Notes: generated by a model from the sequence alone, not told the origin. A DNA stretch of 39,616 nt from an uncultured Candidatus Saccharibacteria bacterium (GCA_946804195.1 CAMPEU010000008.1:1-39616), one strand, 5' to 3'; positions 1-39,616 are shown, counted from the first letter of the stretch. Numbers and translations: made by a program.

Positions 1-43
1 ATAGCAGTACCCTATGGTGAAGTACCTATGACTAGGAGACCAC

Positions 44-397
44 ATGAGGACAATTTCAAAAGCTGTCGTGACTGCCGCGATAGCCGCACTTTTTAGCACC
101 TACATTGGAGTACCCGTTGCGGGTGCGGACCACATCGCCAAGAGACAGTTCAGGCGGATCTCGGCTGACCAAGCTTGTCAGATCTTTGTCACCCCTGGTA
201 GATATACTGTGGCAGCATATGCATATGCTTTTCCAGGTGTGGCCGTTTGCGTGCCACCGTGGCAAAGGGACGAGAAACTCAGGGCGACAACCGGATATGC
301 CCCGAATCTTGATGCCAATTTGCCGCATCCCCATTTTAGGTATTACGATGTACGTCCACTTGGCGAGCGTATGATTGCTAAATATCGCTTTCCGTGA
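44..397 (+). CDS. Small secreted protein of unknown function
   Basis: A 117-residue product. The N-terminus is a clear Sec signal peptide: MRTISK, then a hydrophobic run (AVVTAAIAALFSTYIGVPVA), with likely cleavage near the AGA around residue 28. The mature part is about 90 residues, rich in Tyr, Pro and Arg, with two cysteines (QACQIF and VAVCVPP) that could form a disulfide outside the cell. The start is set by an AGGAG ribosome binding site 7 nt upstream. The gene is followed by two terminator hairpins (473-501, 552-578), so it appears to end a transcription unit; its promoter may lie before the window. I recognise no family. Its strong Shine-Dalgarno and GC-rich codons resemble the small genes at 19702-19967 and 23452-25377 rather than the leaderless neighbours. 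Confidence 0.65.
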   Translation: MRTISKAVVTAAIAALFSTYIGVPVAGADHIAKRQFRRISADQACQIFVTPGRYTVAAYAYAFPGVAVCVPPWQRDEKLRATTGYAPNLDANLPHPHFRYYDVRPLGERMIAKYRFP

Positions 398-472
398 CAC
401 ATCGCTGCAAGAACGTCGTGTCGAGTTTTGTGAAAAACTCACACTCTTCTAATCCGCCGACAACGTCGAAGG

Positions 473-501
473 CCGCTGGCCCTCACGGGTCGGCGGTTTT
501 T
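473..501 (+). terminator. Rho-independent terminator after the secreted-protein gene
   Basis: A 10-bp stem, CCGCTGGCCC pairing with GGGTCGGCGG through two G-U wobbles, has a TCAC loop and is followed directly by TTTTT. It lies 76 nt after the stop codon of the 44-397 gene. Confidence 0.75.
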
Positions 502-551
502 CATTTACACAATTCGGTTCTAATATCGTACAAAATACTCTACAAAAATAG

Positions 552-578
552 GAGCTTGCCACGTGCTAGCTCTTTTTT
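552..578 (+). terminator. Second Rho-independent terminator
   Basis: GAGCT pairs with AGCTC; after one T-T mismatch GC pairs with GC. Six T residues follow. With the hairpin at 473-501 it makes a tandem terminator. The rest of 398-660 holds only the promoter of the next gene. Confidence 0.65.
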
Positions 579-648
579 ATTGTAGGGAAAACCATTCTTG
601 TTAGAATTTATTCAGATTTATGTCACATCATTACCTGATGATTTAGGC

Positions 649-654
649 TAAAAT
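649..654 (+). promoter_or_regulatory. -10 box of a probably leaderless gene
   Basis: TAAAAT ends six nt before the ATG at 661. Transcription would therefore start at or next to the start codon. No Shine-Dalgarno is visible and the -35 is not convincing. Confidence 0.5.
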
Positions 655-660
655 AGATAG

Positions 661-936
661 ATGAGCAAGAATAGAGATAATTTGAACTTTTTTAAGGACA
701 GCAACGGCCGATGGGCAATTGTTCAATTTCCAAACCCTCTTTTGATTACATGGCTATTTTTTATGTTTATCTTGGTAGCATCTAGCGACGATAGCCTCAA
801 GGGTGGCGTTCAACAGTTAGCCAGCGCCCTGCTACTCGTCTGGGCATATTTAGAAGTAACGACGGGCGATAGTAACTTTCGAAAATTGCTAGGTGGAATT
901 GTTTTATTGATTGTTATGTACGGTTACTTTAATTAA
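661..936 (+). CDS. Small integral membrane protein, unknown function
   Basis: A 91-residue protein with a charged N-terminus (about 25 residues, MSKNRDNLNFFKD...) and three hydrophobic segments, at roughly residues 27-43 (LLITWLFFMFILVA), 50-66 (QLASALLLVWAYL) and 76-90 (GGIVLLIVMYGYF). No catalytic or binding motif is visible. The start is the ATG six nt after a TAAAAT -10 box, which suggests leaderless translation. It lies alone between a tandem terminator and the prepilin genes. Small three-helix proteins of this kind occur in CPR genomes, but I cannot name a family. Position next to the prepilin cluster is the only functional hint. Confidence 0.65.
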   Translation: MSKNRDNLNFFKDSNGRWAIVQFPNPLLITWLFFMFILVASSDDSLKGGVQQLASALLLVWAYLEVTTGDSNFRKLLGGIVLLIVMYGYFN

Positions 937-992
937 TTACTGTAAAATTTATCACTTTAAACGGTACCGAATTTTCAGGCTAAAAGCGTCTA

Positions 993-1001
993 TGCTACCA
1001 T
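993..1001 (+). promoter_or_regulatory. Extended -10 of the first prepilin gene
   Basis: TGC followed by TACCAT ends seven nt before the ATG at 1009, with no Shine-Dalgarno. This again suggests a leaderless transcript. Confidence 0.45.
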
Positions 1002-1008
1002 AAGTAGT

Positions 1009-1476
1009 ATGTGGGCAATGCGCAAGGACACAGGCTTTACTATCGTCGAGCTACTGATCGTAGTCGTCGTAATCGGCATCTTGGCCGCAATTGTCACCGT
1101 TGCGTACACTGGAATTTCGGCTAATGCTCGTGACGGTGTCAGAAAGTCAGACATAGCCAACCTTGCAAAAGCGATAGAACTATATCATGCGGAAAATGGA
1201 GTTTACCCTATGTCGGGCGGATGGTGTACTCAGATATCACATCCATCACACACGGCTGCATTCCAGGCAGCAATACAGCCATACCTGAGTAAAATAACGC
1301 TAGATCCTCAGTATGCGGCGACCTATCAAGATTACTTTTACAGAAGAATAAGTGACAGTTCGTATTATCTTTATGCTGAGTTAGAGGGTGAAGATCGTCC
1401 CGATGATGGGTTTAGTGGCTGCAGTAGAATAGGCGGTACGGACAACGAATACGATTATAGGTATCCGGCTTTTTAA
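1009..1476 (+). CDS. Type IV prepilin-like protein 1
   Basis: 155 residues. A short basic leader (MWAMRKDTG) is followed by FTIVELLIVVVVIGILAAI, the class III signal: prepilin peptidase would cut between Gly and Phe, leaving N-terminal Phe and the conserved Glu at position +5. The hydrophobic alpha-1N helix continues into a helix with LAKAIELYHAENGVYP, usual in type IV pilins and type II secretion pseudopilins. The C-terminal globular part holds two cysteines (GGWCTQ and FSGCSR), which could form the D-region disulfide. It is first of three tandem prepilins whose N-terminal 35 residues are nearly the same while the C-termini differ. No pilB, pilC or pilD lies in the window. Pilin family is confident; major versus minor pilin is not. 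Confidence 0.9.
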   Translation: MWAMRKDTGFTIVELLIVVVVIGILAAIVTVAYTGISANARDGVRKSDIANLAKAIELYHAENGVYPMSGGWCTQISHPSHTAAFQAAIQPYLSKITLDPQYAATYQDYFYRRISDSSYYLYAELEGEDRPDDGFSGCSRIGGTDNEYDYRYPAF

Positions 1477-1524
1477 TCCAGCACAGGTGAAGATCCGCTA
1501 AGCTTTAGCGAATTACTTTTTTTT

Positions 1525-1532
1525 GTTACAAT
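1525..1532 (+). promoter_or_regulatory. -10 region of the second prepilin gene
   Basis: TACAAT at 1527-1532, preceded in the GTTACAAT context by a TG at 1524-1525, ends nine nt before the ATG at 1542. A leader of only two or three nt is predicted. A small inverted repeat (AAGC TTTAGCG / CGCTAAGCTT region, 1496-1510) lies just upstream. Confidence 0.4.
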
Positions 1533-1541
1533 TGATATACA

Positions 1542-2120
1542 ATGTGGGCAGTTCGTAAAAATTCAGGTTTTACAATAGTTGAATTACTAATAGTCGTCGT
1601 TGTTATTGGCATACTGGCTGCAATCGTAACGGTTGCATATACGGGTATTACGAAAACGGCACAAATATCTGCAATCACGAGCGAATTAAAGGCATGGCAT
1701 AAGCTTTTCGAAGTATACAAAGCGGCAAACGGTAGCTATCCACAGCCTGCAGCGGCCAACCCAACGACAAGTGGCGGGCCCGGCGCGAATGCCTTAAACG
1801 TGTATTGTCTCGGAACGGGTTTTCCGACATACAGCGGTAGTCCGTATTGTTATGCAACCACCAATCCTCCCTATCAGGCTGCTGAATCAACCGGTACATA
1901 TTTGTTATCTCAACTTTCTACCGTAGGTACTCCACCGACCAATTCTACGAAGTATACCCAAGCAAACGTAATAGGGCCTTTTCTGCGGTACTACAGCGCT
2001 AGCGATGTACGTTTGTATAGCCTTTATCCTGCATACACTACCTGCCCGTCGGGTATGATTGGCGGCACAGGTACTGATCCTAACCGTCATTACTGTTACA
2101 TTGCATTGAATTACAACTAA
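1542..2120 (+). CDS. Type IV prepilin-like protein 2
   Basis: 192 residues. The leader MWAVRKNSG is followed by FTIVELLIVVVVIGILAAI, with Glu at +5 and the same helix as the gene at 1009. The first 31 residues are almost the same in both proteins although many codons differ, so the duplication is old or the helix is under strong selection. The C-terminal domain is distinct, Pro/Gly/Thr/Tyr-rich, with four cysteines (VYCLG, PYCYA, TTCPS, HYCYI), enough for two disulfides, as expected for an exported globular domain. It probably forms a subunit or tip-associated minor pilin of a type IV pilus, which in Saccharibacteria is linked to twitching and host contact (family knowledge). Assembly genes must lie elsewhere. 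Confidence 0.9.
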   Translation: MWAVRKNSGFTIVELLIVVVVIGILAAIVTVAYTGITKTAQISAITSELKAWHKLFEVYKAANGSYPQPAAANPTTSGGPGANALNVYCLGTGFPTYSGSPYCYATTNPPYQAAESTGTYLLSQLSTVGTPPTNSTKYTQANVIGPFLRYYSASDVRLYSLYPAYTTCPSGMIGGTGTDPNRHYCYIALNYN

Positions 2121-2154
2121 TCGTTCATGGCAACAAGAAAGAACAAATATCTTC

Positions 2155-2676
2155 ATGGCAGCAGCATCAAAGCATCATATTAATCTTCGTAAAATTAATG
2201 GATTTACGATTGGTGAACTGCTAATCGTCGTTGTTGTTATAGGTATACTGGCCGCAATTGTAACAGTTGCATATACGGGGATCACGGGGCAGGCTAGGGA
2301 CAGTAAGCGTAGTGCAGATTTAAAATCTGTTCAAAATGCTTTAGAGCTATATTATATCGATAAAGGCGGTTACCCAAGGTGCGGTAGTACCGGGCCAAAT
2401 ACTCCTCCGGTGCTGAATTCAGGGACGCTTAGCTCATGTTTGGCTGACGATCTAGTCCCGCAATATATGAGTGTATTACCTGTAGATCCAACGAATGATG
2501 GTGCTCAGTATGCATATCGTTACGCTGCGGGTTACAAAAAAACCGGAGCCACCTACATAGCTTCTCCGGTATCTGATAACTACATTTTGGCAACAAAGCA
2601 AGATACCGTTACGTCGCCTACATTTAGTGGATGGGGGCAAACGGGGCTTACCCTTTTACTCGGATCTGATCGCTAA
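2155..2676 (+). CDS. Type IV prepilin-like protein 3
   Basis: 173 residues. A longer basic leader (MAAASKHHINLRKING) precedes FTIGELLIVVVVIGILAAI. Gly replaces Val at +4 while Glu at +5 is kept. The mature part has the pseudopilin-like stretch SKRSADLKSVQNALELYYIDKGGYP, then YPRCGSTG and LSSCLADD with two cysteines, and VLPVDPTNDGAQYAYRYAAG, a pattern often seen in bacterial type IV pilin-like proteins near their C-terminus. It lies 34 nt after prepilin 2 and has neither a strong Shine-Dalgarno nor an obvious -10, so it may share a transcript with prepilin 2. Nothing indicates truncation. Confidence 0.9.
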   Translation: MAAASKHHINLRKINGFTIGELLIVVVVIGILAAIVTVAYTGITGQARDSKRSADLKSVQNALELYYIDKGGYPRCGSTGPNTPPVLNSGTLSSCLADDLVPQYMSVLPVDPTNDGAQYAYRYAAGYKKTGATYIASPVSDNYILATKQDTVTSPTFSGWGQTGLTLLLGSDR

Positions 2677-2716
2677 ATGGCGTCTCTGTGACTAATGGCA
2701 CTGAATCTGTTAAGAA

Positions 2717-2737
2717 TCTATAGTTAAATACTATAGA
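2717..2737. promoter_or_regulatory. Palindrome, possible operator
   Basis: A perfect 8-bp inverted repeat, TCTATAGT / ACTATAGA, surrounds a TAAAT spacer, about 80 nt upstream of the small gene at 2819. It is AT-rich and overlaps possible -10 sequence (TACTAT). A protein-binding site is therefore more likely than an RNA hairpin. Confidence 0.4.
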
Positions 2738-2818
2738 CAGTCGCATATATGTAGGAACATTGTGCTATGCGTGGGGTGGTATGTCGGATACTATGCACGC
2801 GTTCGAAAGGACAAAATA

Positions 2819-3031
2819 ATGAGCGGTGAACTATATAACCATAAATATATGGAAGAGATGCCCCTCGAGCCAGAAGCGATGCTGAGGTTGAGCAAGGCAA
2901 TGTCGGACATTGCACATAGCGAGGTATATGCAGGAACAAGACATGGCAGGCATCTAATCAGAGAGGCGCGAGTACTCTGGAGGGAGTCATACGGCCGGAA
3001 GCATCTAGAAAACAAAAAAGCGCCCTTCTAG
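2819..3031 (+). CDS. Small hypothetical protein
   Basis: A 70-residue soluble product, MSGELYNHKYMEEMPLEPEA..., with an acidic N-terminal part and a basic helical C-terminal half (HGRHLIREARVLWRESYGRKH). The start was chosen at 2819 because GAAAGGA lies 7-8 nt upstream; an in-frame ATG at 2762 has no such site. The gene ends at a bidirectional terminator (3066-3092) shared with the minus-strand mini-ORF. A palindrome (2717-2737) in its upstream region suggests its own regulated promoter. No family recognised; the basic amphipathic C-terminus could bind nucleic acid, but this is a guess. Confidence 0.5.
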   Translation: MSGELYNHKYMEEMPLEPEAMLRLSKAMSDIAHSEVYAGTRHGRHLIREARVLWRESYGRKHLENKKAPF

Positions 3032-3065
3032 ACGCTGACGATGGTGCTGGGTAGTGCGCCACATT

Positions 3066-3092
3066 AAAACAAGGCCTCATCAGCCTTGTTTT
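3066..3092. terminator. Bidirectional terminator between convergent small genes
   Basis: AAAACAAGGC and GCCTTGTTTT form a perfect 10-bp stem with a 7-nt loop; the T-run is within the stem on either strand. On the minus strand the hairpin contains the last codons and stop of the 28-residue ORF. Confidence 0.7.
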
Positions 3093-3166
3093 AGTAGCTT
3101 TGATTTCAGCTTCTTTTTCAGCAGGCGTTTACGTGATGCGCCATGCCAGTTCTTATGTTTTGCCAT
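3080..3166 (-). CDS. 28-residue, highly basic mini-protein
   Basis: The reading frame encodes MAKHKNWHGASRKRLLKKKL followed by KSKLLKQG. It has 9 Lys, 2 Arg and 2 His, and no Asp or Glu. A TATGCT -10 box (3173-3178) ends exactly six nt before the ATG, the same spacing as other leaderless genes here, and a terminator coincides with its 3' end, so the ORF has its own transcription signals. The composition is that of the smallest ribosomal or rRNA-associated proteins (for example bTHX or the bS22/AURKAIP1-like peptides), but I do not see a clear match to either. An antimicrobial-like cationic peptide is another reading. Moderate confidence that it is expressed, low for function. Confidence 0.5.
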   Translation of the reverse strand: MAKHKNWHGASRKRLLKKKLKSKLLKQG

Positions 3167-3172
3167 TATGCT

Positions 3173-3178
3173 AGCATA
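3173..3178 (-). promoter_or_regulatory. -10 box of the basic mini-protein
   Basis: On the minus strand TATGCT, then AGCATA, then ATG. The region is divergent from the promoter of the giant fibre gene. Confidence 0.5.
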
Positions 3179-3236
3179 CCACATTACGACATCTATTTTG
3201 ATTTTTACGAAATATACACAATAAATTTTGAGCTCA

Positions 3237-3245
3237 TGATATACT
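3237..3245 (+). promoter_or_regulatory. Extended -10 promoter for the giant fibre operon
   Basis: TGA followed by TATACT is a TGn-extended -10 with no clear -35. It would give a leader of about 225 nt before the ATG at 3479. That leader carries a hairpin (3403-3420) and a possible short coding frame. Confidence 0.45.
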
Positions 3246-3326
3246 AACCATAGGCTCTATGTGAGGGTCTCGTCTGTTTTATACGGGCGAAGTATCTTTG
3301 GGGCCAATATAAATAACAGGGGGAAC

Positions 3327-3479
3327 GTGAAACAGATTAGACATCTGTTAGCCATCAACACATCCCGTGTAGCATCACTGTGCACCTCTGTTAAAACGAC
3401 CCGACCGATGCATATCGGTCTTGCTGAATTTGTACAAATAAATTCCGATTTGCGGCTGCGGAAGGACGAGGTAATATAA
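3327..3479 (+). CDS. Possible leader peptide overlapping the giant gene start
   Basis: A frame open from 3261 contains a GTG at 3327 preceded by AGGGGG. From there it encodes 50 residues (MKQIRHLLAINTSRVASL... ending LRKDEVI). Its TAA stop overlaps the ATG of the 8.3-kb gene by one base (TAATG), which is the arrangement used for translational coupling. Composition is mixed and basic, with no signal peptide or family match. The stretch could equally be an untranslated leader that is open by chance; low confidence. Confidence 0.3.
   Translation: MKQIRHLLAINTSRVASLCTSVKTTRPMHIGLAEFVQINSDLRLRKDEVI
3403..3420 (+). other. Leader hairpin upstream of the giant fibre gene
   Basis: GACCGAT and ATCGGTC form a perfect 7-bp stem with a GCAT loop in the predicted leader. 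There is no T-run, so it is not a terminator. It may be structural or a protein-binding site. Confidence 0.4.
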
Positions 3480-6400
3480 TGCCAACTCCGCAAAGATTAC
3501 CTTTGGTTGATAGTGATGATGGCGTTTGGGGAGATATCCTTCGTCAGTACCTGATGAAGGAGCACACAAACAACGATACCGACAACATAGCTAATGGTGG
3601 ACACAAAACAATTACAGTTACTGCGGGCACTACGGCCGCCGGTACTGCACCAATAAAGCTCACCTCGGGCCCGTTGATGACCGCCTCTGAGGCTGGAGCA
3701 ATTGAATTCCTTAGTGATAACTTGTACTTTACTCAAACTACCAGTAATATGCGCAAAAAGGTCGCTATCTATGATGACAGCTCTGGAGCTACTGGCGACA
3801 TTTACTATCGCAATAGTTCTGGGTACTTCACGCGACTGGGCGTAGGGAGTAACGGCAATGTCTTGACTCTAGCCGGTGGACTACCTAGCTGGTCATCGTC
3901 CACTTCTGGCCAAACCATTAACCTTGCGAATAACACCCTCACTGGAACAACTGCTCAGTTCAATACCGCGCTGAGCGATAACGACTTTGCGACATTGGCG
4001 GGTACAGAGACGCTAACGAACAAGACCCTGACGAGTCCGAAGATTAACCTCATCAAGGATGCGGGTGGTGCAACTTCTATCGTCCCTTACACCGTTGCAA
4101 GTGCGGTTAACTACCTGCAAGTACTTGCAGGTACGACAGGGAATGGCATATCTTTGCAAGCTGTCGGAACTGACACCAACATCGGTGCACACATTTGGTC
4201 AAAAGGTACCGGCAGTATAAACTTCAGATCGTTAACCGAAGGCTCTGCGCTTATTGCCCAACCAGTAACGTCCGGCGTGAACTATACGATAATATCTGGC
4301 TCTGCAACCGGAAATGCAACACGCATTGAGTCTACTGGAACTGATACCAATATCAACATGAACCTTGTCACAAAGGGCGCTGGAATTGTTCAGGCTAACG
4401 GAGTTGAGATTGCCACAATATCTGGTACACAAACATTAACTAACAAAACTCTCACCACACCAAAGATTGATGCAATTTACGACGCTAACGGCAACATATC
4501 CGTGTCAATAGCTTCTACGGCTAGTGCGGTAAACTTCCTTCAGGCAACAAACGGAGCTACTGGCGGCGGCGTTTCACTATTCGCTTCTGGTAGTGATACA
4601 AACATTTCAAATAATATCTATAGCAAAGCTGCCGGTACGGTAAATCTACGTAGTAATACGAACGGCATCATCCTATCGGGCGTTCCCGTCGCCTCTGCCG
4701 TCAACTACCTAACTATTACTAACTCCACAACAGGACTCACGCCATCTATTACTGCAACAGGCTCGGACGGCTCCATCAACTTAGACCTTACTCCAAAGGG
4801 AAGTGGTCAGGTGAGAATTCTCGGCGTTCCTGTCGTAACTGAGACGAAAAACCAAACCCTGACCAATAAAACTATTTCTGGTAGTTCAAATACACTTTCT
4901 AATACCTTTACTTTGACTACCACGGGCACGAGTGGCGCAGCCTCTTATGACGGAACAACTTTGAATATTCCGCAATACCCAACTGGCGACGTCACTGGTC
5001 CCGCTAGTTCGACCGATGATGCCATCGTCCGCTACAATGGTACGACAGGAAAGTTAGTGCAGAATTCCGGGGCTACGCTAAACGATAGCGGTGATATCCA
5101 AACAGGCGGAAAGATTATCGCCGGAGACTATTCATACACATCAAGTACTCTACATCTGCTCGGCGGATCCGGCGGTCAACCAATTTTGCAATTATCGCGC
5201 GGTTCAGGAGTTACTCCATCCGATACATTCGATTTTGGATTAGCCGGGGGTGGTTTATCTATTCGCGATGTCGGTGCCGGCGGATATCTTGCGGCTAATA
5301 TGTTTGCGTACTCCTCCTCTTCGGAGGTCTACGTCGGTCAAAAGGGTACGGGCAGCAATCAGTCAAACAGAACAGCCATACTCAGTGCTACAACTCACAG
5401 TTCGAGCGTCGGTAGTAATATAGGTGGCCCTAGCCTAATCGTTCGAGGGGGTGGAGGAACGGGAACGGGAACACCAGGTGATATTTTGTTTAATACGTTC
5501 TCTACTACAACATCTGGTTCAACAGCGCAATCCAGCACAACACGCGTAACTATCGCCGCAACAACTGGAGTGATGACAATTGCTAATCCCGGTACGGTTG
5601 CAGGTTCCGTAGTCTCAATAGATAGTACTCAAACCCTCACAAACAAAACAATAGCAAGTCCCGTTCTCTCTGGCACCATAACAGGAACTTACACGCTAGG
5701 TGGATCACCTACATTCCCGTCAAATATCGTGACGCTGACGGACTTACAAACACTAACGAACAAAATACTTGATAGCGCAACACTCAGTGGAACGACTGTG
5801 GTTCCAAAAAATGATATTTTTGAGCTCTATAATACCGTTGATCAAACAACAAATTATGAACGAGTACGGCAATACTGGAGTGGTAACTCATTTACTATTC
5901 TTAACGAGGCTGCCGGATCTGGTACTGCACGAACGACCACTATTACTGCTCAGAATACATCCTTGATCGTCGGCTCTAATGTTGTTGTATCAAGGCCGGG
6001 CGGTACGGGTGTTGGTAATTTATTCAACGTCACGTCCACAGGTTTGACGTCTACCAGTTCGAATCAATCCGGTATTAGTATAACTCCGGTTATCAATCAG
6101 TCTGGCACGGCTAGCTATACAGGCCTCCATATTAATCCAACCGAAACCGCGACAGGATCCGGTGCAAAAAACCTCATTGATGCCCAGGTGGGTGGTGTGA
6201 GTAAGTTCACAGTAAGTAATACCGGAGCTGTGACTGTTGCGGCAGTAGGTACGAGTGCTGGTTCACTGGTTAGTATTGACGGTACTCAAACCCTAACTAA
6301 CAAAACTTTGACTACACCAGCAATCAATAATGCTGCCACTCTATCCGTAGGGAGCTTGAGCGGAGGAACTACAAACCCAACAAAAATTGTTTTCGAGAAT

Positions 6401-9400
6401 TCATATGCAACTAACACCCCCGGTAGTCTCGCAAGTCAAAAAATCCAGTTATACAGCGGTTACGGCTTCGCTATCTCGCCCTCGATGCTCGAATATCAGG
6501 CAGTCGCATCTGCAACACATAAATTCTTCATCGGTAGCACGGAACGGCTTGCGATCAGTGGCACCGATGTGACTATCGGGGGTGTATCTGCCGTTACTAC
6601 TACCGATTCACAAACTCTCACGAATAAAACCCTCTCATCACCAGTTTTATCTGGAACTATCACGGGCACCTACACACTTGGCGGTACACCAACATTCCCA
6701 TCAACTGTTGTTACGACGACAGGCTCTCAAACCCTGACAAATAAAAACATGACTTCGGGCACTAATACGTGGCCAACGTTTAATCAAAACACGACCGGTT
6801 CTGCGGCCACCCTTACAACAGCGCGTAACATCTCACTAACTGGTGATGTAGCTGGATCTACGTCATTCAATGGTGGATCAAACGTCAGCATTACTGCAAC
6901 CGTGGCAGATGACAGTCACTCGCACTCTATCAGTACACTCACTGATCAAAGTCGCCTATTCAATAACATGGGTGACGTTCATTCAACTCGAAGTACATTT
7001 GACGCGCAAGGAGCTGGATCCACGGTTGATTATGGTTGGCGGTACGTAAAGGGTAACACAAATGGACCCGGCACCAATGGTGCCTCCCAATACTACAGTG
7101 CTCTAATCGGACTGGGCAATGAATACAATTACAACAGCTACGGAATGCAAATTGCATTTCCGCGTAACGTCAGCGAACCTTACATCTCGATCCGTTACGA
7201 GGAAGCTGGCGCTCTTCAGGCGTGGCAAAAGATTAGTGCTGGAGACTCTGACAAGCTAGGTGGCGTAGCAGCATCGTCATACGTCAGTTCAACCGGCACG
7301 CAAACCCTTACAAATAAAACAATTGTCTTACCACGACTAGACGATTTGTACACCGACACACCAACAAATCTAAATTACACACTGGGAAGTAGCTCAGGAA
7401 ATTATCCCGCCTTTAGCCCCGTACCTAAGTATCTGTGGCATGACCTTCTACGATTTAGCCGTTGGTTTGGCGCACCCATCTACGAAACCTACAGTGGAAG
7501 CTGGTCATCCCAAACACTAAACACAGCATTTTTCAACGGTAAAGAATCGCAAGCGGTAACAGTAGCGGACGGAACGACAACAACCGCCGCTCGTTGGACA
7601 TGGAACAGCGCTAGCGCTTCTTATAGTAGTATTTCGTGGTGGATTCTCGGCTTTACGTACGTAGCTGGAGGTCAGACTAATGACATTTTGGTGGAATCAT
7701 CGACCAATGGAAGTACCTGGACAACTCGCCATACCTCTAGTTCAACTGCCAGCGGGAGTCCGGTCTGGCTCTATCAGTCACCTCATAGTGGCGACTCGTA
7801 TCTTCGCCTAACTATCACATCTACAGCCGGTCAAAATATCAGGCTTAGTTCTATTAGAGCGCTGTCTACCCGCTGGGGCGATCAGGGTGGTGGATCTGAA
7901 TACGAATATCCGTATGCCTGGGATAACGACCAAAACATTACAGTCGGGGATAACTCTCCACGCTCTAACGGCGCCTTGAATCTCGGCAGCACTTCGACAA
8001 CAACGGCAGCGGGGGGAGTGTACTTTGGTAATGATACCAACCTCTATCGCAGCGCTGCAAATACACTCAAAACCGACGACACACTGATCGTAGGCGGTGG
8101 TACTTTGGCTATAGGAGATTCACAGAGCACGGCCAATTATATTGAATTGCAGAAAACAGCTACATCTGGCGAAAGTAATCTGCCTCGTATTCGTTCGGAT
8201 AGTATTATCAACTCAGGATCAGGCAACGACCTTGTCCTGTCGTCAAGAAGTAGTTCGGGGGGTGTTGTCTTTGAAACGGGTAATGGCGGTGTCCGTCAAC
8301 TCGCCCTAGACTCTACGGGTAAACTATTACTCGGTAACAGTAATGATACTAATTTATATCGTAGTGCTGCAAATACGCTGAAGACTGATGACAACCTGAT
8401 TGTCGGTACAGCAGGAACGGCTGCGGGAAGCGTTGCAACGATTGATGGCGCGCAAACTCTCACAAACAAAACAATAACCTCCCCGAGGATTAATACCATT
8501 CTCGACGGCAACGGTTACAACATATTAAACTTTGCGTCCGGCACCACACCTACCAATTATCTATCAATTGCGAATAGTACTAGCTGGGTTGGTTTAAGTG
8601 CCGTAGGCTCTAGTTCAAGCATTTCCATATACACATATCCAAAGGGTAGTGGTGTTTCAGTTATATACACTTCGTCAGGCAATACCCCGACCCTACAAGC
8701 CAATGGGCAGGACACTAATCTCGACCTTAATCTAACATCTAAGGGTACGGGTGCCGTACAAGCTAATGGTATCGATGTGGTCACGATCTCCGGTTCTCAA
8801 ACCATAACCAATAAAAACATGACATCCGGCACGAACACCTGGCCAACATTCAACCAAAGTACCACCGGCAACGCCGCCACCGCCACTACTGCGACGTATG
8901 TCACTAGTGGAATGCCAAACAACACCGATAACTACATGAACTTTCGGGTTATCAGAAATATTAACACCTCGACAAGTAATGACGGTCTATACATTGGTTA
9001 CGGCAACTCCAATAATGGGCTTACCAGAATTTTTGGTGGTGGTGATACGACGAATTATGTCACGATCAACACTGGCGGTACGCTCACAGCCCCCGGAACA
9101 GTACAGGGTACTCGTCTAATTTCCACTCAGGCAACTGGCACAGCACCACTAACCGTATCCTCGACAACAAAAGTCACTAATCTGAACGTCGACATGCTCG
9201 ATGGCAACCAAGCATCAGCATTTCCTACTCTTGCCGGAAACAATACTTTCACTGGTGGCAATAAGATTACTGTCCAAAATAGTCAGGACGGTGGCTCTAA
9301 TAGAGGCATCTGGATGTGGAGTAGCGGTGACTCTAACTGGGGCATTTACATGAGTACGGCGGGGGCAGCGAAATCTCTAGCTGGCGGTACTGCTGCTGCT

Positions 9401-11806
9401 GGAATAGACGGTAGAACCTCGCATGGTATCCGGTTCCGCTCCAGCGACTCTTCAACTCAGATTGGGTTTCTGTGGGAAAACAAAAACGATGTCGCCTTGA
9501 TGCAGTTGACGCCCAATACCGGCAACCTCTACACCATGGGTGATATTTATGTCGGTAATAGTACATCCAACAAAGTAGCCACACAGACAGGCACCGAGAC
9601 ACTCACCAACAAGACTCTCACTAGTCCGATAATCAACGGGAATACGTCGATAAACGGTGACCTCACTGTTGATAACGGTACGAATTCCATTATCAACGTC
9701 ATCTCTGACGACGGCGGCGTTTCCGGCATCCAATTGTACGGTGACTCTCAGGGTACAGGCTATGTCGAGGTAGGCCAGTCTACTTCGCACGGTGGTGGAA
9801 TGTACTACAATGGTGACGGTTCACCAGCGTTCGCATCTGGAGAGGCTACCGACACAATTGGTTTCTACCGCAAAAGCGCAAGTGTTCGTAGTGAAGTTTT
9901 TTACTACGCACATAACAGTGATGATGTTTACTTTAATGGAGCCATTAGTTCTGGCGGCGTCCCTGTTGTCACAACCACAGACACTCAAACTCTCACAAAC
10001 AAAAACCTTACTTCCGGTACAAACACCTTCCCGACATTCAACCAAAGCACTACAGGCAATGCCGCCACTGCGACAACGGCAACCAATCAAAGCGGTGGTA
10101 CTGTTAATGCAACGACAGGTACCTTTACTAGTTATGTAAACACAGATGAAATCAGGAATCGAACCGGTACGCAGCTAGTTATAAATTCTGGTGATTCGGC
10201 TGGAGTAGCAACTGGCCAGACTGGCGAATTAGTTTACCTCAACGCCGAGAATGGTATAGAAATCAACAGCTCTCCCAATAACTGGGGTAGTGGTTGGGCA
10301 GGCCGGAACACTGCAACTATCAATAATTCATCGGGTAATAGCACTTTCCCGGGTACTATTCAGGGAACCGTCTTAATTTCTACCCAGTCTACCGGCACTG
10401 CACCGTTGACCGTATCCTCAACTACCAAGGTCACCAATCTCAATGCCGATTTGCTCGACGACATGGATTCTAGTGCAACCGCCACCGGCAGCACGATAGT
10501 GGCCAGAAATTCCGCCGGTGACATATTTGGGCGTTATCTAAACATGAGCCATGGCGTATCGACGCGTAGTAGCGACACGGTATTTTACTCTTCCACAGAT
10601 GACTACATCCGCAAAAACAACGCCACCGGATTTAAGAATTCGTTGTCACTAGATAACGTAGACAATACTGCCGACTCTGCTAAAAGTGTAGCGTCGGCTG
10701 CTCAATTGACTACCGCCCGCACGATCGCCCTATCCGGTGCCGCCACCGGCACCGCTACCAGCTTTAACGGATCGGCTAATATTACAATTCCAGTGACCGC
10801 ATTGAACGCCAACGATCTCAATACTGGAACTGTACCGGATGCTCGCCTGGCGGGTACTTACTCAGGATTCACGCACAAGATTGACGGATCAAATACAATC
10901 TTCACCACACCAAATTCAGGGTCTTCGAACAGTTCGGGCCGCACGGTCTACGGTTTAGCCGAGTATCGCAGCAACAGCAGTGGGCAAATCGGAGCTATCA
11001 TTTTTTACGCACCAAACACAACTAGTTCGATTATGCACCAGTTAGAGATCAATGGATTACTCTATAATCAGAATATTGTGCAAATAACCGTTCAGGGTTA
11101 TCGCACGACGGGGGCCTGGAGTGATCTACGAAAGATTAGTACTGGCACAGTTGACGTACAGGTACGATGGGGGGTTGATCCATCCGGAAAGAACTGCCTA
11201 ATTTTAGGTGATGTTGCTACCAGCTGGTCTTATCCTCACCTATCTATCGTGCGGGCAATGTTCAGCCATTCTGGCGCCAGTGATGCCTATGCTACGGGTT
11301 GGACAGTGGGGGTGGTGACTGATCTGACCGGTTTCACCCAGGTCACATCCAGCATTTCCGACTCGACCATGGTTGGTAGTATCTCGGGTAATGCCACTAC
11401 CGCCACTACTCTGCAGACAGCCCGCACAATCGGAGGAGTGTCTTTCAATGGTTCCGCTAATATCAACCTACCGGGCGTCAACACCACCGGCAATCAAAAT
11501 ACTTCTGGTAGTGCCGCTACGCTGACAACCTCACGGACTTTCCAAACGAACCTTGCGAGCACCTCATCGGCTTCGTTTAATGGTTCTGCTAATGTCACGC
11601 CGGGAGTTACGGGTACCCTGGCTGTCGGTAATGGTGGTACAGGAAGCACTAATGCCGCAAGTGCTAGATCAAGCCTGGGACTGGGTACATTTGTTGATGG
11701 TTCCGTAAACGGATCACCTACATCACTGATTTTATGGACAGGAACAGTTGCCCAGTACAATGCAATCGGTAGCAAAAATTCTAATACGGTGTATATTGTA
11801 ACGTAA
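3479..11806 (+). CDS. Giant phage tail-fibre-like repeat protein (2,775 aa)
   Basis: The N-terminus, RLPLVDSDDGVWGDILRQYL then GHKTITV and a segment with AGAIEFLSDNLYFTQTT, is of a kind I associate with phage tail-fibre proteins. The body is beta-rich (Ser/Thr/Gly/Asn, almost no Cys) with at least 13 copies of the motif QTLTNKT, starting near 4009, 4430, 4850, 5627, 5742, 6282, 6609, 6725, 7300, 8452, 8796, 9593 and 9984, followed by S/TP or GTNTWPTFNQ blocks. Insertions at about residues 1145-1260 (DDSHSHS, then a Trp/Tyr-rich domain) and 1305-1470 (Trp/Ser-rich) may be receptor-binding beta-sandwiches. The end, ILWTGTVAQYNAIG...TVYIVT, is a common tail-fibre terminal pattern. There is no signal peptide, membrane segment, sortase signal, visible S74 chaperone domain or enzyme motif. 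A likely ribosome site (AAGGACGAGG) precedes the ATG. Role inferred: trimeric fibre for binding a cell surface. Confidence 0.8.
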   Translation: MPTPQRLPLVDSDDGVWGDILRQYLMKEHTNNDTDNIANGGHKTITVTAGTTAAGTAPIKLTSGPLMTASEAGAIEFLSDNLYFTQTTSNMRKKVAIYDDSSGATGDIYYRNSSGYFTRLGVGSNGNVLTLAGGLPSWSSSTSGQTINLANNTLTGTTAQFNTALSDNDFATLAGTETLTNKTLTSPKINLIKDAGGATSIVPYTVASAVNYLQVLAGTTGNGISLQAVGTDTNIGAHIWSKGTGSINFRSLTEGSALIAQPVTSGVNYTIISGSATGNATRIESTGTDTNINMNLVTKGAGIVQANGVEIATISGTQTLTNKTLTTPKIDAIYDANGNISVSIASTASAVNFLQATNGATGGGVSLFASGSDTNISNNIYSKAAGTVNLRSNTNGIILSGVPVASAVNYLTITNSTTGLTPSITATGSDGSINLDLTPKGSGQVRILGVPVVTETKNQTLTNKTISGSSNTLSNTFTLTTTGTSGAASYDGTTLNIPQYPTGDVTGPASSTDDAIVRYNGTTGKLVQNSGATLNDSGDIQTGGKIIAGDYSYTSSTLHLLGGSGGQPILQLSRGSGVTPSDTFDFGLAGGGLSIRDVGAGGYLAANMFAYSSSSEVYVGQKGTGSNQSNRTAILSATTHSSSVGSNIGGPSLIVRGGGGTGTGTPGDILFNTFSTTTSGSTAQSSTTRVTIAATTGVMTIANPGTVAGSVVSIDSTQTLTNKTIASPVLSGTITGTYTLGGSPTFPSNIVTLTDLQTLTNKILDSATLSGTTVVPKNDIFELYNTVDQTTNYERVRQYWSGNSFTILNEAAGSGTARTTTITAQNTSLIVGSNVVVSRPGGTGVGNLFNVTSTGLTSTSSNQSGISITPVINQSGTASYTGLHINPTETATGSGAKNLIDAQVGGVSKFTVSNTGAVTVAAVGTSAGSLVSIDGTQTLTNKTLTTPAINNAATLSVGSLSGGTTNPTKIVFENSYATNTPGSLASQKIQLYSGYGFAISPSMLEYQAVASATHKFFIGSTERLAISGTDVTIGGVSAVTTTDSQTLTNKTLSSPVLSGTITGTYTLGGTPTFPSTVVTTTGSQTLTNKNMTSGTNTWPTFNQNTTGSAATLTTARNISLTGDVAGSTSFNGGSNVSITATVADDSHSHSISTLTDQSRLFNNMGDVHSTRSTFDAQGAGSTVDYGWRYVKGNTNGPGTNGASQYYSALIGLGNEYNYNSYGMQIAFPRNVSEPYISIRYEEAGALQAWQKISAGDSDKLGGVAASSYVSSTGTQTLTNKTIVLPRLDDLYTDTPTNLNYTLGSSSGNYPAFSPVPKYLWHDLLRFSRWFGAPIYETYSGSWSSQTLNTAFFNGKESQAVTVADGTTTTAARWTWNSASASYSSISWWILGFTYVAGGQTNDILVESSTNGSTWTTRHTSSSTASGSPVWLYQSPHSGDSYLRLTITSTAGQNIRLSSIRALSTRWGDQGGGSEYEYPYAWDNDQNITVGDNSPRSNGALNLGSTSTTTAAGGVYFGNDTNLYRSAANTLKTDDTLIVGGGTLAIGDSQSTANYIELQKTATSGESNLPRIRSDSIINSGSGNDLVLSSRSSSGGVVFETGNGGVRQLALDSTGKLLLGNSNDTNLYRSAANTLKTDDNLIVGTAGTAAGSVATIDGAQTLTNKTITSPRINTILDGNGYNILNFASGTTPTNYLSIANSTSWVGLSAVGSSSSISIYTYPKGSGVSVIYTSSGNTPTLQANGQDTNLDLNLTSKGTGAVQANGIDVVTISGSQTITNKNMTSGTNTWPTFNQSTTGNAATATTATYVTSGMPNNTDNYMNFRVIRNINTSTSNDGLYIGYGNSNNGLTRIFGGGDTTNYVTINTGGTLTAPGTVQGTRLISTQATGTAPLTVSSTTKVTNLNVDMLDGNQASAFPTLAGNNTFTGGNKITVQNSQDGGSNRGIWMWSSGDSNWGIYMSTAGAAKSLAGGTAAAGIDGRTSHGIRFRSSDSSTQIGFLWENKNDVALMQLTPNTGNLYTMGDIYVGNSTSNKVATQTGTETLTNKTLTSPIINGNTSINGDLTVDNGTNSIINVISDDGGVSGIQLYGDSQGTGYVEVGQSTSHGGGMYYNGDGSPAFASGEATDTIGFYRKSASVRSEVFYYAHNSDDVYFNGAISSGGVPVVTTTDTQTLTNKNLTSGTNTFPTFNQSTTGNAATATTATNQSGGTVNATTGTFTSYVNTDEIRNRTGTQLVINSGDSAGVATGQTGELVYLNAENGIEINSSPNNWGSGWAGRNTATINNSSGNSTFPGTIQGTVLISTQSTGTAPLTVSSTTKVTNLNADLLDDMDSSATATGSTIVARNSAGDIFGRYLNMSHGVSTRSSDTVFYSSTDDYIRKNNATGFKNSLSLDNVDNTADSAKSVASAAQLTTARTIALSGAATGTATSFNGSANITIPVTALNANDLNTGTVPDARLAGTYSGFTHKIDGSNTIFTTPNSGSSNSSGRTVYGLAEYRSNSSGQIGAIIFYAPNTTSSIMHQLEINGLLYNQNIVQITVQGYRTTGAWSDLRKISTGTVDVQVRWGVDPSGKNCLILGDVATSWSYPHLSIVRAMFSHSGASDAYATGWTVGVVTDLTGFTQVTSSISDSTMVGSISGNATTATTLQTARTIGGVSFNGSANINLPGVNTTGNQNTSGSAATLTTSRTFQTNLASTSSASFNGSANVTPGVTGTLAVGNGGTGSTNAASARSSLGLGTFVDGSVNGSPTSLILWTGTVAQYNAIGSKNSNTVYIVT
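4003..10030 (+). repeat. Thirteen dispersed QTLTNK-type coding repeats
   Basis: Motif copies of the form (G/S/D)(T/S)(Q/E)TLTNK(T/N) recur at irregular 115-1,150 bp spacing inside the giant gene. Codon choice differs between copies (for example CTAACGAACAAG, TTAACTAACAAA, CTCACAAATAAA). They are therefore old, protein-level repeats rather than recent DNA duplications. Longer blocks such as GTITGTYTLGG and TNTWPTFNQ recur with them. Confidence 0.8.
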
Positions 11807-12711
11807 TGCCAGTATACAAAGGTTCGACTCCAATCGTTGCAGCGTACAAAGGGACGACACCAGTGACGAAAATCTATAAGGGTTCCACGCTCGTATGGAC
11901 GTCATTTGTTCCAACTGATGAACATAACATAAATCGCACTAACTATTCAGTACCATCCGGCGCTCTTGAATGGCGTGTCAAATTGATTGGCGCAGGTGGT
12001 GGTGGCGGTGATGGCTGGCAAGGCGGATCACAGGATTGTGGCGGTGGCGCAGGTGGTGGTGGTGGCGCGGTGCTTGATACAGGCTGGAAATCAGTATCAT
12101 TACTTGGTTCAACCTACTCCATAACAAGAGGAACAGGCTCGACCGGAGCTAATGGTAATGCTTCAACCTTTACCTCCGGTTCCGTGTCATTATCGGCCGG
12201 CGGTGGCGTCGCAGGTACTAACGGCGCTGCCGGCAATGCAGTAAATGCTGCGGGCGGTAATGGTGGAACAACGTCGGTCTCGGGCGTAACTGGCGTTACC
12301 ACTGTGAATGGTACTGCCGGCGGTGACGGCGGTAGGGGGCGTCAGAGTTCCCTAGGTGATGCACCTGCCGCTCCAAACAATAGTTCAGGGGCTGCTGCCG
12401 GTGGTGGTGGTGGCGGCGGTATGTCTGGATTTAACTTTGGCTTACCTGGTCAGGGTGTCAGTGGTGGCAACAGTCTATATGCGACAGGTGGCGCTACCGG
12501 TCGACCAGGTTCAGTTCCGTCCAGTGCGGGAGCGGAAAACCCCGGAGCAGGTGGTGGTGGCGGTAACAATGCTAACGGCTCAAACGTCGGTGGCGATGGT
12601 GCTAATGGTGGCCTTTATGGTGGTGGTGCCGGTGGTGGTTCCGGCGCTGGACTTGGACGCGGCTACGGTGGCGCCGGTGGCATTGGCTATACGGTTATGG
12701 AATACAGATAG
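11806..12711 (+). CDS. Glycine-rich tail-tip/adhesin-like protein
   Basis: 301 residues, ATG overlapping the stop of the giant fibre gene (TAATG), so translation is probably coupled. Residues 1-32 hold three short repeats of YKG(S/T)TP, a small beta element seen at the start of some phage tail proteins. A segment of about 40 residues (DEHNINRTNYSVPSGALEWRV) then leads into about 210 residues dominated by Gly, with runs such as GAGGGGGDG, AGGGGGGG and GGGAGGGSGAG, ending GYGGAGGIGYTVMEYR. Such layouts resemble the polyglycine type II helical adhesins at the tip of T-even fibres (gp38 of S16-type phages), whose gene also follows the long-fibre gene. That parallel is inference; sequence homology cannot be claimed. 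No signal peptide is present. Confidence 0.7.
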   Translation: MPVYKGSTPIVAAYKGTTPVTKIYKGSTLVWTSFVPTDEHNINRTNYSVPSGALEWRVKLIGAGGGGGDGWQGGSQDCGGGAGGGGGAVLDTGWKSVSLLGSTYSITRGTGSTGANGNASTFTSGSVSLSAGGGVAGTNGAAGNAVNAAGGNGGTTSVSGVTGVTTVNGTAGGDGGRGRQSSLGDAPAAPNNSSGAAAGGGGGGGMSGFNFGLPGQGVSGGNSLYATGGATGRPGSVPSSAGAENPGAGGGGGNNANGSNVGGDGANGGLYGGGAGGGSGAGLGRGYGGAGGIGYTVMEYR

Positions 12712-12760
12712 GTTGTTGATTCAGATATATTAAAATATGAAATAACAAATTTCTTTGAGA

Positions 12761-14446
12761 TTACTGCGCCTTCTCTGGATTATTCTCTACAGATTGCTTA
12801 ATTTGCGGACTCCTGGCACTACCAAACTGAGTTACCCGGAGGGGCAGGACAAAGCTGAACTGAGATCCATGATCTAGGCGACTTTCGACATCTATCTTGG
12901 TGTTTAGCTTTTGCGCTAGCTTTGCAACAACGTATAATCCCAATCCTGTCCCGCTCGTTTCGCGAGTACGGTAGTCCTCGCTGCGATAAAACTTTTCAAA
13001 TATATGCTGTCGATCAGCCGCACTCATACCGATCCCGGTATCTTTAACAAAAAACATTATGCCATCATCACCTTCGACACCGGCGCCCATTGTAACCGAG
13101 CCTTCTTTTGTATACTTGATTGAATTAGTAATGAAATTTTGCAGGATTTCTTCTAGATACAAGCGACTAGTTGAAATCTTTGGCAACGCAGATCGTACAT
13201 CCAAATTCAACTTTAATGATTTGTTTTCAGCCTCGGGAACATATCGCGTGAATAAATCGTGCATCATTGCATCCACATCAATTTCTTCGATAACGTCACC
13301 GACACCACGCTCGGCGCGTGAAAGGGTAGAGAGATCATTGATCATTCTCGCTAGATATATAACTTGTTTATGAGCATCCTCGGCCGCATCACGAAGCTTT
13401 TTGCGATCCGCATTCCTATCGTCTAGTAGCAATAGGTTACTTAGACTGCCCTCGGCAATTGCGACAGGCGTACGCAACTCATGGCTCGTCACACTAATAA
13501 ATTCGTCCTTTTCTTGCTCGAGCGATTTTTGCTTGGTAATATCACGAATTATCAACACGACGCCATACTCATCAACAGTATTAAACGTACCGCGAATTCG
13601 CGACATCTGAAAACTCAAATGGCGCTCCTCGCCGTTTGTTTTGAATGTAATATCATCACGAATTAATGTCGATTTCACTTCATCAATCAAGCCTCTGACT
13701 TGGACATTTTTTGCATCTTTGCCAAAGAATTCGAACAATCCATCAATTTCACGCCCTATTAGCGACTGATTCGTGTCAAAAAATACTTGTGCTGCTGCAT
13801 TTTGCGATGTCACACGTCCATAACGATTCAACGTAACCACGGCGTCATTAATACTATTGAGTAAAGTATTAAGTCGATTTACTTGAAATAATTCCGACTG
13901 CTGCGCTTTGAGTAATTCGGTGTTTTTCTTTTGTGCACTCATGATGGCTGTTACGAACATATATGCAGTGAATATCGTTAGTACCACAACCAAGATCGAC
14001 AGGAACGAATACCCGACCACGCCTCCGTCTTCCGCAAAACTAGCGGGAAACAACACAACGTATAGCATTGCCAAAATCACCAGTCCTGCGCTACTCAGCC
14101 AAAAACCAACCCATCTGTAATATATAGAAGCGAGTAGTATCAAAATCGCCCAGGTTACGGTGAATGGGCTGTATGTTTGACTAAAATAAAGCAACATAAC
14201 TCCCATCGACAGATGCGCCCAGACGATTGCATAGAACTTCAAGGATTTTTTTGACAGACTGGCAATAACTAACCCGGGCAAAATAAGCAAATTCGATACA
14301 TAGGAAAATATGATTACAATTGGATAGTAGTCAAAGGTAATGACACCTACAAAGAATTGTATGGACAATACGATGGCTATAAGCAAAGAAACACCGATAA
14401 TTCCAAATGCGATCGGCTTTGATAATTGACTCGTGTCATCAGTCAT
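12761..14446 (-). CDS. Membrane sensor histidine kinase (7TM-like, PAS, HisKA, HATPase)
   Basis: 561 residues. About 185 N-terminal residues form six or seven hydrophobic helices, followed by a PAS-like domain (LNTLLNSINDAVVTLNRYGR...). The HisKA motif SVTSHELRTPVA has the phospho-accepting His near residue 322. An ATPase domain follows with N box (NFITNSIKYT), G1 (DTGIGM) and G2 (TSGTGLGLYV). It would sense a signal at or in the membrane and phosphorylate a response regulator; none is adjacent, so it is an orphan. The start was moved to 14446 (MTDDTSQ) because TATACT ends six nt upstream, which overlaps the more upstream ATG at 14461 and points to a leaderless transcript. The last residues are polar (SVENNPEKAQ). 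Confidence 0.92.
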   Translation of the reverse strand: MTDDTSQLSKPIAFGIIGVSLLIAIVLSIQFFVGVITFDYYPIVIIFSYVSNLLILPGLVIASLSKKSLKFYAIVWAHLSMGVMLLYFSQTYSPFTVTWAILILLASIYYRWVGFWLSSAGLVILAMLYVVLFPASFAEDGGVVGYSFLSILVVVLTIFTAYMFVTAIMSAQKKNTELLKAQQSELFQVNRLNTLLNSINDAVVTLNRYGRVTSQNAAAQVFFDTNQSLIGREIDGLFEFFGKDAKNVQVRGLIDEVKSTLIRDDITFKTNGEERHLSFQMSRIRGTFNTVDEYGVVLIIRDITKQKSLEQEKDEFISVTSHELRTPVAIAEGSLSNLLLLDDRNADRKKLRDAAEDAHKQVIYLARMINDLSTLSRAERGVGDVIEEIDVDAMMHDLFTRYVPEAENKSLKLNLDVRSALPKISTSRLYLEEILQNFITNSIKYTKEGSVTMGAGVEGDDGIMFFVKDTGIGMSAADRQHIFEKFYRSEDYRTRETSGTGLGLYVVAKLAQKLNTKIDVESRLDHGSQFSFVLPLRVTQFGSARSPQIKQSVENNPEKAQ

Positions 14447-14452
14447 ATGAAT

Positions 14453-14458
14453 AGTATA
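14453..14458 (-). promoter_or_regulatory. -10 box of the histidine kinase gene
   Basis: On the minus strand TATACT, ATTCAT, ATG. The six-nt gap decides the start at 14446. It is divergent from the promoter at 14507-14515. Confidence 0.55.
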
Positions 14459-14506
14459 CAAAGTGTTTATGGTTATTGCGAGCCTTTGGTAGTAAACCGT
14501 GGAATT

Positions 14507-14515
14507 TGCTATAAT
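14507..14515 (+). promoter_or_regulatory. Extended -10 for the P-loop kinase gene
   Basis: TGC-TATAAT ends nine nt before the ATG at 14525. It predicts a leader of two or three nt and therefore supports the internal start. Confidence 0.5.
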
Positions 14516-14524
14516 GTGGGATAC

Positions 14525-15094
14525 ATGAAATCACTAAAGCTCAACAAGCCGCACTTGTTAGTTGTCATCGGATTACCCGGTGCTGGAAAGAGTTTTTTTG
14601 CAAAAAAATTCAGTAAAATGTTTGGAGCGCCGCATGTTGATCATACGTTTTACCGCTCACTTACCACCGGTTTGTCCGCATCTGACGCTATCATAAACGA
14701 CACAATCGAAAAACTGATGCTGACACAACAAACTATTGTCATTGAAGGCCCCGGTCATGAGAAACGTAGTCGTAAAGAACTGGGGCTGTTGGCACATAAA
14801 AAAGGCTACAAAGTACTATACATATGGGTGCAAGTCGATCCTGCAACGGCATCCGCACGCGCTGTTAATCGCACCAAGATCGGAGTATCTCGCCAGGAAT
14901 TTGATAACAGATTGAAAAAATTTCATCCTCCGGAAAAGAACGAGTCATACCTTGTCATTAGCGGAAAACACACGTACCAAACTCAGGCTCGTACAGTACT
15001 AAAAAAAATCGTCACAGAAAGACCGCTCGCGTCACAAGCGCCACTCGAAGACGAAGCAAGAAAAGCATTTCTACGCAGTAGATTGATGGGATAA
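14525..15094 (+). CDS. P-loop (AAA/adenylate-kinase-like) kinase
   Basis: 189 residues. The Walker A motif GLPGAGKS lies at residues 16-23, followed by a predicted Rossmann-like order: DHTFYRS, TIVIEGPGHEKRSRKELG, KVLYIWVQVDPATASARAVNRT. This fits the small AAA_33/zeta-toxin-like or gluconate/shikimate-kinase-like P-loop group that phosphorylates small molecules or nucleotides. The substrate cannot be read from sequence. The start at 14525 is preferred over an ATG 33 codons upstream because a TGC-TATAAT promoter lies inside that upstream stretch. The stop is one base before the metallopeptidase ATG, so the two form an operon. Confidence 0.75.
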   Translation: MKSLKLNKPHLLVVIGLPGAGKSFFAKKFSKMFGAPHVDHTFYRSLTTGLSASDAIINDTIEKLMLTQQTIVIEGPGHEKRSRKELGLLAHKKGYKVLYIWVQVDPATASARAVNRTKIGVSRQEFDNRLKKFHPPEKNESYLVISGKHTYQTQARTVLKKIVTERPLASQAPLEDEARKAFLRSRLMG

Positions 15095-15095
15095 T

Positions 15096-15785
15096 ATGCC
15101 AGTTATACATGATAGCGAATTCGGCGACATCACAGTGCGTCGCAGTATGCGCGCGTCATCTATTCGCATTAGCGTTGCCCCGAATGGGTTACTTCGTGCA
15201 TCGGTTCCTACGTATGCACCGCTTTTTGTGCTTCGACGGTTTATTAAATCATCTCGACCACATCTTCGAAAAATGCTCGCATCCCAAGCCCCCGCCTATG
15301 AATTACGTGACGGTATGTACATTGGTAAGAGTCACAAGATATCAGTCAGAGGCGCCGATGAAACATCAGTGAAACGTACGGGACAATTAATTGTTGTTAA
15401 CCTAGCACCCGGAGATAAATTGACAGATCCAGGTATGGAAAAGAAGGTGCGGACCGTTGTGCAAGCGGCGCTTCGGATAGAAGCAAAAAGCCATCTACCC
15501 AAACGTCTTGCTTATCTCTCTGAAAAGCTAGGGTGTAGCTACGACAAAGTGCGATTTTCGCATGCAAGCGGACGGTGGGGGAGTTGCAATAGTCGCGGCA
15601 CAATTAGTCTCAATATAGCACTCATGAAACTACCGTTTGAACTAATTGACTACGTTATCATTCATGAACTGTGTCACACAAAGCAAATGAATCATTCGCC
15701 CAAATTTTGGAGCCTCGTCGAAGCCGCCGACCCCAATTACAAGGAACATCGCAAACAACTCAAAGCTCAAACTCCATCAATATAA
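15096..15785 (+). CDS. YgjP/DUF45-type zinc metallopeptidase
   Basis: 229 residues. The C-terminal half carries the DUF45 (YgjP, WLM-like) signature: SHASGRWGSCNSRGTISLN, then the zinc motif HELCH (about residues 190-194) and NHSPKFWSLV supplying a further ligand region. The N-terminal half (VRRSMRASSIRISVAPNGLLRASVP...) has the usual beta-rich YgjP lead-in. Length matches the family (about 230). The physiological substrate in bacteria is not established; the fold is that of SprT/Wss1-like proteases. It is translated right after the P-loop kinase, with one base between the genes, and its stop abuts the stop of the convergent minus-strand gene at 15786. Confidence 0.88.
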   Translation: MPVIHDSEFGDITVRRSMRASSIRISVAPNGLLRASVPTYAPLFVLRRFIKSSRPHLRKMLASQAPAYELRDGMYIGKSHKISVRGADETSVKRTGQLIVVNLAPGDKLTDPGMEKKVRTVVQAALRIEAKSHLPKRLAYLSEKLGCSYDKVRFSHASGRWGSCNSRGTISLNIALMKLPFELIDYVIIHELCHTKQMNHSPKFWSLVEAADPNYKEHRKQLKAQTPSI

Positions 15786-16064
15786 TTAGTACGAATTAAC
15801 ATGGTGGTAATCGTCGTAATCACCTTGTTCTTTGTTGAGCAAATTCCATTCCTTTAGATAATCCCTGAATAGATCTTCGTCATTCAGTATTCTCTGGTAC
15901 AGTCCTGATAGTGCGTCCTGAACATACGGTAAATTATGCGCTGTTCTTTGTGCGCAATACTGTAGTTCACGTTCAATTTTTGCTCTAAATTCATCCGCAG
16001 TTAAATCGCGAGAATATTCATCAATGACTTCGCCGTACGGTACTGTTTCTACGAATCGTTCCAT
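15786..16064 (-). CDS. Small acidic hypothetical protein
   Basis: 92 residues, MERFVETVPYGEVIDEYSRD..., helical and rich in Asp/Glu/Tyr (KEWNLLNKEQGDYDDYHH), with one Cys and no membrane segment. The start at 16064 is two bases after the stop of the glycosyltransferase gene; a start 13 codons upstream would overlap it. The two genes are therefore likely co-transcribed. The 3' end abuts the convergent metallopeptidase gene with no bases between. No family recognised. Confidence 0.6.
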   Translation of the reverse strand: MERFVETVPYGEVIDEYSRDLTADEFRAKIERELQYCAQRTAHNLPYVQDALSGLYQRILNDEDLFRDYLKEWNLLNKEQGDYDDYHHVNSY

Positions 16065-16066
16065 AT

Positions 16067-17155
16067 TTACTTTCTCACCCGCTGAACCGGGCGACCTTTC
16101 CATGTTATTGTTCCGAAATTATAACGATATGTACTAATAATGAGAAGTAGTATCTCCTGAATTACCGTTAAAGGCAATAGCAACGCTCCAATAACTCTAT
16201 AACGCACCCATACTCGTGATAGATAGTAAAACGCTAGTAAGTACTGTCCGACAATAATACCCAACATCCAGGGATACCACCAAACGAGTGCATATGGTAG
16301 TAGGACGGATACGAGTAAGACTATCAGCCATGCGACCTGTACGGAATTGCCACTCGACTGCGGGTAAAGTAGGCGAATACTCGTTTCAACTTGCGAAGAC
16401 CACCTTTTTTCATAGCTAAGACCCAACCATTTATTACTCATAACCAATCGGTACTCCTTTGTCTTTGCGAGTTTTTTTGCAATCGTAGTCTCCATTTGTA
16501 CCGACATTTGCAAACTTTCATCTGTTGCCAGCTGGTCCAATATAGTTTTGCGATCGATCAGCCACGCATTTGCAACCGCCCGAGGTGTTTCGGGCCGAAA
16601 ACGCATCAAAGTCCAGAAGTGCCTCATGGTGGTAAATAGCGTACTAGTTGTCCAGTGGTCATTGCGAATCGGCACAATCGATAACATGCGAGCATTGTGA
16701 CGCCTGTAGTACTGCACCAGATTCATGATAGTATGCCGCTCGATTAGTGTATCGACATCCAGGTAAAACATGATTTCACCACTTGCTTCGTCCGCAAGCC
16801 TTGCCTGTGCATGATTTTTACCTAACCAACCTTCGGGTAGAGATTTACCATCTACGAACCGAACGCCGGAATGCGCAAACGATTTAATCAATATAGAAGT
16901 ATCATCATGAGATTCATCATCTAGTACAATGACCTCGAGCTTTGGATAATCGCTTCCAACAACTCGTTCGAGGCATTGCGTCATTGCATGCGTTTCGTTA
17001 CGCGCAGCAATACATACGCTAACAGTTGGTAGCTTTTTTTCATCAATGCTCGACTGATCCGGCTGTATAGTGAGCCAGTGAAGCACGTTATATAATTTGA
17101 CAAGGACGTAGATATCAATAATTGCAACAATGCCGATTATGATCACATCAATCAT
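16067..17155 (-). CDS. Membrane-bound family 2 glycosyltransferase
   Basis: 362 residues. One N-terminal membrane helix (VIIIGIVAIIDIYVLVKLY) is followed by a GT-A domain: PTVSVCIAARNE, VIVLDDESHDDT, then LDVDTLI, the metal-binding DXD. Near KRWSSQVETSIRLL is the region where GT2 enzymes carry a (Q/R)XXRW-like motif. Two or three C-terminal helices (WLIVLLVSVLLPYALVWW and following) anchor it. The general layout resembles HpnB/CrtQ-like GT2 proteins. It would transfer a sugar from a nucleotide-sugar onto a lipid or surface polymer; donor and acceptor are unknown. The promoter at 17163-17190 predicts transcription starting near the ATG. Confidence 0.85.
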   Translation of the reverse strand: MIDVIIIGIVAIIDIYVLVKLYNVLHWLTIQPDQSSIDEKKLPTVSVCIAARNETHAMTQCLERVVGSDYPKLEVIVLDDESHDDTSILIKSFAHSGVRFVDGKSLPEGWLGKNHAQARLADEASGEIMFYLDVDTLIERHTIMNLVQYYRRHNARMLSIVPIRNDHWTTSTLFTTMRHFWTLMRFRPETPRAVANAWLIDRKTILDQLATDESLQMSVQMETTIAKKLAKTKEYRLVMSNKWLGLSYEKRWSSQVETSIRLLYPQSSGNSVQVAWLIVLLVSVLLPYALVWWYPWMLGIIVGQYLLAFYYLSRVWVRYRVIGALLLPLTVIQEILLLIISTYRYNFGTITWKGRPVQRVRK

Positions 17156-17162
17156 TACCTTA

Positions 17163-17190
17163 ATAGTAGCATAATTGCTTCAGGGGTCAA
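17163..17190 (-). promoter_or_regulatory. Promoter of the glycosyltransferase operon
   Basis: On the minus strand TTGACC, a 16-nt spacer ending TGC, then TACTAT, which ends seven nt before the ATG at 17155. Its -35 lies only three bases from the -35 of the protease promoter on the other strand. Confidence 0.6.
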
Positions 17191-17193
17191 TGC

Positions 17194-17222
17194 TTGCATT
17201 TTTCATCGTTTTGGTGTATAAT
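17194..17222 (+). promoter_or_regulatory. Promoter of the serine protease gene
   Basis: TTGCAT, a 17-nt spacer, TATAAT. It predicts a leader of about 80 nt before the ATG at 17311. Confidence 0.65.
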
Positions 17223-17310
17223 ATATGTATCTGAGGTCGTGCATGCACGTATTTCAGCGAGTCGCACCCGCGGCAATTTGCATACCCTACACCACGGAGG
17301 TGAAACACTC

Positions 17311-18441
17311 ATGCGCTTACGCAGGAGTCTGATCGCAACACAAGTTGTGGCAATATTCGGTTTTCTTGGCCTTGCCATCACGCCGACAGCCACAGCCGAC
17401 GGCTTTCCGCCACCCAGCAATGACGGTATCGTACTCCTGTCGACCACGTACGCCGAGGTCCCAGAGCTTGACGCTGTCGAGGAATTGCTGGGTGTCAATC
17501 TAGACAAACCGGCCAAAATCACGGGATCGTGTACCGGTTGGGTTGCCAAGGTTATGGGCAACGAAGCACTGATAGTGACCGCACGTCACTGTGTCGATAT
17601 GGAATACGGCAAGAATGCAATCAACCGGATTGCTGGCAAAAGCGTCGACGTTACCCGAATGGTAACGGCCGTCAAAGCCAGCACCCTGGATGGTGAATTC
17701 ACCGCCAGCCCACGAGTTGCTCAGGTACTTGATGTCATGCCGGTAGAAAACGGCGACGTCGCAATACTTCGAGTAAGTGGACTAGCGCAACCGCTTGTTC
17801 CGCTGCCGCTAGCCCCATCACAGGGCAAAGTCGGTGACGAGGTGGCAACAGTCGGATTTCCGGCATCGCCATCACATACATCGCCCAGGCTGATCACTAC
17901 CTACGGCGCGCTTACCAGCGAGTCTAGCCCAATCGAACCAAATGGTGAATACGTCGTTACCAGCGACGCATCCACATCGAATGGTGCATCGGGCGGCCCA
18001 ATCGTCAACCGTGACGGCCAAGTCGTTGCAATGACTAGCAAGGGCTACAAAGGCATGGACGTATTCACATATCCGGTCGACTGGTTCACACTGGTCAACT
18101 TCCTCGGTCGTCACGGTATCCAACCGCTGTCCGAATCAGTTGTTGTCACCACGAATGATCCAGCCGTGGCAAATATGCCAGATATTCCCACATCCTCGGC
18201 CAACGGTTCGCTTGCGGACCTATGGAACGAGACATGGGACGGAATGACCTCTGATGTCATGTATGCCAAGGATAAAGCGGTGCAAGGATACAATTGGATT
18301 GACGACGCCCCTGCGGGCATCAAAGTCGCCCTTTCATTCCTTGTACTTCTACTGGTGTACGTCTGGTGGGTTCGGCACAGGCTGAACCGCGTTGCTCCTC
18401 CAAGGAAGCAACACAAGAAAGGAGTAAGCCACCGCCGCTAG
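17311..18441 (+). CDS. Exported, membrane-anchored trypsin-like serine protease
   Basis: 376 residues. A signal peptide (MRLRRSLIATQVVAIFGFLG then LAITPTATA) is followed by an S1/trypsin-like domain. The triad is visible: His93 in TARHCVD, Asp149 in NGDVAIL, Ser227 in SNGASGGPIV. A linker of about 90 residues leads to a hydrophobic helix near residues 340-358 (IKVALSFLVLLLVYVWW) and a basic tail ending KKGVSHRR, so the catalytic domain faces outward and the tail inward. GGAGGTG lies nine nt before the ATG, which decides the start over an ATG 39 codons upstream. GC-rich codons and a strong Shine-Dalgarno set it apart from its leaderless neighbours and hint at later acquisition. No PDZ domain is visible, unlike HtrA/DegP. 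Confidence 0.9.
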   Translation: MRLRRSLIATQVVAIFGFLGLAITPTATADGFPPPSNDGIVLLSTTYAEVPELDAVEELLGVNLDKPAKITGSCTGWVAKVMGNEALIVTARHCVDMEYGKNAINRIAGKSVDVTRMVTAVKASTLDGEFTASPRVAQVLDVMPVENGDVAILRVSGLAQPLVPLPLAPSQGKVGDEVATVGFPASPSHTSPRLITTYGALTSESSPIEPNGEYVVTSDASTSNGASGGPIVNRDGQVVAMTSKGYKGMDVFTYPVDWFTLVNFLGRHGIQPLSESVVVTTNDPAVANMPDIPTSSANGSLADLWNETWDGMTSDVMYAKDKAVQGYNWIDDAPAGIKVALSFLVLLLVYVWWVRHRLNRVAPPRKQHKKGVSHRR

Positions 18442-18452
18442 CGACTCGAGCA

Positions 18453-18496
18453 GGCGGGTGACGGTACATCGGAGCAATCCGAATACCGCACCCGCC
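18453..18496 (+). terminator. Long GC-rich 3' hairpin with GNRA loop
   Basis: GGCGGGTG pairs with CACCCGCC, then CGGTA with TACCG and TCGGA with TCCGA, with single-base interruptions and a GCAA tetraloop. It begins 11 nt after the protease stop. No T-run follows, so it may protect the mRNA 3' end or terminate weakly. Confidence 0.6.
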
Positions 18497-18513
18497 CGCA
18501 AGAGCACTATAGC

Positions 18514-18542
18514 TTGACATAACTGATTACATCATCTATACT
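18514..18542 (+). promoter_or_regulatory. Strong promoter of secE-nusG
   Basis: Consensus TTGACA, a 17-nt spacer and TATACT. The start would be near 18549, leaving about 47 nt of leader before the GTG at 18596. Confidence 0.8.
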
Positions 18543-18595
18543 TTACTTGACAGTCTGCAGTAGCAGACTTTTAATTTTGCGAGGAGATTGCACAA

Positions 18596-18997
18596 GTGGC
18601 AAAGAAGAAGACTAAACGACAATCTACTGACAACGATGCGAATGTTGTTCGTATCAAGGCCGGTGCACCAACTGCCAAAAAGGCAAAGAATGAGCCCGAA
18701 GAAGCGATCGTCATCAAGTCGTCTGCTACGGCGAAAGCTGCCACTAAGGGCAAACCAGTAAAAGCTAAGAAAATAAAAAAACCGCGCAGTCCAAAAGGTT
18801 GGGTAAAACCGTTTCGTGCAGTAGGTGCGTACTTCAAAGGCGCCTGGTATGAATTGCGACAAGTTCGCTGGCCAACCCGACAAGCGACATGGAGCATGAC
18901 AGTAGCAGTATTACTGTACACGGCATTTTTTGTCGTCGTAATTCTACTACTCGATGCAGCATTTAAGTATTTATTTGAACTGATTTTAGGAAACTAA
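18596..18997 (+). CDS. secE: Preprotein translocase subunit SecE
   Basis: 133 residues with a GTG start, placed by GAGGAG nine nt upstream. The C-terminal 60 residues are typical SecE: AYFKGAWYELRQVRWPTRQATWSMT, then one membrane helix (VAVLLYTAFFVVVILLLDAAFKYLF). The first 70 residues are a Lys/Ala-rich, disordered extension (KKKTKRQSTDN...KGKPVKAKKIKK), so the protein is about twice the minimal length of 60-65. SecE clamps SecY in the protein-export channel. It lies 10 nt before nusG, the classical secE-nusG order, and is driven by the strong promoter at 18514-18542. Confidence 0.95.
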   Translation: MAKKKTKRQSTDNDANVVRIKAGAPTAKKAKNEPEEAIVIKSSATAKAATKGKPVKAKKIKKPRSPKGWVKPFRAVGAYFKGAWYELRQVRWPTRQATWSMTVAVLLYTAFFVVVILLLDAAFKYLFELILGN

Positions 18998-19007
18998 GAG
19001 GAGAACT

Positions 19008-19553
19008 ATGGTTAAGAATCGATATGACAGTACCCGACAATGGTATGCAATTCATACATATAGCGGATATGAAGAAAAAGTAGCAGACAGTATTCGTCAA
19101 CGTATCCAAGCCGTTGATATGGCCGACAAAATCTTTGATGTTATGGTACCAAAGGAAAAGCAAATCCAAATCAAAAACGGTAAACGTAAAGTTATCGAAG
19201 CAAAAATCTTTCAAGGCTATGTGCTCGTCGAGATGAAACTCACCGAAGAAACATGGTTTATCACGCGTAATACACCTGGTGTTACTGGCTTTGTTGGTAC
19301 CGGCACAGATCCAACGCCTGTCGCTGAACACGAAATTGCAAAGATCAAAAAACGTATGGGCGTTGAAGATCCAAAGCATCATATTGATTACGCCGTAGGG
19401 GAAGTAGTCAGCATCACCGATGGTCCATTCAAAGGATTCGATGGTTCTATCAGCGAAATCGACACGCAAAAGGGCAAAATCAAGGTTATGGTCAGTATGT
19501 TTGGCCGTGATACTCCTGTTGAACTTGATGCGCTCCAAGTTAGAAAAGTATAA
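19008..19553 (+). CDS. nusG: Transcription termination/antitermination factor NusG
   Basis: 181 residues, the usual length. The NGN domain is evident (RQWYAIHTYSGYEEKVADSI, KIFQGYVLVEM, WFITRNTPGVTGFVG), followed after a linker by the KOW domain (YAVGEVVSITDGPFKGFDGSI, GKIKVMVSMFGRDTPVELD). NusG binds RNA polymerase and couples it to Rho or the ribosome. AGAGGAG precedes the ATG. In most bacteria rplK follows directly; here a two-gene module with an inverted repeat intervenes. Confidence 0.97.
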   Translation: MVKNRYDSTRQWYAIHTYSGYEEKVADSIRQRIQAVDMADKIFDVMVPKEKQIQIKNGKRKVIEAKIFQGYVLVEMKLTEETWFITRNTPGVTGFVGTGTDPTPVAEHEIAKIKKRMGVEDPKHHIDYAVGEVVSITDGPFKGFDGSISEIDTQKGKIKVMVSMFGRDTPVELDALQVRKV

Positions 19554-19631
19554 TAGATTAGAATTTAATCCACATCCGGTAAGGTACGAAATAAGTACCT
19601 AGTGTTTTTGAGAGTTTTGTGTCATAATATA

Positions 19632-19645
19632 GTTGCTCTCGGTCA
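19632..19645. repeat. Left arm of an imperfect inverted repeat
   Basis: GTTGCTCTCGGTCA here matches the reverse complement of 19989-20004 (TGACCGAGAGCGCAAC) except for a two-base gap. The arms enclose the two small membrane-protein genes. Confidence 0.5.
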
Positions 19646-19701
19646 GAGACAAGATACTCGTAGTACACACTACGTCGTTACGATCCGAAACAGGAGGAGC
19701 T

Positions 19702-19830
19702 ATGTCGGCTCTCGTGCTCATTGTCCCGCTCTGCGTGGTTGTCGTGATTCAAATCGGAGTCCTTTGCATAGGTCCTACCTGGCACAAGCATTTCACCAAT
19801 CGCTTCATCACAACCAAGGAGAGACAATGA
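19702..19830 (+). CDS. Tiny membrane protein A between nusG and rplK
   Basis: 42 residues: MSALVLIVPLCVVVVIQIGV then LCIGPTWHKHFTNRFITTKERQ. One membrane helix is followed by a basic tail. AGGAGG lies five nt before the ATG, a very strong site, and the stop overlaps the ATG of the next gene (ATGA), so the two are translationally coupled. Not recognised. It could be a small toxin, a secretion accessory or a phage-type small membrane protein; nothing decides. Confidence 0.6.
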   Translation: MSALVLIVPLCVVVVIQIGVLCIGPTWHKHFTNRFITTKERQ

Positions 19831-19967
19831 AAAGCAAACTTTTCGGCGTTGGCGCTATCATTGGTGTCACCGTGATCGCTACAATGAGCTTCGTTACCAT
19901 TGCAGTCAATCAGTTCATCAAGGACTATGACGATGCATATACGGCCGACCATACAAAGCGTTCATAA
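19827..19967 (+). CDS. Tiny membrane protein B, coupled to A
   Basis: 46 residues: MKSKLFGVGAIIGVTVIATM then SFVTIAVNQFIKDYDDAYTADHTKRS. A single hydrophobic helix (about residues 6-30) or an uncleaved signal is followed by a charged tail. AAGGAGAGAC precedes the ATG, and the start overlaps the stop of the preceding gene by four bases. After the stop a hairpin (GGTTGC 19977-19982 with GCAACC 20000-20005) partly coincides with the right arm of the inverted repeat. Function unknown. Confidence 0.6.
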   Translation: MKSKLFGVGAIIGVTVIATMSFVTIAVNQFIKDYDDAYTADHTKRS

Positions 19968-19988
19968 CGTATCGACGGTTGCACTCAT

Positions 19989-20004
19989 TGACCGAGAGCG
20001 CAAC
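19989..20004. repeat. Right arm of the imperfect inverted repeat
   Basis: TGACCGAGAGCGCAAC pairs with 19632-19645. The same bases also take part in a local hairpin after the second small gene, so this may be a terminator-like element rather than a mobile boundary. Confidence 0.45.
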
Positions 20005-20049
20005 CCATTGCAATTACGTTAATCATCTGTTAAAGTATATTAGTTACGC

Positions 20050-20080
20050 ACTAAATATATGCTTCATATTATTATTTAGT
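20050..20080 (+). promoter_or_regulatory. Hairpin in the rplK leader
   Basis: ACTAAATA pairs with TATTTAGT around an inner ATAT/ATAT. It ends 19 nt before the rplK ATG, and the ribosome site AAGGAA follows it. A TATATT at 20036-20041 could be the -10. Possibly a control site for ribosomal-protein synthesis; weak evidence. Confidence 0.35.
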
Positions 20081-20098
20081 ACAAGGAAAAGAAATTAT

Positions 20099-20524
20099 AT
20101 GGCCAAAAAAGTTATTGGTAATCTGAAACTACGTATCCCAGCCGGCCGTGCAACGGCAGGTCCTCCTGTTGGTTCAACTCTAGGTCAATGGGGACTCAAT
20201 ATGATGGATTTCATTAATCCATTTAATGAAGCAACAAAGAGTGACATGGGCAAAGACGTTATCGTTCACTTGCAAGTCTTTGAAGATCGTACATTCTCTT
20301 GGAAAAGCCTCGGCCAACCAGTTGATGACGCTATTCGCTCGGCTATTGGTATCAAAAAGGGTAGCGGTAAGCCACATAGCGAAAAAGTTGGCAAGATTAC
20401 TCGCGCACAACTCGCTACAATCGCAGAGATGAAAAAAGACCAACTGAACGCTAACGATGAAGATGGTCGTATCAAGATCATCGCTGGCACTGCTCGCAGT
20501 ATGGGTGTTGAAGTCGTCGGCTAG
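20099..20524 (+). CDS. rplK: 50S ribosomal protein uL11
   Basis: 141 residues, the normal L11 length. Conserved stretches include LRIPAGRATAGPPVGSTLGQ at the N-terminus (the Pro-rich thiostrepton-region domain), then the C-terminal 23S-binding KSLGQPVDDAIRSAIGIKKGSGKPHSEKVGKITR and IIAGTARSMGVEV. AAGGAA lies about nine nt before the ATG at 20099; the 40 codons open upstream are leader. Usually followed by rplA in an L11-L1 operon; here rplA is 5 kb away with its own promoter and probable L1 leader. Confidence 0.97.
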   Translation: MAKKVIGNLKLRIPAGRATAGPPVGSTLGQWGLNMMDFINPFNEATKSDMGKDVIVHLQVFEDRTFSWKSLGQPVDDAIRSAIGIKKGSGKPHSEKVGKITRAQLATIAEMKKDQLNANDEDGRIKIIAGTARSMGVEVVG

Positions 20525-20552
20525 TTGCTTTTTTTAGACACTATTGTATAAT
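20525..20552 (+). promoter_or_regulatory. Promoter of the hypothetical gene at 20588
   Basis: TTGCTT, a 16-nt spacer and TATAAT. The -35 touches the rplK stop codon. The T-rich run TTTTTTT at 20529-20535 is not preceded by a good stem. Confidence 0.55.
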
Positions 20553-20584
20553 ACTCCTAATAGCAGAAATGTCATTAGGAGTAT
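20551..20584. promoter_or_regulatory. 34-bp palindrome over the transcription start, probable operator
   Basis: ATACTCCTAAT and ATTAGGAGTAT form a perfect 11-bp inverted repeat around a 12-nt centre. The left arm begins inside the -10 box. The right arm contains the ribosome site AGGAG, eight to nine nt before the ATG. Because transcription should start near 20559, most of the left arm would not be in the RNA, which favours a repressor-binding site over an RNA switch. Confidence 0.55.
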
Positions 20585-20587
20585 TTT

Positions 20588-21136
20588 ATGCATACAAACG
20601 ACTTTGAATCATGGGAAAAGTCATTAGGCGATATTCCAGAAATGTCCAATCTCCCGACCAACCAAATAGAGAATATGGTCAAAAATGCATCGGATCCCAT
20701 TCGATGCGCGATGGACATTCATGACTATATCCAGAACTCATCTCCGGAAGCCCAAGAATCATTTATTCGTGAGGCAAACGACGAAATAAACTATCGATTC
20801 ACATATATGTATCTGAATCGCCCTGTGTATATACGCGTTGACGAAGCATTTGATATCTCGGGCCATAGCGAAACAAGTGACATGATGGAAATGCTTATCG
20901 TCCTAAAGCGAGACGGCGAAGTACTAGCAGGTGGCAAAATGGCTTTCTTTGAAAAACACTACTATCTCGATGCAGAAACCGGTGAAAAACTTCCTCAAAT
21001 ATCGCTTCGACTTCATAGCCCTGCGTTTTTGGATCCAGAGCAAGATACGGAAAATCAATCGGTGCCCATGCCTAACTACCTAACCGTTCCGATTTCAGCA
21101 GTTTCGTACTATGAGGTACGAGACCATGACGACTAG
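20588..21136 (+). CDS. Hypothetical protein, soluble
   Basis: 182 residues, acidic, without signal peptide or membrane helix. The N-terminal 60 residues are helical (ESWEKSLGDIPEMSNL..., IRCAMDIHDYIQ); the rest looks beta-rich and includes FDISGHSETSDMMEMLIVLK, GGKMAFFEKHYYLD and LRLHSPAFLDPEQ. It ends with LTVPISAVSYYEVRD, similar to the end of the next gene. AGGAG precedes the ATG within a palindrome, so expression is probably regulated. No family recognised. Confidence 0.65.
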   Translation: MHTNDFESWEKSLGDIPEMSNLPTNQIENMVKNASDPIRCAMDIHDYIQNSSPEAQESFIREANDEINYRFTYMYLNRPVYIRVDEAFDISGHSETSDMMEMLIVLKRDGEVLAGGKMAFFEKHYYLDAETGEKLPQISLRLHSPAFLDPEQDTENQSVPMPNYLTVPISAVSYYEVRDHDD

Positions 21137-21189
21137 AAAGTTGTCATAATTAATATACAAGCGTAATATGTAACACCATGGGAGGCGGC

Positions 21190-21729
21190 ATGACAAACAA
21201 CGAATTACCAAATCAAGACTATATCGAGCAATGGAGCGATGACGGCATCAACCAGCTATACGCCTTTATGCAATCATTCCGGCCCAACTTTCAAACTACA
21301 CGCAAAAATGATTTTTTTATCCTTGCACAAGAATACCAACATACGATTGACACCGAAAAAAATCCTGACTTTCGTAATATCATGGGTATTGATGGCGAAA
21401 ATACTCTCAACAAGGTAGCGTCACAACAAATAACTTTCCGTCGATTGGCATTAATTACAGATCGATTATTTATACTTTCCAAGTTTGATGATACACAAAT
21501 CATCACAGACGATTACGACAAGACTGCACTCATAACCGGTCTTTTTGATTCATTCGCCTTTAGTCAGCTGGATGACAAAGACCTTTTATCTGTTGAATTA
21601 ATCGAGCCCCAATTTTTACGACCGAGGCTAGACATCAAATCTGAAACGATAGCAACAGCAGATCGTGTCATCGTACCGGTCGGATCAATTAGTGCTCGAA
21701 TCTACGATCCCGAAGAATTATTTCAATAA
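21190..21729 (+). CDS. Hypothetical protein, possible distant paralogue of the preceding one
   Basis: 179 residues, soluble and acidic. The start at 21190 follows GGGAGGCGGC; an ATG four codons upstream lies in that ribosome site. The C-terminal pattern PQFLRPRLDIKS...VIVPVGSISARIYDPEE parallels PAFLDPEQ...LTVPISAVSYYEVRD of the preceding gene, with similar length and placement, which suggests an old tandem duplication. It shares a transcript with that gene or uses its own start 53 nt later. The stop is two bases from the stop of the convergent oxidase. Function unknown. Confidence 0.65.
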   Translation: MTNNELPNQDYIEQWSDDGINQLYAFMQSFRPNFQTTRKNDFFILAQEYQHTIDTEKNPDFRNIMGIDGENTLNKVASQQITFRRLALITDRLFILSKFDDTQIITDDYDKTALITGLFDSFAFSQLDDKDLLSVELIEPQFLRPRLDIKSETIATADRVIVPVGSISARIYDPEELFQ

Positions 21730-21731
21730 AG

Positions 21732-23390
21732 CTAGAAGCGTTCGCGAATATGCGTAAAGCTATAATCCCAATCGGCATTAGCTTTTTTGTGTGGATTAAA
21801 GATTCCTTGCGGGTCAAAGATATCCTTTGTCTCGCGGAATAGTTTGACCATTTCTTTGCCATACATTGCTTCTAGCCATGGTCCGCGTACGAGTCCGTCG
21901 TTGTGCTCTCCGCTCAGACTACCTTTGTATTCTAGTACGAGGTTATTGACCTCCTTCATGGCGGGCAGTATCTTTGCACGATCCTTTGGATTTTCCAGCT
22001 TCATCAGAGGGATGATATGGAAGTTGCCGTCACCCATATGTCCTGCAATCGTTGCAAATAATTTGTACTTTTTGATAAGTTTTCTAATTTTTGGTAAAAA
22101 TTCAGGCAAATGTTCGGGATTAACGACGAAGTCATCGATAAACGGTGCCGTATGCTTGTCATGCACTTTGCTACGTAGTAATTGAAAACTATAGCGACGC
22201 ATAACCCAAAACTTTTCGCTAGAACCTTCGGTTGGTGTTTCTTCAAAACCATTTATTTCATATCGTACTTTTAGCGGACCCAGCTCTTTGTGCAGCGCTT
22301 TTATCTTGTTACGAACTTCTAGCTCGGTATCACCCGTGAATTCAGCCAGCATAACAAGCTTTGGAAAGCCCTTTAGTAGCTGCAACCCATCCGGTATAAG
22401 GCCGAATATTAAGCGTAGGAAGCGCCAAGGACCGAGCAGGCGCAAAAAGCTCGGCATGAACCGAATACTGAGCCATAATGTTTGGTCGTCAAATCCTTCG
22501 AACGTTGCTGGTTTATGCACCAGTACTTTTTCGATAAGTTCGCCTAGGTTATCAATATCGCGCATGAATATAACCAGTAGTCCCGAATGCTTTGGTCGTG
22601 GTACCAATTTGAACGTTGCCTCGGTCACGAATCCCAGCGTACCCTGTGCGCCGATTATGGCTTGCGTCAAATCAAATACGCCCGTTTCGCGGTCCCATAC
22701 GTTCCACAAATTATATCCAGTCGAGTTTTTGCTGACCTTTGGTTTAGCCTTTTTTATCTGGTCATAGTGCTTATCAATTAATTCAAATAAATCTCGATAC
22801 ACTTTACCTTCGAAATCATCTTGATCCATCTTGTCATTCAGCTGTTTACGATTCAGCGGTTTTACTACACGCTCAACACCGTCTGCAAAAACAAACTTCA
22901 TTTCGGGCACATATCGCTCTGTCTTGCCAAACTGTAGCGACTTTTCACCACCGGCATTATTATTCACAATACCACCCATGGCACACAGATCACGACTCGC
23001 AGGGTAGGAGGGGAACAGCCAATCTCCTGTATGTTGATCAAAATCACGGAACAATAGTCCTGGCTGCACGACCGCTTTGTCATTTTTTTGACCGATAAAT
23101 TTGTTCAAATGTTTCTTGAAATCAACAATAATTGAATCGTTAATGGCCGCACCAGACATATCAGTGCCAGCACTACGAGCCGTCAAAGACAAATCACGTT
23201 GATGTTTTTTTCGTTCACTGACAACTTTTACGGCCGCTTCGACATCTTTTGCCGTTTTCGGTGAAATCACCAGCTGTGGACGCAGTTCAAACATACTGGC
23301 ATCGTGTGAGTAAAAATCGAGAGTATCTGATGAACTATCTATATCACCCGTAAACTTGTGTTGTTTTAACGCCTGTTTAATTTCTTCCAT
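21732..23390 (-). CDS. FAD-linked oxidase/dehydrogenase (GlcD/lactate-dehydrogenase type)
   Basis: 552 residues. The N-terminal FAD_binding_4 (PCMH-type) domain is clear: LVISPKTAKDVEAAVKV, LTARSAGTDMSGAAINDSII, VVQPGLLFRDFD, YPASRDLCAMGGIVNNNAGG. A C-terminal FAD-oxidase domain follows, with GHMGDGNFHIIP (the His-containing motif of glycolate/D-lactate dehydrogenases), SGEHNDGLVRGPWL and DIFDPQGIFNPHKK. It would oxidise a 2-hydroxy acid and pass electrons to quinone or another acceptor; the substrate is not readable. Some homologues carry an added Fe-S domain, absent here. TGC-TAATAT (23400-23405) lies nine nt before the ATG, predicting a near-leaderless transcript. It is one of few redox enzymes in the window. 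Confidence 0.92.
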   Translation of the reverse strand: MEEIKQALKQHKFTGDIDSSSDTLDFYSHDASMFELRPQLVISPKTAKDVEAAVKVVSERKKHQRDLSLTARSAGTDMSGAAINDSIIVDFKKHLNKFIGQKNDKAVVQPGLLFRDFDQHTGDWLFPSYPASRDLCAMGGIVNNNAGGEKSLQFGKTERYVPEMKFVFADGVERVVKPLNRKQLNDKMDQDDFEGKVYRDLFELIDKHYDQIKKAKPKVSKNSTGYNLWNVWDRETGVFDLTQAIIGAQGTLGFVTEATFKLVPRPKHSGLLVIFMRDIDNLGELIEKVLVHKPATFEGFDDQTLWLSIRFMPSFLRLLGPWRFLRLIFGLIPDGLQLLKGFPKLVMLAEFTGDTELEVRNKIKALHKELGPLKVRYEINGFEETPTEGSSEKFWVMRRYSFQLLRSKVHDKHTAPFIDDFVVNPEHLPEFLPKIRKLIKKYKLFATIAGHMGDGNFHIIPLMKLENPKDRAKILPAMKEVNNLVLEYKGSLSGEHNDGLVRGPWLEAMYGKEMVKLFRETKDIFDPQGIFNPHKKANADWDYSFTHIRERF

Positions 23391-23399
23391 ACTTTTACT

Positions 23400-23405
23400 A
23401 TATTA
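23400..23405 (-). promoter_or_regulatory. -10 box of the FAD-oxidase gene
   Basis: Minus-strand TGC-TAATAT, with nine nt to the ATG at 23390. It lies just downstream of the terminator at 23432-23452, so the gene is transcribed separately from the island. Confidence 0.45.
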
Positions 23406-23431
23406 GCACAAGCATCATATCTGATGACATC

Positions 23432-23452
23432 AAAAAAACACCCCTTGGGTGT
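23432..23452 (-). terminator. Terminator of the first island unit
   Basis: On the minus strand ACACCC, AAG loop, GGGTGT, then seven T. It starts at the stop codon of the 54-residue ORF. Confidence 0.8.
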
Positions 23453-23616
23453 CATTGAAAGATTGATGATGGTGTGGGGGGCATTTCGGCACCGGCACCA
23501 CCCCGGGGGGACCAGGCGGGATCAACAGCGGGCCAATCATCCGCGTCCTGCGGATTGAGCAAGCGAGTTAACCACGACCATAAGGTCTGGCCAACCAGCT
23601 GTTTGACATGCGCCAT
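23452..23616 (-). CDS. Island small protein 1 (54 aa)
   Basis: MAHVKQLVGQTLWSWLTRLL, then NPQDADDWPAVDPAWSPRGG and a Pro/Ser-rich end. An amphipathic N-terminal helix is followed by a disordered tail rich in Pro, Asp and Trp. The start is fixed by a near-perfect GGAGGTG seven nt upstream; the frame is open far upstream but without signals. It follows the 113-residue gene by 61 nt and ends on a terminator. Not recognised. Confidence 0.55.
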   Translation of the reverse strand: MAHVKQLVGQTLWSWLTRLLNPQDADDWPAVDPAWSPRGGAGAEMPPTPSSIFQ

Positions 23617-23677
23617 GTGTTCACCTCCGTCGGTTTGCATCGTAGTGATCGGAGTTGTCTGCGAATCATTCACTCGA

Positions 23678-24019
23678 TTACTCGGGCATAACACCGTCCA
23701 TAAATCGATTGAAGTCCTCGGTGCCCGGATTGGGGCGTTGGTCAGACTTCGGATAGACATGAGTCCTTGGGGTGTCATCGGGCTCGATCAGATTACCCAT
23801 TTTGACACCAGCCGGAACCAGCACGTCTTCTTTCCAAACACTCGGTTCACCGTCGAACATCAGCGCGACTTCCGGCTGAGGCAGTTGCCACACCAGAGCG
23901 AACATCCGCGCCAGCACTGCATGAGCACGTTTTTCGTCCAACTGACGATCAGTAACTTCCTCCAGCGTGTCCAGCTGCGCTTCGATGACGGTGAGTGCGT
24001 GCGATTGTCGGCTAGTCAT
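23678..24019 (-). CDS. Island small protein 2 (113 aa)
   Basis: MTSRQSHALTVIEAQLDTLE is followed by an acidic/basic helical half (EEVTDRQLDEKRAHAVLARMFALVW), then VALMFDGEPSVWKEDVLVPAG and a polar C-terminal tail ending FMDGVMPE. No signal peptide or membrane helix. The start at 24019 is placed by GAAGGGA nine nt upstream; two earlier in-frame ATGs lack a site. Transcription is expected from 24122-24150 with a leader of about 95 nt. GC-rich codons contrast with the oxidase gene beside it. Function unknown. Confidence 0.6.
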   Translation of the reverse strand: MTSRQSHALTVIEAQLDTLEEVTDRQLDEKRAHAVLARMFALVWQLPQPEVALMFDGEPSVWKEDVLVPAGVKMGNLIEPDDTPRTHVYPKSDQRPNPGTEDFNRFMDGVMPE

Positions 24020-24121
24020 AGCCATTCCCTTCACTAGTTGTTCCACTCATTGAAAAGATCGGTGTCGCTGATCGGAACAAGTGGTTTATTGCTTGTTCGC
24101 CCGATGAGCGATACTAATACT

Positions 24122-24150
24122 ATTATAGCATATTTGTATGTATATTTCAA
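24122..24150 (-). promoter_or_regulatory. Island promoter P1
   Basis: Minus strand: TTGAAA, 17 nt ending ATGC, TATAAT. It is nearly the same as P2 at 24892-24920, including the spacer end. Confidence 0.75.
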
Positions 24151-24167
24151 TACCCTAGGCCGCAGCA

Positions 24168-24192
24168 ATAAAAAAACCACCGATGAGGTGGT
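24168..24192 (-). terminator. Terminator of the second island unit
   Basis: Minus strand: ACCACC, TCATC loop, GGTGGT, then seven T. It ends the transcript carrying the 52- and 101-residue genes. Confidence 0.8.
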
Positions 24193-24197
24193 GTAGC

Positions 24198-24215
24198 TAA
24201 CAAGTAGAAGCAGTA
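24198..24215. repeat. 18-bp inverted repeat, left arm
   Basis: TAACAAGTAGAAGCAGTA; its exact reverse complement is at 24811-24828. The arms enclose a GC-rich hairpin and two genes; promoter P2 lies outside them. Confidence 0.8.
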
Positions 24216-24222
24216 GGACTCA

Positions 24223-24257
24223 CGCCCCGCCGAGCGAATACTCAGCTCGACGGGGCG
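24223..24257 (-). repeat. Repeated GC-rich hairpin, copy 1
   Basis: Arms of 13 bp (CGCCCCGCCGAGC / GCTCGACGGGGCG, one C-A mismatch) around a 9-nt loop GAATACTCA. The enclosing 39 nt (24220-24258) match 24986-25024 at 38 positions. It follows the 52-residue gene. Confidence 0.8.
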
Positions 24258-24273
24258 GTCCCGAAAAAGGTAG

Positions 24274-24432
24274 TCAATCGATGGGCTGACCGGTCATCTG
24301 TTTTGCACGGATGGCCAGCTGACGACGTTCGGTCTCGTGACGACGCTCTTGGCGCCAATGACACAATCCCTGCCAGAGTACCCGAAATCCCTCGGGCACC
24401 TTGCGTGCATCGAAGTGATACGGCATGAACAT
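24274..24432 (-). CDS. Island small protein 3 (52 aa)
   Basis: MFMPYHFDARKVPEGFRVLW, then QGLCHWRQERRHETERRQLA and IRAKQMTGQPID. It has a Trp/His-containing first half and a long Arg/Gln-rich amphipathic helix. GAAGGAG lies six nt before the ATG. An alternative frame over the same bases is slightly longer but lacks a good start site. It lies 53 nt after the 101-residue gene and before the repeated hairpin. The charged helix could bind nucleic acid or a partner protein; not recognised. Confidence 0.55.
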   Translation of the reverse strand: MFMPYHFDARKVPEGFRVLWQGLCHWRQERRHETERRQLAIRAKQMTGQPID

Positions 24433-24485
24433 ATCGCACTCCTTCATCGTAAACTAGGGTCGTACATGGTTCCGATTAACTACTG

Positions 24486-24791
24486 CTAGTCCCGTACTAT
24501 GAAAAGCTTGGGCTTTTCATGTGATCGAGACGGTGCGCCGCCAGACATAACCTTTGGATTTGTCACAGCGTATATCCGCATTTCATTTTCCAGGATGGTC
24601 GCCTCGCGAAAGTCGAGCTCGGCAATCAATGCGCTACGATATTCACTTGCGTCTGCGATAGCAAAAAGGAACATTTCGCAAACATCGGTACCCGCATCCG
24701 CCAGTGATCTGACGTCTAACCCTGCGATTATATCGCACAGGCCTTCCACGTCCTTGCGGATGCTTGACGATTCCCTGCCACGATCAGTCAT
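24486..24791 (-). CDS. Island small protein 4 (101 aa)
   Basis: MTDRGRESSSIRKDVEGLCD is followed by a helical run (IIAGLDVRSLADAGTDVCEMFLFAIADASEYRSALIAELDFREA) and a C-terminal polar tail with HEKPKLFIVRD. No signal or membrane segment. GGAAGG lies eight nt before the ATG. The N-terminal IRKDVEGL..IIAGLD resembles IREDINAL..LIAGRLD of the 112-residue gene at 25039, so the two are possible paralogues. It is transcribed from P2, and one arm of the 18-bp inverted repeat lies in its leader. Function unknown. Confidence 0.6.
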   Translation of the reverse strand: MTDRGRESSSIRKDVEGLCDIIAGLDVRSLADAGTDVCEMFLFAIADASEYRSALIAELDFREATILENEMRIYAVTNPKVMSGGAPSRSHEKPKLFIVRD

Positions 24792-24810
24792 GAAGTGACC
24801 TTCCTCGATT

Positions 24811-24828
24811 TACTGCTTCTACTTGTTA
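24811..24828. repeat. 18-bp inverted repeat, right arm
   Basis: Perfect reverse complement of 24198-24215. It lies between promoter P2 and the ribosome site of the 101-residue gene. Confidence 0.8.
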
Positions 24829-24891
24829 ATGTTCTCAGCTGATTAGATAAAAGTAAAACTCATATATCTATCAGCTTGCGAATCCAATCAT

Positions 24892-24920
24892 ATTATAGCA
24901 TAATTGTCTATATAATTCAA
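24892..24920 (-). promoter_or_regulatory. Island promoter P2
   Basis: Minus strand: TTGAAT, a 17-nt spacer ending ATGC, TATAAT. It matches P1 in both boxes and in the AT-rich spacer. Leader of about 95 nt to the ATG at 24791, as for P1. Confidence 0.75.
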
Positions 24921-24936
24921 TAGTTACTATTCGGGA

Positions 24937-24964
24937 ATTAAAATACCACCCGTAACGGGTGGTA
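24937..24964 (-). terminator. Terminator of the third island unit
   Basis: Minus strand: TACCACCCG, TTA loop, CGGGTGGTA, then TTTTAATT. It sits between the GC-rich hairpin copy 2 and promoter P2. Confidence 0.7.
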
Positions 24965-24988
24965 AAGCAACGGGTGAAAGCAGGTTCA

Positions 24989-25023
24989 CGCCCCGTCGAG
25001 CGAATACTCAGCTCGACGGGGCG
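24989..25023 (-). repeat. Repeated GC-rich hairpin, copy 2
   Basis: Perfect 13-bp stem (CGCCCCGTCGAGC / GCTCGACGGGGCG) with the same 9-nt loop as copy 1. It begins 16 nt after the stop of the 112-residue gene. Confidence 0.8.
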
Positions 25024-25038
25024 GAGTCCAATCAGGTG

Positions 25039-25377
25039 CTAGGTTATCATTGCAACATATTGTCCAATCAGCTGAACCGGATCGATACGCAGCCGCTCCC
25101 AGCTACACCGATCCTCAGGTGACATTACTAGATAAGCATGGTGCAACGCTTTTCGAAGCTCGGCTGGATTACTGGACCCACCGGATAACTTCTTGACTAG
25201 GGCCAGCTGTCTGACGAAAGTCATGCAATCGGTAATCGCTTCTGCAGACCTTTCGAAATCATCTCGATCTCTATTGGTCATCCTCGTGACAATAGCAACC
25301 GCGTCCAATCGCCCAGCGATTAGGGCAAGAGCATTGATATCCTCACGAATGGCAGTCAACGAATTTTGCTCGTGCAT
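25039..25377 (-). CDS. Island small protein 5 (112 aa)
   Basis: MHEQNSLTAIREDINALALI, then AGRLDAVAIVTRMTNRDRDDF and a helical, charged remainder with SNPAELRKALHHAYLVMSPEDRC and RLRIDPVQLIGQYVAMIT. Soluble, without signal peptide. GGGG lies about ten nt before the ATG (AGGGGATGTTATT). The first 25 residues resemble those of the 101-residue protein. Its unit is promoter 25466-25494, gene, repeated hairpin, terminator. Function unknown. Confidence 0.6.
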   Translation of the reverse strand: MHEQNSLTAIREDINALALIAGRLDAVAIVTRMTNRDRDDFERSAEAITDCMTFVRQLALVKKLSGGSSNPAELRKALHHAYLVMSPEDRCSWERLRIDPVQLIGQYVAMIT

Positions 25378-25465
25378 AATAACATCCCCTTCGGGTCTTT
25401 CACTCGTTGTTAAGGGTCTCGACTGACGGTAATTGTGTAGTCTATCAGTTGACGAAACTCATAGC

Positions 25466-25494
25466 ATTTTACAATGATTCGCGCCGGCAGTCAA
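25466..25494 (-). promoter_or_regulatory. Island promoter P3
   Basis: Minus strand: TTGACT, 17-nt spacer, TAAAAT. Back to back with the rplA promoter; the two -35 boxes are seven bases apart. Confidence 0.65.
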
Positions 25495-25501
25495 TTTGAT
25501 G

Positions 25502-25530
25502 TAGACAAGCGACCCCTGTTTTGTTATAAT
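25502..25530 (+). promoter_or_regulatory. Promoter of rplA
   Basis: TAGACA, 17-nt spacer, TATAAT preceded by TGT (extended -10). Start near 25537, leaving a leader of about 60 nt. Confidence 0.75.
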
Positions 25531-25547
25531 AATCACATAAAATCAAT

Positions 25548-25590
25548 GCTGGGAGGCAGAAACCCTGCCGTATGTACCACAGAAAGGATT
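25548..25590 (+). promoter_or_regulatory. Probable L1-binding autoregulatory leader of rplA
   Basis: The leader reads CTGGGA, then GGCAG-AAACC-CTGCC (5-bp stem), then GTATGTACCACA just before the ribosome site AAAGGA. A GGGAG ... short stem ... ACCAC layout upstream of L1 genes is what I recall of L1 mRNA sites that mimic its 23S rRNA site. The match is from memory and by eye. Confidence 0.45.
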
Positions 25591-25597
25591 AACAATT

Positions 25598-26608
25598 ATG
25601 GCCAAAAAGGCTGAATTGCTAACAAAGGCAAAAGAACTCGGACTCGAAGTAACCGAGAAAAACACTATATCGGAAATCGAGATGGCTATCGATAATGCTC
25701 AGACTGCTCCGACTGACGAGCAAACAGAAGCAGTGACGGAGGAGCCAGCAAACGATAAACCGGCTGCAAAAGCGGGAAAACGTAGCGAAAAAGCGCAAAA
25801 AGAAGTATCCGAAAAATTAGAGAAGGAAGCTCGCAAAGATGCGGGTGATACAACTCCTCAATCCGACGAAGCAGAATCGCACGTCAAAAGAGGCGCTGCA
25901 CCAAAAATCCGTCCACGTTCTGAACGACGTGGTAAAAACTATCGTAAGGTTGCCGGGCAAGTTGAACACAGCAAAGTATATGCACTAAAAGACGCTCTCG
26001 ACCTCGCGGTAAAGACAAACCCAACCAAGTTTGACGCAAGCGTTGAAATACACGTCCGATTAGGCGTCGACCCACGACAAGCAGATCAAAACGTCCGTGC
26101 AACAGTCGCACTTCCACACGGTAGCGGAAAAACTGTGCGTATCGCCGTATTTGCACCAGAGGGTGATCACAATGCTGCTAAAAAAGCCGGTGCCGATATC
26201 GTAGGTGACGAGGAATTCCTAAAACAACTGGAAAAAGAAGATCTAAACTTCGACATCCTTGTTGCGACACCTCAATTCATGCCACGCCTTGGTAAATATG
26301 CACGTCTGCTTGGCCCTCGCGGTCTCATGCCAAACCCAAAGAGCGGAACTGTTGCAGCTGACGTTGCAAAAGCCGTTACTGAGGCAAAGGCTGGTCGCGT
26401 AGAATATCGTGTCGACAAGCAAGCCATTGTACACGTTGCCATCGGCAAGGTAAGCTTTGGTGCTGACAAGCTCCACGACAATGCAAGTGCATTCTTTGAA
26501 AGCCTTAAATCGCAAAAGCCTTCAGGCCTCAAAGTAAACTACGTTAAAACGACGAGTATCAGTACCACTATGGGTCCTGGTATTAAGGTTGACGCTGGAA
26601 TTAATTAA
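25598..26608 (+). CDS. rplA: 50S ribosomal protein uL1 with N-terminal extension
   Basis: 336 residues against about 230 for usual L1. Residues from about 105 are normal L1: [14 protein letters not shown], then [40 protein letters not shown] and the signature [15 protein letters not shown]. The first 105 residues are an addition: a small helical unit ([22 protein letters not shown]/HeH-like in feel) and a Lys/Glu/Ala-rich disordered linker. AAAGGA precedes the ATG. L1 binds 23S rRNA at the E-site stalk and often represses its own mRNA. Here it is monocistronic, followed by a strong terminator, and separated from rplK by 5 kb. Confidence 0.96.
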
Positions 26609-26626
26609 ATAAAGTCCAGTACCAAC

Positions 26627-26653
26627 AAAAAAGCCCCATATCGGGGCTTTTTT
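26627..26653 (+). terminator. Terminator of rplA
   Basis: AAAAAAGCCCC, ATATC loop, GGGGCTTTTTT: an 11-bp stem with a T-run, 19 nt after the stop. It may also work on the other strand. Confidence 0.9.
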
Positions 26654-26774
26654 GTTATCTAGCAAGAAAAACAAAACCTTGTTTGATTACCAAATGGGAA
26701 AAATCGTTGTAACAACTACGCTCCCATTCGCTGTCGCACTGTGTAATACTATCAACAGAACAGGGAGTATGGGT

Positions 26775-27695
26775 ATGAAGCAATATTTGAGCTTATTGCG
26801 TGACATAAAAACAAACGGAGAAGTAAAAGGTGATCGTACGGGTACTGGCACGAAAAGTGTTTTTGGTCGTCAGGTACGATTTAATCTGAGCGAGGGCTTT
26901 CCTGCCGTAACAACAAAGAAGTTATATTTCAACAGTGTTGTCCATGAACTGCTATGGTTTTTGCAAGGTACCGGCAATATTGAATACTTGGCGCAAAACA
27001 AGGTTCATATTTGGGATGAATGGCCATACAAGGCATATCTACAAAAAAACAAAAAAGATATCCCGCCCACCGATAGCCAAGAGTGGAAGGATGGGCTAAA
27101 GGAATTTATTCAACACGTTGCAACCGATCATGTATTTGCAAAAAAATGGGGTGACCTTGGCCCCGTTTATGGAGTTCAATGGCGAAAATGGCCGGACGGC
27201 AAGGGTGGAACAATTGATCAAATTGCAAATGCCATCGATGCAATACAAAACAATCCCGATAGTCGTCGGAATATCGTCAGTGCGTGGAACGTTGCCGAAA
27301 TTGATGATATCGTCACCATCGGTGGCCTGCCACCATGCCACTCTTTATTTCAATTTAACGTCGTCAATGATCGGCTAGACCTACACCTCTATCAGCGAAG
27401 TGCCGATACCTTTTTGGGCGTGCCATTTAATATTGCGTCGTACTCGCTTCTACTATCAATGGTAGCGCATGTAACCGACAAGAGACCGGGTGAATTTATT
27501 CATACACTCGCCGACACACATCTGTACTTAAACCATATGGATCAAGTAGATGAACAGTTGTCACGCAAACCCAAAAAACTGCCAAAACTATGGCTAAATC
27601 CCGATGTCACAACGATAGATAGATTCAGTTTCGATGACATCAAACTAGAGGGATACGACCCGTATCCACCAATCAAAGCACCGATTGCAGTTTAG
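26775..27695 (+). CDS. thyA: Thymidylate synthase
   Basis: 306 residues. Family landmarks: [20 protein letters not shown] near the N-terminus, [39 protein letters not shown], the catalytic [10 protein letters not shown] (Cys at about 188), [17 protein letters not shown] and [10 protein letters not shown]. It has the roughly 50-residue insert ([15 protein letters not shown]...) known from longer ThyA forms such as that of Lactobacillus. It methylates dUMP to dTMP with methylene-tetrahydrofolate. AGGGAG lies eight nt before this ATG; an ATG two codons earlier is too close to that site, and one further upstream lies within the rplA terminator. With dfrA, the dcd-like gene and tmk it forms a dTMP cluster. 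The 3' end overlaps the convergent gene by 23 bases. Confidence 0.96.
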
Positions 27696-28104
27696 CAAGC
27701 TGCGATCGTACCAGGGCCACTATTTTCGATTTACTAGCCTTATTATGATCGGTGCTTGGCTTCGACTCAGTCTTTGTGGCTACCTTTGTTGTATTTGTAG
27801 AAGCCTGGGTATCTAAATTGTGGCTTGCCGAATCAGCGACGGTAGATTCTGATGTTTGATTATTATTTTCCGACGAGCCAAGGCTTGCTTCACTTTGAGT
27901 CTCGGCCGTACGATTACTCGCCGAAGGTGTCTTTGTGTCTGGTTCATTGATTGCCACCGTATAATTATCCCATCCGTTAGGTATTCCGGGGCGCTGTGCC
28001 TGCATACCGGATACGGCATGCATCATCAGGGTGGTGATGACAAATACCCCACAAAACGCATACAAACCATCGACTACGAATTCATTCTTTCGGATCTTTT
28101 GCAT
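27673..28104 (-). CDS. Single-pass membrane protein with Ser/Thr-rich tail
   Basis: 143 residues from the ATG at 28104: [20 protein letters not shown] starts a membrane helix (to about residue 35), followed by about 100 low-complexity residues rich in Ser, Thr, Asn, Glu and Lys, ending [27 protein letters not shown] directly precedes this ATG. A GTG at 28185 in the same frame also has AGGAGG before it and overlaps the dfrA stop (GTGA), so a 170-residue coupled form is possible. It is probably anchored with its tail outside or in the cytoplasm as a linker. Its last 23 bases overlap thyA on the other strand. No family recognised. Confidence 0.6.
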
Positions 28105-28181
28105 ACCACCTCCTGTAGCAATATTACCGTGTATCATACCTACATGATAACCATGCTTCCTTAAAATACGGTTAAGAAAAC

Positions 28182-28676
28182 TCACATTGCCTCCTGGCGA
28201 CGGTAAATTACAAAATCAAATGCAAATGCATTTTCATCATTAGCATCATGATGTTCGCGCGATACTTCGTGCCATTCATCACCAAGTTCCGGAAAAAATG
28301 CATCAGCACTTTCAATGATAGTATCAATTTCAGTCGCCAATACTTCATCAATAGTATCTAATGCTAGCGCGTAAATCTGACCACCCCCAAAAATAATCGC
28401 ATCACGTCCGGCTTCAACGACTGCATAGGCATCATCTAAGCCTCGAACGACGTGCACATCATCAATATCAATATCATGACTGGTAATCACGATATTCTGT
28501 CGATCAGGTAATGCTCGTCCGATCGATTCAAAGGTCTTACGCCCCATGATAATCGCCTGGTTCTTTGTTAGATCACGAACATGCAACATATCATCCTTCA
28601 TGCGACCCATCCACGGCAATGTATTATTAGCGCCAATAGCGCGATTTCGATCATATGCGACGATAGCTTTTTTCAT
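28182..28676 (-). CDS. dfrA: Dihydrofolate reductase
   Basis: 164 residues, normal DHFR length. Motifs: KKAIVAYDRNRAIGANNTLPW at the N-terminus (NADPH and substrate region; Trp of the flexible loop), MGRKTFESIGRALPDRQNIV, then DAIIFGGGQIYALAL and DAFFPELGDEWHEV with FVIYRR at the end. It regenerates tetrahydrofolate from the dihydrofolate made by ThyA, which explains the pairing. The start at 28676 is preferred because TATATA ends six nt upstream, within the extra codons of the next upstream start at 28697. The gene may continue into the membrane-protein gene by GTGA overlap. Confidence 0.95.
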   Translation of the reverse strand: MKKAIVAYDRNRAIGANNTLPWMGRMKDDMLHVRDLTKNQAIIMGRKTFESIGRALPDRQNIVITSHDIDIDDVHVVRGLDDAYAVVEAGRDAIIFGGGQIYALALDTIDEVLATEIDTIIESADAFFPELGDEWHEVSREHHDANDENAFAFDFVIYRRQEAM

Positions 28677-28682
28677 ATACTG

Positions 28683-28688
28683 TATATA
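28683..28688 (-). promoter_or_regulatory. -10 box of dfrA
   Basis: Minus strand: TATATA, CAGTAT, ATG; the six-nt gap implies a leaderless transcript. It is divergent from the dcd promoter (TACAAT at 28713-28718). Confidence 0.45.
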
Positions 28689-28761
28689 TCTTATCATTAG
28701 GTAGATTCATGGTACAATTAGGCTAATACAAAAGTGAGGAACAGCGACTGCCGAATTTGCC

Positions 28762-29481
28762 ATGAGCGTCTATAGTAATGTCGAAATAAAAGCTGCAATG
28801 AACAATGGAACCATCGTTTGCGTTCCGTTCAATGAAGATAATGTCTCTGAAGCCAGCATGGACTTTACCCTGGGCTATTATTTTTATAAACAAGAATACT
28901 CTGACGCATCAAAAATCTATAACCCATTCGAAAAGGAAAGCGTTGATCGCTATTTTAACGGTCCTCTCGAAGCGGAGCCCCACGCCCAGTGGTGTAAAAA
29001 GAACGGCTACGCTCTGTTTGAAAATATCCCGCGCAATCATCCTATTATCGTTTTGCGACCAGGCGAACGCATCCTGGCGCATACGCACGAATTCGTCGGT
29101 ATTCGTCCACACGGAGGCGCCTGTGAGGTTAAATCTCGAAGTAGCTGGGGCAGAAATGGCGTTGCCGTTTGCTTTGACGCTGGTTGGATTGATCCGGGCT
29201 ACATCAATCGAATTACTCTGGAAATCTACAACCTTAATCGACATGAATCTGTCGTACTGCCCGTTGGTGAAAGAATAGGCCAATTGATATTTCATAAATC
29301 AGGCGTTGTCGAAGGTGACTACGGAAACGGTAGGGGTGGAATGAGCGGTAAATACCAGCATACCAGTAACTTAGACGAACTCATCGCAACATGGAATCCA
29401 GAACAAATGCTTCCACGCTCATACAAAGACAAACGTAAGACACCAACAGTCATCAAGGGACTTCCAAAAGGAATCAAATAA
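28762..29481 (+). CDS. dcd: dCTP deaminase/dUTPase-family protein
   Basis: 239 residues. Core motifs of the trimeric dCTP deaminase/dUTPase fold: ASMDFTLGYYFY, RPGERILAHTHEFVGI, EVKSRSSWGRNGVAVCFDAG (the catalytic S/R/G region), GWIDPGYINRITLEIYN (with the catalytic Glu of deaminases) and LPVGERIGQLIF. Product: dUMP or dUTP from dCTP, feeding ThyA. It is longer than E. coli Dcd (193), with an insert near residues 35-75 and a C-terminal tail. GAGGAA is about 19 nt upstream, so the ribosome site is poor; a TGG-TACAAT promoter (28713-28718) gives a leader of about 37 nt. The stop overlaps the next ATG (TAATG). The exact activity, deaminase or bifunctional, is not decidable by eye. Confidence 0.88.
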   Translation: MSVYSNVEIKAAMNNGTIVCVPFNEDNVSEASMDFTLGYYFYKQEYSDASKIYNPFEKESVDRYFNGPLEAEPHAQWCKKNGYALFENIPRNHPIIVLRPGERILAHTHEFVGIRPHGGACEVKSRSSWGRNGVAVCFDAGWIDPGYINRITLEIYNLNRHESVVLPVGERIGQLIFHKSGVVEGDYGNGRGGMSGKYQHTSNLDELIATWNPEQMLPRSYKDKRKTPTVIKGLPKGIK

Positions 29482-29918
29482 TGATTAGTGGACCGTCATG
29501 TCGCAGCATGGAAATGCAGGAGGTCTATGACCGACACATGAATACAAGAGGTGATGCATGCGATTTTTGCAATATCGACAAACAAACCGTTCTTTCGCAA
29601 AAAGCATTATTTTGGGTAATTAATAATTTGTTTCCATACGCATTATGGGACGACATCCCTGTCGCAGACCACCTACTGATGGTACCCAAGCAACACATTG
29701 AAGCAATTGGTGAATTTAATGATGATGAACGAAAGGAATTCTTTGAATTAGTAGATGAATACGAACAAGACGGTTACTCGATCTACGCGCGCGCGCCTAG
29801 AAATCAAGCAAAGTCAGTCATTCATCAGCACACTCACCTCATCAAAATCGACGAAACAAAACCTCCAATTAATCACAAACTTTATGTACGCACACCACAC
29901 GTAATGATATGGGAATAA
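29481..29918 (+). CDS. HIT-family nucleotide-binding protein
   Basis: 145 residues. A histidine triad is visible in SVIHQHTHLIK (HxHxH), after VADHLLMVPKQHIEAIGEFN, the conserved HIT approach region. CDFCNID near residue 30 is where zinc-binding Cys often occur in HIT proteins. HIT enzymes hydrolyse or transfer nucleoside phosphates; the placement between dcd and tmk suggests a role in nucleotide handling. The start overlaps the dcd stop by one base, and tmk begins one base after its stop, so the three genes form an operon. A later Met (MNTRGD) could also be the start. Confidence 0.85.
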   Translation: MISGPSCRSMEMQEVYDRHMNTRGDACDFCNIDKQTVLSQKALFWVINNLFPYALWDDIPVADHLLMVPKQHIEAIGEFNDDERKEFFELVDEYEQDGYSIYARAPRNQAKSVIHQHTHLIKIDETKPPINHKLYVRTPHVMIWE

Positions 29919-29919
29919 A

Positions 29920-30621
29920 ATGAGCAGGGGAGTCTTTATTGTTATCGAAGGCAGTGACGGATCTGGCAAGGGCACTCAATTCAAACTCATCGCCAAAAGA
30001 CTCATTGATGCCGGCTACGAAATCGCAACCTATGATTTTCCTCAGTATAGCCAAGATTCATCCTACTTTGTTCGGGAATATCTGAATGGTAATTATGGTG
30101 ATGCCAACGAACTTGGGGCGTATGGGCCATCGCTATTTTTCACTCTAGATAGGTACCAGGCGGCTCAGAGCATCGAAAAAAACCTTGCAGATGGCAAGAT
30201 CGTGCTATCTAACCGCTTTATCGGTTCTAACATGGCGCACCAAGGTCAAAAAATCGACGACAAAGTCCAGTTAAAGAAATACTACGATTGGTTACGCAAT
30301 ATTGAATTCAATATTTTGAATATACCGCGCCCAGACATTAATATCATCTTGCTCGTTCCTGCAAAGGTCGGCCAAAAACTTGTTGATCGCAAAGCAAAAC
30401 GTACATACACTGACAAAAAGCGTGACATCCACGAAGCTGATATAAATCACCTGACTCGTGCGGTTGCTGCATACGAACACCTGTGCAGTCAATTCCCGAA
30501 GGAATTCGTACCAATCCAATGTGTCAAAAATAACAAACTATTAACAATATCGAAAATAACGGATCTAGTTTGGAGAAAAGTCGAAAGTGTTCTCATAACC
30601 ACGCAGCCTACCTCGCATTGA
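29920..30621 (+). CDS. tmk: Thymidylate kinase
   Basis: 233 residues. Landmarks: VFIVIEGSDGSGKGTQFKLI (P-loop), TYDFPQYSQDSSYFVREYLNG, LFFTLDRYQAA (DR(Y/W) motif), VLSNRFIGSNMAHQGQKI and LLVPAKVGQKLVDRKAKRTYTDKKRDIHE (lid). It phosphorylates dTMP to dTDP, completing the route from dCTP and dUMP encoded next to it. The product is about 25 residues longer than E. coli Tmk, and resembles thymidylate kinases with a longer linker such as archaeal/CPR forms. It has no separate ribosome site and depends on coupling to the HIT gene. Confidence 0.94.
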   Translation: MSRGVFIVIEGSDGSGKGTQFKLIAKRLIDAGYEIATYDFPQYSQDSSYFVREYLNGNYGDANELGAYGPSLFFTLDRYQAAQSIEKNLADGKIVLSNRFIGSNMAHQGQKIDDKVQLKKYYDWLRNIEFNILNIPRPDINIILLVPAKVGQKLVDRKAKRTYTDKKRDIHEADINHLTRAVAAYEHLCSQFPKEFVPIQCVKNNKLLTISKITDLVWRKVESVLITTQPTSH

Positions 30622-30680
30622 CATTTTTGCAATACCTTGTAAGCTTGAGCATATAAGCTATAAACAATTAGGAGAGAGAG

Positions 30681-31082
30681 ATGGCTAAAATAATACAACA
30701 ATTTATGACAAAAATGATGGTTGTCCCGCTGCTTTCCATCGGAATAAGTGGACTCGTCGTATCATCGGTCTATGCGGCTGACTGTACGGTAGACAGTGAC
30801 AATCCGCTAGGTACCGCCTCCGAATGTGTAAAAAATGACTCTCAGCCTACCGACCTAACAAAGAGCATCCAAGATATAACCAACGTATTGTTATTTGTCG
30901 TTGGTGCTATCAGCGTGATAATGATTATTTATGGTGGCATCCAATACGTCACATCGAGCGGCGACTCATCAAAGGTTCAAAACGCAAAAAATACTATTCT
31001 GTATTCAATCGTCGGGATTGTTGTTGCAATATTGGCGTACGCGATTACAAACTTCGTGGTTAGTGCGTTTATCAATAACTAA
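30681..31082 (+). CDS. VirB2/TrbC-like small pilin or membrane protein
   Basis: 133 residues. A signal peptide (MVVPLLSIGISGLVVSSVYA, cut before ADCTVDSD) is followed by a short Cys-containing loop (two Cys) and two hydrophobic helices (NVLLFVVGAISVIMIIYGGI and TILYSIVGIVVAILAYAITN) separated by a basic GDSSKVQNAKN turn. This is the layout of TrbC/VirB2 pilins of type IV secretion, common in CPR genomes often without a full VirB set. AGGAG precedes the ATG and a terminator follows, so it is monocistronic. No VirB4/VirD4 lies nearby, so the partner machine is unknown. Confidence 0.75.
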   Translation: MAKIIQQFMTKMMVVPLLSIGISGLVVSSVYAADCTVDSDNPLGTASECVKNDSQPTDLTKSIQDITNVLLFVVGAISVIMIIYGGIQYVTSSGDSSKVQNAKNTILYSIVGIVVAILAYAITNFVVSAFINN

Positions 31083-31094
31083 TTCGCTAATTAT

Positions 31095-31125
31095 AAAAAA
31101 CACCGGTTTTTGGTCGGTGTTTTTT
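31095..31125 (+). terminator. Terminator of the VirB2-like gene
   Basis: AAAAAACACCG pairs with CGGTGTTTTTT (11 bp, 9-nt loop) 13 nt after the stop. Confidence 0.9.
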
Positions 31126-31156
31126 ATATGCCTATTAACTCCTGTAATTAGGCTAA

Positions 31157-32167
31157 CTATCGAATCGAGCCATAAATGTCAGATACAGCATTCGTTGCCA
31201 TATTTATAACTGAGCGCGGGTGGAATTGTTTTATTAAACTACTAGACTGAGGTTTCCGGTCGCGACGAATACCTTCGTATGCCCTCGGGTGGTAACGTAA
31301 CCTATCTGGAACCATCCACCAATTCGTTCGGACTGAAAGTGCGAACAAATCGTACTGAGCCTTGTCCATAGTAGAAAAAGGAATGTCAAAACGTTCCCTA
31401 ACTCGTTCGGGCAAGCCACCGATCGCTAAACAACCTAAAACATTCGAAACAGGGGGTTTGATAATTGGCCAGATTTCCTTGGGTATCATAGGTAATCGCT
31501 CGCCGTCATGCGTCAAGGCTTTTTCAACAGCTTGCTCGGCAGCGGGTGTCATTTCTAGAACATTGTCACAAATATCATTAAATTTATCATAAAAAGACCA
31601 GTAATCAGTCGGGACATTGCCCATAGGCATACCGTAGCGTTCATACCACGTCAATGACTCATCGTACATTTTTGCACGATCAGCAGGCGAAAGCGTATTA
31701 TGGCTAAACACATCCGCATTTCGTACAGTCATATCAAAAAAGGTAGCATGCGCCCACCAAAAGGTGTCAGGATCGAGCGCATTATATCCTCGGCCTTTGT
31801 GATCCGTGCCATGAATACCGGTATGAAAACTGCGCACAGTTTTGCCAGTTTCACCGGCTCTTTTACCATCAAAAACAACGCCATATATCCACGGCAGCGA
31901 TCGCTCGATTCGATCCCAGGGGTCATCAAAGAAATCAGAGTGTTCCGCAACGCCTGCGCCCAGTCCCGGCCACATCAATTGCAATTCGCCACCGGGCAGT
32001 CCAGTAAAAGCAGTGCGATTGTCAAAATATCGTCCAATTAGACTACGAGGACCAACTGTTGAGCCTACAGCTTGTCGTCCCATATCACTAACCACAAACA
32101 AGCGATGCTCTGAATCCCGCACAATCTCATGATTGTTTGATGTAGTTTCGTATTGTCGTGTAGGCAT
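31157..32167 (-). CDS. MpaB/DUF2236-type oxygenase-like protein
   Basis: 336 residues. The hallmark region is HTGIHGTDHKGRGYNALDPDTFWWAHATFFDMTV, matching the DUF2236 (ER-bound oxygenase MpaB, latex-clearing Lcp relatives) pattern of a His, a short G(Y)xAxxP, then W(V/A)HAT. YERYGMPMGNVPTDY and a late SVRTNWWMVPDRLRYHPRAYEG further support it. Lcp and MpaB members are haem-dependent; whether this protein oxidises anything is unproven. The start was put at MPTRQYE (32167) because AGGAG lies four nt upstream; an ATG six codons earlier is possible. Such genes are common in Actinobacteria, the usual Saccharibacteria hosts, so acquisition from a host is conceivable (inference). Confidence 0.8.
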   Translation of the reverse strand: MPTRQYETTSNNHEIVRDSEHRLFVVSDMGRQAVGSTVGPRSLIGRYFDNRTAFTGLPGGELQLMWPGLGAGVAEHSDFFDDPWDRIERSLPWIYGVVFDGKRAGETGKTVRSFHTGIHGTDHKGRGYNALDPDTFWWAHATFFDMTVRNADVFSHNTLSPADRAKMYDESLTWYERYGMPMGNVPTDYWSFYDKFNDICDNVLEMTPAAEQAVEKALTHDGERLPMIPKEIWPIIKPPVSNVLGCLAIGGLPERVRERFDIPFSTMDKAQYDLFALSVRTNWWMVPDRLRYHPRAYEGIRRDRKPQSSSLIKQFHPRSVINMATNAVSDIYGSIR

Positions 32168-32223
32168 ATTTCTCCTATTTGCCATATTATCCTACTAATA
32201 TGAACTATTTGCAAGCATGAGCA

Positions 32224-32799
32224 TTATGCTTTTCGTAACGCACGAATAACAAGGGGTGAATACAAAGTAAGTGCGAGCAGGATAGCAAGTTGATGACCAA
32301 GCGCCCACAGTCGCACCTGTTGACATCCAGGCAGCAGCGTCTCGCGTACGGGAACGACTGGATCATAAATTGGATGAATAGACACAAGCTCGGCAGATTG
32401 TTTTGCAGATAATTTTTTTATTGATTGATTCAGGAGTTGCATTGACCGCTTGAACGCAGGTGAACGGTCAAAATAGCTCTGTCCAACCGTTTCAGGATGT
32501 GAATTTTTACCACATAATGTCATAGCTTTAAATAAATCAATTTGCGTGCGAGCCATGGTATGTACGACCATACTGCCTCCGGCACTTTCACCAATTAAAA
32601 CAATTCGTTTACCACGAGCATCGTCAATTGCCTGGCATATATCTATCAATTTAGCATCGAAAGCTCCTGACTCCCAGTTCATAGGAACCAGTTGAACCGT
32701 TATATTTTTGTAGTTCCAGTGGCTCAGAATCCAATGACGAAGATTGTCATATTTATTTCCGAAACCAGGAATATAGATAATATGGAGTGGTCGTGACAT
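32224..32799 (-). CDS. Small alpha/beta hydrolase
   Basis: 191 residues. An alpha/beta-hydrolase core is visible: LHIIYIPGFGNKYDN, VLIGESAGGSMVVHTMAR (nucleophile elbow GESAGG with Ser), SIHPIYDPVVPVRETL (acid) and ALGHQLAILLAL (His). It is shorter than typical esterases, with little or no cap domain, in the size range of RBBP9/YdeN-like serine hydrolases. It may cleave a small ester. Its C-terminus is hydrophobic (LALTLYSPLVIRALRKA). It lies upstream of the DUF2236 gene on the same strand with a 57-nt gap. The start at 32799 follows AAGGTG. Confidence 0.8.
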   Translation of the reverse strand: MSRPLHIIYIPGFGNKYDNLRHWILSHWNYKNITVQLVPMNWESGAFDAKLIDICQAIDDARGKRIVLIGESAGGSMVVHTMARTQIDLFKAMTLCGKNSHPETVGQSYFDRSPAFKRSMQLLNQSIKKLSAKQSAELVSIHPIYDPVVPVRETLLPGCQQVRLWALGHQLAILLALTLYSPLVIRALRKA

Positions 32800-32883
32800 C
32801 ACTCGTCACCTTATCACAACAAGCCATATATTGCTCGTTCTAATCGTTATTAGATTTCCACAAGCGAAACTATAATTTTGAAC

Positions 32884-32912
32884 TTGAATGCTTGTGTGTG
32901 CATCCGTATAGT
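32884..32912 (+). promoter_or_regulatory. Promoter of the PiT transporter gene
   Basis: TTGAAT, 17-nt spacer, TATAGT, which ends eight nt before the ATG at 32921: a full promoter placed for a leader of one or two nt. Confidence 0.65.
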
Positions 32913-32920
32913 GGGCAAGG

Positions 32921-34036
32921 ATGGATTTTACTTTAGTTATCGTCATCGCCGTTGCCCTCTTTTTTGATTTTACCAATGGATTTCATGATACGGCGAACGC
33001 GATTGCTACTATAGTCTCGACAAAGGCTGTACCTCCGAAAGTAGCCGTCATCGGAGCTGCGATTTTAAATTTTCTAGGCGCCTTTGTATCACTTCACGTG
33101 GCAACAACTATCGCCAAGGGTATCGTCATCCCTGAAGCCATCACGCTTAATACAATCCTTGCTGGACTCATAGGGGCAATCATATGGAATCTGGTTACCT
33201 GGCGCGTAGGACTCCCGTCAAGCTCGTCGCACGCACTCATAGGCGGGGTTATCGGTTCAACCGTTATGGCATTGGGTGTCGGCGTGATTCAGTGGGATGG
33301 CGTGCAAGCAAAAGTGCTCCTTCCGTCACTCATTTCACCCTTTCTTGGTATGGCAGGAGCCGCCGTGATACTTTTACTAATCTTTAAAATAGTTAAAAAA
33401 TACTCGGAAAAATCAATCCAAAAAGTTTTTCGGCGATTACAATTACTTTCTGGCGGCTTCGTTGCGTTTACGCATGGCACAAACGATGCACAAAAGACTA
33501 TGGGAATTATCGTATTGGCTCTCATTGCTGCATATCCGAGCACGGAGTGGGACGTGCCCCTATGGGTCATTGTCTCGTCCGCTACGGCAATGGCACTCGG
33601 AACGTATATAGGCGGTTGGCGTATTATTCAAACCCTTGGTGAAAAGATTACAAAACTCACGCCACAGCAAGGTTTTGCCGCCGAAACATCAACCGCCGCC
33701 ACATTATGGCTTACTTCACACTACGGTCTGCCCGTATCAACAACACATACGATTAGTGGTTCAATCCTCGGTGCAGGCGCCGCTGTAAATCACCGTGCAG
33801 TTAACTGGAGGGTTGTCAAGCATATTCTTATCGCGTGGGTCATAACAATCCCATCCGCGGCAATCATAGGTGGAATTGCCGAGTTAATTACCCGTTTGCC
33901 GAATGGAACAGGAATCCTGGTGCTTCTTTTTACCGTCACAATCCTTACAATCTACGTTACACGTAATTGGACCCGGGAAGAAGCGGCGCAGATAAAAGGG
34001 CTCCTTTCACTGTTGCGTCGCGGTCGATTAAAATAG
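32921..34036 (+). CDS. pit: PiT-family inorganic phosphate transporter
   Basis: 371 residues, with about ten membrane helices. The two inverted PD001131-like signatures are seen: DFTNGFHDTANAIATIVSTKA near the N-terminus and FTHGTNDAQKTMGIIVLAL in the centre, along with WRVGLPSSSSHALIGGVIG and HYGLPVSTTHTISGSILGAG, which are the paired GLPxSxxH elements. It imports phosphate (or metal-phosphate) using an ion gradient, reasonable for an organism with limited biosynthesis. Length is near the shorter PiT members (E. coli PitA has about 500), lacking the long central loop. It is monocistronic with its own promoter. Confidence 0.95.
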   Translation: MDFTLVIVIAVALFFDFTNGFHDTANAIATIVSTKAVPPKVAVIGAAILNFLGAFVSLHVATTIAKGIVIPEAITLNTILAGLIGAIIWNLVTWRVGLPSSSSHALIGGVIGSTVMALGVGVIQWDGVQAKVLLPSLISPFLGMAGAAVILLLIFKIVKKYSEKSIQKVFRRLQLLSGGFVAFTHGTNDAQKTMGIIVLALIAAYPSTEWDVPLWVIVSSATAMALGTYIGGWRIIQTLGEKITKLTPQQGFAAETSTAATLWLTSHYGLPVSTTHTISGSILGAGAAVNHRAVNWRVVKHILIAWVITIPSAAIIGGIAELITRLPNGTGILVLLFTVTILTIYVTRNWTREEAAQIKGLLSLLRRGRLK

Positions 34037-34118
34037 TTATATTTTTGTCATTTTTTATAACCGAGGTCATAAAAAAATATCGCCTTTACCTCTGGACAAT
34101 TGAGGTAATAAGCTATAG

Positions 34119-34124
34119 CATAAT
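34119..34124 (+). promoter_or_regulatory. -10 box of the sensor kinase gene
   Basis: CATAAT, AAGGGA, ATG. The six-nt gap fits leaderless starts; AAGGGA itself could be a weak ribosome site. The -35 is unclear (TGGACA at 34093-34098 is 20 nt away). Confidence 0.4.
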
Positions 34125-34130
34125 AAGGGA

Positions 34131-36455
34131 ATGGGTGATGGAGTTAAAGCTACTGGAAAAGTGAAGCCGTTGCTAAGATTAGCACGTATGTTTAGATTGA
34201 AAATTTCGGCAAAAATCCTCATTTATTTTTTACTTATTGCCCTTGTCCCACTAGTGGTAGTCAGTTACGTACTCGTAACCTCCGCCAATAATCAATTGCT
34301 TCAAAATGCCAGTACTAAACAACAGACAATCGCCACGGACCTGACTAGGAGGGTCAATAACTACCTGGCGAACAATGCTAACCTTCTTGCCTACACTGGA
34401 AGGCTTTACTCCGCACAGGACTTTGATGCAAAGCAAATTGATGACAGCATACTGACATTATTCGAACAAAATGCGACATTGAAACGCGTTATTTTGATGA
34501 CTGTGACTAAAGAGGCGGGGAATGAACGTAAATATGAAGTTCTGCCAAATGGTACGATTAAAATAGAAAATAAAGTTCTCGACACGAGCTCTGAAATATT
34601 AAAATTTCTTGAAAATAAACCATACTTTATATCAACAGGACGAGACCAAGACAATAGTCCAGAGGTTGGAATTGGCATACCAATCTTAAAAAAGTACGGC
34701 CCCGCAAATGACGAATTGTTCAATTCTCAGGGGGGATCTGCGGATAATCTATCTGGAGCTATTGCCGGTTACTACGATATCAGCAACTTATGGCAATCAG
34801 TCCTTTCAACAAAAAATGACAACGGGGCATATGCTTATGTTGTTGATAGCTCGGGTACCCTCGTTGCGCACCCCGATAGCGGCTTCCTTGATTCACATCA
34901 AAAAATTGATAATGTCCAATCGGTACGTCGATTTTTGGATAATGACCTTGCGACGACACAAACCATATCAGAGAAAAACGTTGACGTGGTCAGCACACCG
35001 CGAAAGACCATCAATAACTGGGGCGTAATCGTCCAAGAACCCGTAAAGACTATTTATGCGAGTATTAATTCTTACATTCAACTCGCAGCGACTGTTGGTG
35101 TCATTGCTATCTTCCTCTCGACTATCGTGGGCATATTCTTTAGCCGACAGCTAATCCGACCAATTCGCGAACTCACAATGGGAGCAAAACGAATGGAACG
35201 TGGCGAGTTTGATCGACCTATTAATGTCAAGACGAATGATGAGTTGGAAGAACTAGCGGACACCTTTAACGGCATGGCTCAGGGCATCAAGAAACTCATT
35301 AGCGATCTAAAGACAAACAATGTTCGATTAAAGTTTGAACAGATAAAACTCAACAACATCATCAGTAGTGTGAGCGACGGCGTCATAGCAGTGAATAGTA
35401 AGGGCGAGATACTATCAATCAACCCCCCTGCAGCAAAGATGATAGACGGTAATTCAAAGACGTTAGAAGGAAAATCAATCACAGATCAATTCCCGTTCAA
35501 GCATGACGAAGAACCATTTACTCCCGACCTAACTAACGGCGGTATCTATCATTACACCGACTTAACATTGGCACATAACAGTTCAATTATTTACCTGGAT
35601 TTAATGGTTGCCGTACTTGAACATCCGGACAGCGACGTTGCGGCAATCATTACGCTACATGACCAAACTGCCAGTCGCGAGCTCAGCTTTATGAAGTTGG
35701 ATTTCGTTGCCATTGCCGCCCATGAGTTGCGTACACCACTTACTGTAGTTAGGGGATATCTCGATATCCTTAATACGAGCGCGGCAAAAGAATTATCCGT
35801 CTTTAATATAGAGAACTTGTCAAAAGCAATCGTAGGTGCAAATCAACTCCGCGAACTTATCAATAAATTACTCAACATCGCCAGAATTGAACGTGGCGAT
35901 ATGGAGATTTTCATCGAAAAGTTAAATATCTCTAAACTCGTTCGCGATAACGTAGAACAGCACAAATCGATGGCTGCACAAAAGCAACAAATCCTGAGCT
36001 ATAACTCAAACACCGATAGTAACGTCTATGCGCCTGCTGATGCCGCATCTATAGTGGAGGTTGTCAATAACCTCATCGGAAATGCCATGAAATACAATGG
36101 CAAGGGCGGGCAGATTGTAGTCAGTCTAACTGCAGGCGAAAAGGAAGTCCGTATAGAAGTGGCTGACAATGGCCCCGGCGTGCCTGATGATTTACGCGAA
36201 CGACTCTTTACTAAGTTTTATCGAGCAGAACGTAGTCTAATTTCAGGTACGCGTGGTACCGGGCTAGGTTTATTTATTTCAAAAACGATTATCGAATTGC
36301 AGAATGGTAAAATCGGCATCGAGCCCGACAAGGGGACGGGGAGTACGTTCTACTTCACTCTACCCATTTACGATCCTGCAAGGGATGATGAACAAGTAGC
36401 AAAAAAATCATCGGGAGGTATACGTGGCTGGTTTAAAAAACGTCCTAGTAGTTGA
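34131..36455 (+). CDS. Sensor histidine kinase (Cache-like, HAMP, PAS, HisKA, HATPase)
   Basis: 774 residues. TM1 (ISAKILIYFLLIALVPLVVV) is followed by an external domain of about 250 residues, Cache/PAS-like by its SPEVGIGIPI and GAYAYVVDSSGTLVAHPD segments. TM2 (TVGVIAIFLSTIVGIFF), a HAMP domain (LIRPIRELTMGAKRMERGEFDRPI) and a PAS domain (SVSDGVIAVNSKGEILSINPPAAKMI) precede HisKA with the phospho-His near residue 531 in IAAHELRTPLTVV. The ATPase domain has NNLIGNAMKYN, VADNGPGVPDD and RGTGLGLFIS. It senses an extracellular ligand and signals to the overlapping response regulator (32-base overlap). Two downstream Met could be starts; 34131 is preferred from the -10 box. Confidence 0.93.
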   Translation: MGDGVKATGKVKPLLRLARMFRLKISAKILIYFLLIALVPLVVVSYVLVTSANNQLLQNASTKQQTIATDLTRRVNNYLANNANLLAYTGRLYSAQDFDAKQIDDSILTLFEQNATLKRVILMTVTKEAGNERKYEVLPNGTIKIENKVLDTSSEILKFLENKPYFISTGRDQDNSPEVGIGIPILKKYGPANDELFNSQGGSADNLSGAIAGYYDISNLWQSVLSTKNDNGAYAYVVDSSGTLVAHPDSGFLDSHQKIDNVQSVRRFLDNDLATTQTISEKNVDVVSTPRKTINNWGVIVQEPVKTIYASINSYIQLAATVGVIAIFLSTIVGIFFSRQLIRPIRELTMGAKRMERGEFDRPINVKTNDELEELADTFNGMAQGIKKLISDLKTNNVRLKFEQIKLNNIISSVSDGVIAVNSKGEILSINPPAAKMIDGNSKTLEGKSITDQFPFKHDEEPFTPDLTNGGIYHYTDLTLAHNSSIIYLDLMVAVLEHPDSDVAAIITLHDQTASRELSFMKLDFVAIAAHELRTPLTVVRGYLDILNTSAAKELSVFNIENLSKAIVGANQLRELINKLLNIARIERGDMEIFIEKLNISKLVRDNVEQHKSMAAQKQQILSYNSNTDSNVYAPADAASIVEVVNNLIGNAMKYNGKGGQIVVSLTAGEKEVRIEVADNGPGVPDDLRERLFTKFYRAERSLISGTRGTGLGLFISKTIIELQNGKIGIEPDKGTGSTFYFTLPIYDPARDDEQVAKKSSGGIRGWFKKRPSS

Positions 36456-36807
36456 AGATGATGCGATGATCCGCGATCTTTACAAAATGGCATTAGCAAA
36501 TGCAGATTATACCGTTGAAGTTGCCGATAGTGCAGACGAATTGTACGCCAAGCTTGACCGATTCAAGCCAGACATTATGTTTCTAGATGTTATGCTGCCC
36601 GGAACATCAGGACTTGAAATACTCAAGGAGCTACGCACTAATTCAGAGCTCGATTGCCAAGACATCAAAGTAGTCGTACTAACCAACCTTGCTCAACGAA
36701 CAGTCGCTGATAATGCCATGGAGAATGGAGCCGACGGCTACATTATCAAGGCAGATATATTGCCCAAAGACCTGCCCAAAGTAATCGAATCCTTAGAGGA
36801 AGATTAA
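36424..36807 (+). CDS. Single-domain (receiver-only) response regulator
   Basis: 127 residues with a GTG start, placed by GGGAGGT seven nt upstream inside the kinase gene. Receiver motifs: acidic pair in LVVEDDAMIRD (Asp12, Asp13), phospho-acceptor Asp55 in IMFLDVMLPGTSGLEIL, Thr/Lys switch residues in VVLTNLAQ and GYIIKADILPKDL. No output domain follows, so it must act by protein contact, as CheY or Spo0F do, or in a phosphorelay. The surface-protein gene starts 14 bases after its stop. Confidence 0.93.
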   Translation: MAGLKNVLVVEDDAMIRDLYKMALANADYTVEVADSADELYAKLDRFKPDIMFLDVMLPGTSGLEILKELRTNSELDCQDIKVVVLTNLAQRTVADNAMENGADGYIIKADILPKDLPKVIESLEED

Positions 36808-36820
36808 TGTAGACACTATC

Positions 36821-38365
36821 ATGCTAAAAAGAATACTCATCGCCATCCTTTTGCCCATCCTCAGCGCCCTGAGTGTTCTTGTAGTACATTCGACCGCATT
36901 CGCCGAGAACGTCGTTCAGACAGAAACGTGTAACGTTACCGTGACATTCAAGGCAACAGTACCGAGCAGCGTCGAGCAGGGCAAGAGCTTCACAATAACA
37001 AATATTAGCGTTCAGCCAAAGAGTAGCTATGGATTTACGGTTGCATCATCAGTTTTTGACATGACCGCAACGAACACCTCATCGGCTACATATAGCCAAA
37101 ACTTCATCACCACAAACCCTAGCCCTACGACTGGCCACAATACATACGCTGGAATCTATCCAAATTGGTCATTAAACGCGAATGGAGCTGTCGGTAGTTA
37201 TATCACAATAAAGCTCAAGAAAACGGTTACAGTCGTGCAGGGCTACGGTAATGTGACGTGTAACTTCTCGAAGACCCTTGCAACTATTCCAATCACAGCA
37301 CCGCCGGCACCATCTCCGTCACCTTCACCGTCATCGTCTCCTTCACCGTCATCGTCACCATCAAATAATCCATCCGATGGAGGTTCGTCTGGCGGATCAT
37401 CTAATAACTCTTCAGGTGGTTCGTCTGGCGGATCATCTAATAACTCTTCAGGTGGTTCGTCATCAAAATCGGATACCAAAAAGAATGATGGAAAAAAGAC
37501 CGGCAATAATGACGGTAAAGGCGCAGATAAGGATAGTACCGATACATCCACAAACCAGGAGGCACCGGGCATCTCTGTCGTTCCGATCGTCATCGAAGTT
37601 ACGGATGATTCCGGAAAAAAGGTGGAAGGCGCAGAGGTTACGCTGGACGGTGAACATAAGGTTGAGACTGATTCAAAAGGTCTTGCGACATTCCCTAATA
37701 TCCTGACAGGGGATCATAGTCTCGTTGTCACGTACGCTGATCAAAAAGTTAGTAAAAAGATTAACGTCAACACTCTAGATGTTGGTGCGAAAGTACCTAT
37801 TAAATTACCGCCAGCCGATAGGAGTACTACCTTTATAGTTATCGCATCCATACTGAGCGCGCTCTTAGCGGGTGGTGTTGGCACCGTTGCATTAATGATG
37901 AAACGGAGGCGGGATGAAGAAGCAGCACTAGCTGCAACCACGCATATGTCATTGTCTAATATTCGATCCGGTTCGGCCGTTCCCGTGCCAGAAAGCCGCG
38001 TACCCGCATCGACACCAGCCATATTGATGTACAATACGAAACCCACGCCAAGATCTCTCGCTCCCTGGGATTTACCAACGGTTCAACAACCAGCTCCATC
38101 ATCACCACCGGCGGTTCCACTACCAACACCCGTACAGCAAAGCACCCTTCCAGCCAACCCTGTTCAGCCAGCTTCTACCGCAACAGCGCCTGCGCCAATA
38201 ACTCAGCCAGCGCCGACGCAAACAACACCAATCACTATACCCGTACAGCAGGTTCCACAAACAGCAATCGCTCAATCACAATCACCACAACAGGCAACGA
38301 CAACAGCACCCGTTGCGCAACCGGTAGCCCCAGATACATCAGTTAATGAAATTCGTAGATTTTAG
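36821..38365 (+). CDS. Secreted, membrane-anchored surface protein
   Basis: 514 residues. A signal peptide (MLKRILIAILLPILSALSVL then VVHSTAFA) starts an exported region: a beta-rich domain with two Cys (residues 30-160), a PSPSPSSSPSPSSSP linker, Gly/Ser/Asn repeats, then an Ig-like/carboxypeptidase-regulatory domain (VVPIVIEVTDDSGKKVEGAEV, TDSKGLATFPNILTGDHSLVV). A membrane helix (residues about 336-358, IASILSALLAGGVGTVALMM) and KRRRDEE stop-transfer are followed by about 150 cytoplasmic residues rich in Pro, Gln, Ala and Thr. It may bind surface structures or sense wall state. It follows the kinase/regulator genes and may be their target or partner (inference). Family not identified. Confidence 0.75.
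   Translation: MLKRILIAILLPILSALSVLVVHSTAFAENVVQTETCNVTVTFKATVPSSVEQGKSFTITNISVQPKSSYGFTVASSVFDMTATNTSSATYSQNFITTNPSPTTGHNTYAGIYPNWSLNANGAVGSYITIKLKKTVTVVQGYGNVTCNFSKTLATIPITAPPAPSPSPSPSSSPSPSSSPSNNPSDGGSSGGSSNNSSGGSSGGSSNNSSGGSSSKSDTKKNDGKKTGNNDGKGADKDSTDTSTNQEAPGISVVPIVIEVTDDSGKKVEGAEVTLDGEHKVETDSKGLATFPNILTGDHSLVVTYADQKVSKKINVNTLDVGAKVPIKLPPADRSTTFIVIASILSALLAGGVGTVALMMKRRRDEEAALAATTHMSLSNIRSGSAVPVPESRVPASTPAILMYNTKPTPRSLAPWDLPTVQQPAPSSPPAVPLPTPVQQSTLPANPVQPASTATAPAPITQPAPTQTTPITIPVQQVPQTAIAQSQSPQQATTTAPVAQPVAPDTSVNEIRRF
37382..37453 (+). repeat. Perfect 36-bp tandem repeat in the surface-protein gene
   Basis: Two identical 36-nt units in tandem, plus nine bases of a third, encode GGSSGGSSNNSS repeats in the linker. 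Copy number could change by slippage without a frameshift (36 = 3 x 12). Confidence 0.85.
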
Positions 38366-38403
38366 AATATACGCTTCACGCTTGCGTTCCACGTAAGTGT
38401 AGA

Positions 38404-39597
38404 TTACTTAACGATAAAAGTCAGTGCTTTGCCGGCTTTACCAGCACGACCGGTACGACCGATACGGTGTACGTAGTCATCATAGACTTTAGGCGGATCA
38501 AAGTTGATCACATGTGATACGTCTTTTACGTCGATACCGCGCGCAGCAACATCAGTCGCAACAAGTACATTGACTTGATTATTCTTAAAGCTTTTCAACG
38601 CACGTTCACGCTGTGACTGTGATTTGTTACCATGTATGGCAACGGCCAGTAGGTCATTACGGCTCAAATTATCCGCTAATCTCTGAACACCGAATTTTGT
38701 TTCACCAAATACAATAACTTTTTCAAATTCAGGCTTTTTCAATAATTCAGTGAGGATGTCAATTTTGTGCGCCTTGTCACGAGCATGAATAACATCCTGT
38801 TCAATGTGATCATTCGTTTGGCTACGTACAACAGAAACGGTCACGGGGTCACGCATAAATTCTTCAACGATTAACTTAACATCACGCGTCATTGTTGCGC
38901 TATAGCAAAACGTCTGACGAGCTTTTGGCAGCTCGGACTCGATAGTACGAATGTCTTTGACAAAACCCATGTCACACATGCGATCTGCTTCGTCCAGTAC
39001 AAAAGTTTTTACGTTTTGCAATCGAAGCACGCGACGATCAATTAAATCCTTAACGCGTCCTGGCGTTCCAATAATAACGTGTGGTCCGCGTTTGATTTGA
39101 GAAATCTGACGACCGATATTTGCACCACCAACCACGAGGGTAGAGTAGAGATTTTGGCCAGCAGCAAAACGACGAAATTCTTCATCAATTTGTTGCGCGA
39201 GCTCACGCGTTGGCGCAAGGATTAATACGCCGACAAGCGTACGTTCAACAATTAGTTTTTCAATGATGGGCAACAAGAATGCAGCCGTTTTTCCGGTACC
39301 GGTATTCGCAAGTCCAATAATGTCCTTACCCAAAAGTGCAGGAGGGATACATTGATCTTGAATGGGTGACGGTACCGTAAAGCCAAGATGTGCGATTGTA
39401 GCAGCTGTACGATCATTGAGACCGAACGTCTGAAATGTATGAGTAGGTACATAAGGTACTTCGTCAGCCAATTCTACGGCTTTGTTAATATAGCGACTAT
39501 GATTTATAGACGCAGGCCTAGGGCCGAAGTTGCGACGCTTGTGCGGGGCAAAGTTGCGACGGCGACTATTGTCGCCATATCTGGATTTATTTTGCAT
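38404..39597 (-). CDS. DEAD-box RNA helicase
   Basis: 397 residues, complete in the window. An Arg/Asn-rich N-terminal tail (RYGDNSRRRNFAPHKRRNF) precedes the helicase core: Q motif (FQTFGLNDRTAATIAHLGFTVPSPIQ), motif I ANTGTGKT, Ia PTRELAQQ, GG, TPGR, II DEAD, III SAT, then IV-VI with DVAARGIDVKDVSHVINFD and HRIGRTGRAG. It unwinds RNA with ATP, acting in ribosome assembly or mRNA decay. The C-terminal extension found in CsdA or DbpA is missing; the protein ends a few residues after the RecA2 domain (KALTFIVK). AAAGG lies five nt before the ATG. Which paralogue (RhlE or CshA type) is not decidable. Confidence 0.93.
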   Translation of the reverse strand: MQNKSRYGDNSRRRNFAPHKRRNFGPRPASINHSRYINKAVELADEVPYVPTHTFQTFGLNDRTAATIAHLGFTVPSPIQDQCIPPALLGKDIIGLANTGTGKTAAFLLPIIEKLIVERTLVGVLILAPTRELAQQIDEEFRRFAAGQNLYSTLVVGGANIGRQISQIKRGPHVIIGTPGRVKDLIDRRVLRLQNVKTFVLDEADRMCDMGFVKDIRTIESELPKARQTFCYSATMTRDVKLIVEEFMRDPVTVSVVRSQTNDHIEQDVIHARDKAHKIDILTELLKKPEFEKVIVFGETKFGVQRLADNLSRNDLLAVAIHGNKSQSQRERALKSFKNNQVNVLVATDVAARGIDVKDVSHVINFDPPKVYDDYVHRIGRTGRAGKAGKALTFIVK

Positions 39598-39616
39598 AAT
39601 AACCTTTCTTGCGTTA

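Follow-up and report, generated by a model that had tools for sequence, protein, structure and literature searches.

In the 39,616-nt stretch of DNA analysed here (hereafter the window), and at the corresponding locus of sister species, small mRNAs are encoded between a FAD-linked oxidase gene and rplA, and the leaders of several of them include, immediately before the Shine-Dalgarno sequence, a segment complementary to the 3' UTR of the same transcript. Sequence statistics and covariation, presented below, indicate that at least five transcripts from four species encode such a helix, that compensatory change has preserved it, and that it is for the most part specific to the transcript in which it occurs. 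We consider it probable that several of these mRNAs are self-closing, most like the hbs mRNA of Bacillus subtilis, and that their 5'-3' pairing would control decay. The genes concerned are undescribed small genes in repeated transcription modules, and their most distinctive feature appears to be this self-closing mRNA design, which is of a known but rare kind.

The window corresponds to contig C8 of a reduced genome of 0.99 Mb in 28 contigs (G000), and its gene content, which includes type IV pilin-like ORFs and an RplA with a long N-terminal extension, is suggestive of Saccharibacteria/Patescibacteria. The island occupies the minus strand from 23432 to 25494 and is flanked by the FAD-linked oxidase gene on one side and rplA (25598) on the other. 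As an earlier note on this DNA had described, it holds five small minus-strand genes, all of which are present and open, in three separate units. In each unit a promoter is followed by a leader of ~90-100 nt, by one or two short ORFs bearing ribosome sites and by a terminator (Table 1); the terminator scan placed the three terminators at 24964-24944, 24192-24176 and 23453-23437. Promoter-like sites were in excess over the scanned 22900-25900 interval (11 observed versus 3.7 in shuffles). Since shuffles yielded about as many terminators as the three observed (2.8), the case for these rests on their position and not on their number. Units A and B have a 52-nt repeat in common (87% identical) that contains the 13-bp GC-rich hairpin ascribed to two of the units in the earlier note, and the promoters of units B and C lie within a 45-nt repeat (80% identical). 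The suggestion of GC-richer codons also held, as in both GC and GC3 the island ORFs fall at roughly the 90th-100th percentile among 325 ORFs from this genome.

Table 1. Features of the three island units, with positions counted from the first letter of the window.
Feature	Position	Strand	Evidence or remark
Unit A promoter, TTGACT-17-TAAAAT	25466..25494	-	Promoter scan
Unit A leader segment CAACGAGTGAAAG, proposed 5' half of closing helix	25397..25409	-	12/13 paired; 81/4000 shuffles; in predicted fold
ORF A, 112 aa	25039..25377	-	All-helical, low-confidence structure prediction
Unit A GC-rich hairpin, 13-bp stem, loop UGAGUAUUC	24989..25023	-	Repeat and fold
Unit A 3'-UTR segment CTTTCACCCGTTG, proposed 3' half of closing helix, between hairpin and terminator	24969..24981	-	Helix scoring
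Unit A terminator TACCACCCGTTACGGGTGGTATTTT	24940..24964	-	Terminator scan
Unit B promoter, TTGAAT-17-TATAAT	24892..24920	-	Promoter scan; in 45-nt repeat with unit C promoter
Unit B leader segment TAACAAGTAGAAGCAGTA, proposed 5' half of closing helix	24811..24828	-	18-nt perfect inverted repeat; 0/4000 shuffles; covariation
ORF B1, 101 aa	24486..24791	-	Orthologues in G008 (47%) and G009 (36%)
ORF B2, 57 aa, arginine-rich	24274..24447	-	Related small ORF in G008
Unit B GC-rich hairpin, loop UGAGUAUUC	24223..24257	-	Loop consensus with G008 and G009, UGANUAUUC
Unit B 3'-UTR segment TACTGCTTCTACTTGTTA, proposed 3' half of closing helix	24198..24215	-	Inverted repeat; helix score; covariation; predicted fold
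Unit B terminator ACCACCTCATCGGTGGTTTTTTT	24170..24192	-	Terminator scan
Unit C promoter, TTGAAA-17-TATAAT	24122..24150	-	Promoter scan
Unit C leader block ACCGATCTTTTCAATGAGTGGAACAAC	24037..24063	-	Identical in G008, similar in G009
ORF C1, 113 aa	23678..24019	-	Related ORF in G008 (30%); weaker similarity in G009 (27%)
ORF C2, 54 aa (63 aa from upstream ATG at 23643)	23452..23616	-	G008 counterpart 32% identical
Unit C terminator GACACCCAAGGGGTGTTTTTTTGA	23430..23453	-	Terminator scan

The complementarity, which the earlier note had missed and which carries the module repeat further than described there, takes the form of an 18-nt perfect inverted repeat in unit B, with arms 595 nt apart. 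Helices of differing sequence recur in the B orthologues of sister species, in one other small unit and in a pair of orthologous units that encode an MFS transporter. They measure 10-21 nt, stop 12-21 nt upstream of the start codon, and leave unpaired the Shine-Dalgarno sequence that follows closely on their 3' side. The leader segments of units A and B both end 19 nt upstream of the start codon, immediately 5' of AAGGGG in A and 5' of the Shine-Dalgarno sequence GAGGAAGG in B, and the 3' arms of both units lie between the GC-rich hairpin and the terminator.

Because the energies of whole leader/3'-UTR duplexes were dominated by long imperfect pairings and were uninformative, we scored the strongest gap-free helix that each leader could form with its 3' UTR (G-C 3, A-U 2, G-U 0.5, mismatch -4). 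Units are named here by genome and unit. The best scores were 42.5 for G000_B, 37.5 for G002_MFS, 35 for G009_B, 32 for G002_2 and 29 for G008_B. With each leader restricted to its last 60 nt, none of the dinucleotide shuffles (n = 4000 per unit) reached the score of the first four units, and 14 reached that of G008_B. Weaker helices were seen in G008_MFS (48/4000), G000_A (81/4000) and G008_C (176/4000), and no significant helix was seen in G000_C, G002_1, G002_3, G005_2, G005_3, G006_C, G009_1, G009_C and G009_D; the units of G001 and G003 were assessed by eye only. Scores of at least 29 were obtained for 5 of 17 island units versus 2 of 310 other G000 genes drawn from 20 sampled stretches of that genome (Fisher p 4e-6). 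The top-scoring other gene (L078, 48.0) was rejected as a closing helix, as it consists of two similar terminators facing each other. In a blind scan of ribosome-site starts against terminators over ~324 kb outside contig C8, 0 of 85 pairs scored 25 or more, and the same scan over the island loci recovered the cognate leader/3'-UTR pairs. The helix itself is well supported.

An alignment of eight units, with the helix taken as the structure, showed changes on both sides somewhere for 17 of the 19 pairs and gave a covariation score of 0.58 versus 0.07-0.15 when slid. Since these eight units were chosen for having a helix, this result is not independent of the shuffles; the independent tests are the per-unit shuffles and the genome null, and the covariation describes how the units co-vary. 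Compensatory change was also seen within orthologous sets, namely B (three species) and MFS (two species). The minimum-energy fold contained the helix in all eight helix-bearing transcripts tested, where it was worth 7.5-21 kcal/mol. Whole transcripts mostly folded better than their shuffles, which we attributed mostly to UTR hairpins; since the coding regions have only mild structure (mean z of about -1.6 versus -0.2 in controls), we do not claim a rod-like RNA.

The strong leaders of G000, G009 and G002 all scored highest with their own 3' UTR, and the arms co-change unit by unit. Both observations argue against an action in trans, in which 3'-UTR fragments of one unit would serve as small RNAs on a leader motif common to the others. 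Such an arrangement would nevertheless draw on the loose motif TTRACAAGTGGAA that the leaders share, which could mean that some of the complementarity is maintained for a partner in trans, and on strong non-cognate pairs: the G008_MFS leader scored 28.5 with the G008_B 3' UTR versus 27 with its own, and the G002_1 leader 34.5 with G002_3 versus 20.5. It would also accommodate unit C, which retains a leader block for which helix scoring found no 3'-UTR partner in this genome. We regard trans action as a decidedly improbable account of the complementary segments. Scanning the neighbourhood of other starts for the leader motif returned one unrelated place only. In G002 (L017), a 12-nt complementarity between the unit 1 leader and the intercistronic region of unit 3 (score 34.5) marks a candidate trans interaction between two transcripts.

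Full-length mRNAs of the hok-type and AapA1-type I toxins are held by 5'-3' pairing; they encode short hydrophobic toxins and are accompanied by an antisense RNA. The island mRNAs would resemble them in the predicted closure of the full-length message by 5'-3' pairing, but their products are 54-113 aa long and lack evident hydrophobic segments. In the icaR mRNA of Staphylococcus aureus, a UCCCCUG motif covers the Shine-Dalgarno sequence and represses (PMC3868564, in which hok is mentioned as well). The hbs mRNA of B. subtilis has a 14-nt interaction between its 5' and 3' UTRs that protects from RNase Y (Braun et al. 2017, as described in PMC7821165 and PMC9093591). As far as hbs is described in those papers, the likeness lies in pairing between the two UTRs of one mRNA (~14 nt in hbs) in an organism that bears RNase Y; we found leader/3'-UTR complementarity of at least 10 nt beyond chance, and compensatory change among units selected for their helix. 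Going by the same descriptions, hbs is a single mRNA, whereas here several unrelated small-protein mRNAs and an MFS transporter mRNA at one locus have helices that co-change, and two units (A and B) add a GC-rich hairpin; protection from RNase Y would apply here by analogy only. A 2021 review named only a few bacterial mRNAs with pairing between their own 3' and 5' UTRs (RNAIII, icaR and hbs) and stated that wider use needs study (PMC7821165). In the present locus, it seems that several adjacent messages, and their counterparts in sister species, use this rare design.

On the favoured hbs-like reading, the leader stretch would pair in vivo with the 3'-UTR stretch of the same transcript once transcription has finished. 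By analogy with hbs, the helix would shield the leader from RNase Y, and it may also shield the 3' end from exonucleases, with the ribosome site staying usable as the Shine-Dalgarno sequence would be outside the helix. Small helical proteins would then be made from a message that is long-lived or under feedback control, much as reported for hbs. We infer these effects on stability and translation, like the transcription of the units, from sequence features. The same helices might instead act as in icaR, as substrates of RNase III that also brake initiation, with the 3' UTR lowering the output of its own mRNA. RNase III is encoded in the genome, as is RNase Y, the helices, which reach 18-21 nt, lie directly next to the ribosome site, and icaR 5'-3' pairing operates in this way (PMC3868564). 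However, the Shine-Dalgarno sequence is paired in icaR, while here it lies outside all of the stronger helices, just 3' of them. Because the helices spare it, we favour a control of stability or coupling as in hbs, and repression of the icaR type seems unlikely to us.

We sought rplA in all ten genomes of the genus and read the DNA between it and the FAD-linked oxidase gene. One or more minus-strand units were present there in seven of nine congeners, i.e. in every readable one; the contig of G007 stops near rplA, and G004 gave no rplA. The G008 island consists of an MFS transporter, B and C, and that of G009 of another small gene, B, C and a fourth unit, across two contig ends that are near-identical in their overlap. 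G002 has a small gene, an MFS transporter and two more units; G005, whose locus was found via its 3' module, the end of an MFS gene and two units; G006 a single C-like unit; G001 one different gene; and G003 an MFS transporter and a small ORF. Recognisable relatives of B and C thus occur in two sister species (G008 and G009), and the B-C order is preserved in three species. As part of the explanation that we hold to be probable overall, the island would be a genus-conserved row of independently transcribed small-protein mRNAs. The MFS (EmrB/QacA-like) transporter gene lies inside the island in four congeners (L014 1910-3475, L017 7076-8752, L039 1-1149 and L020 3100-4800) and is absent from that of G000; in G008 and G002, where the two orthologues are just 49% identical, it has its own closing helix. 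The two G009 contigs, C21 (L015) and C30 (L031), both end in the same unit B, with a few differences between them, a pattern suggesting that strain variation has split the assembly.

Outside the genus, in the family sample, the region upstream of rplA held other genes or rplK. The earlier note had placed the island where rplK and rplA are normally contiguous. The island does separate the two genes, but so do three others, namely two plus-strand hypothetical genes and the minus-strand FAD-linked oxidase gene, and contiguity varies among the genera of the family, with rplK still adjoining rplA in some (G146 and G039) and apart in others. That note had also suggested a gain from a host or phage. 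We found no phage relatives among 50,697 phage records, no plasmid relatives among 72,556 plasmid records and, for A, B1 and C1, no match among viral contigs. With the units syntenic, in the same place and on the same strand, in all readable congeners, a recent phage or plasmid gain was rejected. Conservation and synteny in the manner of housekeeping genes had been named there as evidence against an accessory cassette; the units are syntenic and their anatomy is conserved, but they are fast-evolving and not housekeeping genes.

Two further explanations would dispense with an RNA helix that has been kept as such, and we consider each of them very improbable. At the DNA level, the inverted repeats could be the ends of shuffling gene cassettes or recombinase sites, since unit number and content vary among species and the layout recalls integron-type cassettes. 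The arms, however, are precisely placed, one in the interval that separates promoter from ribosome site and the other beside the terminator, the helices contain G-U pairs, and the B-C order is constant in three species; moreover, the arm sequences are unit-specific, so that there is no common recombination site. The units could also be ordinary fast-evolving orphan genes with strong terminators, whose complementarity reflects chance and shared UTR ancestry. Some units without a helix would fit this, as would a lone small gene with hairpin and terminator elsewhere in the genome (L081), but the four units with no shuffle reaching their score, the genome null and the covariation all speak against it.

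As the earlier note had stated, the five products are not recognisable: none of them matched a family in Pfam, PHROGs, NCBIfam or PADLOC. Their relatives likewise gave no known-family profile match above cut-off, and a B1 profile had no match above cut-off in the PDB. Relatives of ORF A were sought in 100 other genomes and none was found, and B1 had no convincing relative outside the genus in a family sample of 245 genomes (genus included). B1 was predicted to be a two-helix protein with moderate confidence (mean pLDDT 73), and a fold search with this structure returned no match with an E below 1. The island proteins turn over quickly, as judged from B1 identities of 47% (G000-G008), 36% (G000-G009) and 28% (G008-G009) versus 90% for the adjacent FAD-linked oxidase (G000 versus G008). 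As for the roles that we infer for them, it is our conjecture that interaction with a host or a rival could have shaped these, which would suit proteins that diverge rapidly while their locus stays fixed. Nothing observed in the island amounts to a secretion signal that would mark the products as the effectors suggested as a possibility in the earlier note.

The GC-rich hairpin was searched for genome-wide by sequence and with a covariance model, and only the two copies of units A and B were found. Across three species its loop reads UGANUAUUC, and one stem pair varies between U-A, U-G and C-G. No known structured RNA family in Rfam matched at the gathering score. Weak matches of a 3'-module model in other genera were rejected as being at chance level for 242 genomes. 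More tentatively, and with rather less confidence than we place in the hbs-like reading, self-closing UTRs may be a general expression device of a locus-specific mRNA family: the helix would be kept as a structure while its sequence and the proteins diversify, each message having its own private lock, and the UGANUAUUC hairpin would be a protein-binding handle. Self-closing mRNAs at this locus, on the hbs-like reading as well, would offer a way into post-transcriptional control within a very reduced and probably epibiotic group, and into the expression of orphan small genes there. The natural compensatory changes make a direct test easy to design.

Some observations were made elsewhere in the window and genome. 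A plus-strand ORF of 2775 aa with repeated 'TLTNKTL'-type segments (3479-11806), tail-fibre or adhesin-like, is preceded by three pilin-like ORFs (1009-2676). Between the island and rplA (25500-25597), and in the rplA leaders of several congeners, a conserved AATGYTGGGAGGC...CACAGAAAGG is perhaps an L1 autoregulatory site. On contig C1 of the same genome, L078 (5900-7400) contains a further cluster of small orphan genes with similar strong terminators (AGCACCCTCGCATGCGGGGGTGCTTTT). The lone orphan gene in L081 (7277-7860, minus strand, contig C4), of ~147 aa and next to an Obg-like GTPase gene, has a promoter, a leader, a 12-bp GC-rich hairpin and a terminator, an anatomy like that of the island units.
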